In this document: in pieces, positions 1-39,364 of the stretch
How positions within the stretch are numbered: the first letter of the stretch is position 1
Layout of the letters: each line of letters begins with the position of its first letter
Virus record (IMG/VR): IMGVR_UViG_3300006854_000165
Location: 1-39,364 of that record
DNA length: 39,364 nt
Reading direction: 5' to 3' (one strand)
DNA from: a virus
The notes under the pieces: generated by a model
Told to the model about the DNA's origin: nothing
Database searches by the model: none
What the model saw: the letters and a program-made list of their open reading frames with translations, nothing else
Translations under genes and position numbers: made by a program

Positions 1-477
1 CTCGTGGCGACGCTCGTGGCGGCATACGTGGCGGCATACGTGGCGGCATACGTGGCGGCGCTCGTGGCGGCGTCCGTGGCGGCGTCCGTGGCGGCGCGCG
101 TGGCGGCGTCCGTGGCGGCGACCGTGGCGGCGTCCGTGGCGGCGCGCGTGGCGGCGTGCGTGGCGGCGTCCGTGGCGGCGTCCGTGGCGGCGCGCGTGGC
201 GGCGTCCGTGGCGGCGCGCGTGGCGGCGTACGTGGCGACGCGCGTGGCGGCGCTTGTGGCGACGCGCGTGGCGGCGTCCGTGGCGGCGCGCGTGGCGGCG
301 TGCGTGGCGGCGTCCGTGGCGGCGTCCGTGGCGGCGCTCGTGGCGTCGTCCGTGGCGGCGTCCGTGGCGGCGTACGTGGCGTCGACCGTGGCGGCGCTCG
401 TGGCGGCGTACGTGGCGTCGACCGTGGCGGCGCTCGTGGCGTCGTACGTGGCGGCGCGCGTGGGGGCGTACGTGGCG
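1..477 (-). repeat. 12-bp tandem array, left part (about 39 units)
   Basis: The plus-strand unit is cgtggcggcNNN. On the coding minus strand it is x-Ala-Ala-Thr, where x is Asp, Arg, Ser, Tyr, Val or His. Most variation falls in the x codon; the second codon is sometimes Val or Asp. Three tat-type units sit at 24-59, and a 36-bp higher-order unit occurs twice around 370-445. The array decays into unique sequence near 477. Units of 12 nt let copy number change without shifting the frame. Confidence 0.95.
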
Positions 478-872
478 GGCGCTACGACTGGCTCGCCACG
501 GAGAGATCGGATGCACATCTCGGTGGCACGACCAGCAGCGACACCAGCCGATGCCATCAATTCCTGCTCGGTCAGCAGTCGTCCGAACAGCTCCTTCTGC
601 TTGTTCGGGTTGGCTCGGAGCCAAATGGCTCCGCTTGCCACAGAGCAAGCGACCGCGCCGACCAACGGGCTTGAAACGAAGATGACCCGCTTGGGCTCGG
701 TAAGTTTCGCTGCATGATAGAGCGCGGCGACGCTCCCAACTGCATCTGCCTTTTCGACCTCGGTCATCGGTTCGCAGTTCAGCGCGTTGGCGATCCATTT
801 GTCACGCCACTCATTGAGTTGGCCCTTGTGCTCCGGGTGATCGTCGAATGAGTACAGTTTCTTCTTGTTCAT
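1..872 (-). CDS. DUF6745-like repeat protein, N-terminal part (runs off the left end)
   Basis: The ATG at 872 follows a GGAGG ribosome site at about 878-882. The first 131 residues are ordinary sequence: a basic start (MNKKKLYSF), then W-rich and Ala-rich segments including [13 protein letters not shown] and [16 protein letters not shown]. This resembles the part of DUF6745 proteins that precedes their C-terminal domain. From about position 477 the frame enters the 12-bp array and reads Ala-Ala-Thr-x with no stop to the window edge. It continues at the right end (38138-39364) in frame if the ends overlap by 2 nt. Function is unknown. It is the second gene of the operon that starts at 1425. 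The strand and frame are strongly supported because both non-repeat flanks are in this frame; the DUF6745 name is from family recognition. Confidence 0.8.
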
Positions 873-882
873 ATATCCTCCG

Positions 883-939
883 TGCCGAGCGCAGGAATCG
901 AACCTGCGCCATGTCACCAGACCGGCTATCAGTTCATGG
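883..939 (-). ncRNA. tRNA T-arm-like hairpin upstream of the DUF6745 gene
   Basis: On the minus strand 907-891 forms a perfect 5-bp T-stem around a TTCGATT loop, followed by GCTCGGC and A, the layout of a tRNA 3' end. A CCATG/CATGG inverted repeat (939-935 and 913-909) lies just upstream. I could not find a convincing 5' acceptor strand or D-arm; the best candidate (973-967, six of seven pairs with one wobble) lies inside the preceding gene. It may be a tRNA relic or a hairpin controlling the downstream gene. The last bases GGCACGGAGGAT recur at the second tRNA-like element before groES. Confidence 0.4.
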
Positions 940-1425
940 TCAGTCCGCAACCTGTCGTGGTAACTCCCCCGGCTGGTATTCGGCGTGGATGACAATCTGA
1001 TACACGCCAGGCGGAACGATGGTTGCGCCTGGCTCCTTCAGCTTCGTTGCCTTGTCGGTAATGTGCTGTTCGCACATGTACCGCTTCGCCTCGATGCCAC
1101 TGGCGAGGCCGTCGTAGTGCGTGGCGATCACGAACTTGCTCGGCTGGCAGAGCGCGCACCGGGTCTTGTGCTCCTCGTGCATGAGGGCGACCGGAGCGGT
1201 CACCTTCATGTACCTGGCATCGACCTCCGTGCGGTACATGCTCGCCGCTCGGTGTGGGATGCGATGCGCATGATCGGTGACCTCTCCATGCTGCAGGATG
1301 AGGCCGCGCTCGGTGCGCTCGTCGGCAAGCTTCGCGCCGTCTGGGACCCCGTCGACGCGGAACAGGAATACGTCACCCTGGCGGATTTGGATGGACTGTG
1401 GAGCGGATGCTTTCTTCTTGGGCAT
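940..1425 (-). CDS. QGDV-type small protein with inserted zinc knuckle
   Basis: 161 residues. Residues 16-20 (QGDVF), 47-55 (GEVTDHAHR), 81-86 (LMHEEH) and the end (VPPGVYQI, EYQP, QVAD) match a widespread small-protein family of unknown function built on QGDVLL, GEVTGHAH, HEEH and REYTP blocks. Between HEEH and PPGVY there are about 50 extra residues with C90-x2-C93 and C118-x2-H121, a plausible zinc site. ATG 1425 is chosen because a TTGACA element begins 35 nt upstream. It is the first gene of the long minus-strand operon, directly before the DUF6745 protein. The role is unknown; the zinc insertion is inferred from residue spacing. Confidence 0.82.
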   Translation of the reverse strand: MPKKKASAPQSIQIRQGDVFLFRVDGVPDGAKLADERTERGLILQHGEVTDHAHRIPHRAASMYRTEVDARYMKVTAPVALMHEEHKTRCALCQPSKFVIATHYDGLASGIEAKRYMCEQHITDKATKLKEPGATIVPPGVYQIVIHAEYQPGELPRQVAD

Positions 1426-1431
1426 GCTCCG

Positions 1432-1475
1432 AGCCTGACACGTCGCTTGACCAGTGTCAATACACGGTGTACGGT
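1432..1475. promoter_or_regulatory. Divergent promoter pair sharing a palindrome
   Basis: TTGACCAGTGTCAA (1447-1460) is a 14-bp inverted repeat. Read on plus it gives -35 TTGACC (1447-1452), a 17-nt spacer and TACGGT (1470-1475), with a start near 1482 and ATG at 1483. Read on minus it gives TTGACA (1460-1455), a 17-nt spacer and CAGGCT (1437-1432), with a start near 1425, which is the ATG. Both transcripts would be leaderless or almost so. The -35 match is good and the -10 matches are weak. The palindrome could also be an operator. Confidence 0.55.
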
Positions 1476-1482
1476 TCCGCGC

Positions 1483-2289
1483 ATGACCGACCAAGAACGA
1501 CTTCATGTAGCGCATCAACCCAGCGACCATCTCGAGGTCACCGATCAGGGATGGCTTATCGGCCCAGGAACAGAGGCATGTCCCAGCGCTCGCTCGAGCA
1601 AGCTGTGGGTCAACGAGACCAACATCCTTGGCATCGTCTGGCACTATACCGACACGCGCAGCGCTACCGCGATGGGGCTCGCACGCCGCATCATGCAGAT
1701 GCCTGGACCGGGGCAGCGTGCCGCGAGCTGGCACATCTGCATCGACCGTAGCGGTGCGATCGTGCAGAGCATCAGCGCGCTGCTGGGTAGCTGGCACGCT
1801 GGCGGGGCGAGCGCCGCACGATTCGTCGTGGATCGGTTTGTTGAGGACGCCCGCATTGACCTCGCGTCTCCTCCGGTCAAGCGTCGCATCTGGAGGGCCG
1901 TATCCCCGCATACCGGCCTCCCGGGGGCCAATGATCTGTTCCTGGGCATCGAGCTCGAGAACGTCGGCGAGGTGAGGCGGCATGGTGCCGAGTGGCTCGG
2001 CTGGCCATTCGCGCATGGAACCGCGAATGGAGAGCCCGTCGTGGTCCCGGTCGATGAGATCGCCAAACATACAGGCCGTTTCTACCACCAGTTCACGGCG
2101 GCCCAGGTTGACGCCGCACAACGAGTCACCCAGGCACTTGTCGGCAAGTACCATCTGGTGCGCCCCAACTGCACACTTTCTCACCAGGCCATCGACCCCG
2201 AGCGCAGGACCGACCCGGGTCCCGACTGGATGGATCGCTGCCTTCCAATCATCCTTGATCAGGTATTCGGAGGCGGCGCCAGCAAGTAG
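1483..2289 (+). CDS. Endolysin: N-acetylmuramoyl-L-alanine amidase (Amidase_2)
   Basis: 268 residues. It should cleave the amide bond between N-acetylmuramic acid and L-alanine in peptidoglycan. Amidase_2 (T7 lysozyme/AmpD fold) signatures are H54 in GIVWHYTDT, H84 in SWHICIDRSG, H105 in SWHAGG, a GIELEN strand near 155-160, and the C-terminal zinc block H234...RTDPGPDW with D244. There is no signal peptide or membrane segment, so release probably needs a holin. The open frame extends far upstream, but ATG 1483 lies 36 nt after a TTGACC element and matches the family start. It stands alone, far from the lysis membrane genes at 30946-31873, and its end overlaps the convergent gene 2259-2546 by 31 nt. 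Confidence 0.9.
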   Translation: MTDQERLHVAHQPSDHLEVTDQGWLIGPGTEACPSARSSKLWVNETNILGIVWHYTDTRSATAMGLARRIMQMPGPGQRAASWHICIDRSGAIVQSISALLGSWHAGGASAARFVVDRFVEDARIDLASPPVKRRIWRAVSPHTGLPGANDLFLGIELENVGEVRRHGAEWLGWPFAHGTANGEPVVVPVDEIAKHTGRFYHQFTAAQVDAAQRVTQALVGKYHLVRPNCTLSHQAIDPERRTDPGPDWMDRCLPIILDQVFGGGASK

Positions 2290-2546
2290 ATATCGATCCG
2301 ACGCAGGCGGTGCATCTCGACCGTGAGCACGTGCCACTCCGCATCGCGCCACATGTCCTCGACCTTTCCGTAGCGGTGCTCGATCGGAAAACGCAGCGCA
2401 GCAGCCCACGCCTTGAGCGCAGCCGGAGCCTCTGGCTCGTCGCGCTCCCACAGCACCACATCCGCCCTGACTCGGAGCGCGCAATCGAACATCGCCCACA
2501 GCCAGAACGTGTGGTCACGCGAGTCGGTCGGTCGTTCAGCGAACAT
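2259..2546 (-). CDS. Hypothetical protein, third gene of a small early operon
   Basis: 95 residues, not recognised. The sequence has a Trp/Phe-rich start (DHTFWLWAMFDCALRVR), an acidic middle, an aromatic stretch around EDMWRDAEWHVLTVEM and a hydrophobic end (IDIYLLAPPP). No known motif is seen. ATG 2546 overlaps the end of the upstream gene by 11 nt, which suggests translational coupling. The 3' end runs 31 nt into the convergent endolysin gene. Confidence 0.65.
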   Translation of the reverse strand: MFAERPTDSRDHTFWLWAMFDCALRVRADVVLWERDEPEAPAALKAWAAALRFPIEHRYGKVEDMWRDAEWHVLTVEMHRLRRIDIYLLAPPPNT

Positions 2547-2751
2547 CGCACACCCCGTCGTAGCGCTCGTCACCGTGCACGATGGCCAGCACGAGCTCGG
2601 CCGTGGTCTCGCTAGCCATCGCTTCATCGGCCAGCCGCTCGGTCTCGGTGTCGCCGAGCACAGCGGCACGCTCGGCGATGCGCTCAAGCTGAGCCTCATC
2701 GAGCGCCCCGAGGTCACGGCGCCGTTGGACCCGGTCATACCAGGCGATCAT
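2536..2751 (-). CDS. Hypothetical small acidic protein
   Basis: 71 residues, Glu/Ala-rich and probably all alpha-helical (LDEAQLERIAERAAVLGD, ADEAMASETTAELVLAIV). No family recognised. ATG 2751 overlaps the stop of the preceding gene as ATGA, so it is the second gene of the 2948-2259 operon. Confidence 0.65.
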   Translation of the reverse strand: MIAWYDRVQRRRDLGALDEAQLERIAERAAVLGDTETERLADEAMASETTAELVLAIVHGDERYDGVCDVR

Positions 2752-2948
2752 CGCCCTCCCCCATAGACCAGGTCATCGCGGCGGCGCTCGGCTAGCCCGC
2801 ACGCCCGCGCCATAGCCTCCCAGACCTCCCCATCCTGCGATCCACTCGGCGCTGCGGCCATGGAGACCTGCAGCTGGTTGAGTAGGCGTGCCCTGATGTG
2901 TGATAGGGCTGCGATCTGCCGCGCCCGGTTCAAGCTTGATGTCTTCAT
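2748..2948 (-). CDS. Hypothetical small protein, first gene of operon 2948-2259
   Basis: 66 residues, Arg/Ala-rich and probably helical (LNRARQIAALSHIRARLLNQ). No family recognised. ATG 2948 is preceded by GGAGG and lies 35 nt after a TTGACA element on the minus strand. The same position is the predicted transcription start, so the mRNA may be leaderless even though an SD-like sequence is present in the DNA. Confidence 0.6.
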   Translation of the reverse strand: MKTSSLNRARQIAALSHIRARLLNQLQVSMAAAPSGSQDGEVWEAMARACGLAERRRDDLVYGGGR

Positions 2949-2954
2949 GCCTCC

Positions 2955-2983
2955 ACCATGGCATCGCGACAGGCGAGTGTCAA
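2955..2983 (-). promoter_or_regulatory. Promoter of operon 2948-2259
   Basis: Minus-strand TTGACA (2983-2978), a 17-nt spacer, then CATGGT (2960-2955). The predicted start is at about 2948, the first base of the ATG. The -35 box is perfect and the -10 is weak. It follows the same layout as the promoters at 1455, 3022, 4810 and 6160. Confidence 0.5.
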
Positions 2984-2998
2984 GCCACAAGTGCACGG

Positions 2999-3020
2999 CG
3001 TGCTCAATATGCTGAGCACG
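2999..3020. promoter_or_regulatory. Operator-like palindrome between divergent promoters
   Basis: A perfect 8-bp inverted repeat, CGTGCTCA then TGAGCACG, separated by 6 nt (atatgc). It ends one base before the -35 box of the ribbon-helix-helix gene at 3058 and lies 16 bp from the divergent -35 box of operon 2948-2259. Small ribbon-helix-helix proteins often repress their own promoter through such sites. That role is inferred from position only. Confidence 0.5.
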
Positions 3021-3021
3021 G

Positions 3022-3050
3022 TTGACACCACTGTGCGCCCATGAGACATT
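3022..3050 (+). promoter_or_regulatory. Promoter of the 3058-4422 replication cluster
   Basis: TTGACA (3022-3027), a 17-nt spacer and GACATT (3045-3050). The predicted start is near 3057, next to the ATG at 3058. It sits directly beside the palindrome at 2999-3020. Confidence 0.5.
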
Positions 3051-3057
3051 GGCCGGC

Positions 3058-3213
3058 ATGTCCAGAGACAAGCACATGAAACGCCTGAACTTGTGGATCC
3101 CTTGTTCCACCGTGAAGCGCCTGCAGGATGCGGCCACGCGCGCCGGGGTCGACCTCACCACCATGATCCGACTGCGGCTCGATGGCCGTGACATCGTGGA
3201 GGTGCATCGGTGA
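3058..3213 (+). CDS. Ribbon-helix-helix (CopG/Arc-like) DNA-binding protein
   Basis: 51 residues. A beta-strand of alternating residues (KRLNLWIP) is followed by two helices (STVKRLQDAATRAGVDLTTM and IRLRLDGRDI), the layout of a ribbon-helix-helix repressor. These act as dimers that insert the strand into the major groove. ATG 3058 is preferred over a TTG at 3022 because the TTG is part of the -35 box. It heads the replication cluster, with GTGA overlap into the next gene, and probably regulates its own promoter and the divergent one. The fold call comes from sequence pattern, not from a search. Confidence 0.7.
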   Translation: MSRDKHMKRLNLWIPCSTVKRLQDAATRAGVDLTTMIRLRLDGRDIVEVHR

Positions 3214-3434
3214 GCTACGAGCCAATCTGCGGCCTGACCTGGGATGTAGTGCAGGCGAGAAGCTCGGCTAAGCTTGGACGTATCAACACGTTCTGCGCGA
3301 TTTGCTTCATGCAATTCCATCACAGCGGTACGCCTTGCAGCAAGCATATCCTGCCAGAGGAGAAGGCTGAGTACGATGCTCGTTGTTCTGAGATGATGCT
3401 TGCGCTGGCCCTCGAGATCTCGAGGGTGCCATGA
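3210..3434 (+). CDS. Hypothetical Cys/His-rich small protein
   Basis: 74 residues. It starts at GTG 3210, overlapping the previous stop as GTGA. The middle has C-A-I-C, then HH, then C...H (CAICFMQFHHSGTPCSKH), which could hold one zinc ion. The C-terminus is helical and acidic. No family recognised. Its place between the regulator and the replication protein suggests an accessory role in early DNA metabolism, which is inference only. Confidence 0.65.
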   Translation: MSYEPICGLTWDVVQARSSAKLGRINTFCAICFMQFHHSGTPCSKHILPEEKAEYDARCSEMMLALALEISRVP

Positions 3435-3949
3435 GCGAGCTGGACAAGTTCAATGCCATCGCTCGAGCACATCCGGCGTGGCCAGCGTTCGAGGCCGAAG
3501 ATCAGCTATCTCCATGGATTGACCCGCGCGCGGCGTGGTGCGCGTTCCGGAATGGCTGGGATGCCGCCAAGCGCCGGGCTGCGCCCAACCGTCGGCTCGT
3601 TGCCGAGTACACCCCGGACGAGCACGAGTCAGCCATGAACGTGCTGGCCCGGCTCGGCAAGCGCAACGGCATCGCGTACTCGGGCAGCGCAGGTCACGTG
3701 GCCCTCATCGTGGCTCGACTGCGCGAAGGCGTCACCGAGTTCGAGCTGAGGGCGATCGTGGCGCGGCAAGCCGACTTGTGGTCCAGCGACCCGAAGATGC
3801 GCGAGTACCTGAAGCCCGAGACCCTCTTCGGACCCAAGACGATCGCGAAGTACCTCGACCCGGCGCGCACCGAGTACCGCGACCAGATCGCCGAGATGGA
3901 GCGTGCCCACCTCGCGCGCAAATCTCGCCAACTGGAGCTGGTGAGGTGA
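3431..3949 (+). CDS. Phage replication protein with Phg_2220_C domain
   Basis: 172 residues. Residues about 66-146 match the conserved phage C-terminal domain (Phg_2220_C) found in DnaD-like replisome organisers: VLARLGKRNG, a basic helix ending RLREGVTEFEL, then W-x3-DPKMREYLKPETLFG and KYLDP. In relatives this domain follows a DNA-binding N-terminus and helps load the host helicase. Here the N-terminus is short, with a W-x-AFRxGWDAAK helix, and no clear winged helix. ATG 3431 overlaps the previous stop as ATGA. No phage polymerase is present, so this is the best candidate for replication initiator. A phage origin probably lies in or near this cluster, but I see no iterons. Confidence 0.78.
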   Translation: MSELDKFNAIARAHPAWPAFEAEDQLSPWIDPRAAWCAFRNGWDAAKRRAAPNRRLVAEYTPDEHESAMNVLARLGKRNGIAYSGSAGHVALIVARLREGVTEFELRAIVARQADLWSSDPKMREYLKPETLFGPKTIAKYLDPARTEYRDQIAEMERAHLARKSRQLELVR

Positions 3950-4422
3950 CACGAGACTTCGCCACCGATCCAGAGGTCGCTGCAGATCTCGACCGCCAGG
4001 CGCGCACCGAGGCGGACCGCTCTCGAACGCGCGAGACCAGCACGGTCATCGACTCGACCACAGCAGCGACCTGGCCGTGCCTCTACTGCAAGACCGCGGT
4101 TCCGGTTCCCCGAACCGCGGTCGAGATGCGGGACACGTTCAACCGGGCGCTCCGAGCACGCGGTCAGCGTCCTCTCGAGGACACCGCTGTCTGCTCGAGT
4201 TGCTATGCCCGAGAAGAAGCTCGGCGCGTCGAGCTCGGCGAAGCTGCACGCACCCGCTGCGCGCAGCTCGTGCGGGTAATCACCGAGGGCTCCGTCCCGC
4301 CGGCCGACTCGCCCATCGTCCGCGAGCTCCGCAAGCTCGGTCATCCAGACGTGGACGGCCTGCTCAAGTCGCTGCGCGAGCGGAAGTCGCCCGGGTCGAC
4401 TCGAGGTCGTGGGGAGATCTGA
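3946..4422 (+). CDS. Zinc-ribbon-like hypothetical protein
   Basis: 158 residues, starting at GTG 3946 with GTGA overlap. The N-terminal third is charged and probably disordered (ATDPEVAADLDRQARTEADR). A C-L-Y-C knuckle (WPCLYCKTAVPVP) and a C-S-S-C knuckle (AVCSSCYAREEAR) about 40 residues apart could form a zinc ribbon. The C-terminus is helical and basic. It directly follows the replication protein and may be a DNA-binding partner. No family recognised. It is the last gene of this cluster; the intergenic stretch to 4531 holds a GGCGCC inverted repeat (4441-4464) without a T-run. Confidence 0.7.
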   Translation: MTRDFATDPEVAADLDRQARTEADRSRTRETSTVIDSTTAATWPCLYCKTAVPVPRTAVEMRDTFNRALRARGQRPLEDTAVCSSCYAREEARRVELGEAARTRCAQLVRVITEGSVPPADSPIVRELRKLGHPDVDGLLKSLRERKSPGSTRGRGEI

Positions 4423-4530
4423 TCAGCAGACGTTGCAGCTGGCGCCGGTTCCCGGACAGGCGCCCAAAGTAGCGCAAGCCTGTAGGGTATCCGGCGGACA
4501 TCCCTGCGCTCAACCTCTTTGAAGATCGCT

Positions 4531-4782
4531 TCATTTTCTCGTCCTCTTCAGGGGGTTCAGTGGATCGGGAATATCGCTGCGGCCATGCTCAGAATGCATG
4601 CGAACCGCAGCGATAATCAACGCATGCATCGATGGGTAATGGAGCCTATCCTTCTGCTCCTTCACCCATCGTTTTTCGTCATGAGTCAAGCGGATCATGA
4701 CGTTCGCCAGCTGGCGGCGCTTCTTCGGACCTTGCTTCAACCCCACTCGTGCCAGGGCTCGGGCATCGCTTCTTCGTGTCAT
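4531..4782 (-). CDS. Small basic protein, possible ribbon-helix-helix regulator
   Basis: 83 residues, strongly basic. The middle (LANVMIRLTHDEKRWVKEQK then YPSMHALIIAAV) fits a strand-helix-helix pattern like ribbon-helix-helix proteins, with a basic tail on each side. ATG 4782 is chosen because a TTGACA element lies 33 nt upstream with TATTGA as -10, so the predicted transcript begins at the ATG. Two direct GGTGTCAA repeats on plus (4784-4791 and 4808-4815) flank the promoter and could be its operator. The fold assignment is tentative. Confidence 0.6.
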   Translation of the reverse strand: MTRRSDARALARVGLKQGPKKRRQLANVMIRLTHDEKRWVKEQKDRLHYPSMHALIIAAVRMHSEHGRSDIPDPLNPLKRTRK

Positions 4783-4787
4783 GGGTG

Positions 4788-4815
4788 TCAATACCGCACC
4801 CATCGGTGGTGTCAA
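4788..4815 (-). promoter_or_regulatory. Promoter of gene 4531-4782 with direct repeats
   Basis: Minus-strand TTGACA (4815-4810), a 16-nt spacer and TATTGA (4793-4788). The predicted start is at about 4781-4782, so the mRNA would be leaderless. A second TTGACA-like copy overlaps the -10 region, giving two TTGACACC direct repeats 24 bp apart. The -35 overlaps the end of the upstream gene 4812-5126. Confidence 0.5.
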
Positions 4816-5126
4816 GACTCGTCGAGCGGAACCAGCTGCGTGATGTGGTAGGCCAGCGTGGGTAGCTCAGGGTCGTGATCCTGGGCGTCGAGCACCACGT
4901 AGCGATGCTGTCCGCCGGCTGGCAGCGTTGGACATCCCGGCACGGAACGCAGCACGGTTCCGGGAAGGTCGTCCGGGGTGAGAACGCGCTCCCCTGCAAG
5001 TGGCTGCAGCCCACGCCATCGACCGCGGCCCGCCTGGTCTTCGCGCATTGTCCATTCCTCGATGGGTAGGCGCGTGCGCGGCGCCGGTGGAGTCCTGGTT
5101 CCCGAGCCGATGCGGCGGGCGCTCAC
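4812..5126 (-). CDS. Hypothetical protein
   Basis: 104 residues, starting at GTG 5126 and overlapping the previous stop as GTGA. The first 40 residues are Arg/Pro-rich and probably disordered. The rest looks folded, with DDLPGTVLRSVPG, HRYVVLDAQDHDPELP and LAYHITQLVPL. No family recognised. It is the last gene of the minus-strand group that begins at 6129. Confidence 0.6.
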   Translation of the reverse strand: MSARRIGSGTRTPPAPRTRLPIEEWTMREDQAGRGRWRGLQPLAGERVLTPDDLPGTVLRSVPGCPTLPAGGQHRYVVLDAQDHDPELPTLAYHITQLVPLDES

Positions 5127-5362
5127 AGGTCCCCCTCATAGCCAGCGGTGTAGCGCCGGTTCATCGCCTCGATGCGGTCGCACTGGTCGTTGAAGGCGGC
5201 CTCCTTTTCCGCCCGCTGGACGACGTCGGCGCAGATCTCCCGCGCCTTGTCCGCTCCAGCGGCATTCGAGAGCGCCAAGTCGCAGATGACAACCTGCAGG
5301 TGGTCTCCGTGGTCGGCCGCTTCGCTCTTGAGCTTCTCGATCTGCTCGTTCGTGATCTTCAT
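5123..5362 (-). CDS. Hypothetical small helical protein
   Basis: 79 residues with a good ribosome site (AAGGAG, 5 nt before ATG 5362). It is acidic and mostly helical (TNEQIEKLKSEAADHGDHL, DKAREICADVVQRAEKEAAF). No family recognised. It is translationally linked to the next gene by GTGA and separated from the preceding gene by 100 bp in which I see no clear promoter. Confidence 0.68.
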   Translation of the reverse strand: MKITNEQIEKLKSEAADHGDHLQVVICDLALSNAAGADKAREICADVVQRAEKEAAFNDQCDRIEAMNRRYTAGYEGDL

Positions 5363-5462
5363 AGTTCTCCTTGCCCTGGCTCATCAGTACGCAGAGGGCA
5401 ACTGCGTAGACGCCACGGACCGGCGTGGGTGGTGGGAGGGCGCCGGCCCGGAGCGTTTCGCC

Positions 5463-5915
5463 TCAGATCAGTTCCACTCGCGCCCGCGAGGTTCGAACCG
5501 TGACCTTCACCTGGGTCACCTCGCGACGATGGCTGTTCGCGGCGAGTGAGCAGATGCCATCCTTGACCGGGATCTGGATGATGGTGCCATGCCACGCACC
5601 GAGGTACTCGCCGTCAGGGATGCCATGCGAACGAACTACCTCGGCGCTCGCAGGCCACTCGATGCCAGCGTCGATCTCCTCCTGCTCAGCGCTCGCCGCC
5701 GCGTACCACCCATCAACCGCGCCGCTCCAGGCCGCGGAGAACGCGCACATGTTGCCCACCTCGACGTCGAGCCGCTCGAGCGCCATGAACGCGTGGAACG
5801 CGAGCCGCCCGCACCGCTCGCCCTCCATGCGCGCGTTCTCGGGCTCGTCCAACCCCTCGAGTCTCACTGCCTTGCGTCCACTCTGCACAACTGCCCACAT
5901 CTTCATGAAGTTCAT
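5463..5915 (-). CDS. Hypothetical protein
   Basis: 150 residues with AGGAGA before ATG 5915. The N-terminal half is helical (ERCGRLAFHAFMALERLDVEV), followed by an Ala/Trp-rich part (FSAAWSGAVDGWYAAASAEQ) and beta-like sequence (YLGAWHGTIIQIPV, EVTQVKVTVRT). No conserved motif recognised and no membrane segment. It is in the early minus-strand group, 10 bp downstream of gene 5926-6129. Confidence 0.66.
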   Translation of the reverse strand: MNFMKMWAVVQSGRKAVRLEGLDEPENARMEGERCGRLAFHAFMALERLDVEVGNMCAFSAAWSGAVDGWYAAASAEQEEIDAGIEWPASAEVVRSHGIPDGEYLGAWHGTIIQIPVKDGICSLAANSHRREVTQVKVTVRTSRARVELI

Positions 5916-5925
5916 CTGAATTCTC

Positions 5926-6129
5926 CTATCGGGTTCCGAGTTGCGAAGACGGGCTGACCTGGATCCATCCAGCGTCGACCTTTGTCGCGAGCTCGAGCAC
6001 TGCAGCTTGGCTCATCGAGGTCTCGTACCAGTAGCGAATCGGCCCCTTGCTCACGAGCTGGATGCGCTCGCCGGCCGCGTGGATGGCCCGGACCAGTTCG
6101 GGTGAGCTCGTCTGCAGCATCGTCTTCAT
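5926..6129 (-). CDS. Hypothetical small protein, first of group 6129-4812
   Basis: 67 residues: helix (SSPELVRAIHAAGERIQLVS), strand (GPIRYWYETSM), then helix. No family recognised. ATG 6129 lies 36 nt after a TTGACA element on the minus strand, at the predicted transcription start. Earlier start codons exist in the same frame but lie upstream of the promoter. A longer competing frame (5912-6574) overlaps it and is rejected. Confidence 0.6.
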   Translation of the reverse strand: MKTMLQTSSPELVRAIHAAGERIQLVSKGPIRYWYETSMSQAAVLELATKVDAGWIQVSPSSQLGTR

Positions 6130-6136
6130 GCTTCCC

Positions 6137-6165
6137 CAGATGTTCATGCAGCATGCCAGTGTCAA
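6137..6165 (-). promoter_or_regulatory. Promoter of group 6129-4812
   Basis: Minus-strand TTGACA (6165-6160), a 17-nt spacer and CATCTG (6142-6137). The predicted start is near 6130, one base from the ATG. Bases after the -35 (CACTGG) are the same as in the promoter at 1455-1460. Confidence 0.48.
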
Positions 6166-6731
6166 GACACAGCCAACCACCTGGACTCGCTCGAGCGCCC
6201 AGCGGGCTGGACCAGCAACATGCGCCAACCTGGCTCACTCGCCATCCAATGCCGCCCCATCCGGCCACGTCGACATTCGCTACATGTACGACTACACCCC
6301 TACCGGAAGGCAGGAGAACCGGCGTCGTCGCAGGACGGAGGTGAGGTCCAGCGCCGTCCTGCATCGAGGGCGCCGTAGCTTCGCGCTCTGGCTCTGCTTC
6401 TCCCTCCTCTCCGCCTCTGCCAAAAAGCGAAGCGATCCAAGGATAGACGCCCCCGCCGAGCGCGGGGGCTGCGGGGGTCTCCTCCGACGCTTGCGGGCGT
6501 CCCGACTCCCGAGCGCTGGCAACATCCGAACCTGATGAGCACCGGACAGGGGCTGGGGGTCTGGAGTGCACCAACTACCAGAGGAGAAGAGAGAACCACT
6601 GAACAGGCGGTCTGTCAAGCGAATACGCCCATTCAGTGAAACTTAGTCGGCACAGGCACTTGCATAGCATTGAGACGGGCTCAGGACGGTGGCTCTTGAT
6701 CTGCGATTCAGGACTTGACACACTTGCAGCC
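6166..6731. other. Non-coding region between early and late genes
   Basis: No gene with coding-like composition is seen on either strand. The region holds a perfect 8-bp hairpin (GCCCCCGC, 5-nt loop, GCGGGGGC at 6449-6469) without an adjacent T-run, a purine-rich stretch at 6579-6597 and a minus-strand promoter-like site at 6590-6618. It lies just before the small terminase gene, the usual place for a pac or cos recognition site, but I cannot identify one directly. Confidence 0.55.
6590..6618 (-). promoter_or_regulatory. Promoter-like site pointing leftward
   Basis: Minus-strand TTGACA (6618-6613), a 17-nt spacer and TTCTCT (6595-6590). The 10 bases GTGGTTCTCT occur at the same distance from TTGACA as in the portal promoter at 10312. 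No gene follows at the expected distance. A short non-coding transcript ending near the hairpin at 6449-6469 is possible. Confidence 0.4.
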
Positions 6732-6743
6732 GTGGAAGATTAC
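6715..6743 (+). promoter_or_regulatory. Candidate late promoter before the terminase genes
   Basis: TTGACA (6715-6720), a 17-nt spacer and GATTAC (6738-6743), with a predicted start near 6750. If real, the small terminase must start downstream, at GTG 6762 or 6765. It would be the first rightward promoter of the late operon. Confidence 0.4.
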
Positions 6744-7130
6744 AACCCCCCGCACTCGGCTGTGGTGGTCCCTGGAGAGACCGTCGGCGAGCGGCTACTC
6801 AACGTCGCGGCGGAGTGTGTGAGCCTGTCGCTGCTCACCGGGGCGCTCGGAGAGCGGTTGGCGCACTGGATGCGATCGACGGAGAAGGAGAAGCCTCTGC
6901 CACCAGAGGAGTGGAACGATGGGTTCGAGCTCTACTCGAAGGCGGTGCTCGGGCTCGCCAAGGAGGAGCGGGTGCGCAGGGAGCTGGTGAGACGGCTTGA
7001 GGGGGCCGGTGTGGTGCATCTGACCGAGAAGCAGTACCGCGAGGAGCTGGACCAGCTCGCCGAGGAGACGGTGAAGCGGCTGCCCGAGCATCGCCTGCAG
7101 GAGCTACTGGATGAACGGCAGCGGCGCTGA
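6732..7130 (+). CDS. Probable terminase small subunit
   Basis: About 132 residues, mostly charged helices (EEWNDGFELYSKAVLGLAKE, RELVRRLEGAGVVHL, LAEETVKRLPEHRLQELL). Small terminases recognise the packaging site and regulate the large subunit. I do not recognise the family; the call rests on size, helical content and position before terL. The start is uncertain: the frame opens at GTG 6636, but codons before 6732 look non-coding. A promoter-like site at 6715-6743 would favour GTG 6762. None of these starts has a good ribosome site. Confidence 0.6.
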   Translation: MEDYNPPHSAVVVPGETVGERLLNVAAECVSLSLLTGALGERLAHWMRSTEKEKPLPPEEWNDGFELYSKAVLGLAKEERVRRELVRRLEGAGVVHLTEKQYREELDQLAEETVKRLPEHRLQELLDERQRR

Positions 7131-7329
7131 GGTGCTCTCTGCGGCTGCGGTGGGCGCCGGAGGTCATACGGCTCGACCGACTGCTCTGAAGCGAGAGCGG
7201 CAACGCCAGGCGCAACACGATTGGCTTCTCGCCGAGCTGTTCCCACCGCGCCCGCCATGCAGCCCGCAGCACTGGCCGCTGGTGCTGGCGATCAACTGCG
7301 CAGCTGCGCGGGTGGCCGAGTACTTCTGA
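7111..7329 (+). CDS. Hypothetical protein between the terminase genes
   Basis: 72 residues. It starts at ATG 7111 inside the end of the small terminase gene (20-nt overlap) and ends as TGATG with the large subunit start. It is Ala-rich, with a basic helix (LKRERQRQAQHDWLLAELF) and a Pro-rich segment. No family recognised. The tight overlaps on both sides support a real coupled gene. Confidence 0.58.
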   Translation: MNGSGAEVLSAAAVGAGGHTARPTALKRERQRQAQHDWLLAELFPPRPPCSPQHWPLVLAINCAAARVAEYF

Positions 7330-8984
7330 TGGACATTGGCGCTCTGCTGGCAACTCGTCGAGCGCGTCGCGCTGATGAGCGGGCGGTGCGAGCGCTGACC
7401 GATGAGTGGTACGCGACGCAGCGAGCGGTGTGGACCGACCGCGCTCAGCTTGTGGCCTGGCATGGCGGGCGCCGCATGGGCAAGACCAGAGCAGGCGTGC
7501 GCTCGTTCCTCGACGAGCTTCTCTCGGTACCCGGGTCTCGCCAGTTGTACATCAACGAGACGGCGGGCGAGGCGGAGAGGCTGGCCTGGGTCGGCAACCG
7601 AGGGGATGGGTTCGAGCCGCTACTCAGCGAGTTGGGGATGCTCGAGAGCGGTCGTGGGCTGAGCCGCAAGCCGGGCCGAGTGAAGCTCGACCGCTCGACG
7701 TTGAGCATTCATTGCCCGGACATGGACAGCTGGATCTACCTGCGCGGCGCCGACGACGAAGCGGGGATCCGACGGGCACTGGGTGGTGCCTACAACCGCG
7801 TGTGGTGGGACGAGGCTCAGAAGATACCGAGCAAGCTGGCGACGACGATCCGCGAGGTCTTCATGCCGGCGCTGCTCGACTTCCGGGGGCGCTTCGTCGT
7901 CACCGGGACCGCGGTGCGCCAGATGCTCGGGCTGTTCTATGAGATCACCCGGCCCGAGCTCGATAAGCGCATGCCCGGCTGGTCGGTGCATTTCAGCAAC
8001 CTCCTCGAGAATCCGTACTGGGGGCACGCGAAAGGGCGGTACGTCGTCTGGGGCGCGCGCGATGAGGTCGTCAGCGGACCGCATATGCCGGGCGAGATGC
8101 CGGCGGCGATCTCCGGTGCTCGTTGGGAGATGGGCATGGTCGCTCTGCAGCGCCTGCTCGGTGGCCCCGAGGTCGCCCCGTTCGACGGCCCGACGATGCA
8201 GCGTGAGGGCTTCGGGCGCTGGGTCCGTGAGGACGCGAGCTACGTCTACCACGTGCATCAGGTACCCCGAGAGAAGCTCGTGTACGCGCCGCACCGCACG
8301 CGCGCTGATGGCTTCCCGGACATCCGCGCCGCGCTGCAGGATCTTCCCTGGGGCAAGGGCGAGGCATGGCGAGAAGGGCTGTTCGCGCTCGGTGGTGACC
8401 TCGGCTACCACCCGGACCCGTTCGCGTTCGTGCTGTGGGGATGGCACATGCACGACCGGCGCCTCTACGAGGTCGCGAGTTGGAAGCGGACGATGCTCGA
8501 CTCGGACGAGCAAGCGCGCGTGCTGCACTCAATCCGCGCTGAGCTCGCGCTGGCGATCACCGTGGTCGATGCCGGCGGGCCGGCCAAGCCGACGGTCGTG
8601 GGCTGGAGCAAAGAATGGGTGGAGCGGTACTCACTGCCGATCGAGGAGGCGCAGAAGGCGCACAAGCACACCGCCATCGAGGTGCTCAACGGCGACATCC
8701 GCACGGGCGGCGTGGCCCTGCGCGATGGGTCACCGCTGATGGCCGAGATGGAGGAGCTCCAGTGGCTCACCCGGCTCGTCGATGCGCGTGGCCGGATGAT
8801 CGAAGACCCAACCCAGCACAATCACTGCTGTGATGCGGCGCTCTACGCACATCGGCACAGCTATCAGTACCGGTGGCGACCAGAAGAGGTCAGACCGGCG
8901 CCGGGAACGCCAGAGCATGCTGTCCGGGAAGAGGCGGCGCTTGAGGATGAGGCGTTTTCTGAGCTAGATGAGGGATTCTCGTGA
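7329..8984 (+). CDS. terL: Terminase large subunit (ATPase and nuclease)
   Basis: 551 residues. It packages DNA into proheads by ATP hydrolysis and cuts concatemers. Walker A is GGRRMGKT (46-53) and Walker B is VWWDEAQ (158-164), with a VTGTA coupling motif near 191-195. The C-terminal RNase H-like nuclease has D357 (ALGGDLGYHPDPF), D414 (TVVDAGG) and D502 (HCCDAALYAH). ATG 7329 overlaps the preceding stop as TGATG; the upstream in-frame extension (7221-7328) overlaps gene 7111-7329 and is rejected. Length is typical. All key residues are present. Confidence 0.95.
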   Translation: MDIGALLATRRARRADERAVRALTDEWYATQRAVWTDRAQLVAWHGGRRMGKTRAGVRSFLDELLSVPGSRQLYINETAGEAERLAWVGNRGDGFEPLLSELGMLESGRGLSRKPGRVKLDRSTLSIHCPDMDSWIYLRGADDEAGIRRALGGAYNRVWWDEAQKIPSKLATTIREVFMPALLDFRGRFVVTGTAVRQMLGLFYEITRPELDKRMPGWSVHFSNLLENPYWGHAKGRYVVWGARDEVVSGPHMPGEMPAAISGARWEMGMVALQRLLGGPEVAPFDGPTMQREGFGRWVREDASYVYHVHQVPREKLVYAPHRTRADGFPDIRAALQDLPWGKGEAWREGLFALGGDLGYHPDPFAFVLWGWHMHDRRLYEVASWKRTMLDSDEQARVLHSIRAELALAITVVDAGGPAKPTVVGWSKEWVERYSLPIEEAQKAHKHTAIEVLNGDIRTGGVALRDGSPLMAEMEELQWLTRLVDARGRMIEDPTQHNHCCDAALYAHRHSYQYRWRPEEVRPAPGTPEHAVREEAALEDEAFSELDEGFS

Positions 8985-9008
8985 CACGAGTGAGGTACTA
9001 CTCACCGC

Positions 9009-9653
9009 ATGGCGAACCCGGCGGTAGGTCAACTCTGCACGTTGTCGTTCGGTGGCGGTCGCGTGCATCCGTGCGTGATCACCAAGGTCGTGAGCGGGAC
9101 GAACGTCAACCTCGCGATGCTCAACGACGATCAGACCCAGACGTGGGACGACGGCGTCGGCGCGCCCGGCGTGGTCGGGGTGCAGCAGTTGGCGAACGTC
9201 GCCAAGGGCTCGGGAACGGGCCAATGGCAGGACATCGTCACGCCGGACCCGGTGCTCGCCGACATGGCAGCTGCGGTCACGGCCGGCGGTTCCAGCTTCC
9301 TGGCCAGCGCCTACTCCGCGAGCCAGCCGTCCCGATCGCTCAACGCCAACTTCCAGCCCAGCGCGACCCGCCCGACGCTTTGCGTCTACACCGGCACGTG
9401 GCAGGGCTCGCTCTCGGTCACCGGATCGCAGACCGGAACGGTCGAGCTCCGCAGCGACTCCGCGGCGACGCCGACGACCGCGAGAACCAGCGTCGTGCCC
9501 GCGGTGAACCTGGCACTCGGGCTCACAGTGGGCTCGACCATCAACCTACCGTGGGTGCTGGCGTACTCGTGCATCGCCGGCCACAACGTTCGGCTCGTGA
9601 CCAGCGGAACCGGGACGTTCGTGATCACCAGCTCATGCGAGATTGTGATGTGA
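9009..9653 (+). CDS. Virion structural protein with beta-rich C-terminal domain
   Basis: 214 residues. The N-terminal half (PAVGQLCTLSFGGGRVHPCV) looks like a small beta-domain. From about residue 100 the sequence SQPSRSLNANFQPSATRPTL, followed by TGSQTGTVELRSDS, matches a beta-sandwich pattern that recurs in phage fibre and decoration proteins. The end (GHNVRLVTSGTGTFVI) is of the same type. Its position between terL and portal suggests a head decoration or head fibre, but a tail role is possible. A GTGAG/CTCAC hairpin lies just upstream of ATG 9009. Confidence 0.68.
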   Translation: MANPAVGQLCTLSFGGGRVHPCVITKVVSGTNVNLAMLNDDQTQTWDDGVGAPGVVGVQQLANVAKGSGTGQWQDIVTPDPVLADMAAAVTAGGSSFLASAYSASQPSRSLNANFQPSATRPTLCVYTGTWQGSLSVTGSQTGTVELRSDSAATPTTARTSVVPAVNLALGLTVGSTINLPWVLAYSCIAGHNVRLVTSGTGTFVITSSCEIVM

Positions 9654-9654
9654 A

Positions 9655-9882
9655 ATGGCAGATATAGACGACGTCAAGGAGCTGATCTTGTGGTCTCGTG
9701 ATCGCGGCGTGGTCCTGCATCGCGTTCGGGTCGGCGCCGTCGAGCTCGACATCGCATCGATGCAGCAGGGGAGGCCGACGCCAACGGAGGACGAGGCGCG
9801 CAAAGGGCTCTATGCGACCATGGGTGGCGAGGTCGTGCAGAAGATCCTCGATGAGGATGAAGCCTACACCGAGGATGACTGA
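9655..9882 (+). CDS. Hypothetical small acidic protein
   Basis: 75 residues beginning 1 nt after the preceding stop. It has a helical start (DDVKELILWSRDRGV), one short strand (VGAVELDI) and an acidic helical tail ending DEDEAYTEDD. No family recognised. Many phages carry a small acidic protein of this kind in the head module. It ends exactly beside the convergent gene 9883-10257. Confidence 0.65.
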   Translation: MADIDDVKELILWSRDRGVVLHRVRVGAVELDIASMQQGRPTPTEDEARKGLYATMGGEVVQKILDEDEAYTEDD

Positions 9883-10257
9883 TCACTTGGCCCAGGCGCG
9901 GACACGAACGCGAGCGGCCTGCCCCAGTGGCGGGACTGCAGCGGGATCGAGCCAGACCAGCACATGAGCTCGGTCGTGGTTCTCGTCGTAGCGGAGCAGC
10001 GGGGGGCCGCCCGAGAAGTCGACGATCGCATCGATGGGAGGGTCGGGGACCACGGGAACGGTGGTGGGTTGGTTGCTGTAGTGGAAGCTGGCCAGGACGC
10101 GGGGCGTTCCCGTGAAGGGTTGGACGAGCGTCACCTCCTGGCCGGCAGATAGGAAGCCAAAGTAGTGCATCGCCCGCGGATCGTGTGGGCTGGTAACCGG
10201 GGCGGCGACGCCTCCGATGGTCGGGTTGAGGTCGATCTCACGCAGGTAGTCATGCAT
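9883..10257 (-). CDS. Opposite-strand hypothetical protein in the head module
   Basis: 124 residues, minus strand, inserted between two plus-strand head genes with no spare bases at its 3' end. The sequence looks beta-rich and folded (PIDAIVDFSGGPPLLRYDE, HVLVWLDPAAVPPLG, ARVRVRAWAK). No family recognised, no signal peptide. I find no strong promoter before ATG 10257. Its orientation suggests a separately acquired moron-like gene expressed at a different time from the late operon. Confidence 0.6.
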   Translation of the reverse strand: MHDYLREIDLNPTIGGVAAPVTSPHDPRAMHYFGFLSAGQEVTLVQPFTGTPRVLASFHYSNQPTTVPVVPDPPIDAIVDFSGGPPLLRYDENHDRAHVLVWLDPAAVPPLGQAARVRVRAWAK

Positions 10258-10311
10258 GCGCGGAAGCTACCACCTGGGGTTGCTGTGGGGTAACCGGCAT
10301 GATCAACTTGC

Positions 10312-10340
10312 TTGACACCTTGTCGCGTGGGTGGTTCTCT
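10312..10340 (+). promoter_or_regulatory. Promoter of the portal gene
   Basis: TTGACA (10312-10317), a 17-nt spacer and TTCTCT (10335-10340). The predicted start is near 10347, beside GTG 10349. The GTGGTTCTCT block is shared with the site at 6590-6618. It would restart rightward transcription after the opposite-strand gene 9883-10257. Confidence 0.5.
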
Positions 10341-10348
10341 ACCCGGGA

Positions 10349-12340
10349 GTGGCAAGGAAACGCAATCGCCGGGCGGGTGTGCAAGAACCCATCAGGGCGC
10401 GGCGTGCGCCCATCGGCGATGAGAGCGGCTCGACCCTTCGTTGGTGGACGCTCAAGCCGGACGACGAGGGCTCGATCCACGTTGCGAACGCGGTGTTCGG
10501 CTGGATCGAGCGCCTGCGCGCGCGGCGCCGGGTCTCTGGCCTGCGCGACCTGCTGCACGAGGCCATCTACAAGGGGCGGCCGCTCGGCTCGTTGGGAGAC
10601 AACGAGCAGGCGTGGCTCAAGAGCAGCGCGCGATCGCCCGGCCAGCTCAACCTCGCCCGCTCGATGGTGGACACCGCCACCGCGCGCCTGACCAAGGTCC
10701 GCACGTTCCCGGTGATCAGCGCAGATGACGCGACCTGGGGCGAGAAGCGCAACGCCAAGACCGCGTCCCGCGTCATCCGGCGCAAGCTCGGCAGCGCCAA
10801 GCTCGAGCGCCAGAAGCCGGCAGTGATCCGCGCGGCGCTGATCCGCGGGACGGCCGTGCAGAAGGTCATCCGGCGGGGCGGTGACGTCGATGTCGAGCAC
10901 GTGCCCCGTTACGAGATCGTGCACGACCCTCGCGAGGCCAGATACGGCGAGCCGCGTTGCTTGGCGCACATCAAGCCGGTGCCCAAGAGCGTGCTCGCCG
11001 AGCGGTTCCCGGAGTACCAGGAGCAGATCGACCACGCCGCGACCTACGAGACCCAGGATGCGTGGATGGCCTACGTCTACGACGGCCCTGGCTACAACGA
11101 TCACGTCGAGGTCGCAGACATCTGGCATCTCCCCAGCGGGCCGGATGCCGACGATGGCACACACGTCATCGCGATTCGCGGCGTCGTGCTGCTCTGGGAG
11201 CCATGGACCCGGCCGCGCATGCCGCTGGTGTTCACGCACTGGTCGCCGCCCATCGACGAGATGTGGGGGCAGGGGCTCGTCGAGGACCTTGCCGGTATCC
11301 AGTCGTTGGTGAACCGCATCGCGCAGGATTCCCAGGAGGGCCACTATTGGTCATCCGCGGTGAAGCTGTTTGTGCAGCGCACGAGCGGCATCAACAAGCA
11401 CCACATGAAGGCGCGCTACCCAGCGCTGATCGAGCACGACGGTCCAGTGCCGGCGTACATCGCACCGAACCCCCAGGTCGAGCAGGCGCTGCGGCTCCTC
11501 GACTGGTACATCCAGCGCGCCTACGAGATCAGCGGCATCTCGCAGATGAGCGCATCGAGCAAGTCCACGCTCGGCAGCAACGCCAGCGGCAAGGCGCTCG
11601 ACACGATGGACGACCTGCAATCCGATCGGTTCGCACATGTCGAGGCCGGGTGGAAGGCAAGCCAGTGCGAGCTCGCGCAGGTGATGATCGACGAGGCGCG
11701 GGCCATCTCTGAAGATGAGAGCATCGCGCGGAGCGACAAGGCTGCGTGGATCACCGCGACCGACTGGAGTCGGGTCGACACCGATGCCGGCGACTACCAC
11801 CTGTACATCGAGCCCGAGAACTTCATCCCGGGCACGCGCGCTGGCCGACTCGAATACATCGAGGCCCTGGGCAAGAACGGGCTCATCCCTGATCCATCGA
11901 TGATCGCCGACGGGTTCGACGAGCCCGACCTGCAGCGGATGAACCGCACCACGCTCGGTCCGTTGCACAACATCCAGCGCATCGCCGACGGTCTCGCTGA
12001 CCCGAGGGTTCCGATGTTCGACCTGCAGCCGCACGCGAACATGAACTTGCCGCTCGCGAAGCTCGTCATCAACGGTGAGCTGAACGAGGCGGAGGCGTGC
12101 GGCGCGAGCGACGAGGAGTTGCAGCGCTACCGCGATTGGCTCGAATATCTGCGCGAGCTGATGACTTCTGCCACCTCGGGCTCGCCATCGCTGCCCGGCT
12201 CAATGCCCGACAACATGGGTCCGCAGCCCAATGCTACGACTCTTCAACCCGGGCTTCCGATGCCCGGAGGCCCGCCCGGTCCTGGCATGCCGCCGGGCGG
12301 TGCTCTACCCCCAGGGATGCCGCCGATGGGAATGGCATGA
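10349..12340 (+). CDS. Portal protein
   Basis: 663 residues from GTG 10349. It forms the dodecameric DNA gate at one head vertex. The length fits podovirus portals. Visible segments include the wing/stem region RPRMPLVFTHWSPPIDEMWG, then GLVEDLAGIQSLVNRIAQDS, and a helix-rich crown with YEISGISQMSASSKSTLGSN and SGKALDTMDDLQSDR, a layout typical of portals. The C-terminus is a Pro/Gly/Met-rich tail (about 610-663) that is probably disordered. A GTG at 10331 is in frame but overlaps the predicted -10 box. The stop overlaps the next start as ATGA. Confidence 0.85.
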   Translation: MARKRNRRAGVQEPIRARRAPIGDESGSTLRWWTLKPDDEGSIHVANAVFGWIERLRARRRVSGLRDLLHEAIYKGRPLGSLGDNEQAWLKSSARSPGQLNLARSMVDTATARLTKVRTFPVISADDATWGEKRNAKTASRVIRRKLGSAKLERQKPAVIRAALIRGTAVQKVIRRGGDVDVEHVPRYEIVHDPREARYGEPRCLAHIKPVPKSVLAERFPEYQEQIDHAATYETQDAWMAYVYDGPGYNDHVEVADIWHLPSGPDADDGTHVIAIRGVVLLWEPWTRPRMPLVFTHWSPPIDEMWGQGLVEDLAGIQSLVNRIAQDSQEGHYWSSAVKLFVQRTSGINKHHMKARYPALIEHDGPVPAYIAPNPQVEQALRLLDWYIQRAYEISGISQMSASSKSTLGSNASGKALDTMDDLQSDRFAHVEAGWKASQCELAQVMIDEARAISEDESIARSDKAAWITATDWSRVDTDAGDYHLYIEPENFIPGTRAGRLEYIEALGKNGLIPDPSMIADGFDEPDLQRMNRTTLGPLHNIQRIADGLADPRVPMFDLQPHANMNLPLAKLVINGELNEAEACGASDEELQRYRDWLEYLRELMTSATSGSPSLPGSMPDNMGPQPNATTLQPGLPMPGGPPGPGMPPGGALPPGMPPMGMA

Positions 12341-12549
12341 TCACCTTCGACGACTTCCAGCACGACCCCGATGACGAATGGGGTGATGATGCGACCAGCG
12401 CAGCGCTCACGCCTCAGCGCGAGCCGGGCGTGGTCGGCCATCCTGTGATCGAGGATGCGATCCTGGGCGCGACGGATGCGTCTTTCGATGACGGCGAGCC
12501 GCTGCTCATCGTCGTTCGTCCCATGCTTCCAATGGGCGGTTGCTCGTGA
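12337..12549 (+). CDS. Hypothetical small acidic protein between portal and scaffold
   Basis: 70 residues, ATGA overlap with portal. The first half is very acidic (TFDDFQHDPDDEWGDD), followed by a hydrophobic end (LLIVVRPMLPMGG). No family recognised. Coupled translation with portal and scaffold suggests a morphogenesis accessory role. Confidence 0.6.
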   Translation: MITFDDFQHDPDDEWGDDATSAALTPQREPGVVGHPVIEDAILGATDASFDDGEPLLIVVRPMLPMGGCS

Positions 12550-13730
12550 GCGAAGACAACGACCTCGAAGCCGCGATGGATGCGCCCGACGATCCGCCGG
12601 AGGCAGTGGCCGCCGATGACACCGTGGACCCGAGCGAGTCCTTCGAGCGAGATGCAGACACCGGGTTCGCGGTCGCTAACGGACGCAGCTACGGGCGCCA
12701 CATCAGCGACAAGACGCGCGAGCTTCTACGCGCGGCGGCGGCGAAGACCAAGACGCAGATGACCGAGTACGGCGGTGACGAGGAGCCAGCGCTCGATGCG
12801 CCGACGGATTCGGCTGACTCGACTCCCGTCCAGCCAGCCGCGAAGCCTGCATCTGCGGCGCCGTCGCCGTCCACTGCGCCCGCCCCGAGTCTGGACCCAG
12901 CCATCGCGCAGGAGCGCCAGCGCCTCGCCCAGATGCGTGAGGAGCTGGACCAGCGCACCGCGAAGCTTGCCGAGCGCGAGACGACCGGGGACCTCGCGAA
13001 GCTCGCCGACAAGTACTACGCCGACCAGGGTGCGGCCATCGTCGACCTGATCAAGCAATGGACCGGTGCGACCACGGATGACCAGGTCAACACCGAGCTC
13101 GGCGACCTCATCACCGTGCTCTCGGAGCGTCTCGGCGTGCCGCTCACCGCGGAAACCAAGCAGGCGCTCTCCGGTCGGCGCACGCTCGCACAGGCGCGGC
13201 GTGAGCTCGCGAAGGTCGGCGCCCGTGAACGCGAGATGCAGGAGCGCTCCGAGCGTGACCAGCAGGCGCTCGGCCGGCAGCGCGCCGCGACCGCCATTGG
13301 CGCTGAGCTGGCCAAGACCGAGCACACCGCGAAGTTCCCCTGGCTTGCAGCCGAGGACAACGCCGGCCAGCTCGTCGTCGATGTCTACGACCACGCACTC
13401 AAGACCGAGGGCAAGCAACTGCACTGGACCGAGGCGGCCCAGCGCGCCAACGACTTCTTGCAGCGCCAAGCGACCCAGTGGTCTGCCAAGCGCTCGCACC
13501 TTCTCACCACAGCCAAGCCGGCGCCGGCCGCGAACGGACAACGCACACCAGGAGCAGCATCAGGGGCGGCTGCACGTGCGGTGATCACGAACGCGGCGGC
13601 ATCGGAGACAGGCACGTCCAAGAAGCCCAACCCGTCACTCGTCGACGGGAAGTTCGACATGGACGCCCACCGGCAAGCCTCGCTGCGGAAGCTCCGCGCC
13701 GCTGCCGCGCAACGAAACACCGACGAGTGA
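12546..13730 (+). CDS. Probable scaffolding protein
   Basis: 394 residues from GTG 12546 (GTGA overlap with the preceding gene). The N-terminus is acidic and disordered; residues about 100-125 are Ala/Pro-rich; then a long coiled coil follows (ERQRLAQMREELDQRTAKLA) and more helices to the end, where a basic helix (DAHRQASLRKLRAAAAQR) could bind the coat protein. This composition, and the position directly before the major capsid gene, are those of podovirus scaffolds, which guide prohead assembly and then exit or are degraded. No sequence family was recognised. Confidence 0.75.
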   Translation: MSEDNDLEAAMDAPDDPPEAVAADDTVDPSESFERDADTGFAVANGRSYGRHISDKTRELLRAAAAKTKTQMTEYGGDEEPALDAPTDSADSTPVQPAAKPASAAPSPSTAPAPSLDPAIAQERQRLAQMREELDQRTAKLAERETTGDLAKLADKYYADQGAAIVDLIKQWTGATTDDQVNTELGDLITVLSERLGVPLTAETKQALSGRRTLAQARRELAKVGAREREMQERSERDQQALGRQRAATAIGAELAKTEHTAKFPWLAAEDNAGQLVVDVYDHALKTEGKQLHWTEAAQRANDFLQRQATQWSAKRSHLLTTAKPAPAANGQRTPGAASGAAARAVITNAAASETGTSKKPNPSLVDGKFDMDAHRQASLRKLRAAAAQRNTDE

Positions 13731-13741
13731 CGGAGTAGCAG

Positions 13742-15013
13742 ATGCCCTTGGACCTTACCTCATATGACCCGATGCTGAAGGAGCACTACGCTCCGGGCGT
13801 CGTGGCCAATCTCGCCTACCAGAAGAACAAAGCTCTGGGCATGGTGAACAAGTCGAACAAGAAGCCCGGCGGCGGCCGTGAGTGGGTGCAGCCCATCCAG
13901 ATCACGCTCCCCGGCGGCGGCGCCTCTGTGTTCGCGACCGCGCTCAACGCGCTCACCGGCAGCAACGCCTCGCAGTACGCCGCGTTCCTCGTGCGGCGCG
14001 CTCGCCACTACCGCATCGGACGCGTCGACAACGAGACCATCGAGGCGACCGCAGATGGCGACATGGACGCATTCGAGCCGGCGTTCGATGAGTTCGACCG
14101 GCTGATGCAGGCGGAGGGGAATTACCTCAACTTCCGCTTCTTCCGCAGCCGCTCGGGTCACATCGCGCGCATGACGAACACCGCATTCGCCACGCCAATC
14201 ATGACCCTCGATGATGCTGCTGGGACCTGGGGCGTCGTCAAGAACGACACCATCATCCTGTCCGCCGGCGCCGGCGACACGGTGCAGACCATCAAGGCCG
14301 GCACGCTCACCGTCGCGAGCGTCCAGCGCTCCGCCGGCACCATCACGTTCACCGGCAACATCTCCGCCGGTGTCGCCACCGCCGCCACGAACGATTTCGT
14401 GTTTTTGAACGGCGATGCTATTACGAACGCAAGCGCCACGAATGGTCTCGCGCCGGCCGGTCTCATCGACTGGTTCCCGGATACCGCGCCCACCGCGACG
14501 CTGTTCTATGGCGTCGATCGCAGCGTCGAGCCGGAGCTGCTGGGTGGCATCCGGGTCGATGGCACGGACGGGCGGCCCATCCACGAGCTCCTCGTCGACA
14601 TGGTGCAGGAGGTCGACAACATCGGTGGCGAGCCGACCATCGTGTTCGCGAACCCGCGCGCGCTCGGCTCGCTCACGAAGCAGCTCGAGGGCAAGTGGGT
14701 CATCGACCAGGCGGCCGGGTACGGCGGGTCGAAGATCCCGCAGATCGGCTACAAGGGCTGGCAGGTCACGATGGAGGGCCACGAGCTTACCATCTACTCG
14801 GACCGGTGCTGCCAGACGAAGCGCGTCTGGATGCTCTCGATGGACACCATCACCATGTTCAGCGCCGGCCAAGCGCCGAACTTCCTCCAGAAGCGTGCCG
14901 GGTCGATCATCAAGGTCTCCGAGACCGCGGATGCGTACGAGAGCCGCGTCGGCGAGTACATGAACTTCTCGTGCAAGGCGCCCGGCTGGAACGTCAACGG
15001 GCAGCTGAGCTGA
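13742..15013 (+). CDS. Major capsid protein
   Basis: 423 residues, 11 bp after the scaffold gene. A helical N-terminus (DPMLKEHYAPGVVANLAYQK) is followed by a long helix region (FEPAFDEFDRLMQAEGNYLN), an inserted beta-domain with repeated Gly/Thr strands (about 155-240), and a C-terminal block with VVDMVQEVDNIGG-like helix and SDRCCQTKRVWMLSMDTITM. This pattern and position suggest an HK97-fold coat protein of the type seen in many uncultured podoviruses. The fold is inferred. Confidence 0.85.
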   Translation: MPLDLTSYDPMLKEHYAPGVVANLAYQKNKALGMVNKSNKKPGGGREWVQPIQITLPGGGASVFATALNALTGSNASQYAAFLVRRARHYRIGRVDNETIEATADGDMDAFEPAFDEFDRLMQAEGNYLNFRFFRSRSGHIARMTNTAFATPIMTLDDAAGTWGVVKNDTIILSAGAGDTVQTIKAGTLTVASVQRSAGTITFTGNISAGVATAATNDFVFLNGDAITNASATNGLAPAGLIDWFPDTAPTATLFYGVDRSVEPELLGGIRVDGTDGRPIHELLVDMVQEVDNIGGEPTIVFANPRALGSLTKQLEGKWVIDQAAGYGGSKIPQIGYKGWQVTMEGHELTIYSDRCCQTKRVWMLSMDTITMFSAGQAPNFLQKRAGSIIKVSETADAYESRVGEYMNFSCKAPGWNVNGQLS

Positions 15014-15025
15014 AAGGAGCACCCA

Positions 15026-15445
15026 GTGCAAGGCTCAGGTGGATGGGACACAAAGGACTACCCGATGAACATGCAGAGGTACCGCCTCGCTGTTCTTGGG
15101 GCCGGTGCTGCTGCGCCGGTGCGTCCAACGAGCGGGCTCGTCCCACCGCTCTTCCCCACAAAGGCGAACGTGCTCTCGTTGCTCGCCGCTGAGATTCCCA
15201 CGCGCTCGGGCGCCGGCATCTACGGGCTAACCGTGGCGTCGAAGTACCAGATGGTGTCGTGGCTCGACGCGCAAGTGTCGTGCTTCGGCGCCGCTGGTCT
15301 CTTTGGTCAGGTGAGCGCGTACAACCCCCTCACGCGCGCTCTCACCCTGCGAACGTTCGTGGCCGGCACCCCGACCGACCTCACGGCAACTGACCTCGTG
15401 GTCATCTCGATCAGCGGCTGCGACTCCAGCACCATCTTCCCGTAG
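15026..15445 (+). CDS. Hypothetical head-module protein
   Basis: 139 residues from GTG 15026 with an AAAGGAG site. After a short Gly-rich start it contains PPLFPTKANVLSLLAAEIPT, beta-rich sequence, and TLRTFVAGTPTDLTATDLVV near the end. It resembles small beta-barrel virion proteins that decorate or cement the capsid, and its place right after the coat gene fits. The role is inferred from position and composition. Confidence 0.65.
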   Translation: MQGSGGWDTKDYPMNMQRYRLAVLGAGAAAPVRPTSGLVPPLFPTKANVLSLLAAEIPTRSGAGIYGLTVASKYQMVSWLDAQVSCFGAAGLFGQVSAYNPLTRALTLRTFVAGTPTDLTATDLVVISISGCDSSTIFP

Positions 15446-15448
15446 ACC

Positions 15449-16147
15449 ATGTACACCCGAACCTTCGCCCAGTTCTCGGACGCCGTGCAAAAGCTCGGCG
15501 GCTGGGAGAACAGCATCGACATCACCCCGGATGTCCTCCTGCAGGTCATCAACGATGCCTTGGTCGAAGGCTACGACACCATGGTCCAGAAGTGGGCTGA
15601 CTACTACACGCTTGACACAACGCTGACGCTCGTCGCAGGGCAGGACACCTATTCGCTGGCGAGCGTCAGCGCGAACTTCTACAAGCTGCGTCATGTCGAC
15701 GTGTCGCCAGACGGATCGCGGTTCTATCGCGCGTATCCCTACGACCTCGACACGCAGCACATCTACACCGCGCAGGTCGCGAACACGATGCATGGCATCC
15801 GCTACCGGGTGCAGGCGCAGAACCTCATCTTCGCGCCCAAGCCAACCGCCGGGGTGGCGAAGCTCTACTACATCCCACAGCCGCAGCAGTTCGCGTCCAC
15901 GGCGGATGTGACCGCTCTCCAGTTCGACGTTCCGGCGGAGGCGCGGCTCGTGGTGCACATCGCCCATCGCGATCTGCTCGAGCGCTCTGACCTATCCACG
16001 GTGAGCGCAGAGCGGCAGATCGAGCGGCTCGTCAGCAAGCTCCAGGTTGCCGCCGACGCGCGCGATGCCGGCGAGGCGTTCTCCCTGCTCGACAATCCGA
16101 ACCGCGACGAGCTCGGAAGCTACGCGTTCGACGGGTGGGACTGGTAA
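15449..16147 (+). CDS. Head-to-tail adaptor (connector) protein
   Basis: 232 residues. It begins with a helix-rich part (FAQFSDAVQKLGGW, LLQVINDALVEGYDTMVQKW) and a beta part (LVAGQDTYSLASVSANFYKL, FYRAYPYDL), then a helical end with ERLVSKLQVAADARDAGEAF. The LVAGQDTYxL and KLRHVDV pattern is seen in podovirus neck/adaptor proteins that sit under the portal. Position after the capsid genes agrees. The next gene starts in its stop codon (TAATG). Confidence 0.72.
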   Translation: MYTRTFAQFSDAVQKLGGWENSIDITPDVLLQVINDALVEGYDTMVQKWADYYTLDTTLTLVAGQDTYSLASVSANFYKLRHVDVSPDGSRFYRAYPYDLDTQHIYTAQVANTMHGIRYRVQAQNLIFAPKPTAGVAKLYYIPQPQQFASTADVTALQFDVPAEARLVVHIAHRDLLERSDLSTVSAERQIERLVSKLQVAADARDAGEAFSLLDNPNRDELGSYAFDGWDW

Positions 16148-16947
16148 TGCCGGCGACGCGGCCCGTGCGGCCCGCAGCCGGCGACGCCCTCGCGGTCGGA
16201 CAGGTCGACGACCAGCCGACGAACCGCAACTTCACGACCATCGTGGCCAGCCTGAACGCTGCCCGACAGCGCTTGTCGGATGTCGAAGAGGGGGCCCGGT
16301 GGCTTGGGCGAAAGTTGTTCTCGAGCTCGTCCACGTACACCCCAGCAGCCGGGACCACGCTCGTGCTCGTGCGCATGGTCGGTGGCGGCGGTGGCGGCGG
16401 TGGCGGCGGTGGCGGGGTGGCGGGCAACGCGGTCGGCGGCGGCGGCGGGTCCGGCGTGTACCTGGAGCTTCGGGTCAGCTCGGCCACGGGGATCACCGGC
16501 GGACCTGTCACGATCGGCGCGGCCGGCGCGGCCGGCGCGAACACCGGCGGCACCGGCGGCACCGGTGGCGACACCAGCTTGGTGCTCAACGGCACGACCT
16601 ACACGGCACGAGGTGGGACCGGGGGGGCGGGCTCCCCCAACTCAGCCGGCGCTCAGGCACCCCTCCCTGGCGCGCCGCAGACCGGAAGCTCACTAGCGGA
16701 CGTCACGGCCGGGACCGCGGGCATGCATGGCCGCTGGACTCCATCGGATGGCGCGTTCTACGGTGGCAACGGCGGCTCGAGCCCATTCGGGGGCGGCGGG
16801 AGGCCGGTGAACGGCGCGAGCGCGGGTGACTCAGGGACGGGCAAGGGAAGCGGGGGCGGCGGGGCGGCGGCGAACAACAGCGGCGTGGGCCAGACCGGGG
16901 GCGCCGGGATGCCTGGCGTCGTGATCATCGACGAGTACACGGAGTGA
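16147..16947 (+). CDS. Glycine-rich tail appendage or adhesin
   Basis: 266 residues. The first 75 residues form an attachment domain (PTNRNFTTIVASLNAARQRL) and a strand region ending VLVRMVGGG. After that come a run of 12 glycines and many Gly-rich strands (AGAAGANTGGTGGTGGD, YGGNGGSSPFGGGG), ending GGAGMPGVVIIDEYTE. This is the composition of phage tip proteins with polyglycine-II sandwich domains, whose loops bind receptors. ATG 16147 overlaps the previous stop. Simple G-rich codons here are prone to slippage. Receptor-binding is inferred from family habit. Confidence 0.75.
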   Translation: MPATRPVRPAAGDALAVGQVDDQPTNRNFTTIVASLNAARQRLSDVEEGARWLGRKLFSSSSTYTPAAGTTLVLVRMVGGGGGGGGGGGGVAGNAVGGGGGSGVYLELRVSSATGITGGPVTIGAAGAAGANTGGTGGTGGDTSLVLNGTTYTARGGTGGAGSPNSAGAQAPLPGAPQTGSSLADVTAGTAGMHGRWTPSDGAFYGGNGGSSPFGGGGRPVNGASAGDSGTGKGSGGGGAAANNSGVGQTGGAGMPGVVIIDEYTE

Positions 16948-16948
16948 C

Positions 16949-18031
16949 ATGACCACCACACCGAACATGGGTCTCGTCCTGCCGGACGACCACGCCTCCA
17001 CGGATGTGTGGGGCGCGCTCCTCAACGCCATCTCCACCCGGATCGACCTCCACAGCCACACGACCGGGCTCGGCGTCAAAGTCCCGGCCGCGGGGCTCGA
17101 CATCAACGCCGACGTCTCCTGGGCCAGCGGCGGGACCAGCCACGCCATCACCGACCTCACGGCGATCGACTTCAAGCCCGGGGCAGTGCCGACCGCGCTC
17201 GCCGCTGCGTTCTTCGTGTCCGACGGGACCTCCGGGCTCAGCGCCAACGAACTATACTTCCGCTCGACCGCCGGAACGAACATCAAGGTCACCGCAGGCT
17301 CAGCGCTCAACGTTGCCGCGTTCACTGGGGGTATCGGCGGCGATTACGCCTCGGTGGGAGCGCTAGAGATCTTCGACGACGCCACCGACTCCTACTGGTT
17401 CCAGCAGCAGGTCGGCTCGGCAGTGCGACAGTACGCGCGGTTGCGCAGCGCTGACCTCGACCTGTTCGAGTTCAAGGCGAACCCGGCAGCCGGCGTGCCC
17501 ACGAACCGGGTGCGCCTGAAGTCACCCGCCGCGCTCGCTGCAAGCTACGACCTGACCTGGATGGCGGCGCTGCACACCGCGGGGACACGGCCGATGACCG
17601 TGACATCCGCAGGCGTGATCGGCGCGAGTGCAGACCCGATCGTCTTCAACTTCGGACTGGCCACGGCCATCAGTGGATCCCCTGTAATCACTTCTCTTGG
17701 ATTCGCATTGGGAACTGCGTCAGCTGTGCATTGTCCGTGCGTCCACACCGTGAACCAGAATGCGTCGTCATGGTCGGTGTTCATCAATAAGATATCCGGC
17801 GCTGGTACGACGTGCACGGCGAACTTCATCGAAGTCGACACGACTACCGGCGCTGCGACCACCATCAGCTCGAATTCCTCGGCGGTGGCGGGCGCTACCA
17901 AGGTTACGCTGACCAACAACCTCGCCGGCATCAGCAACGTGCTCGCGGCTGGAAAGACCTATCATCTCACGGTCGCTGAAAGCGGTCCGGGGTCTGGGGA
18001 CGTCGTCTACTCATGGTCGATAAATCCATGA
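16949..18031 (+). CDS. Tail fibre protein
   Basis: 360 residues. The N-terminus (TPNMGLVLPDDHASTDVWGA then LNAISTRIDLHSH) is a common attachment motif of phage fibre proteins. The body is Thr/Ser/Ala/Gly-rich and beta-dominated (LSANELYFRSTAGTNIKVTA), and the end is a strand-rich tip (YHLTVAESGPGSGDVVYSWS). It starts 1 nt after the glycine-rich appendage gene and ends 2 nt before the opposite-strand gene 18034-18381. From about 17650 the codons are less GC-rich than before, which may mark a swapped tip domain. Confidence 0.78.
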   Translation: MTTTPNMGLVLPDDHASTDVWGALLNAISTRIDLHSHTTGLGVKVPAAGLDINADVSWASGGTSHAITDLTAIDFKPGAVPTALAAAFFVSDGTSGLSANELYFRSTAGTNIKVTAGSALNVAAFTGGIGGDYASVGALEIFDDATDSYWFQQQVGSAVRQYARLRSADLDLFEFKANPAAGVPTNRVRLKSPAALAASYDLTWMAALHTAGTRPMTVTSAGVIGASADPIVFNFGLATAISGSPVITSLGFALGTASAVHCPCVHTVNQNASSWSVFINKISGAGTTCTANFIEVDTTTGAATTISSNSSAVAGATKVTLTNNLAGISNVLAAGKTYHLTVAESGPGSGDVVYSWSINP

Positions 18032-18033
18032 GG

Positions 18034-18381
18034 TCAGTGCCCGAACATGCCGGTTCGTGGTGCGTTGTCCATGACCGTGCGCGCCTGGACTGCGGTGACC
18101 GCGACCGGTATCACCGAACGCCATCGTGGCGGGAGAACCATCCACAACACGAAGTTGATGGCGATCGTCGATGCGAAGTAGGCGTCTACACCCCGCGTAT
18201 CGGGTGTTGGACCCAGGATAGGGTTGTCCTCTTCCATGCCGGCCCACCCGCGCTCGGCCATGCCGCGGGTCTGCGACCAGTCCCACGCAAGCATAGCGGT
18301 GCTCGTGATCAGCGTCGAACGGTCGAACGAGCGAGCAGAGCACCCGGCCATCAGCGCCACAACCAGCATGAGGATTTGCAT
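18034..18381 (-). CDS. Opposite-strand putative lipoprotein, DWxQTR/NPILG family
   Basis: 115 residues. An N-terminal signal with a lipobox (LVVALMAGC) predicts a lipidated Cys16. The body has DWSQTR, then DNPILGPTP, VDAYFASTIAINFVLW and a final conserved Asn region. These blocks match a small membrane-associated protein family of unknown function that occurs in phages and bacteria (DWAQTR, ENPILGxHP, VDxYFA). It is on the minus strand between two late plus-strand genes, so it was probably added separately and may act at the host envelope. No promoter with the TTGACA layout is seen upstream. Confidence 0.72.
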   Translation of the reverse strand: MQILMLVVALMAGCSARSFDRSTLITSTAMLAWDWSQTRGMAERGWAGMEEDNPILGPTPDTRGVDAYFASTIAINFVLWMVLPPRWRSVIPVAVTAVQARTVMDNAPRTGMFGH

Positions 18382-18395
18382 GCGGGGATGGTGTC

Positions 18396-21300
18396 ATGCC
18401 AGTGACGCCTACGCCACTGCCAATCCGATTCGGGGGCGGTGTCGACACCGATACCGAGTCCAAACAAGTCCCGGTCACACAGCTACTCGACTTGCAGAAT
18501 GCCGTGTTCGATAAGGCTGCGACTCTCAAGAAGCGCAATGGATATGAGTCATTGTCGCTCAGCATTCAATCCGCAGCCGGAGACATCGCCAACGCGCGCG
18601 GGCTCGCGTCACGCGACGACGAGGTCATCCTATTTACGGACAAGAGGGCCTACTCACACAGGCCATCGAGCGATGAATGGGCGGACACCGGCGAGGTCGC
18701 AGCTACCACGCTGACAACGGTTCCGGTGGCGCGCACGGGGACGTGGCAGACGCAGCCCGATGTCGCCGAGCGCAATGGCATCCGCGTGACCGCCTGGGAG
18801 GACTCTCGCGGCGGCGTGTGGTGCTCGGTGTTCGAGCAGTCGACCGGGCGCATGTTGCTCTCACAACAGCAGCTCGACTCGAGCACGAACGCGCGCAACG
18901 TCCGCTGTCTCGCGGTGGGCGAGGTGATCCATGTGCTGTGGACGCGGCAGGACTTGGGCTTCGTCCAGCTCGCGTTGATCAACCCAGCACAGCCAGCGCT
19001 AGCTCCAGCGGTGAGCGTCCTAGTGAGCGACTTGGATGGAGCTCGTCCGTTCTACGATGCTGAGGCGGCCCCCTTCGCGCCGGCCGGCTCGTTCGTGCGT
19101 CCGGGCATCATCGCCTGGTGCGCGCCGACCTCGCCCCCCAACATCCTCGGCTACAAGGTCGCGTACATCGCGCCGGACGGGACCATCGGCTCACCGGTGA
19201 GCGGCCTACCATCTGCGGTCGAACTGCCCAGTGCGGCATCCACCGGTCCGCTGGCGATCGCCCACAGCCCGACCTTCGAGGCCATCGGTATCGCGGCCGT
19301 CAGCGGCTCGACCCGCATCGTGACGACCTACATCGATGACCTGAGCTTCGCGAGCTTCGCGACGTTCACTTCGCCGGTGGCCGCCGCCGGATATGCGCGT
19401 GTCGCCTTCAACTGGGGGGCGACGCTGGCAAGCGGAACCATCGGCGGATGGTGGTGCGCCGAGCAGAACGCAACCGTCACCGATCGAGCGGTGCTCGACA
19501 GCGCTCAGCTCGATATCATCCTCGGCATCAACACCCATGGCCCGGTGACCAGCCTGCGAGGGCACAACCTGGTCTCTCGCGCCTTCCATGACGGCGGTCC
19601 GGCGACATCTGTGGCGAGCCCGCAGGGTGGGGACGTGTACGTGTTCATCGCGCACACCGTCCGCTTCTTCCCCTACGTGGCCTGCTTGCGGCTGTCCGAC
19701 GACAGCGGCATCAGCTCGCCGGGCAACACCATCATCTCGCGCGTGCTTCCCGGCGAGGCGAGCGGGCTCATCATGCGCCCCACCGGGCCAGGAACGCGGG
19801 CATGGTCTCAGCATCTGCCGAGCGTGATGGCGGTCGACCTCGCGGACACCGACCAGTTCTCGCGTGTGCATGCGGTCTGCGTGCCCTATCGCATCCAGCT
19901 GGCATCTGCGAACGGCGACCAGTTCAGTGAACAGGGCATCAAGCTCTGCACGCTCAACTGCCTGGCGCCATACCGGGCGGTGCAGTTCGGGCGTGGGCTC
20001 TACCTGTCATCGTCGTCGCCCCAGCATTACGACGGTGAGGCGTGGCATGAAGCCGACTTTCACACGGCACCGGACCTCGGGTTCTCAACCTCGGGCGTGC
20101 CGACCGCGCTGAGCACGCAGGTCGCGCTGGGCGGCGCGGGCGCGATCCCAAATGGGTCGTACATCTACGCGGCTTGGTACGAGACACAGGATGCGCAAGG
20201 TGAGGTGCATCGCGGTCCGGTCGGAGTGAAGTTTCTGTTCACGGTCACCGGCGGTCCGCAGAAGGTGACGTTGACGATCCCGACGTGTCGGCTCTCGCGG
20301 TTCGGCAACGTGCGCATCTGCATCGCCCGGTCGGAGGTCGGGGCGACCGGCACCGATGCCAGCATCCCTCTCTACCGCATCACCGACGTCGATCCGACGG
20401 TGAGCACGGGCGATAACCGCTTCGTTGTGAATGACTTCACCGTCGACACGGTGACCTTCACCGACAACCTCACCGACATCCAGGTGCGCGCGCGCGAGCC
20501 GCTGTACACGAACGGCGGCGTGCTCAGCAACGCGCCGGCATCGTGGAGCGGTGAGGTCATCGCAGCGGGCAAGAACCGCATCTTCTGGCTCGACTCCACC
20601 GACCAGCGCATCGTGCGGTTCTCCCAACTTCTCGCCGATGATGTGGCGCTGCAGGCGCCCGTGGACCTCGCGTTGCGCGTGGACCAGGCCGGCGGACCGG
20701 TCACGGCGATCGCCATCATGGATGACGGGGTCTACCCACTCTGCGACACAGCCGTCTTCGTGTTCTCGGGTCCCGGGCCGGACGACAGCGGCACGCCGGT
20801 GAACGGCGGGTTCTCGCCGAGTGACATCGTCACCACGGATGCCGGCTGCTCCTCATCGGGGAGCGTGTGCGATACGCCGGTCGGCGTGATGTTCCAGTCG
20901 CGCAAGGGCATCGTGCTACTCGGCCGAGATCGCCAGCTCCGCGACGTCGGGACGATGGTGTCGGGATACGACTCGCAGACCGTATCGCGGATGACGCTGC
21001 TCCCTGACAGGCAGAGCGTCATCGCGCTCACCGCGAGCGGTCGCTCGTTGCTGTGGGACTACCGGAGGAACCAGTGGTCGACCTTCACCAATCATGAGGG
21101 CCTTGATGCAGTCGTCGTCGACAATACGTACCACTATCTCCGCAACGACTCGAGGGTGTTTCGCGAGACCCGCGGCGCGTATCGCGATGACAACCAGCAG
21201 ATCCCGATGCTCATCGAGACCGCGCAGCTCCACTTCGCGCAGTTTCTGCAGAGCTGGCAGCGCATCATCTGGGCGATGTTCCTGGGCGAGTGGAAATCTC

Positions 21301-21629
21301 CGCACACGCTGCGGGTCCGGTTCAGGCTCGACTACAACACCGCGTACTCGGCGCCGATCGACATCGACGTGAACAGCAACTGGAACCCTTCGCTCTATGG
21401 TGTCGGCCCCTACGGCGTGGGCGCATACGGCGGCCCGGGGCTCGACGGGACGCGGTACCAGCGCTCGCTGCACATCAACCGGCGCTGCCAGTCCATCTCG
21501 TTCCAGATCAGCGACGTCGAGGCGCTCGGCGATGCCGGGGCGAGCTTCGAGCTGAGCGAGTTGCTTATCGTCGGTGGCGTGCTGTCCTCTCGGATTCCGA
21601 TCGGCGCTGCACGCGCAGGAGGTTCCTGA
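18396..21629 (+). CDS. Large tail hub or stabilisation protein
   Basis: 1077 residues. The start (FGGGVDTDTESKQVP then QNAVFDKAATLKKRNGYESL) is the signature of large podovirus tail proteins that form the tail tube and hub below the adaptor. The middle has many beta-propeller-like repeats (VTAWEDSRGGVWCSVFEQ, FVQLALINPAQPALAP), and the C-terminal third contains MLLPDRQSVIALTASGRSLL-like and WSTFTNHEGL segments, again propeller-like. The C-terminus is beta-rich and contains YGVGPYGVGAYGGPG. No catalytic motif seen. It overlaps the next gene as TGATG. Confidence 0.78.
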   Translation: MPVTPTPLPIRFGGGVDTDTESKQVPVTQLLDLQNAVFDKAATLKKRNGYESLSLSIQSAAGDIANARGLASRDDEVILFTDKRAYSHRPSSDEWADTGEVAATTLTTVPVARTGTWQTQPDVAERNGIRVTAWEDSRGGVWCSVFEQSTGRMLLSQQQLDSSTNARNVRCLAVGEVIHVLWTRQDLGFVQLALINPAQPALAPAVSVLVSDLDGARPFYDAEAAPFAPAGSFVRPGIIAWCAPTSPPNILGYKVAYIAPDGTIGSPVSGLPSAVELPSAASTGPLAIAHSPTFEAIGIAAVSGSTRIVTTYIDDLSFASFATFTSPVAAAGYARVAFNWGATLASGTIGGWWCAEQNATVTDRAVLDSAQLDIILGINTHGPVTSLRGHNLVSRAFHDGGPATSVASPQGGDVYVFIAHTVRFFPYVACLRLSDDSGISSPGNTIISRVLPGEASGLIMRPTGPGTRAWSQHLPSVMAVDLADTDQFSRVHAVCVPYRIQLASANGDQFSEQGIKLCTLNCLAPYRAVQFGRGLYLSSSSPQHYDGEAWHEADFHTAPDLGFSTSGVPTALSTQVALGGAGAIPNGSYIYAAWYETQDAQGEVHRGPVGVKFLFTVTGGPQKVTLTIPTCRLSRFGNVRICIARSEVGATGTDASIPLYRITDVDPTVSTGDNRFVVNDFTVDTVTFTDNLTDIQVRAREPLYTNGGVLSNAPASWSGEVIAAGKNRIFWLDSTDQRIVRFSQLLADDVALQAPVDLALRVDQAGGPVTAIAIMDDGVYPLCDTAVFVFSGPGPDDSGTPVNGGFSPSDIVTTDAGCSSSGSVCDTPVGVMFQSRKGIVLLGRDRQLRDVGTMVSGYDSQTVSRMTLLPDRQSVIALTASGRSLLWDYRRNQWSTFTNHEGLDAVVVDNTYHYLRNDSRVFRETRGAYRDDNQQIPMLIETAQLHFAQFLQSWQRIIWAMFLGEWKSPHTLRVRFRLDYNTAYSAPIDIDVNSNWNPSLYGVGPYGVGAYGGPGLDGTRYQRSLHINRRCQSISFQISDVEALGDAGASFELSELLIVGGVLSSRIPIGAARAGGS

Positions 21630-22696
21630 TGTCCTGGTATGATCAGTTCGACATCCGCAAGTTCTTCGACCCGGCCGGCCTGGCGACGACGCCGACGAAC
21701 CACGCGCCGACGCAGTATCAGGATGCCGGGAAGCTCAACGGCTTCATCGACCAGGGGATGCTCGGCTTGACGAACCAGGCTGTGCCGCAGTCCCAGGCCG
21801 CCAACATGGGTCAGGGCGCCCAGCTGGAGCTCGGGAACGACCCGTTCCGCGCCGCACAGCTCCGGCAGATGGGCCAACTTCAGGGCATTGCCAGCGGCCA
21901 GCAGCAGGGTGCCGGCGAGCTCGCCGCCCAGCGCCAATACGCGAATGCCCAGGCGGCCCAGCAGGCGATGGCACGGTCCCAGCGCGGTCCCATGGCCGGG
22001 CTGGCGTACCGCAATGCGGCCAACCAGAGCGCCGCCCTCGGCTCCAGCGCGGCCGGCGCGGGCCAGCAGGCCGCACTCCAAGACCAAATGGGCGCGCAAG
22101 GTCTACTCGGCCAAGTCGGCGCCGCCGGTCGGGGCGCGGACATCGGCGTCGCCGGCCAGAACGCGGGGTTCCAGCAGCAGGCGGCGGGCCAGAACGCGGG
22201 GTTCCAGCAGCAGAACAACCTCGCGAACGCCCAGCTCCAGCAGCAGGGCCAGCAAATGAACAGCAACAACTACATGCAGTTGCTGAACCAGCTGGCCCAG
22301 CTGAACCAGACCAAGTACAACGCCGACGTGGGCGTGGGGGTGGGCCAGAACCAGGCCGCAGCCGCATCCTCGGGTGGCTTGCTATCCGGTCTTGGGGGTG
22401 CCATGGCGCTGTTCTCCGATGAGCGGCTCAAGACCGATGTCTCGGACGCCAGCGACGACATCGACGAGATGCTCGATGCGCTGTCACCCAAGAGCGGGCG
22501 CTACAAGGATCGGAAACACGGTGAAGGCGAATGGACCTGGGTCATGGCGCAAGACCTGCGCAAGAGTCGCGCGGGCGCGCGAATGGTCCAGGATACCGAC
22601 GACGGCCTGGCGGTTGATGCCGGGAAGGCCATCAGCACGCTCCTCGCGGCCGGCGCCCGGCTCAACAAGCGCCTGCGGAAGCTCGAGGAGCGCTGA
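21629..22696 (+). CDS. Ejection protein with S74-like C-terminal region
   Basis: 355 residues. Residues about 45-245 are Gln/Ala/Gly-rich low complexity with repeated AGQNAGFQQQ, typical of proteins ejected with podovirus DNA. From residue about 262 the sequence FSDERLKTDV, DALSPKSGRY, WVMAQDL and LNKRLRKLEE matches the start and helix of S74-type intramolecular chaperone domains (SDxRLK), which normally trim tail spikes. The segment is short (about 95 residues). Whether it cleaves is unknown; relatives use a Ser at the SDxR motif, present here. First of three consecutive ejection-type genes. Confidence 0.72.
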   Translation: MSWYDQFDIRKFFDPAGLATTPTNHAPTQYQDAGKLNGFIDQGMLGLTNQAVPQSQAANMGQGAQLELGNDPFRAAQLRQMGQLQGIASGQQQGAGELAAQRQYANAQAAQQAMARSQRGPMAGLAYRNAANQSAALGSSAAGAGQQAALQDQMGAQGLLGQVGAAGRGADIGVAGQNAGFQQQAAGQNAGFQQQNNLANAQLQQQGQQMNSNNYMQLLNQLAQLNQTKYNADVGVGVGQNQAAAASSGGLLSGLGGAMALFSDERLKTDVSDASDDIDEMLDALSPKSGRYKDRKHGEGEWTWVMAQDLRKSRAGARMVQDTDDGLAVDAGKAISTLLAAGARLNKRLRKLEER

Positions 22697-24960
22697 TGCC
22701 GGGGCCCGCGCCGTTCATCCCGCCCGAGGTCTACCAGTGGCCTCAGTTCGGCTTCGCACCGCAGGGTGGCTCAGCGCCGACGCCGGACCAGCCGCCGGTG
22801 TTCGCGCCCCAGCCGAACCTTCCGCCGGAGGTGCTGAACGGCATGGGATGGGCACCGGCAGCAACCCCTACGCCACCGGCACCCATCCCAGCGGTACCGC
22901 CGGTGGAGTATAGGGTCCCGGTTGAGGCGTTCAAGGGCGCGCCGACTCAGAATCCCGCGGCCCAGAAAGCCCAGCTCGCGGGCGGACCTCCGCCGAGCGC
23001 GGAGCAGGCCATCCAGCGGGCAGGGCAGACAACGGAGCAGGCGCTTGGCCGGCAGGAGCAGGCACAGCAGGTCAAGGGCGAGCTCGGCGCGGCGCGGGCG
23101 CAGGAGGAGCGGCCGATTTACGAGCAGGCGGCGACGCAGGCACAGGACCAGGTCGCCAAGCAGACCGCACAGAACGCGGCGGACGCCGAGATGCGCTCGA
23201 CGCTGACCGCGAATATCAACAAGGCGGTCGATGCGGAAGCCGCATATCACATCGACCCGAACCGGAAGTGGAAGTCCGCCGGCACCGGTCAGAAGATCGG
23301 ATCGGCGATCGCCATCATCCTGTCCAGCGTAGGGCAGGCGATGATGCGCCAGCCGGGCAATCCCGCCCTGGACATCATCCAGAAGGGCATCCAGGATGAC
23401 GTCGAGGCGCAGCGCACCGAGCTCGAGAAGAAGGGGCGGGCGGTCAACCACGCCCAGCAGCAGCTGCAGAACTACACCGCCATGACCGGCGACCAGCGCG
23501 CGGCGGCTCAGCTTCTCGAGGCGACGCAGCTCAAGGCACAGGCCGCCGACATCCGAGCGATCGGCGCGAAGTACGCGGCGCCGGACGCGAAGCTCAACGC
23601 CGAGACCGCGGCAGCACAGCTCGAGGAGCGTGCCGGCGTGCTGCAGCTCGGCGTCGCCGACAAGCTCGGCGATCTGCAGGTGAAGAAGCGCCAGCTCGCG
23701 CTCGAGGGCGCCCGGGTCGGGATCGCAGGCCGCGCGCAGCAGCTCGACGAGAAGAAATTCCTCTTCGACCAGAAGAAGGAGATGGACCAACTCGCCGTCG
23801 AGTACGAAAAGCTTGGCCAGAAGGACCGGGCGGCCAAGGCCAAGCAGGTCGGCGAGGAGGGCATCTTCAATCCCACGACCGGAGACCCACTACTCACCGC
23901 GCGCGGTCGCGAAATGGTCGGCGAAGCTGACAAGCTCGAAGCACAAGCTCGACAGGACCCGACGCAAAGTCAGGCGCTCCAGCAGAAGGCGCAGGAGCTT
24001 CGCAACGAGGCAAGGTCTGGTGAGGTCGCCGTCGTCGCCGACAAGGAAGCTCGCAAGGAGATCCGCACTCAGCTCGCAAGCTCGCAAGCCATCATCGACG
24101 CGACCGCCAAGGTGAAGGAGTTCCTGCGCACCGACCCTGCCGCGTGGGACCGCGAAGGCTGGGCGGCGGCGAAGTCCCAGCTCGGTGCGGCGATCGCACA
24201 GTACGCCAGCACCATCGGAGAGCGGAACAGCCCGAGGGCATTCGATTCTATCAAGAACGAGGTGCTCAACTTCGACCCCTCGTCGATCATGAGCCGGGTC
24301 GGACGGAAGGCGCCGGGTGTGGCCTCGATCGAAGCCGTTGAGGGTGCGATCCGAACCAACGTCGATACCGCGCTCCGCGCGCACGGCATCAAGGATGGAT
24401 GGGTTCCGCGCGCGAGTGATGCGGCACCGGAAGCCACGTTCGGCGGGCGCACCGATACCGAGCTCGGCGGCTTGAGCACGCGCGCGGTGGCACCCGACCA
24501 GTGGGGGACGGTTGTCAGCGCCGCCGGCAAGAAAGGCGGCGACCTGAACGCGGCGGCCGGCGAGGTCGCCAACGAGGCCGGGGTGCAAGCCGCCTCGACG
24601 CGCACCAACGCTGAGGGTGTGCGCAGCAACTACGGGCTCGACCCGGCGGACGATGACCGGGCGCGCGGGCTTGTGCGCGCCGCGCAGACCGCCTCGAACG
24701 CCGAGCGGGCGCGGATCGCCGATACCCTCGCCCAGCCGCTGCTCAAGGGCCCGAAGTTCGACCCGAATGCGGAGTCCCCCGCGACCTGGGGCGCCCGGCC
24801 GTCACTGGGTAGTGGCATCATCTCCCTAGTGCGTGCCGAAGACCCCAAGCTCTATCAGGAGGTGCTCGCGCGCCTTCCCCCGCTCCAGGCGCAAGCCATC
24901 CAGCAGTATGACCAGCTGTTCGACCAGTTCGGGCGCCCCCGCGCCCAGGCCGGGCGCTAG
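22696..24960 (+). CDS. Internal virion (ejection) protein, coiled coil
   Basis: 754 residues. A Pro-rich start (about 1-75) is followed by long Gln/Ala/Glu-rich coiled coil (QAIQRAGQTTEQALGRQEQA, and around residues 250-480 many LEKKGRA, QLKAQAADIRA helices). One hydrophobic stretch (KIGSAIAIILSSVGQAMM) could insert into membrane. This composition is that of podovirus core proteins that leave the head and build a channel across the host envelope. No enzymatic motif seen. TGATG overlap with the previous gene; the next gene starts in its stop codon. Confidence 0.72.
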   Translation: MPGPAPFIPPEVYQWPQFGFAPQGGSAPTPDQPPVFAPQPNLPPEVLNGMGWAPAATPTPPAPIPAVPPVEYRVPVEAFKGAPTQNPAAQKAQLAGGPPPSAEQAIQRAGQTTEQALGRQEQAQQVKGELGAARAQEERPIYEQAATQAQDQVAKQTAQNAADAEMRSTLTANINKAVDAEAAYHIDPNRKWKSAGTGQKIGSAIAIILSSVGQAMMRQPGNPALDIIQKGIQDDVEAQRTELEKKGRAVNHAQQQLQNYTAMTGDQRAAAQLLEATQLKAQAADIRAIGAKYAAPDAKLNAETAAAQLEERAGVLQLGVADKLGDLQVKKRQLALEGARVGIAGRAQQLDEKKFLFDQKKEMDQLAVEYEKLGQKDRAAKAKQVGEEGIFNPTTGDPLLTARGREMVGEADKLEAQARQDPTQSQALQQKAQELRNEARSGEVAVVADKEARKEIRTQLASSQAIIDATAKVKEFLRTDPAAWDREGWAAAKSQLGAAIAQYASTIGERNSPRAFDSIKNEVLNFDPSSIMSRVGRKAPGVASIEAVEGAIRTNVDTALRAHGIKDGWVPRASDAAPEATFGGRTDTELGGLSTRAVAPDQWGTVVSAAGKKGGDLNAAAGEVANEAGVQAASTRTNAEGVRSNYGLDPADDDRARGLVRAAQTASNAERARIADTLAQPLLKGPKFDPNAESPATWGARPSLGSGIISLVRAEDPKLYQEVLARLPPLQAQAIQQYDQLFDQFGRPRAQAGR

Positions 24961-27900
24961 TGGGTATCCTCCGCACCCCACAGGGCGCGGTCGTCACCGT
25001 CCCGGATGATCAGGTCGAGCATGCGATCGCCGCTGGGTACTCGCCCATTTCGGTCGAGCAGGCCGCGCAGACCACGGCCGCGCCGGTCGCGCCGGACCAG
25101 AGCGGGATCATCGGCGGCATCACCTCGGGCGTCGCCGGTGGACTGTCCGGGCTGACACTTGGCGCCAGTGACGTCGCGTTGCGCGGACTGCTCGACCCTG
25201 GCCAGCTCGAGCAACTCCAGGCCGCGCGCGAGCAGCATCCCAACCTCCAGGTGGCTGGCCAACTCGGCGGCGCGCTCGCGGGCGGTCTGGCAGCACCGGG
25301 CTCGCTGCTGGCGCGTTCCCCCGCGGGACTCGCGAGCGGGCTCGGGCGCAGCGTGGCAGCCCTTGGCGAGGGGGCTGGTGTGGTTGGCAGGACGGCGGCG
25401 ATCGCCGGTGCCGGCGCCGCCGAAGGTGCACTGCAGAACGCGGGCGCCTACGTCTCGGACGTCGCGCTGGGCGATCGCAAACTGTCGGCGGATGCCTTCG
25501 TGGGTGCGCTGGGTCAAGGCGCGCTCTGGGGCGGAGTAGGCGCCGGCGGACTGTCGCTCGCCGGCGAAGGGCTGGCGCGCATCCGCGGCGCGTTGGGCGG
25601 TGAGCCGCAGACGGTAGCCGCTCGGGCGCTGTTCCCCAAGCAGGACATGGCACGTGGAGCTATAGACGACGTTCAGCGCTCGAGCGCGCGGGTCATCTCC
25701 GACGCGGTGGACGATGGCGCTCAGCTCGATCACGTGGTCGAGAACGCGATCCGCGAGCGGACTGATCTACGCGTTGCCACGGACCCTGAGTTCGCCGCAC
25801 GGATGCAGGCGCTGCAAGCCACACCGGATGAGCTGGAAGGGCTGATGACCGGGCTTAAGGCACCCGAGGTCGGGATGCCGGGTGGGCGCATCGAAGGTCA
25901 TGATGCAGAGCTGGAGTCACTGCTCAAGGGACTGCAGGCGCCGGAGTTCGGGGAGATCGGCGCGGAGATCCCCAAGCGTGTCCCCGAGCAGGCCACCTCG
26001 GTCGGTCGGAGGCGTCCGGCCGCCGTCGAAGCACCATCGGTTGAGCAGAGCACCGCGGTTGGACGCAAGCCGGCGCCGGCGGCCCGCGACGTGCCCGACT
26101 ACGACTCGCTCAAGGCCCGACTCACTAAGTCAGGGCAGGACTGGGAAGAGTCGACCATCCCGGCCAGCGCGCTCGCTGAACATGGCTATTACGAGCCGCC
26201 CGGCGGACATGCAGACCAACTGCGGAACGCCAAGGCGCGCCAGGCCATCGAGGAAGGTCAGCGCGAGCCTGTGTCGCTGCTGGTCTCGCCAAGCGGCAAG
26301 GTGCAGGTGGAGGGCGGCCGGCATCGGATCGCGGCGGCCATCGAGCTGGACAAGCCCATCAAGGTGAAGTGGAGCACCGGAGCGGAGCCCGCTGAGCACG
26401 ATGTCCTACGCGGTGCTCCCCCGAGGACCCCCGATAAGGTGGGTGGGCCAGGCGACCTGATGGCACTCCTTGGTGGAGCTCCAAAGGCGGCAACCGCCGC
26501 CAGCAACGACCTCGAGTCGCTGCTCGCCGGTACCAAGTCGTTGCTGGACAAGGGCGAGACGCTGACCTCGGTCGGTCGCATGGGCCGGCAGTCCCGAGTC
26601 ACTGCTGAGCTGGCCAAGAGCGATCCGCAGGTCAGCTCGCTCGCTGACGCCCAGAACGAGCTGCGGGATGCCCGCGCCAACATGGAGCGCTGGCTGGGCA
26701 AGTACGACGAGCAGATGGATGCCGAGCTGGCAGCGGGCGGCCCCGGCGGCATCGCCTGGAAGGAGCCAGCCGCGCTCCCCGAGGACAAGGTGCAGGCGGC
26801 GCTCGAGCGGCGTGACCCGAACCTGTCCGAGGAGATCGTGCGCGCGGCGCCGGCCATCAGCCGCTATGAGGCGGCCCAGGCTGCGTTGGTCGAGGAAGCA
26901 CAGAAGCAGGGGCTCAAGGTCCCGGAGGCCGCGATCGCACGAGCTGAGGCGTTCCGTGAGGCGCAGCGGCGCGCAACCAGCACGGCGCACGACCAGGTGG
27001 CGCAGATGAGCGCGGCGGTCGATGCCAGCGGCGGCCATCTCGCGCTGGGCGGGCAGACCCCGATCGAGCGCGCGGCGGCGCTGACCGACCGCGCCGGCAG
27101 CATCCTGTCATCCGAGGATGTCCTGCCGGGCGCAGCCAACAAGGGCGCCTCGGTCGACAAGACCATCGTCGACAAAGGCATCGCTGGCCGCGCCAGGGAA
27201 GCCCAGGTCGCCGATCGCACAGTGGTTGAGCCGGGGCTTGGCGCGCGCATCAAGGAGGAGCATGCGATCGGCGCGATCGCAGCGCCGGCCAAGCCTGGCG
27301 TGGGCTCCGCGCTGGGCAACGCGGGAGCCATCTATGAGGCCCTGCGTATGATGGGAGTGCCGTTGCCAAACCCGCACGACATCCCGGTCATCGGTCCGGT
27401 GCTGAGCGCCTACCTGAAGGCGAAGATCCTCGGGAAGGCGTTCGGTCGGTTCGGCGGACGCATCGGTGCGAGCGCGGAAACGGCCATCGCCGGCAAGGCC
27501 GCGCAGGTCACCCAGCGTGTGTACTCCGCTGTGGACCGGATGCTCGGCCTGGGTGAGCGAGCGGTGCGGGCGGCGGCGCCCAAGGCGGGGGGTGTTGCTG
27601 CGATCCTCGGGCACAAGCTGTTCGACGGCGGCTACCCGGACGAGAGCATGAAGCCGGAGCCCAAGAGTGGCGAGCTCGGCGAGATGTACCGGCGCCGCGC
27701 CAGCGAGCTGGCCGCAGCGGTGCAGCCCGGTGCGATGGCGCGGGCGGTGCGCGGGCGAATCCACACCGCGGACCCCGAGCTCGTGCAGATGATCTCCGAC
27801 AACCTCGAGAAGCAGGTCAACTTCCTGCTCGACAAGATGCCCAAGCCGCCCATGCATGCCGGAATCCTGCCAGGGGTCATCGAGTGGTCCCCGAGCCGCT

Positions 27901-28274
27901 CTGCGATGTACGAGTGGTCGCGCTACGTGCGCGCCGCGAGCGATCCGGCTGGGGTGCTTGAGGATGCCGCCGCCGGCCAGGGACTCACGCCACAGGCCGC
28001 GGAGACCATCCGCACGCTGTACCCCAACCTCTGGTCGGCCGCGCAGCGGCGCCTCATCGAGCGCAGCAGCGAGGCCAAGCCAATCAGCTCGGGGATGCGC
28101 CAGCAGCTCAGCATGTTATTCCGGCTGCCCACCGATCCGACCTCGACGCCTGAGTACGCGGCCTGGGCACAGGAAGCCTACCAGCCACCACAGCCGGCGA
28201 CCCCGCCGATGGCTCCGCTCAAGCTCACCGCACCGGTTCCGCTCGCCACCATGACATCAGGAGACCGACCATGA
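24960..28274 (+). CDS. Large internal virion protein with ParB-like domain
   Basis: 1104 residues from GTG 24960. Residues 45-220 are Gly/Ala-rich with several glycine-zipper-like segments (GGITSGVAGGLSGLTLGASD), which suggests membrane insertion during ejection. Residues about 380-480 contain a ParB/Srx-like pattern: a helix with PASALAEHGYYEPPGG, then REPVSLLVSPSGKVQVEGGR and HRIAAAIELDKPIKVKW. The EGGRHRIAAA block is the family's signature; some members are nucleases or NTP-binding. Further coiled coil follows to residue 720, then a helical C-terminal domain. It probably forms, with the two preceding genes, the ejection apparatus. ATGA overlap with the next gene. Confidence 0.72.
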   Translation: MGILRTPQGAVVTVPDDQVEHAIAAGYSPISVEQAAQTTAAPVAPDQSGIIGGITSGVAGGLSGLTLGASDVALRGLLDPGQLEQLQAAREQHPNLQVAGQLGGALAGGLAAPGSLLARSPAGLASGLGRSVAALGEGAGVVGRTAAIAGAGAAEGALQNAGAYVSDVALGDRKLSADAFVGALGQGALWGGVGAGGLSLAGEGLARIRGALGGEPQTVAARALFPKQDMARGAIDDVQRSSARVISDAVDDGAQLDHVVENAIRERTDLRVATDPEFAARMQALQATPDELEGLMTGLKAPEVGMPGGRIEGHDAELESLLKGLQAPEFGEIGAEIPKRVPEQATSVGRRRPAAVEAPSVEQSTAVGRKPAPAARDVPDYDSLKARLTKSGQDWEESTIPASALAEHGYYEPPGGHADQLRNAKARQAIEEGQREPVSLLVSPSGKVQVEGGRHRIAAAIELDKPIKVKWSTGAEPAEHDVLRGAPPRTPDKVGGPGDLMALLGGAPKAATAASNDLESLLAGTKSLLDKGETLTSVGRMGRQSRVTAELAKSDPQVSSLADAQNELRDARANMERWLGKYDEQMDAELAAGGPGGIAWKEPAALPEDKVQAALERRDPNLSEEIVRAAPAISRYEAAQAALVEEAQKQGLKVPEAAIARAEAFREAQRRATSTAHDQVAQMSAAVDASGGHLALGGQTPIERAAALTDRAGSILSSEDVLPGAANKGASVDKTIVDKGIAGRAREAQVADRTVVEPGLGARIKEEHAIGAIAAPAKPGVGSALGNAGAIYEALRMMGVPLPNPHDIPVIGPVLSAYLKAKILGKAFGRFGGRIGASAETAIAGKAAQVTQRVYSAVDRMLGLGERAVRAAAPKAGGVAAILGHKLFDGGYPDESMKPEPKSGELGEMYRRRASELAAAVQPGAMARAVRGRIHTADPELVQMISDNLEKQVNFLLDKMPKPPMHAGILPGVIEWSPSRSAMYEWSRYVRAASDPAGVLEDAAAGQGLTPQAAETIRTLYPNLWSAAQRRLIERSSEAKPISSGMRQQLSMLFRLPTDPTSTPEYAAWAQEAYQPPQPATPPMAPLKLTAPVPLATMTSGDRP

Positions 28275-28762
28275 ACTACGCGCACCCACTAAATATCGAT
28301 GTACCTGCTCTCGTTCTGACGACCGGCGTGAAGGTCGAGCCGCGTGTCGGCGACCCAGCGACCAAGGGGGTGACCCTGGCGAGCGGGACGACCTACGTGT
28401 TCCCGGTCGGCGGAGAGTCGGCGCCGCTCAACAGCGTCCACCTGCTCTGGGACGCGAGCATCATCGTCACCTGGACGATTGAGACGACCAACATGCCGAG
28501 CGCGCAGGGCTCGCAGGTCGACGTGAGCCCATTCGATTCGACCGCTGGCAACTGGATGCAGGAGAACCCGAGCGGCACCTACGTCAGCGGATCCGGCGCC
28601 GGCGGCATGACTGCGACGAACCTCACCCTGGTTGTGGCCGGCGGTACCGCGGGCGGCAGTACCATCCACGTCGGCAACTTCGGGACTCGGCGGATGAGGG
28701 TAAAGGCGGTCGTCGCCGGCACCGGCGGCGTGGTCCGCGTCCTCTGCTGGGGCAAGGCATGA
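28271..28762 (+). CDS. Beta-rich virion protein
   Basis: 163 residues, ATGA overlap on both sides. Strand-rich sequence without helices (TTGVKVEPRVGDPATKGVTL, VHLLWDASIIVTWTIETTN, TLVVAGGTAGGSTIHVGNFG), like a jelly-roll. It may be a tail appendage or decoration protein, since it lies between the ejection genes and the appendage genes. No family recognised. Confidence 0.65.
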   Translation: MNYAHPLNIDVPALVLTTGVKVEPRVGDPATKGVTLASGTTYVFPVGGESAPLNSVHLLWDASIIVTWTIETTNMPSAQGSQVDVSPFDSTAGNWMQENPSGTYVSGSGAGGMTATNLTLVVAGGTAGGSTIHVGNFGTRRMRVKAVVAGTGGVVRVLCWGKA

Positions 28763-29565
28763 TCGGTCCACGCGTCGGTCCGAAGGTCGGCCCGCGCGTG
28801 GGTCCGGCCGTTGGCGTGTCAGCCGACCCCATCGCGAACAGCGGCGGAGCGATCGCCGGTGTCACGTTCGATGCCGGCGGCCAGAAGTATTTCCCGGCGA
28901 ATGCTGCCGAGTGGACGCTGCTCATGGCGGCGGCCGGGCTCGCGACCGGGAATCCTGCGAGCGTCTGGAACATGCAGGAGGCAAGCGGGAACGCGGCCGA
29001 CAGCATCGGAGCCATCACGCTCACTCCGACGAGCATCAGCCTCTACCAGCAAGCCGTGCCGGGATACTCGCGGTTCTCCATCCGCGGCATCGATGGCCAG
29101 GCGGCGGCGATGCGCAACCTGGCGACCGCTCCGAATCCGTCGCTGACGAGCACGCTCGTGATGTGCTTCGTCGACTTCAATGCGATCCCGGCGGGCGTGC
29201 GCGACATCAGCGGCGTCGCCGCGAACGCGCTGACGCAGTTCATGATCACCACTGGAAAGCTCCAGCTCGTGAGCGGGGCCACGGTGCAGACCGTGAACGC
29301 GGTCGGCGTCGCGGTGCGCCCGGTGCTGCTGCGGATCAACAACACGGCGACCACCGCCGCGCTGTTCACCGATCAGGAGAAGCTCAGCACGACATACGTG
29401 CTACCCACGAGCGGAAACCTGGTCACGTTCGGAAGAGTGGCAGGCACGATTGCCTCTGTGGGATACTTGTATGGATGTGAGTTCACGGGCGCGGCTGCGG
29501 AGCTGTCGGACGCGCAGGTGAAGACGCTGCTGCAGACGCTTGGATGGTCCATCCCCTGGACCTGA
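28759..29565 (+). CDS. Tail protein with LamG-like domain
   Basis: 268 residues. A repetitive N-terminus (GPRVGPKVGPRVGPAVG) is found at the start of several phage tail proteins and may act as an attachment arm. Residues about 80-260 look like a concanavalin/LamG-type sandwich (SVWNMQEASGNAADSIGAIT, LTSTLVMCFVDFNAI, AELSDAQVKTLLQTLGW), a fold that binds carbohydrate. Assignment to this fold is by pattern. ATGA overlap with the preceding gene. Confidence 0.68.
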   Translation: MIGPRVGPKVGPRVGPAVGVSADPIANSGGAIAGVTFDAGGQKYFPANAAEWTLLMAAAGLATGNPASVWNMQEASGNAADSIGAITLTPTSISLYQQAVPGYSRFSIRGIDGQAAAMRNLATAPNPSLTSTLVMCFVDFNAIPAGVRDISGVAANALTQFMITTGKLQLVSGATVQTVNAVGVAVRPVLLRINNTATTAALFTDQEKLSTTYVLPTSGNLVTFGRVAGTIASVGYLYGCEFTGAAAELSDAQVKTLLQTLGWSIPWT

Positions 29566-29578
29566 GGAGGGAACCCCT

Positions 29579-30949
29579 ATGGCACAGATCAATGCAAAGT
29601 TCTTCGGAGTAGTCGGCGATGGAGTGACAGACGATCGATCGGCGCTGCAATCAGCCCTGGATGCAGCTGCAGGCGGAGACCTGCTCATCCCCAACGGCGT
29701 GTATGCGCTCGGGCAGGCACCGGGCGGGAAGTACTACTCGCTCAAGGTGCCGCCGAACACGCGCGTACACGGCGAGTCGCAGACCGGATGCCGGCTCGTC
29801 CAGCTCCCCGTTCCTGGCAGCGTCCGCATGCTCCAGGTCGAGGGAGACAGCGTGCTCATCGAGAGCATGACGCTCGACGGCAATGCCGGCGCGATGCCGG
29901 CGGATGAACATCGCGCGGGCGTGTTCGCGATGGGCTCCGGGCTCACGCTGTCACAGCTTACCGCGGTGGCGTTCAGTGGCGACGGCATCTACCTCTACAC
30001 CGGTGAGCGCATCTTCATCGATCGTGTGGTGTGTGTCGCGAACCGCCGCAACGGCATCACGCTGGGCGGCCCGGTCCGCAACGTGGTTATCCGCGACTGC
30101 GAGCTGATCGGGAACACCGCGCAGCAGCTAGACTCCGAGCCCGGAACGACCGCCGACTCACCGGACAACGTGTCGGTCGTTCGATGCCTACTCGATGCGC
30201 ATGGGGCCAGCGGCGACTACGTGCTGGCGATCGCCGGTAGCGGCGCCGCCCGGCGTACCCGGCGCTGGAACGTGAGCCAGTGCGAGATCAACGGCCCGGT
30301 GATCATCTGCTGGGCGGATGATGTCCTACTCGCCGAGTGCTGGGGCGGCCACAGCGTCAACAAGCCGGCGGTCCGCGTGTACCGCGCCTGCGACCGCATC
30401 ACCATGCGCGACTGCGAGCTCGAGCTGTTCGGGCCATCCAGCGAGGTCATCGACATCACCGGGACGGGCGCCGGTCAGTGCCCGCAGACCGTGCGGATCA
30501 AGGGATGCCACTTGAGGGCGAACGGCGTCACACACGGCATCAGCGTGAACAACGCGCTCGCCGTGTTCCTGACCGACAACGACCTCACCGGGAACGGCGT
30601 GGCGGCGCCGTACGTGAGCGGCGTATACATCCGCTGCAGCCTCGCAGAATCCCCCATCGGCCTGGTGAGCGTGCACGGCGGCACCATCTCTGACTTCGGC
30701 CAGTACGGCGTCAGCGTCAACAACGCCCCCGGATGCGCGACCGAACAGGTTTCGCTGCGCCACGTGCGGTTCATGTCCAGCACGAACTCCATGCGGTACG
30801 CATCGGGATACGGGCTAGGCGTCACCGAGGTCATCCACGACCAGCTCGAGCTGATCGGCGCCGGGCTGCTGGGCCCCATCGACCCGCTCAAGATGCCGCC
30901 GGGCGTCGGCCTCACCATCGAGGCCGGGAAGCGATGGCGTGCCCCGTGA
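29579..30949 (+). CDS. Tailspike with right-handed beta-helix (pectate-lyase-like)
   Basis: 456 residues from ATG 29579 after GAGGAGGG. The N-terminus (FGVVGDGVTDDRSALQSALD) is the classic start of pectate-lyase-3 type spikes. It is followed by about 15 rungs with regular valine/isoleucine strands and Asn/Cys ladders (VIRDCELIGN, ITMRDCELELFG, VRIKGCHLRANG). Such spikes trim and often degrade surface polysaccharide. Catalytic residues cannot be assigned by eye. The end overlaps the next start as GTGA. Confidence 0.85.
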   Translation: MAQINAKFFGVVGDGVTDDRSALQSALDAAAGGDLLIPNGVYALGQAPGGKYYSLKVPPNTRVHGESQTGCRLVQLPVPGSVRMLQVEGDSVLIESMTLDGNAGAMPADEHRAGVFAMGSGLTLSQLTAVAFSGDGIYLYTGERIFIDRVVCVANRRNGITLGGPVRNVVIRDCELIGNTAQQLDSEPGTTADSPDNVSVVRCLLDAHGASGDYVLAIAGSGAARRTRRWNVSQCEINGPVIICWADDVLLAECWGGHSVNKPAVRVYRACDRITMRDCELELFGPSSEVIDITGTGAGQCPQTVRIKGCHLRANGVTHGISVNNALAVFLTDNDLTGNGVAAPYVSGVYIRCSLAESPIGLVSVHGGTISDFGQYGVSVNNAPGCATEQVSLRHVRFMSSTNSMRYASGYGLGVTEVIHDQLELIGAGLLGPIDPLKMPPGVGLTIEAGKRWRAP

Positions 30950-31353
30950 GCGATGCGCAATTCGCCGCGCTCATGGGTGCGCTCGTCGGCGTCGGCGGCG
31001 CTTTCGTCAAGCTGGTCCACTGGTTCGGGACGCGCGCTGTCGTCAGCATCACCGCAGCGTTCGACCGGGTGGTGAAGTCGCTCGACGACAACACCTCGGC
31101 CACCCGGGAGATCGCCCGCTCACAGATCGAGCACGCCGCGCAGGTGGCCAGCTCGCAGGCGACCGTCGCCGCGAAGCTCGACCACATCGCCGACTGGGTG
31201 CACGAGCACACGCCGGTCGAGCCACATCCGCCTCCTCAGGCCGTTCAATACCCGCCGAGCGAGCGCCGCCGCCGTCTCGACGTCATCAAGGAAGTCACCC
31301 CCACCGAGCTTCCGCCCGGTGGACGCTACCACCACAGCAAAAGGAGATCGTAA
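30946..31353 (+). CDS. Membrane protein of the lysis module
   Basis: 135 residues from GTG 30946 (GTGA overlap; ATG 30934 is an in-frame alternative). A hydrophobic N-terminus (FAALMGALVGVGGAFVKLVH) is followed by a helical part with NTSATREIARSQIEHAAQVA and a Pro-rich, basic tail. It could be an inner-membrane spanin or holin-associated protein. It lies directly before the small holin candidate. No family recognised. Confidence 0.65.
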   Translation: MSDAQFAALMGALVGVGGAFVKLVHWFGTRAVVSITAAFDRVVKSLDDNTSATREIARSQIEHAAQVASSQATVAAKLDHIADWVHEHTPVEPHPPPQAVQYPPSERRRRLDVIKEVTPTELPPGGRYHHSKRRS

Positions 31354-31505
31354 TGGATTCCACATTTTGGATGGCACTCGCGGGTGCCGTGCTCGGGGGG
31401 CTGTCGTTTGTCCTCCACATCATCGCCCCACTCACGAAGAACACCATCGACGACAAGATCCGAGATGGCATCGACGTCGCCCTGGGGAAGCGAGACGCTC
31501 AGTGA
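31353..31505 (+). CDS. Holin candidate (small single-span membrane protein)
   Basis: 50 residues with AAAGGAG before ATG 31353. One transmembrane helix (FWMALAGAVLGGLSFVLHII) is followed by a charged tail (TKNTIDDKIRDGIDVALGKR). Small proteins of this type can form lysis pores or regulate them. The assignment comes from size, membrane segment and position beside a lipoprotein gene. It overlaps the next gene as GTGA. Confidence 0.6.
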   Translation: MDSTFWMALAGAVLGGLSFVLHIIAPLTKNTIDDKIRDGIDVALGKRDAQ

Positions 31506-31873
31506 AGCCGGTAGCCATCGCGCTCACCGCCATCCTGGGCGCGAGCTCGTGCGCGCAGACCAAGGCCATCGTGACCGAGGGTGGCCAAGCCGTGCTCGAC
31601 TGCACCAAGGAAAACGCCGGTGACCTGGCAACGCTCGGGCTCCAGCTGGCCGTATCCGCAGTTCGCTCCCTGGCCGGCGGTGGTGCCATCGACTGGATCC
31701 TCCTCGGAGGACAGGCAGAACATGCCGGTCTCGAGATCGGGACATGCGCGCTCGCCAAGCTGCACTTCCAGCTGGCCGGCAGCGGCACAGCACGATCGAT
31801 CGATGACCCGGGCGCGCTCGAGCTCGAGCGGCTCAAGGCCAAGCTCGGCGTCAGCTTGCTGCGCGGAGTCTGA
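31502..31873 (+). CDS. Lipoprotein of the lysis module, possible outer-membrane spanin subunit
   Basis: 123 residues from GTG 31502. A signal peptide with lipobox (ALTAILGASSC) predicts lipidation at Cys17, and Cys residues recur at 33 and 81. The body is helical with a hydrophobic middle (DLATLGLQLAVSAVRSLAGG). In two-component spanins the lipoprotein spans from the outer membrane to bind the inner-membrane partner, so this and 30946-31353 could be such a pair. It is longer than most o-spanins and not Pro-rich. It ends 23 nt into the convergent nuclease gene. Confidence 0.6.
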   Translation: MKPVAIALTAILGASSCAQTKAIVTEGGQAVLDCTKENAGDLATLGLQLAVSAVRSLAGGGAIDWILLGGQAEHAGLEIGTCALAKLHFQLAGSGTARSIDDPGALELERLKAKLGVSLLRGV

Positions 31874-32177
31874 GCGCCGCAACCAGCGCGAGCGCCTGCT
31901 CGGGCGACTCGGCGATCGCAGGGGCCGCTCCCCAGGCTGCCCACCATGTCGCCTGGGCTTTGGTGAGCATCGTCCCGCGTTGGGTGGCGTGCGTTCCCGT
32001 CTCCTTCACCTCCATGATGAGCAGCAGGTCTTCCAAGTCATAGACCTGCACCGGAACCCTCACCAGTAGGTCAGGGACGCCGGTACCCTCGAGCTTGGCC
32101 ACCGTGCATCCGGCATCGGTCAGCGCCTTGATGATGGCCTTCTCGTTGGCATCGCGCCTCTTCGTCCAGCGCCCCAT
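31851..32177 (-). CDS. VRR-NUC-like (PD-(D/E)XK) nuclease
   Basis: 108 residues. The small nuclease core is complete: E12 in a leading helix, D36 in GTGVPDLLV, E56-V-K58 in LLLIMEVKETG, and the following LTKAQATWW helix with Gln74-type placement. Relatives act on branched or single-stranded DNA, for example as Holliday-junction resolvases. It starts as TGATG with the preceding gene and is the last gene of the long early operon; its end overlaps the convergent late lipoprotein gene. Confidence 0.8.
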   Translation of the reverse strand: MGRWTKRRDANEKAIIKALTDAGCTVAKLEGTGVPDLLVRVPVQVYDLEDLLLIMEVKETGTHATQRGTMLTKAQATWWAAWGAAPAIAESPEQALALVAALRLRAAS

Positions 32178-32440
32178 CAGCCGGCCTCGTTGAGCGAAGC
32201 TACGAAGTCGGCGAGCGCCTTCCGCAGCTGGTCCTGCGCGCGGGCGGCCTCTGCTTGAGCGAGCGACTGGGCCGCGAGGCAGTCCTTGAAGTACTGGAAG
32301 GCGCGATGCCGGGCGCCATGTAGAACTGTCACCGGAAGATGAGGAGCAATCCCATCGATGAGTCGTTGCGGCGATACATCGAGCATCGAGTTGATGTTCT
32401 CGATCGCTCGCCTCATCTCCTCGGACACGAGGTCGGTCAT
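32177..32440 (-). CDS. Hypothetical helical protein
   Basis: 87 residues. An N-terminal region (SEEMRRAIENINSMLDVSPQ) is followed by a long Ala/Gln-rich helix (AQSLAQAEAARAQDQLRKAL). Probably a small coiled-coil protein. ATGA overlap with the preceding gene and TGATG with the next. No family recognised. Confidence 0.62.
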   Translation of the reverse strand: MTDLVSEEMRRAIENINSMLDVSPQRLIDGIAPHLPVTVLHGARHRAFQYFKDCLAAQSLAQAEAARAQDQLRKALADFVASLNEAG

Positions 32441-32655
32441 GGCATCCGCTCCACGACATCCTCCTCCAGAATCTCGAGGACGTTCGACACCGGGACGCGC
32501 ATCCGCTTCCCTACCAGCGCCTTGCCAGTCGCCGGGGTGATGATCAGCCAGGCCCCCTTTTCGATGAGGGTGAATGAGTTGCCGTTCTTCTCCTTGCTCC
32601 ACGACTCACCGATGCTCGGAACCGGGTCCCTGAACTGTACTCTCAGAATCGCCAT
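32437..32655 (-). CDS. Hypothetical small beta-rich protein
   Basis: 72 residues, strand-rich (AILRVQFRDPVPSIG, NSFTLIEKGAWLIIT, KRMRVPVSNVLEILEE). The pattern of short strands ending in NVLEI resembles small phage proteins of unknown role. It overlaps the upstream zinc protein gene by 50 nt in another frame. Confidence 0.62.
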   Translation of the reverse strand: MAILRVQFRDPVPSIGESWSKEKNGNSFTLIEKGAWLIITPATGKALVGKRMRVPVSNVLEILEEDVVERMP

Positions 32656-32797
32656 CGAATCGCTCCTTGTTCCTGGCGACCATCGCCAGGTAGTTGTGGA
32701 CCCGAGCCGACGACGAGCTTCCGCACTCGTCGCATGCCGGATCAGTAAGTGATGTGAACGCGGCCTCGCGTAGGCCGCACCATGCGCATAGGCTCAT
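32606..32797 (-). CDS. Small zinc-ribbon protein
   Basis: 63 residues from ATG 32797. C5-x2-C8 (CAWCGLREAAF) and a C-x2-C pair (DPACDECGS) form a likely zinc ribbon, followed by a helix (ARVHNYLAMVARNKERF). It overlaps gene 32437-32655 by 50 nt, which is longer than other overlaps here, but both frames look coding. Probably a DNA- or protein-binding adaptor; the role is unknown. Confidence 0.6.
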   Translation of the reverse strand: MSLCAWCGLREAAFTSLTDPACDECGSSSSARVHNYLAMVARNKERFDGDSESTVQGPGSEHR

Positions 32798-32982
32798 GGC
32801 TTGAGTTCCACTTTCATGGCATTCGCCCACCATCTGAGCCTCCCCATCGCGGATGGAGTCACCGATGCGAAGTCACCGTGGAATGGAATCTGTTGGCCAC
32901 CAGCACCGCGCTGCTCCAGCACTCGGTCAGCGGCTTCGACCTCAGCAATGAACCCGATGGCGATATGCTCCAGGTTGGTCAT
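32794..32982 (-). CDS. Hypothetical small protein
   Basis: 62 residues, with ATGA overlaps on both sides. The sequence is a helix (NLEHIAIGFIAEVEAADRVL) followed by a basic aromatic end (MGRLRWWANAMKVEL). No family recognised. Confidence 0.6.
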   Translation of the reverse strand: MTNLEHIAIGFIAEVEAADRVLEQRGAGGQQIPFHGDFASVTPSAMGRLRWWANAMKVELKP

Positions 32983-33308
32983 CGCGACAACCCAACTCCG
33001 CGCGCTGGCCGCTGGATGATCTGGTAGAACGAGCCATAGCTGTTGTTGTACCAGACCTCGCAAAACCAGTATCGGTCTGGACAGTTTACGATGGCATAGG
33101 AGCGGAACGCATTGGCGACCTCTCGGAGGCCACCGGTTCCACCGAGGTGGGTGCTCTGCTGCGCAGATGCGACCGCCCATCCGTCGAGCTTCCGCTCCAT
33201 CTCGAGGAGGTCATCACCCGGTCGATCCTCCAACCCAATCGCAAAGGTCATCTCCTCTCCGATGACCTCCAATCGGATGTACGATTCCACCGGAGGTAGG
33301 TCGCTCAC
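32979..33308 (-). CDS. Hypothetical protein
   Basis: 109 residues from GTG 33308 (GTGA overlap). Mixed alpha/beta: strands (YIRLEVIGEEMTFAIGLE), a central helix (DDLLEMERKLDGWAVASAQ), and an aromatic end (DRYWFCEVWYNNSYGSFYQI). No family recognised. Confidence 0.62.
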   Translation of the reverse strand: MSDLPPVESYIRLEVIGEEMTFAIGLEDRPGDDLLEMERKLDGWAVASAQQSTHLGGTGGLREVANAFRSYAIVNCPDRYWFCEVWYNNSYGSFYQIIQRPARGVGLSR

Positions 33309-33673
33309 GACTTCCTCCGGCGAATCTCCTCGTGCAGAGACTTCGCGAGCGCGAGCTTTCGATCCTGTGATGCCGGTACCACGACTGGCACGATGAAGTC
33401 GCTGCCAGTCTTCGGAGCATCCTTGCGGAGCTGTAGGAAGTCGGGCAATAGGGCGCGCTGCCCAGCAAGCACGTCCTTCACCTCTTGGGTCATCGGATAG
33501 GCGTCCTTAAGCATCGCATCGAACTTCGCGACATCGGTAGTGCGGAATCGCTTCTGCTCAGCCCGCCATGCCAGGCGACGCGCGCTCGCGCGACCGTGGC
33601 GAACACCGAGTGCATAGTTGAAGAACATCGTCGCGAGCAGGATGCTCCAGGCGAGCGCCTGCCACCAGCTCAC
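33305..33673 (-). CDS. Hypothetical single-span membrane protein
   Basis: 122 residues from GTG 33673. The N-terminus is one membrane helix (ALAWSILLATMFFNYALGV) followed by a very basic stretch (RHGRASARRLAWRAEQKRF), so the rest should be cytoplasmic. The C-terminal part is helical. No family recognised. It directly follows groES in the operon. Confidence 0.64.
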   Translation of the reverse strand: MSWWQALAWSILLATMFFNYALGVRHGRASARRLAWRAEQKRFRTTDVAKFDAMLKDAYPMTQEVKDVLAGQRALLPDFLQLRKDAPKTGSDFIVPVVVPASQDRKLALAKSLHEEIRRRKS

Positions 33674-34152
33674 GACGGCATCTCCGGCAGCGGGTCGATC
33701 TCGTCCGGGTCAGCCCAGCCCTCCTTGACCGCGACCCGCATCTCCTCCTGCGACTGGTATGCGGAGTCGGGGATGGCCAGGCTGCGCGGCATGACCGACA
33801 ACAGCCGGCCATTGGCATCGGTGAGTGCCGACACGACTGGAAGGTCGTGCACGATGCTCACGACCTCCGCCTCACGCATCAGGAGCTTCGTGCTCTCCCT
33901 GCCATCCTCATCAATCACCGGGATGAGCGCGGGGGCCTTGCGTGGGTAGCAGATGACGTCTCCCGGCTTCACGGTGAGCGGCACGACCTTGCCCTCCGCG
34001 TTGACGCGCCCTGCACCAACGGCATCCACCGTGGCGAAGGCGACGTGCTTGTTCTCCTGCGCAACATCGGGGACGAAGATCCCCCCCGGCGTGCGGCGGC
34101 GCTCCGATACCGGAGTCGCGATGATGCGGTCTGCGAGTGGCTGGTGTCTCAT
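33670..34152 (-). CDS. GroES-like co-chaperonin
   Basis: 160 residues. Residues 1-100 match the Cpn10 fold: PLADRIIATPV, GGIFVPDVAQE, VDAVGAGR, then VKPGDVICYPRKAPALIPV and MREAEVVSIV. These caps seal the GroEL chamber; phage versions such as T4 gp31 let the host chaperonin fold phage proteins, usually the coat protein. Residues 101-160 are an extra tail of unknown role not found in host GroES. ATG 34152 has a GGAGG site, and a tRNA-like element ends about 13 nt upstream. It is placed among early genes, so it would be made before coat protein synthesis. Confidence 0.85.
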   Translation of the reverse strand: MRHQPLADRIIATPVSERRRTPGGIFVPDVAQENKHVAFATVDAVGAGRVNAEGKVVPLTVKPGDVICYPRKAPALIPVIDEDGRESTKLLMREAEVVSIVHDLPVVSALTDANGRLLSVMPRSLAIPDSAYQSQEEMRVAVKEGWADPDEIDPLPEMPS

Positions 34153-34164
34153 TGAAATCCTCCG

Positions 34165-34286
34165 TGCCCATGACGGGAATCGAACCCGCGTCTACGCATA
34201 GGAGCACACGCTCGGAATCATACGTGCCGCGGTAGAAGATGGTAGCCCGCGGATATGCGTCGTGTCGCCGTCCACACTGCATGGGC
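34165..34286 (-). ncRNA. tRNA-like RNA with a 57-nt anticodon loop
   Basis: On the minus strand the 122-nt segment forms every arm of a tRNA: 7-bp acceptor GCCCATG/CATGGGC, 2-nt linker, D-stem GTGT/ACAC with loop GGACGGCG, 1-nt linker, anticodon stem ACGCA/TGCGT (extendable to 7 bp), 4-nt variable region, and T-arm GCGGG-TTCGATT-CCCGT with discriminator A. The anticodon loop is 57 nt instead of 7 and contains a CCGCGG/CCGCGG hairpin. No CCA is encoded. It may be an intron-bearing tRNA, a tmRNA-like fold, or a regulatory mimic for groES. All listed pairs were checked by eye. Confidence 0.5.
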
Positions 34287-34319
34287 GTTGTGTTACTTAT
34301 TCTCGACTGGCGGAAGGTC

Positions 34320-34384
34320 TGACAGGAGTCGCTCGAGCACCCGACCTGTCATCAGGTTCCGCGAGAAACAGTACTCGCGGAATC
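34320..34384 (-). other. Hairpins in the leader before groES
   Basis: Two inverted repeats: TGACAGG (34320-34326) with CCTGTCA (34345-34351), and TTCCGCGAG (34357-34365) with CTCGCGGAA (34374-34382), a perfect 9-bp stem with an 8-nt loop. A third imperfect pairing (ATCGAT...ATAT) lies at about 34381-34417. With the tRNA-like element they fill most of the 313-bp gap between the acetyltransferase and groES, the only large gap in this operon. Confidence 0.5.
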
Positions 34385-34465
34385 GATCATATACCGACCT
34401 TTTCAGCGATATCGATCCGCACGGTCGCGGATTATTCTTGCCGTCCTTCTTCATTGGTACTGACA

Positions 34466-34852
34466 CTACCGGTGCGCCAGTGCTTCGTCAAGATGCATCC
34501 GAGTTGCTGAGAACCGAGCGAGCAGCTGCTTGGTTGCAGGACCCGGCACCGTATAGATGAACGGCGCAGCGAGCGACCGATTCGCCGGCCACGCTGCGTC
34601 GATCATCTTCCGGGCGACACCCACACCGCGGGCTTCTCTGCGCACGTACAGGTAGTGCAGCAGGCGGATACTGGGAAGCGCGGCGATCGCGAGCCATCCG
34701 AGGATGTGCTCGGGATCGCGCTCGACCACGAGAACACGGGTGAACGGATGGTCCAGGACTCGATCGATCGTGGTGCTCGACAGTCCGCTCGACCATCCCC
34801 AGGTCGACGCAACGTACCTCCGGTCGTCTGGCTTCCACACCCGGACCCTCAC
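34466..34852 (-). CDS. GNAT-family acetyltransferase
   Basis: 128 residues from GTG 34852 (GTGA overlap). Acetyl-CoA-binding motif A is LHYLYVRREARGVGVARKMI (66-85) with the R-x2-G-x-A-like loop R75-G-V-G-V-A80. Strand VLVVERDPEHILGWLAI precedes it. The target is unknown; a phage GNAT could modify host protein or nucleotide. It lies upstream of the structured leader and groES. The C-terminal part (PGPATKQLLARFSATRM) looks complete. Confidence 0.75.
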   Translation of the reverse strand: MRVRVWKPDDRRYVASTWGWSSGLSSTTIDRVLDHPFTRVLVVERDPEHILGWLAIAALPSIRLLHYLYVRREARGVGVARKMIDAAWPANRSLAAPFIYTVPGPATKQLLARFSATRMHLDEALAHR

Positions 34853-35085
34853 CGGCGCCGCTCCCCTCCAGCGTTCACCGGAAGCGGCGGCACCCTGCCA
34901 TCGGACAACAGGCGTGGGCGTGCCGTCCACTGCGCCGCGCTGCGTCCGGCCTGGCGATGCTTGTGGACTCGAAGCTTCCCATTCCAGTGCCGGTACGCGG
35001 TCTCGCCGCATGCGCACCTGTACTGCCCGACGCAGAGCGGGATGGGAGCCCAAGCATGCTCGTGATCGCTCACTTGATCCGCCAT
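34849..35085 (-). CDS. Small His/Cys-rich (zinc) protein
   Basis: 78 residues. The N-terminal HEHAW and PLCVGQYRCACGETAY motif is common in small phage proteins and probably binds zinc through His and Cys residues. The rest is basic and probably disordered. It overlaps the upstream gene by 16 nt and the GNAT gene by GTGA. Function unknown. Confidence 0.65.
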   Translation of the reverse strand: MADQVSDHEHAWAPIPLCVGQYRCACGETAYRHWNGKLRVHKHRQAGRSAAQWTARPRLLSDGRVPPLPVNAGGERRR

Positions 35086-35339
35086 GCCCGGAGTATCTTC
35101 TCCTGCAGGAGCTGCGGCAGGAGCAGACGAGACCGGAGCTCGCGCTCGCGCTCGGCCTCATAGTCCTGCGCGTACTTCAGGACGTTGGGTAGCGGGATGC
35201 GCAGCGTGGCCATCTCGAGCGCGAGCGCAGCGCCAAGCTCGGCATCCTCGAGTCGCCTATCTCGCTGCTTGGCGAGCAGTGATGGGTCTGTCCTCAGGTA
35301 CTCGAGGCGACGGGCGACGTATCCTCCGGGCTTGCTCAT
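35070..35339 (-). CDS. Hypothetical helical protein
   Basis: 89 residues with AGGAG before ATG 35339. Mostly helical and charged (ARRLEYLRTDPSLLAKQRDR, VLKYAQDYEAERERELRSRL), Leu/Arg-rich. No family recognised. ATGA overlap with the preceding gene. Confidence 0.62.
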   Translation of the reverse strand: MSKPGGYVARRLEYLRTDPSLLAKQRDRRLEDAELGAALALEMATLRIPLPNVLKYAQDYEAERERELRSRLLLPQLLQEKILRAWRIK

Positions 35340-35518
35340 CTCATCTCCTTCACGTCTTGGAATGCGAGTTGCTCTGCATTCCGCCTTGGGTAGCCGCCGA
35401 GGTACTCGCGGATGGCGGCTCGCTCGTCGAAGTCGTCGAGCACGTCGTACACGTTGAGGCGACGCTCGACAGCCCAAGCTGAGACCTGTGGGCGCACTTG
35501 GTCGGGGCGTGGCTTCAT
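35336..35518 (-). CDS. Hypothetical small protein
   Basis: 60 residues: a short basic start, then VYDVLDDFDERAAIREYLGG, a helix-like acidic segment, and a final helix. No family recognised. It overlaps both neighbours as ATGA, which supports it. Confidence 0.6.
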   Translation of the reverse strand: MKPRPDQVRPQVSAWAVERRLNVYDVLDDFDERAAIREYLGGYPRRNAEQLAFQDVKEMR

Positions 35519-35682
35519 GCGTGGTACACCCCGGGCGGCACGCCATTACAATGCGATTGCGCAAGCATCGACACCAGCTCGATGAACGAGTACTCGTACC
35601 GGACCGCATCGCCGGTGATGCTGCTCATGCTCGCAATGAACGCCAGGACGGCGGCGCGCGGGCGTGGGGCTCGTTCGTTCAT
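35515..35682 (-). CDS. Hypothetical 55-residue protein
   Basis: The frame ATG 35682 to TGA 35515 has ATGA overlaps at both ends: the start with RecT's stop and the stop with gene 35336-35518. The sequence (MNERAPRPRAAVLAFIASMS, then RYEYSFIELVSMLAQ) looks folded. No family recognised. It fills what would otherwise be a 160-bp gap in a tightly packed operon. Confidence 0.6.
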   Translation of the reverse strand: MNERAPRPRAAVLAFIASMSSITGDAVRYEYSFIELVSMLAQSHCNGVPPGVYHA

Positions 35683-36593
35683 GCTCCCTCTCGTTCCTGC
35701 CGCGCGATCTCCGCGGCTTCCTCCGGTGTCACCTCGTGCGCGTCCTCCACCTGCTCTCGCATGCTGGCGGCCATCCCAGCAGCGGCCTCGGTGCGGCTCG
35801 CCTCGCCATCGGTTACGATGTCCAGGACGTCGCGGTCGCTGCGCTTGCCTTCTTCCTGCGCCTGCTCGACCGCGAGCCCGACGTAGTAGTCATGGCCGAG
35901 CGGAAGGCGCTTCGCGAGCCGGCGGATCGGGCTCTTTCGCCACATCTGGTCGCCCCAGTCCTTCCAGGCATCGCTCATACCGCGTCCGGTTGCCACCGCC
36001 TTTACCGCGTCGAGGTCTGCCCGATCCATCCACTCGACGTCGTAGCTCACGATGCTATCGCGCGAGCCGAGGAGCTTGGCGACGGCGTAGGCGCCGATGA
36101 TAGCGCCCCGGTCTCCGCGCAATACCGGGCGGTGCACCGGTGGAGTCCCGCCCCCCAGGTCGAGCTCGAACACATCGTGCTCGAACACGACCTGGGGGTT
36201 GATGGTCATGACCTCGCGGCTTCGCTTGGCCTGTTTCACCAGGCCGCGCCATCCGGCCATGAACTGGGCCTTGCCGCCGAATGGGACGATGTACGCCTCT
36301 CCCTTGAGCGCGCCCGGCTCGAGCCCGGTGACGGCGCAGGCGAGGAGCGAGGTGTAGATGCTCTCCTTGGAGCAAGCGCGTAGCTTGTCTGCCTTGGGCG
36401 CGGACAGGTCGAGCATGGCGAAGCGGACCAGGGCGCGCGGGTCCACGCCTCCGGTGATCCACTTCTCGAGCTGGGGGAGCTTCGCTTCCAGGTACCCCTT
36501 ATGCTCATTGAGCTGGCGGACCAGCGCGTTGCTTTGGTTGACCCCCTCTGCCATGCGCCGGCCACTCTCGGTGTAGGCATTCTTCATGCTCAT
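35679..36593 (-). CDS. recT: RecT single-strand annealing protein
   Basis: 304 residues. It binds single-stranded DNA and anneals complementary strands in phage recombination. The RecT core is clear: KESIYTSLLACAVTGLEPGA, then YIVPFGGKAQFMAGWRGLVK, VFEHDVFELDLGG, AIIGAYAVAKLL, a helix with PIRRLAKRLPL near 225, and an acidic tail from about 275. Length matches the family. It is two genes downstream of a YqaJ exonuclease, the usual partner that makes the single strands. ATGA overlaps on both sides. Confidence 0.93.
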   Translation of the reverse strand: MSMKNAYTESGRRMAEGVNQSNALVRQLNEHKGYLEAKLPQLEKWITGGVDPRALVRFAMLDLSAPKADKLRACSKESIYTSLLACAVTGLEPGALKGEAYIVPFGGKAQFMAGWRGLVKQAKRSREVMTINPQVVFEHDVFELDLGGGTPPVHRPVLRGDRGAIIGAYAVAKLLGSRDSIVSYDVEWMDRADLDAVKAVATGRGMSDAWKDWGDQMWRKSPIRRLAKRLPLGHDYYVGLAVEQAQEEGKRSDRDVLDIVTDGEASRTEAAAGMAASMREQVEDAHEVTPEEAAEIARQEREGA

Positions 36594-36820
36594 GCTGTTC
36601 TCCTGGTAGTCGTTCGTTGCACGGTAGGGATGTCGACGATCTCCACCGGGATGGAGTCGGTCAGCTCGGCGCGAAGGTCCCGGACCTCGGCGGCGAGACG
36701 CTCGCGTTCATCCGCGCACAGCGCCAGTTCGCGTGCCAGGGTCGTGATGTACACCTGCGCCTCGCGGAATTGGGCGAGGATTCGGTTGAAGTTGGCTTGT
36801 TCTTCAGGACTCATCGTCAT
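36590..36820 (-). CDS. Hypothetical coiled-coil protein between exonuclease and recT
   Basis: 76 residues from ATG 36820 (MTMSP); the second ATG at 36814 has a better spaced GGGG and is an alternative. A long helix (NFNRILAQFREAQVYITTLA, then ERERLAAEVRDLRAEL) is likely a coiled coil; the end is Thr/Arg-rich. It overlaps the exonuclease gene by 17 nt. It may bridge or regulate the recombination pair, by position only. Confidence 0.65.
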   Translation of the reverse strand: MTMSPEEQANFNRILAQFREAQVYITTLARELALCADERERLAAEVRDLRAELTDSIPVEIVDIPTVQRTTTRRTA

Positions 36821-37826
36821 CCCCTGCGAACCCGCGCGGGGTCTTGATGGCCCAGGTCTTAGCCGGTCGCTTGAAGCTGAGCACGGCTGGTCGCTCGCCT
36901 CCCCTGAGAGCGGACTCGAGAGCCATGGCGTACCCCTTCCAATCCATCCCGGCTCCGGCCCGGTAGGCCGAGAACCGGCCGAGCTCGTCATCCTGGAGTG
37001 CGGTCGCGCCATGCGCGGACAGGTGGAGAAGTAGGTGGTTGTTCAGGCGGTCTACTTCTTCCTTGGCGGCTGCAGCTCGTACCTTGGCAGCTCGGAGCGG
37101 AAGTAGCAGCTCGTCGCGCACGCCATCGTCGGATGGGATGACGACCTTGCTGTCGCGTGGCATCAGCTCGCTCACATGCGCGCGCCAGGCGTTCGTGTGA
37201 TCCGGTAGTGGCTCGGTCCCGTTCTGAACGAGCGTCCAGAACGAGCGCAACGACTTCAAGATCGCGGCCTCGATCTCCAGGTTGCGATGCACCCGGTGGA
37301 TCACGAACCGGTTGCCGCCGATGAGCGCAGCGATGTCGCACCATGGCAATCCGGTAACAGCCATCTCAACCCGGACCTGCACCTCGTACTTCGGTGGTGG
37401 CCCATGGTCCCACTCATGGGCCAGCCATCCATCTGCGGTCTTGCACTGGACCAATCCTATGTTCCGGGACAAACCAATGGACTGGAACCATCCGGCATGA
37501 ACCTCCACGACTCCAGGCTCCATGATTGTCGAATGCGCGAATCCATCCGGCGTGCACCGCAGCCATCCAGTCAGCAAAACCGAGTCCGGCTGGACAAGTA
37601 CTCGTGACCGGGTAGATGTCGCGTACTTCCCGCGTACCACAGGTTCCAGCAACTGGCCCCACTCAGCTGCCTCGCTCGGCCCGGTGTCCTCGACCTCGAG
37701 ACCGCGGTGCCGGCGCCAGATCTTGATGGGTGGGTTGTACCTGTCGAGGCCAAGAACGCCAGCCGCTTCGCTGGCACCAAGGCAGGACTGATCGCGTTCC
37801 TGTTCGACATGGATAACGGCGCTCAT
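36804..37826 (-). CDS. YqaJ-type viral recombinase exonuclease
   Basis: 340 residues. It should resect double-stranded ends to give 3' overhangs for RecT. The YqaJ domain is seen: GASEAAGVLGLDRYNPP (17-33), WGQLLEPVVRGKYA with E61, TPDGFA with D94, GLVQCKTADGW (124-134) and the KYEVQVRVEMAVTG helix (146-159). The catalytic E-x-K is Q127-C-K129 here, an unusual Glu to Gln change. The C-terminal half is helical and extends beyond the domain. ATG 37826 (GAGG site, ATGA overlap) is preferred over TTG 37844. Confidence 0.87.
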   Translation of the reverse strand: MSAVIHVEQERDQSCLGASEAAGVLGLDRYNPPIKIWRRHRGLEVEDTGPSEAAEWGQLLEPVVRGKYATSTRSRVLVQPDSVLLTGWLRCTPDGFAHSTIMEPGVVEVHAGWFQSIGLSRNIGLVQCKTADGWLAHEWDHGPPPKYEVQVRVEMAVTGLPWCDIAALIGGNRFVIHRVHRNLEIEAAILKSLRSFWTLVQNGTEPLPDHTNAWRAHVSELMPRDSKVVIPSDDGVRDELLLPLRAAKVRAAAAKEEVDRLNNHLLLHLSAHGATALQDDELGRFSAYRAGAGMDWKGYAMALESALRGGERPAVLSFKRPAKTWAIKTPRGFAGDDDES

Positions 37827-37954
37827 GGAGCCTCGATTCTGCAATCACATCGAGAGGCATTATCCCAGTGGGCGCTGATTACGATCACGATGTCGTGATG
37901 TCCAGCTGCGCAAAGCATGGCCTCGACTACCTCACGTTTCTCGTCTAATCCCAT
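37823..37954 (-). CDS. Hypothetical 43-residue protein
   Basis: ATG 37954 to TGA 37823, linked to the upstream gene by TGATG and to the exonuclease by ATGA. The sequence (MGLDEKREVVEAMLCAAGHH then DIVIVISAHWD) looks like a helix followed by a strand, with Cys and His near the end (RCDCR). No family recognised. Overlaps at both ends support translation. Confidence 0.58.
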   Translation of the reverse strand: MGLDEKREVVEAMLCAAGHHDIVIVISAHWDNASRCDCRIEAP

Positions 37955-38136
37955 CACCACACCGCCAGTCCGCCATCGTTGGCCGCCTCGAAAGCGTCAT
38001 GCAGCCCTTCGTGATGCCGGGCGCGCTTGCAGTTGTGCACGCGGCCATCGAGCGTGATGAGATGGTGGCATCGGCGATGCTCTTGCATCACCTGATCCCA
38101 TGGCCACTCAGTTTTGTTGGGTCGCTCGATGCGCAT
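37954..38136 (-). CDS. Small Cys/His-rich protein
   Basis: 60 residues from ATG 38136, 1 nt after the DUF6745 gene's stop. The motif C-H-H...C-x3-R-HH (RRCHHLITLDGRVHNCKRAR then HHEGLHDAF) looks like a zinc-binding knuckle. Possibly a regulator or DNA-binding adaptor; no family recognised. Confidence 0.62.
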   Translation of the reverse strand: MRIERPNKTEWPWDQVMQEHRRCHHLITLDGRVHNCKRARHHEGLHDAFEAANDGGLAVW

Positions 38137-38137
38137 C

Positions 38138-39364
38138 TCAGGTCTCCAGGGAAGGGATGTACTCGTGGCCATAACGGCCGTAGGTGCTCGCGATGGCATT
38201 TTGGCAGGTCATCTTCTGGGGCTTGCGTGATTCCGGCGTCGAGTACGGTGAACCAGGGAATGGCAGTGGCCGAAGCTGCGGATCGCAGCGGAATGGTCCG
38301 TATACCTTCAGCGTTCCATCTGGCTCCGGGGTGCTATTGATGACCTTGATTGCCACGTATGGCTCGTCGTCAGGGATGTCGATGCGCAGAAGCTCGCGCG
38401 GATTGCCGAGCATATCGACATCGGAGTGAATGACCTTGGCTCCGATGTCGCGGATCCAGCGGCCGGAGTCTCCCTCGTTGTACTTGGCGATCATCACCCG
38501 GCGAACTTCGGCATTCGACTGGTCCAGACATTCCTGCGCTGTGAATTGACCAGCGGTGATCCGGGGGGTGACCCGAATGCCGTGGATATGGTGCAGCTCC
38601 ACGCCATCACGCCACCTGATGTGCGGTCCGTTCGCGTTGTGCGCGCGACACACCGGGCTTCCATCGCGATACACGAACTCCGGGCGATCTGCGATGATGC
38701 AGAAGTCCGCATGAATGAAGCGCGGTCCGAGCTTTCCCAAGTCTTCATACGCCGCAAACTTGGAGTAGTCGATGTCGAGCTTGGCGACGTGCCGGAAGAA
38801 CGTCAGATACGACAGCCAACCCGACCACATGTTTCCGCCGTTCCAGAACTTCCACCAATGTTGGGTGCACTGAATGAGGAATCCGACGACGCCAGTTGTG
38901 GCGGCGCGCGTGGCGGCGTACGTGGCGGCGTCCGTGGCGGCGCTCGTGGCGGCGTCCGTGGCGGCGTCCGTGGCGTCGACCGTGGCGGCGTACGTGGCGG
39001 CGCTTGTGGCGACGCGCGTGGCGGCGTCCGTGGCGGCGTACGTGGCGGCGCTTGTGGCGGCGTACGTGGCGGCGTCCGTGGCGGCGCGCGTGGCGACGCG
39101 CGTGGCGGCGCTTGTGGCGACGCTCGTGGCGGCGTCCGTGGCGGCGCTCGTGGCGACGCGCGTGGCGGCGCTTGTGGCGACGCTCGTGGCGGCGTCCGTG
39201 GCGGCGCTCGTGGCGACGCGCGTGGCGGCGCTTGTGGCGACGCTCGTGGCGGCGTCCGTGGCGGCGCGCGTGGCGGCGTACGTGGCGGCGTCCGTGGCGG
39301 CGCGCGTGGCGGCGTCCGTGGCGGCGTCCGTGGCGTCGACCGTGGCGGCGTACGTGGCGGCGCT
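38138..39364 (-). CDS. DUF6745-like repeat protein, C-terminal part (runs off the right end)
   Basis: Continuation of 1-872. From 39364 to 38897 the frame reads 39 Ala-Ala-Thr-x units, then TTGVVGFLIQCTQHWWKFWN and about 250 folded residues: PRFIHADFCIIADRPEFVYR, GPHIRWRDGVELHHIHGIRV, NAEVRRVMIAKYNEG and INSTPEPDGTLKVYGPFRC. These are the blocks of DUF6745 (HADF..CDRP, GPxxxWxDG, NxEVRRVMI, VNSTPEPDG). The family is of unknown function and often carries an AAT/DAT-type low-complexity segment before this domain. Stop at 38138. Together with the left part the protein has at least 690 residues. Confidence 0.85.
   Translation of the reverse strand, partial: SAATYAATVDATDAATDAATRAATDAATYAATRAATDAATSVATSAATRVATSAATDAATSVATSAATRVATSAATDAATSVATSAATRVATRAATDAATYAATSAATYAATDAATRVATSAATYAATVDATDAATDAATSAATDAATYAATRAATTGVVGFLIQCTQHWWKFWNGGNMWSGWLSYLTFFRHVAKLDIDYSKFAAYEDLGKLGPRFIHADFCIIADRPEFVYRDGSPVCRAHNANGPHIRWRDGVELHHIHGIRVTPRITAGQFTAQECLDQSNAEVRRVMIAKYNEGDSGRWIRDIGAKVIHSDVDMLGNPRELLRIDIPDDEPYVAIKVINSTPEPDGTLKVYGPFRCDPQLRPLPFPGSPYSTPESRKPQKMTCQNAIASTYGRYGHEYIPSLET
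38897..39364 (-). repeat. 12-bp tandem array, right part (39 units)
   Basis: 39 complete units in the same register and frame as the left array. A 60-bp higher-order unit is repeated: 39121-39180 and 39181-39240 are identical, and 39061-39120 is a diverged copy with three mismatches. The last 60 bases of the window (39305-39364) are an exact copy of 38945-39004, which is where an assembler would stop. The true length is therefore uncertain. Confidence 0.95.

Follow-up and report, generated by a model that had tools for sequence, protein, structure and literature searches.

Why should a strong -35 hexamer stand at a nearly constant distance from the start codons of a virus? The question is raised by IMG/VR virus record IMGVR_UViG_3300006854_000165, analysed here as a single stretch of 39,364 nt (hereafter the window; ~66% GC). 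A first-pass annotation had listed TTGACA or TTGACC 33-37 nt before an ATG or GTG at seven places, and had interpreted them as a distinct promoter class with a strong -35 and a poor -10, perhaps requiring an activator, that drives leaderless transcripts. Here we present an in silico analysis which upholds the leaderless transcripts and argues against the distinct class. These elements are very probably host housekeeping sigma-70-type promoters in which the start codon coincides with the transcription start, giving leaderless mRNAs. In the mechanism that we propose, a TTGACA -35, a 17-nt spacer and an NANNNT -10 ending 6-7 nt before the ATG or GTG would make the A or G of the start codon the first transcribed base, or let transcription begin no more than 1-2 nt ahead of it. 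The mRNA would lack a Shine-Dalgarno leader and would be translated from its 5'-terminal AUG or GUG. We infer that RNA polymerase would initiate at the codon via the main sigma factor and that ribosomes would accept these mRNAs. The device would serve early-type regulators, small genes of unknown function, an endolysin-like amidase and the portal gene, with genes inside operons often using Shine-Dalgarno sites instead.

The record represents a soil phage from an uncultivated lineage, judged by its gene content to be tailed: terminase, portal, capsid, RecT, YqaJ exonuclease, amidase and a GroES-like protein are recognisable, the last encoded at 33670-34152 and resembling the GroES co-chaperonin. 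Arrays of a 12-nt GTGGCGGCG-type repeat, ~40 copies per side, occupy 3-478 and 38898-39364 and read as VAAx repeats in one frame; because both contig ends lie within the same repeat, this is probably a circular or nearly complete genome. Among 50,697 isolate phage records none matched TerL, portal or capsid, and profiles of TerL and portal run against 84,980 species genomes to trace the host yielded no relative. Matches to RecT and the exonuclease are found in many phages, the best at only ~28-34% identity, and 20 IMG/VR contigs encode related terminases. Rfam and tRNA searches found nothing. The cyanobacterial HIP1 octamer, GCGATCGC, occurs 14 times in the whole window (3.4 expected) and is without clear enrichment in relatives.

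All seven boxes were recovered at the positions and distances originally reported. On the minus strand, the promoter at 1432..1460 combines TTGACA (1460-1455), a 17-nt spacer and the -10 CAGGCT (1437-1432); its box begins 35 nt before ATG 1425, the predicted transcription start of a gene of unknown function (940-1425). Facing the other way, the promoter at 1447..1475 (plus strand; TTGACC 1447-1452, 17 nt, TACGGT 1470-1475) has its box 36 nt before ATG 1483, and the predicted transcription start adjoins this first codon of the amidase gene (1483-2289), a likely endolysin. A second diverging pair comprises 2955..2983 (minus; TTGACA 2983-2978, CATGGT 2960-2955), 35 nt before ATG 2948 of a 66-aa ORF (2748-2948), and 3022..3050 (plus; TTGACA 3022-3027, GACATT 3045-3050), 36 nt before ATG 3058 of a 51-aa small protein. 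Further along, 4788..4815 (minus; TTGACA 4815-4810, 16 nt, TATTGA 4793-4788) stands 33 nt before ATG 4782 of an 83-aa protein that is ribbon-helix-helix-like by eye, and 6137..6165 (minus; TTGACA 6165-6160, weak CATCTG 6142-6137) stands 36 nt before ATG 6129 of a 67-aa protein. The portal promoter, 10312..10340 (plus; TTGACA 10312-10317, TTCTCT 10335-10340), lies 37 nt before GTG 10349. The start codons are therefore six ATG and one GTG, the two codons expected of leaderless genes. An eighth site, missed in the first pass, lies at 34463..34491 (minus; TTGACG 34491-34486, 17 nt, TAGTGT 34468-34463, 8 nt, ATG 34454; 53 aa). A ninth start, ATG 10257 of a 124-aa minus-strand gene, follows a leaderless-type -10 (TAGCTT, 10264..10269) by 6 nt, without a clear -35. 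A standard promoter scan of the window detected none of the proposed sites.

Neither TTGACA (10 copies in the window against 7.0-8.7 expected) nor TTGACM (25 against 21) is over-represented, so the claim rests on position. If a start is taken as any ATG or GTG that opens an ORF of 40 codons or more, 6 of the 10 TTGACA copies have one at 33-37 nt; the share among random positions is 9.6% (binomial p ~1e-4). The placement of TTGACA relative to starts is thus non-random. For TTGACM the count is 8 of 25 (p 0.002), including 38546+, which lies antisense to a gene. Beyond 10.3 kb, only one TTGACA (15612+) occurs in the remaining 29 kb. As a separate observation, TTGACACAC occurs at 6715+, ahead of the gene that precedes the terminase; its distances to GTG 6732 (17 nt) and GTG 6762 (47 nt) are not those of a leaderless start.

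Since the 33-37 range was chosen after viewing the window, the relatives constitute the real test, and the motif search that the first-pass annotation had suggested gave a positional signal in them as well as in the window. Among related IMG/VR phages, an ATG-ORF lies at 33-37 nt for 18 of 69 distinct TTGACA sites (2.6 expected), and 12 of these lie at exactly 35 nt, compared with ~0.5 per offset. The statistics of this analysis derive in part from a home-made gene caller and from partly related records. Most one-mismatch hexamers show no positional effect in the relatives. The full pattern TTGACA-N14-18-NANNNT-N4-8-RTG was found 11 times across 13 related records, against no match for the reversed control. 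We also considered 40 added loci, mostly around distant portal genes, as a replication of the signal and rejected them, as they show no TTGACA enrichment (1 site, 0.5 expected). The TTGACA form of the signal is thus established only for the window and its nearer relatives.

The preferred distance has a simple anatomy: 35 nt equals 6+17+6+6, that is the -35, a standard spacer, the -10 and the usual 6 nt to a transcription start on the A of the ATG. TTGACA and NANNNT separated by 17 nt constitute the ordinary housekeeping-sigma consensus. The -10 and the initiating base were assessed on 22 TTGACA sites, five of them from the window. NANNNT is present 11-13 nt before the ATG at 15 of the 22, against 8.6% of all ATG-ORFs (p 1e-11), and is also well above its frequency at other spacer offsets; the stricter TANNNT occupies the -10 place at 5 of 22 sites (background 0.9%). 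When -35 boxes are left out of account, TANNNT has a peak 12 nt upstream of candidate starts, with 18 occurrences against about 3. As a class, the sites thus show the features of housekeeping sigma-70/SigA promoters (TTGACA, a spacer of 16-18 and mostly 17 nt, a -10 with A2 and T6), and a -10 ending ~6 nt before the start codon, as in sigma-70-type TA-led leaderless genes. CATCTG, TTCTCT and TATTGA are the window's exceptions to the A2/T6 rule.

The start codon itself resembles an initiation site. C precedes the ATG at 18 of the 22 sites (baseline 35-43%; p 9e-6 to 2e-4), and C-1/A+1 at the start codon fits the pyrimidine/purine initiator of transcription. From this and the geometry, the mRNA 5' end is predicted at the start codon, and the sites at 36-37 nt could have a leader of 1-2 nt. 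Shine-Dalgarno sequences are rare in genes with the leaderless signal (4/30 versus 224/458; Fisher p 1e-4), and structure in their first 36 nt is somewhat weaker than elsewhere (-4.6 versus -6.2 kcal/mol for other genes; p 0.014).

The position of the box is kept in orthologues at 32-58% protein identity. In the relative L021, the orthologue of the 1425 gene (1758-, 58% aa) has TTGACA-17-CATGAT-6-ATG with the start codons aligned, and that of the amidase (3081-, 54% aa) aligns from residue 1 and follows TTGACG-17-CATCAT-6-ATG; the relative arrangement of the two genes differs from that in the window. In L003, at ~33% identity, the orthologue of the 3058 gene (1928+) follows TTGACA-17-GACGGT-6-ATG and the homologue of the 4782 gene (3880-) follows TTGACC-18-AATACT-6-ATG. 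No orthologue of the 6129 gene was found. For the portal gene, the same GTG is preceded at 37 nt by TTGACT in close relatives, where the -10 reads AATTCT or AATCCT, and the L042 portal has TAGCTT-6-GTG. Near-consensus -10s (TATGAT, TAGGAT, TAGAGT) occur at the same place in relatives. On a separate matter, many distant relatives have no ATG, GTG or TTG near the conserved N-terminus of the portal frame (L074, L076, L078, L079, L083, L092, L095, L096, L099 and others). CTG or ACG is found there, often 1-4 nt after an out-of-frame ATG and preceded by a GCGC...CCAG...GCGC element, possibly reflecting a non-AUG start by coupling, or a frameshift.

The two diverging pairs have distinct layouts. At 1447..1460 the palindrome TTGAC-CAGT-GTCAA arises where the -35 boxes of the promoters for 1425- and 1483+ interleave; the two start codons are 57 nt apart, and L021 has the same layout at 3068/3081 beside its orthologous amidase. 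Because the boxes interleave, RNA polymerase should occupy one promoter at a time and so serve only one direction at once. Tentatively, and with considerable doubt, 1447-1460 may be a compact two-way leaderless promoter acting as a simple switch, with the endolysin-like amidase on one side and an early gene read leftward on the other; the arrangement is worth testing. Considered as a general viral device, the interleaved palindrome was rejected, as a search of IMG/VR returned G005 itself and two low-GC, ORF-less contigs, probably by chance; a copy in L020 was also rejected, its minus-strand ORF looking spurious. Between the promoters for 2948- and 3058+ lies instead a perfect palindrome, CGTGCTCA-N6-TGAGCACG (2999..3020), centred ~61.5 nt ahead of the start of 2948- and 48.5 nt ahead of that of 3058+. 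It is a possible regulator site, though not a family-wide element, being a single copy across the window and the relatives examined. In the relative L041, an operator-like palindrome, GTTATCG-N5-CGATAAC, stands between the -35 and the start codon within two leaderless-type promoters (15224- and 19520-). This element, the 2999-3020 palindrome and an excess of the heptamer TTGACAC make regulation of the window promoters plausible, and it may act through the latter two.

That heptamer also suggests another reading, in which TTGACAC serves chiefly as the operator of a DNA-binding phage protein (e.g. ribbon-helix-helix or helix-turn-helix) and the overlap with promoters is incidental. It accounts for 9 of the 10 TTGACA copies in the window (2.2 expected), GTGT-N4-ACAC dyads occur at 1460-, 6165- and several L021 and L003 sites, and the 4782 gene has two copies of TTGACACC, the second overlapping its -10; small ribbon-helix-helix-like proteins are encoded nearby. 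However, TTGACA stays at 35 nt in more distant relatives that do not keep the final C of the heptamer, and both the -10 signal and the fixed spacing point to a promoter, so we regard the operator as an unlikely replacement for the promoter; lying over the -35, it would add to it. Still less probable are ordinary promoters with short leaders, whose true starts would lie further downstream and be served by Shine-Dalgarno sites. GGAG or GGGG does occur near the ATG at 1425-, 2948- and 6129-, and the L008 portal has TTGACA 41 nt before its ATG, predicting a leader of ~6 nt. But the GGAG runs lie 1-2 nt from the ATG, too close for Shine-Dalgarno pairing, and would stay untranscribed; the exact 35-nt peak in relatives, the alignment of orthologous proteins from the proposed start codons and the Shine-Dalgarno deficit also oppose this reading.

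Chance pairing, whereby matching boxes and starts were simply picked from a GC-rich genome with many candidate starts, is exceedingly improbable. It would agree with the ordinary abundance of TTGACA and with the share of positions that qualify, but not with the bias in the window, its independent confirmation in relatives over a distance range fixed beforehand, or its conservation in diverged orthologues. The activator-dependent, poor -10 class of the first-pass annotation, needing a phage or host factor, likewise receives little credence from us. Two poor -10s in the window (CATCTG and TTCTCT) and the palindrome upstream of the 2948- and 3058+ starts would favour it; yet the key A(-11) and T(-7) are kept at most sites, relatives have better -10s, and the seven sites share no upstream element that we could find, the one palindrome belonging to one divergent pair. 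In Deinococcus radiodurans, transcription from leaderless -10 motifs, variants included, increases when a consensus -35 stands 17 bp upstream (PMC12340547), which indicates that weak -10s need no special activator. The leaderless part of the first-pass interpretation, by contrast, has good in silico support in the geometry kept in relatives, the NANNNT in place, C-1/A+1 and the Shine-Dalgarno deficit.

The housekeeping-promoter reading predicts which genes have leaderless mRNAs in a phage lineage without an isolate; it thereby corrects gene starts and points to a host in which such mRNAs are well translated. Leaderless genes are already known in many bacteria and some phages, and the present phage would be a further case. 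The lambda cI mRNA transcribed from PRM is a leaderless phage transcript from a sigma-70 promoter. There a single regulator gene of a Shine-Dalgarno-dominated phage is concerned, whereas here several genes, including the amidase and portal, would be leaderless. The Thermus phage phiYS40 has leaderless mRNAs as well (reviewed in PMC3594737), comparable to those predicted here; infection by that different phage alters host IF2/IF3 expression (PMC3594737).

Among bacteria, such genes are common across Actinobacteria and Deinococcus-Thermus and less so in delta-Proteobacteria and Acidobacteria, and Zheng et al. 2011 reported TANNNT ~12 nt before their starts (PMC3160421). The phage genes resemble the TANNNT-led leaderless genes of high-GC bacteria (PMC3160421, PMC3898074) in the -10 offset of ~12 nt, in the absence of a Shine-Dalgarno sequence and in an mRNA 5' end at the ATG or GTG, which for the phage is predicted from sequence. 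In mycobacteria, neither CTG nor TTG works as a start codon in the leaderless position (PMC4633059). Promoters of M. tuberculosis have no conserved -35 (PMC3898074), whereas TTGACA is the strongest element in the phage and its -10 is looser (NANNNT). A matching layout is known from Deinococcus-Thermus, where a -10 motif adjoins the ORF and the -35 added at 17 bp reproduces the phage arrangement, although most natural Deinococcus examples have no -35 (PMC12340547). The phage would thus provide natural examples in which it is the strong -35, and not the -10, that identifies a promoter as leaderless.

Follow-up and report, generated by a model that had tools for sequence, protein, structure and literature searches.

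We analyzed a virus contig of 39,364 bases from IMG/VR (IMGVR_UViG_3300006854_000165), referred to here as the window, whose two ends both lie in a tandem array of tetrapeptide codons. Tandem Repeats Finder (TRF) placed period-12 arrays at 3-478 and 38898-39364. The minus-strand AATx frame was open from an ATG at 872 to the low end of the window (290 aa), and again from base 39364 down to its stop at 38138 (408 aa), in agreement with an initial annotation of this DNA that had put both ends inside one 12-bp array. The coordinates given there for the gene (38138-39364) were right, but the gene also requires 1-872 of the other end, where a GGAGG ribosome-binding site lies just 5' of the ATG at 872. 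The features of the window to which we refer are the following:

1..477, minus strand: N-terminal array half, 38 complete xAAT units and a linker (TRF; unit count)
478..872, minus strand: N-terminal part of the array gene, 131 aa (N-domain profile; BLASTP to P0009)
946..1425, minus strand: partner gene, 160 aa, phrog_27831-like (adjacency of the family; phrog_27831, E 1.1e-4)
7329-8984, plus strand: terminase large subunit (PHROGs match)
10331-12340, plus strand: portal (PHROGs match)
13742-15013, plus strand: major head protein (PHROGs match)
33670-34152, minus strand: phage-encoded GroES-like co-chaperonin (phrog_3188, E 8.9e-11)
35679-36593, minus strand: RecT (PHROGs match)
36804-37826, minus strand: RecE-like exonuclease (PHROGs match)
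37954-38136, minus strand: small ORF (ORF call)
38138..38896, minus strand: DUF6745 (PF20530) C-terminal domain, 252 aa, including the stop (Pfam)
38897..39364, minus strand: C-terminal array half, 39 xAAT units (TRF; unit count)

The terminase, portal and major head protein genes, all on the plus strand between 7329 and 15013, indicate a tailed phage. The small ORF and the genes for the RecE-like exonuclease and RecT lie downstream of the array gene on the same strand as that gene. A tyrosine integrase domain was not found in the phage record.

The high-end part of the array gene matched the Pfam family DUF6745 (PF20530) with an E-value of 2.5e-23 and 82.9 bits, above the curated gathering cut-off of 27, and the match spanned positions 44-175 of the 206 in the model. 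The low-end part had no Pfam match and was recognized by a profile of the N-terminal conserved domain of the family (~100-130 aa) with an E-value of 5.9e-47, the profile alignment including the window's own row. Each of the two domains was present in one copy in the record. By BLASTP, the low-end part was similar to a complete homologue, the Mycobacterium abscessus prophage protein P0009, which has a GDQL-type array (E 4e-7), and to a Manatee Spring phage protein with a GSSL-type array (E 2e-4). The 38 complete units at the low end and the 39 at the high end gave 77, where the initial annotation had claimed 78 or more; its estimate of at least 690 residues held, as the joined protein would have 698 aa with a 2-nt overlap of the ends. 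Within the window's array, the codon for x was nearly always NNC (D, S, R, Y, V or H), residue 2 was A, V or D, and the third and fourth codons were GCC and ACG with few exceptions. Codon bias was rejected as the cause of these uniform codons, since the Ala codons of the array were all GCC while only 10 of 34 were GCC in the flanks.

Viral contigs were also scanned at the DNA level for runs of three units in a row; of the 42 stretches found, nearly all carried one or both of the N-domain and the DUF6745 domain. A protein-profile scan of virus contigs identified 283 relatives of the C-terminal domain, many of them with an array, and 80 of these were kept. Many relatives consisted of one uninterrupted ORF carrying the N-domain, about 9 to 93 units and the DUF6745 domain; the intact ORFs had 73 (L088), 80 (L130) and 93 (L064) units, and ~83 in L049 as counted from the printed ORF. 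Overall, the unit number ranged from about 5 to 97. These scans confirmed that the array feature, correctly spotted in the initial annotation, is real and widespread. The closest loci to the window were L032 (62% identity in the N-part and 52% in the partner) and L038 (65% in the C-part, 71% in the terminase and 70% in the portal). DUF6745 proteins of actinobacteria and Hyphomicrobiales resembled the window in having the C-domain above the cut-off, the N-domain and the neighbour gene. One of these bacterial loci, on a Hansschlegelia chromosome (L054), had 76 units and a site-specific integrase nearby, and DUF6745 was present in 10 of the 297 genomes of the order to which Hansschlegelia belongs. 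In contrast to the window and most of the phage members listed, a number of members on chromosomes or plasmids (Streptomyces, Nonomuraea) had no array. Since the array is absent in some members, such as L003, L004 and L010, it is dispensable for whatever the domains do.

Several observations on single relatives stood apart from these patterns. In L038 (IMGVR_UViG_3300030019_000990) the gene order was rearranged with respect to the window, the matches to 32440-35545 sitting between the matches to 7131 and 6603, and the relative orientation of the array gene was opposite to that in the window. On a Nocardia farcinica plasmid (L005, 570-1929) the N-domain and the DUF6745 domain were in different frames of one array, which reflects either a frameshift inside the array or a sequencing error, as changes by 12-nt units alone are frame-neutral. 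The bacterial DUF6745 genes of L003, L004 and L006, from Streptomyces and Deinococcus, adjoined genes of the STM4011-STM4015 families (radical SAM and others). Locus L002, from the first single-protein viral scan, was spurious, being the antisense of an unrelated gene, and an early mixed alignment contained too much diversity to be scanned for patterns.

The initial annotation had joined the two ends of the window through a 2-nt overlap. Its register arithmetic was right, an overlap of 2 mod 12 being the same as a gap of 10 mod 12, but the 2 nt carry no weight as a real overlap. In four further contigs that likewise begin and end in the array, the terminal identity was 2, 2, 111 and 1 nt; two of the three identities of 1-2 nt were out of register (7 and 0 mod 12 were needed) and one was in register by a single base. 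The sole convincing case of the four was IMGVR_UViG_3300031825_000044 with its 111-nt in-register end overlap. Because the 2-nt identity is uninformative, 77 units is a lower bound and the true count in the window may be higher. The substrings shared by the two array halves were no longer than those for shuffled units (46 nt; at least that length in 385 of 500 shuffles), so the array content alone is no proof that the halves join.

To this we could add the layout of other contigs. Among 45 records in which the DUF6745 ORF was cut at a contig end inside the array, the N-domain was found in 20, and in 20 out of 20 it was at the opposite end, within ~1.4 kb of it and head-to-tail (contigs of 36-91 kb). 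Intact contigs had one N-domain per record (14/14). The opposite-end location and the single N-domain of intact contigs together indicate that the array breaks the assemblies of circular or permuted genomes, and the circular or circularly permuted molecule proposed earlier for the window agrees with this. This assembly reading is well supported by independent contigs. Breakage in the array also accounts for the at least 20 other phage contigs whose ends fall in the array gene, and such contigs are probably nearly complete circles. The Pfam match, the N-domain homology, the uninterrupted homologous ORFs and the 20 head-to-tail contigs thus support a single gene across both ends of the window. 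Its flanks, which might have belonged to different families, are of one family, the C-part by its Pfam match and the N-part by homology to the corresponding region of complete DUF6745 proteins, and the description of the product as a DUF6745-like protein stands.

The opening of so many contigs of 36-91 kb exactly in the array could also mean that the array forms the physical ends of the packaged genome, as a pac or terminal-redundancy site, and that the contig ends are real termini. We consider this very unlikely, as the gene is intact and internal in many contigs and in bacterial genomes and the terminase gene is ~6.5 kb away, at 7329. Moreover, in 40 of the 80 relatives kept the contig end fell within the ORF, on the side of the array, and in the other half it did not, which fits a repeat that assemblers often leave unresolved. 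An assembly chimera, in which the ends would be halves of two different array genes, has in its favor that the record lacks the sequence between the ends and that their exact overlap is a mere 2 nt, but it is even less probable, given the single N-domain and single C-domain of the record and the same head-to-tail layout in 20 other contigs.

We compared arrays between related loci to see how they vary, mostly in metagenome assemblies, which can mis-join repeats. Loci L018, L021 and L033, from three metagenomes, represent nearly one phage. The sole difference between L021 and L033 over 4.4 kb was a 24-bp (2-unit) deletion, and L018 differed from L033 by 10 SNPs in 11.4 kb, of which four lay inside the 216-bp array, each of them changing x or b. 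Naturally occurring indels of two units in otherwise near-identical phages support the variable spacer length suggested in the initial annotation, which had also proposed comparing unit counts among related genomes; these counts do differ. The C-domains were identical and the upstream arrays different in the pairs L058/L059 and L110/L112, and L029 and L042, with C-domains 91% identical, had arrays unlike each other with different x alphabets. Mean heterozygosity over 59 arrays, a set from which related and overlapping records were not fully removed, was 0.60, 0.40 and 0.34 at nt 1, 2 and 5 of the 12-nt unit, and no other site exceeded 0.033. The variable nt 1, 2 and 5 are all amino-acid-changing (residues x and b), while the synonymous third positions were nearly fixed in these 59 arrays. 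Motifs differed by lineage (xAAT, xDQL/xGQL, xSSL, xASV, xGAV, xAQV, xANL and xANI), and the x alphabet differed from array to array (D/R/Y/S/H or G/R/W/E), but many lineages shared a common tetrad plan, x - [A/D/G/S] - [A/Q/N/S] - [T/L/V/I]. As judged from these comparisons, the array changes by gain or loss of whole units and its variation is confined to residues x and b. The earlier description of a frame-neutral, slippage-prone array therefore captured the change in unit number but missed the strongly patterned amino-acid-changing variation. A diversity-generating retroelement target was rejected since the record had no match to reverse transcriptase (RVT_1). Separately, five of the 10 SNPs of L018 relative to its near-identical phage lay within 58 bp (10840-10897) of a gene similar to the portal-like gene of the window; this stretch is either another spot of fast change or a patch exchanged by recombination.

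The partner gene (946-1425, minus strand), which had been missed in the initial annotation, is directly upstream of the array gene and encodes the motifs RQGDV, GEVTxHxH and HEEH; its family has the pattern RQGDV ... GEVTGHxH ... HEEH ... EYxPE. It had no match in Pfam, NCBIfam or PADLOC. The partner family adjoined the DUF6745 gene, upstream or downstream, in 72 of 78 N-domain loci; the partner profile had been built in part on these loci, and some of them share one contig. In a separate bacterial sample from the order of Hansschlegelia, the partner was next to DUF6745 in 10 of 12 loci, two near-identical copies included; one of the two loci where it was not seen was L054 itself, in which the partner lay beyond the short stretch read. 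The partner was also kept beside the array-less DUF6745 protein on Streptomyces plasmids. Judged by this gene order, the partner and the DUF6745 gene are a conserved two-gene module.

The only phage protein with a tetrapeptide array of this sort for which we found a reported function was Tweety gp54 of a mycobacteriophage. It has an AAxx array with a 12-bp unit in which codon positions 1-2 vary, and the unit number differs among its relatives (PMC2884959); Tweety gp54, Che8 gp57 and PMC gp51 share a central array of ~15-48 tetrapeptides with two invariant alanines and invariant third codon positions. Repeat-number mutants of gp54 gain counter-defence, the escape mutants gaining or losing repeats against the Phrann and MichelleMyBell prophage systems (PMC9262239; PMC8549241). 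The array of the window resembles that of gp54 in its 12-bp unit, its tetrapeptides, its variable codon positions 1-2 and its fixed third position. On the other hand, the window flanks had no detectable homology to gp54 in single BLASTP comparisons (E 0.013 and 29), gp54 belongs to phrog_3416 while the window parts do not, gp54 has no DUF6745 domain, and the partner gene was not found in 4 kb around Tweety gene 54. Since the flanks are not detectably related, we treat gp54 as an analogue that may work like the array gene, not as a member of its family. Tandem-repeat copy number also differs between isolates in bbp36 of Bordetella phage BMP-1, but the VR2 of this phage gene is unlike the window in having a 24-bp element with variable spacers and no known tropism role (cited in PMC2884959).

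AlphaFold predicted the folded domains with moderate to good confidence and the array with low confidence (pLDDT about 35-60), drawn as a helix. Fold searches with both models gave no match with E < 0.001. The top match of one model was winter-flounder type I antifreeze protein (E 0.69), which was set aside as probably reflecting just an Ala/Thr-rich helix. A sequence search of the PDB gave no match, PADLOC and NCBIfam yielded no known defence system and just weak matches to unrelated models, and our literature search found no paper mentioning DUF6745.

Our best explanation, to which as a whole we assign a probability of roughly 0.45, is that the window covers all or nearly all of a tailed-phage genome, from a circular or circularly permuted assembly opened inside the tandem array, with one split array gene and its partner, and that the array is an adjustable linker toward a defence target. 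The gene, read after the small partner gene (946-1425, minus strand), would produce a protein with the conserved N-domain, an array of at least 77 tetrapeptide units and the DUF6745 C-domain. The array would be a frame-neutral linker, adjustable in length and composition. By tuning either the spacing of the conserved N- and C-terminal domains or the recognition surface between them, it would determine the way in which these domains, together with the partner, engage a target that evolves quickly. Such a target would most likely be a host or prophage defence component, as the repeat-number changes in Tweety gp54 suggest. That the product is a tunable conflict protein is a tentative proposal by analogy with gp54, somewhat short of even odds. 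The family is widespread, with a C-domain relative in 283 virus contigs, and it shares its array logic with gp54, on flanks that have no detectable homology. Natural unit-number variants and a conserved partner make it testable whether repeat number or repeat lettering sets specificity.

The conserved adjacency of the partner could be taken further, to a two-gene phage conflict module made of the GEVTxHxH/HEEH protein and the DUF6745 protein, in which the array would be a rapidly evolving specificity code, with unit number and the two variable residues shuffled against host or prophage defences; we regard this fuller version as unlikely. Also rather improbable to us is an array that acts as a recognition surface and not as a mere spacer, with x and b as specificity letters shuffled as in TAL effectors and the order and content of the units outweighing their number. 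It would account for x and b being the sole strongly variable residues in 59 arrays, for x alphabets that differ even between L029 and L042, and for the near-fixed synonymous sites, which make the variation at x and b look selected. However, the very wide length range and the arrays that are absent altogether fit it poorly, no confident fold was obtained for the array, and nothing is known to be read by such tetrads.

We are equally doubtful of a low-complexity linker that changes by slippage and is in essence neutral, neither its length nor its letters having a function. The frame-neutral 12-nt unit, the freely varying unit number (about 5 to 97), the array-less members and the low AlphaFold confidence would all be expected of such a linker. 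Neutral change, however, would be expected to produce synonymous and replacement variants equally often, whereas x1, x2 and b2 vary at least 10 times as much as any synonymous site, and the plan x-[A/D/G/S]-[A/Q/N/S]-[T/L/V/I] recurs over many lineages. The adjustable linker remains our preferred reading.

A tRNA-like mini-element with an acceptor and a T arm only was noted at 883-926 (minus strand), in the interval that separates the ribosome-binding site of the array gene from the partner gene. It scored 21.3 bits against the Rfam tRNA model, under the cut-off of 29, and ARAGORN found no tRNA. Its T-arm pattern was seen in 2 of 78 loci only, and L032 had a degenerate tRNA-like stretch at the equivalent position. 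The element may be what is left of an attachment site, or a tRNA that has decayed.
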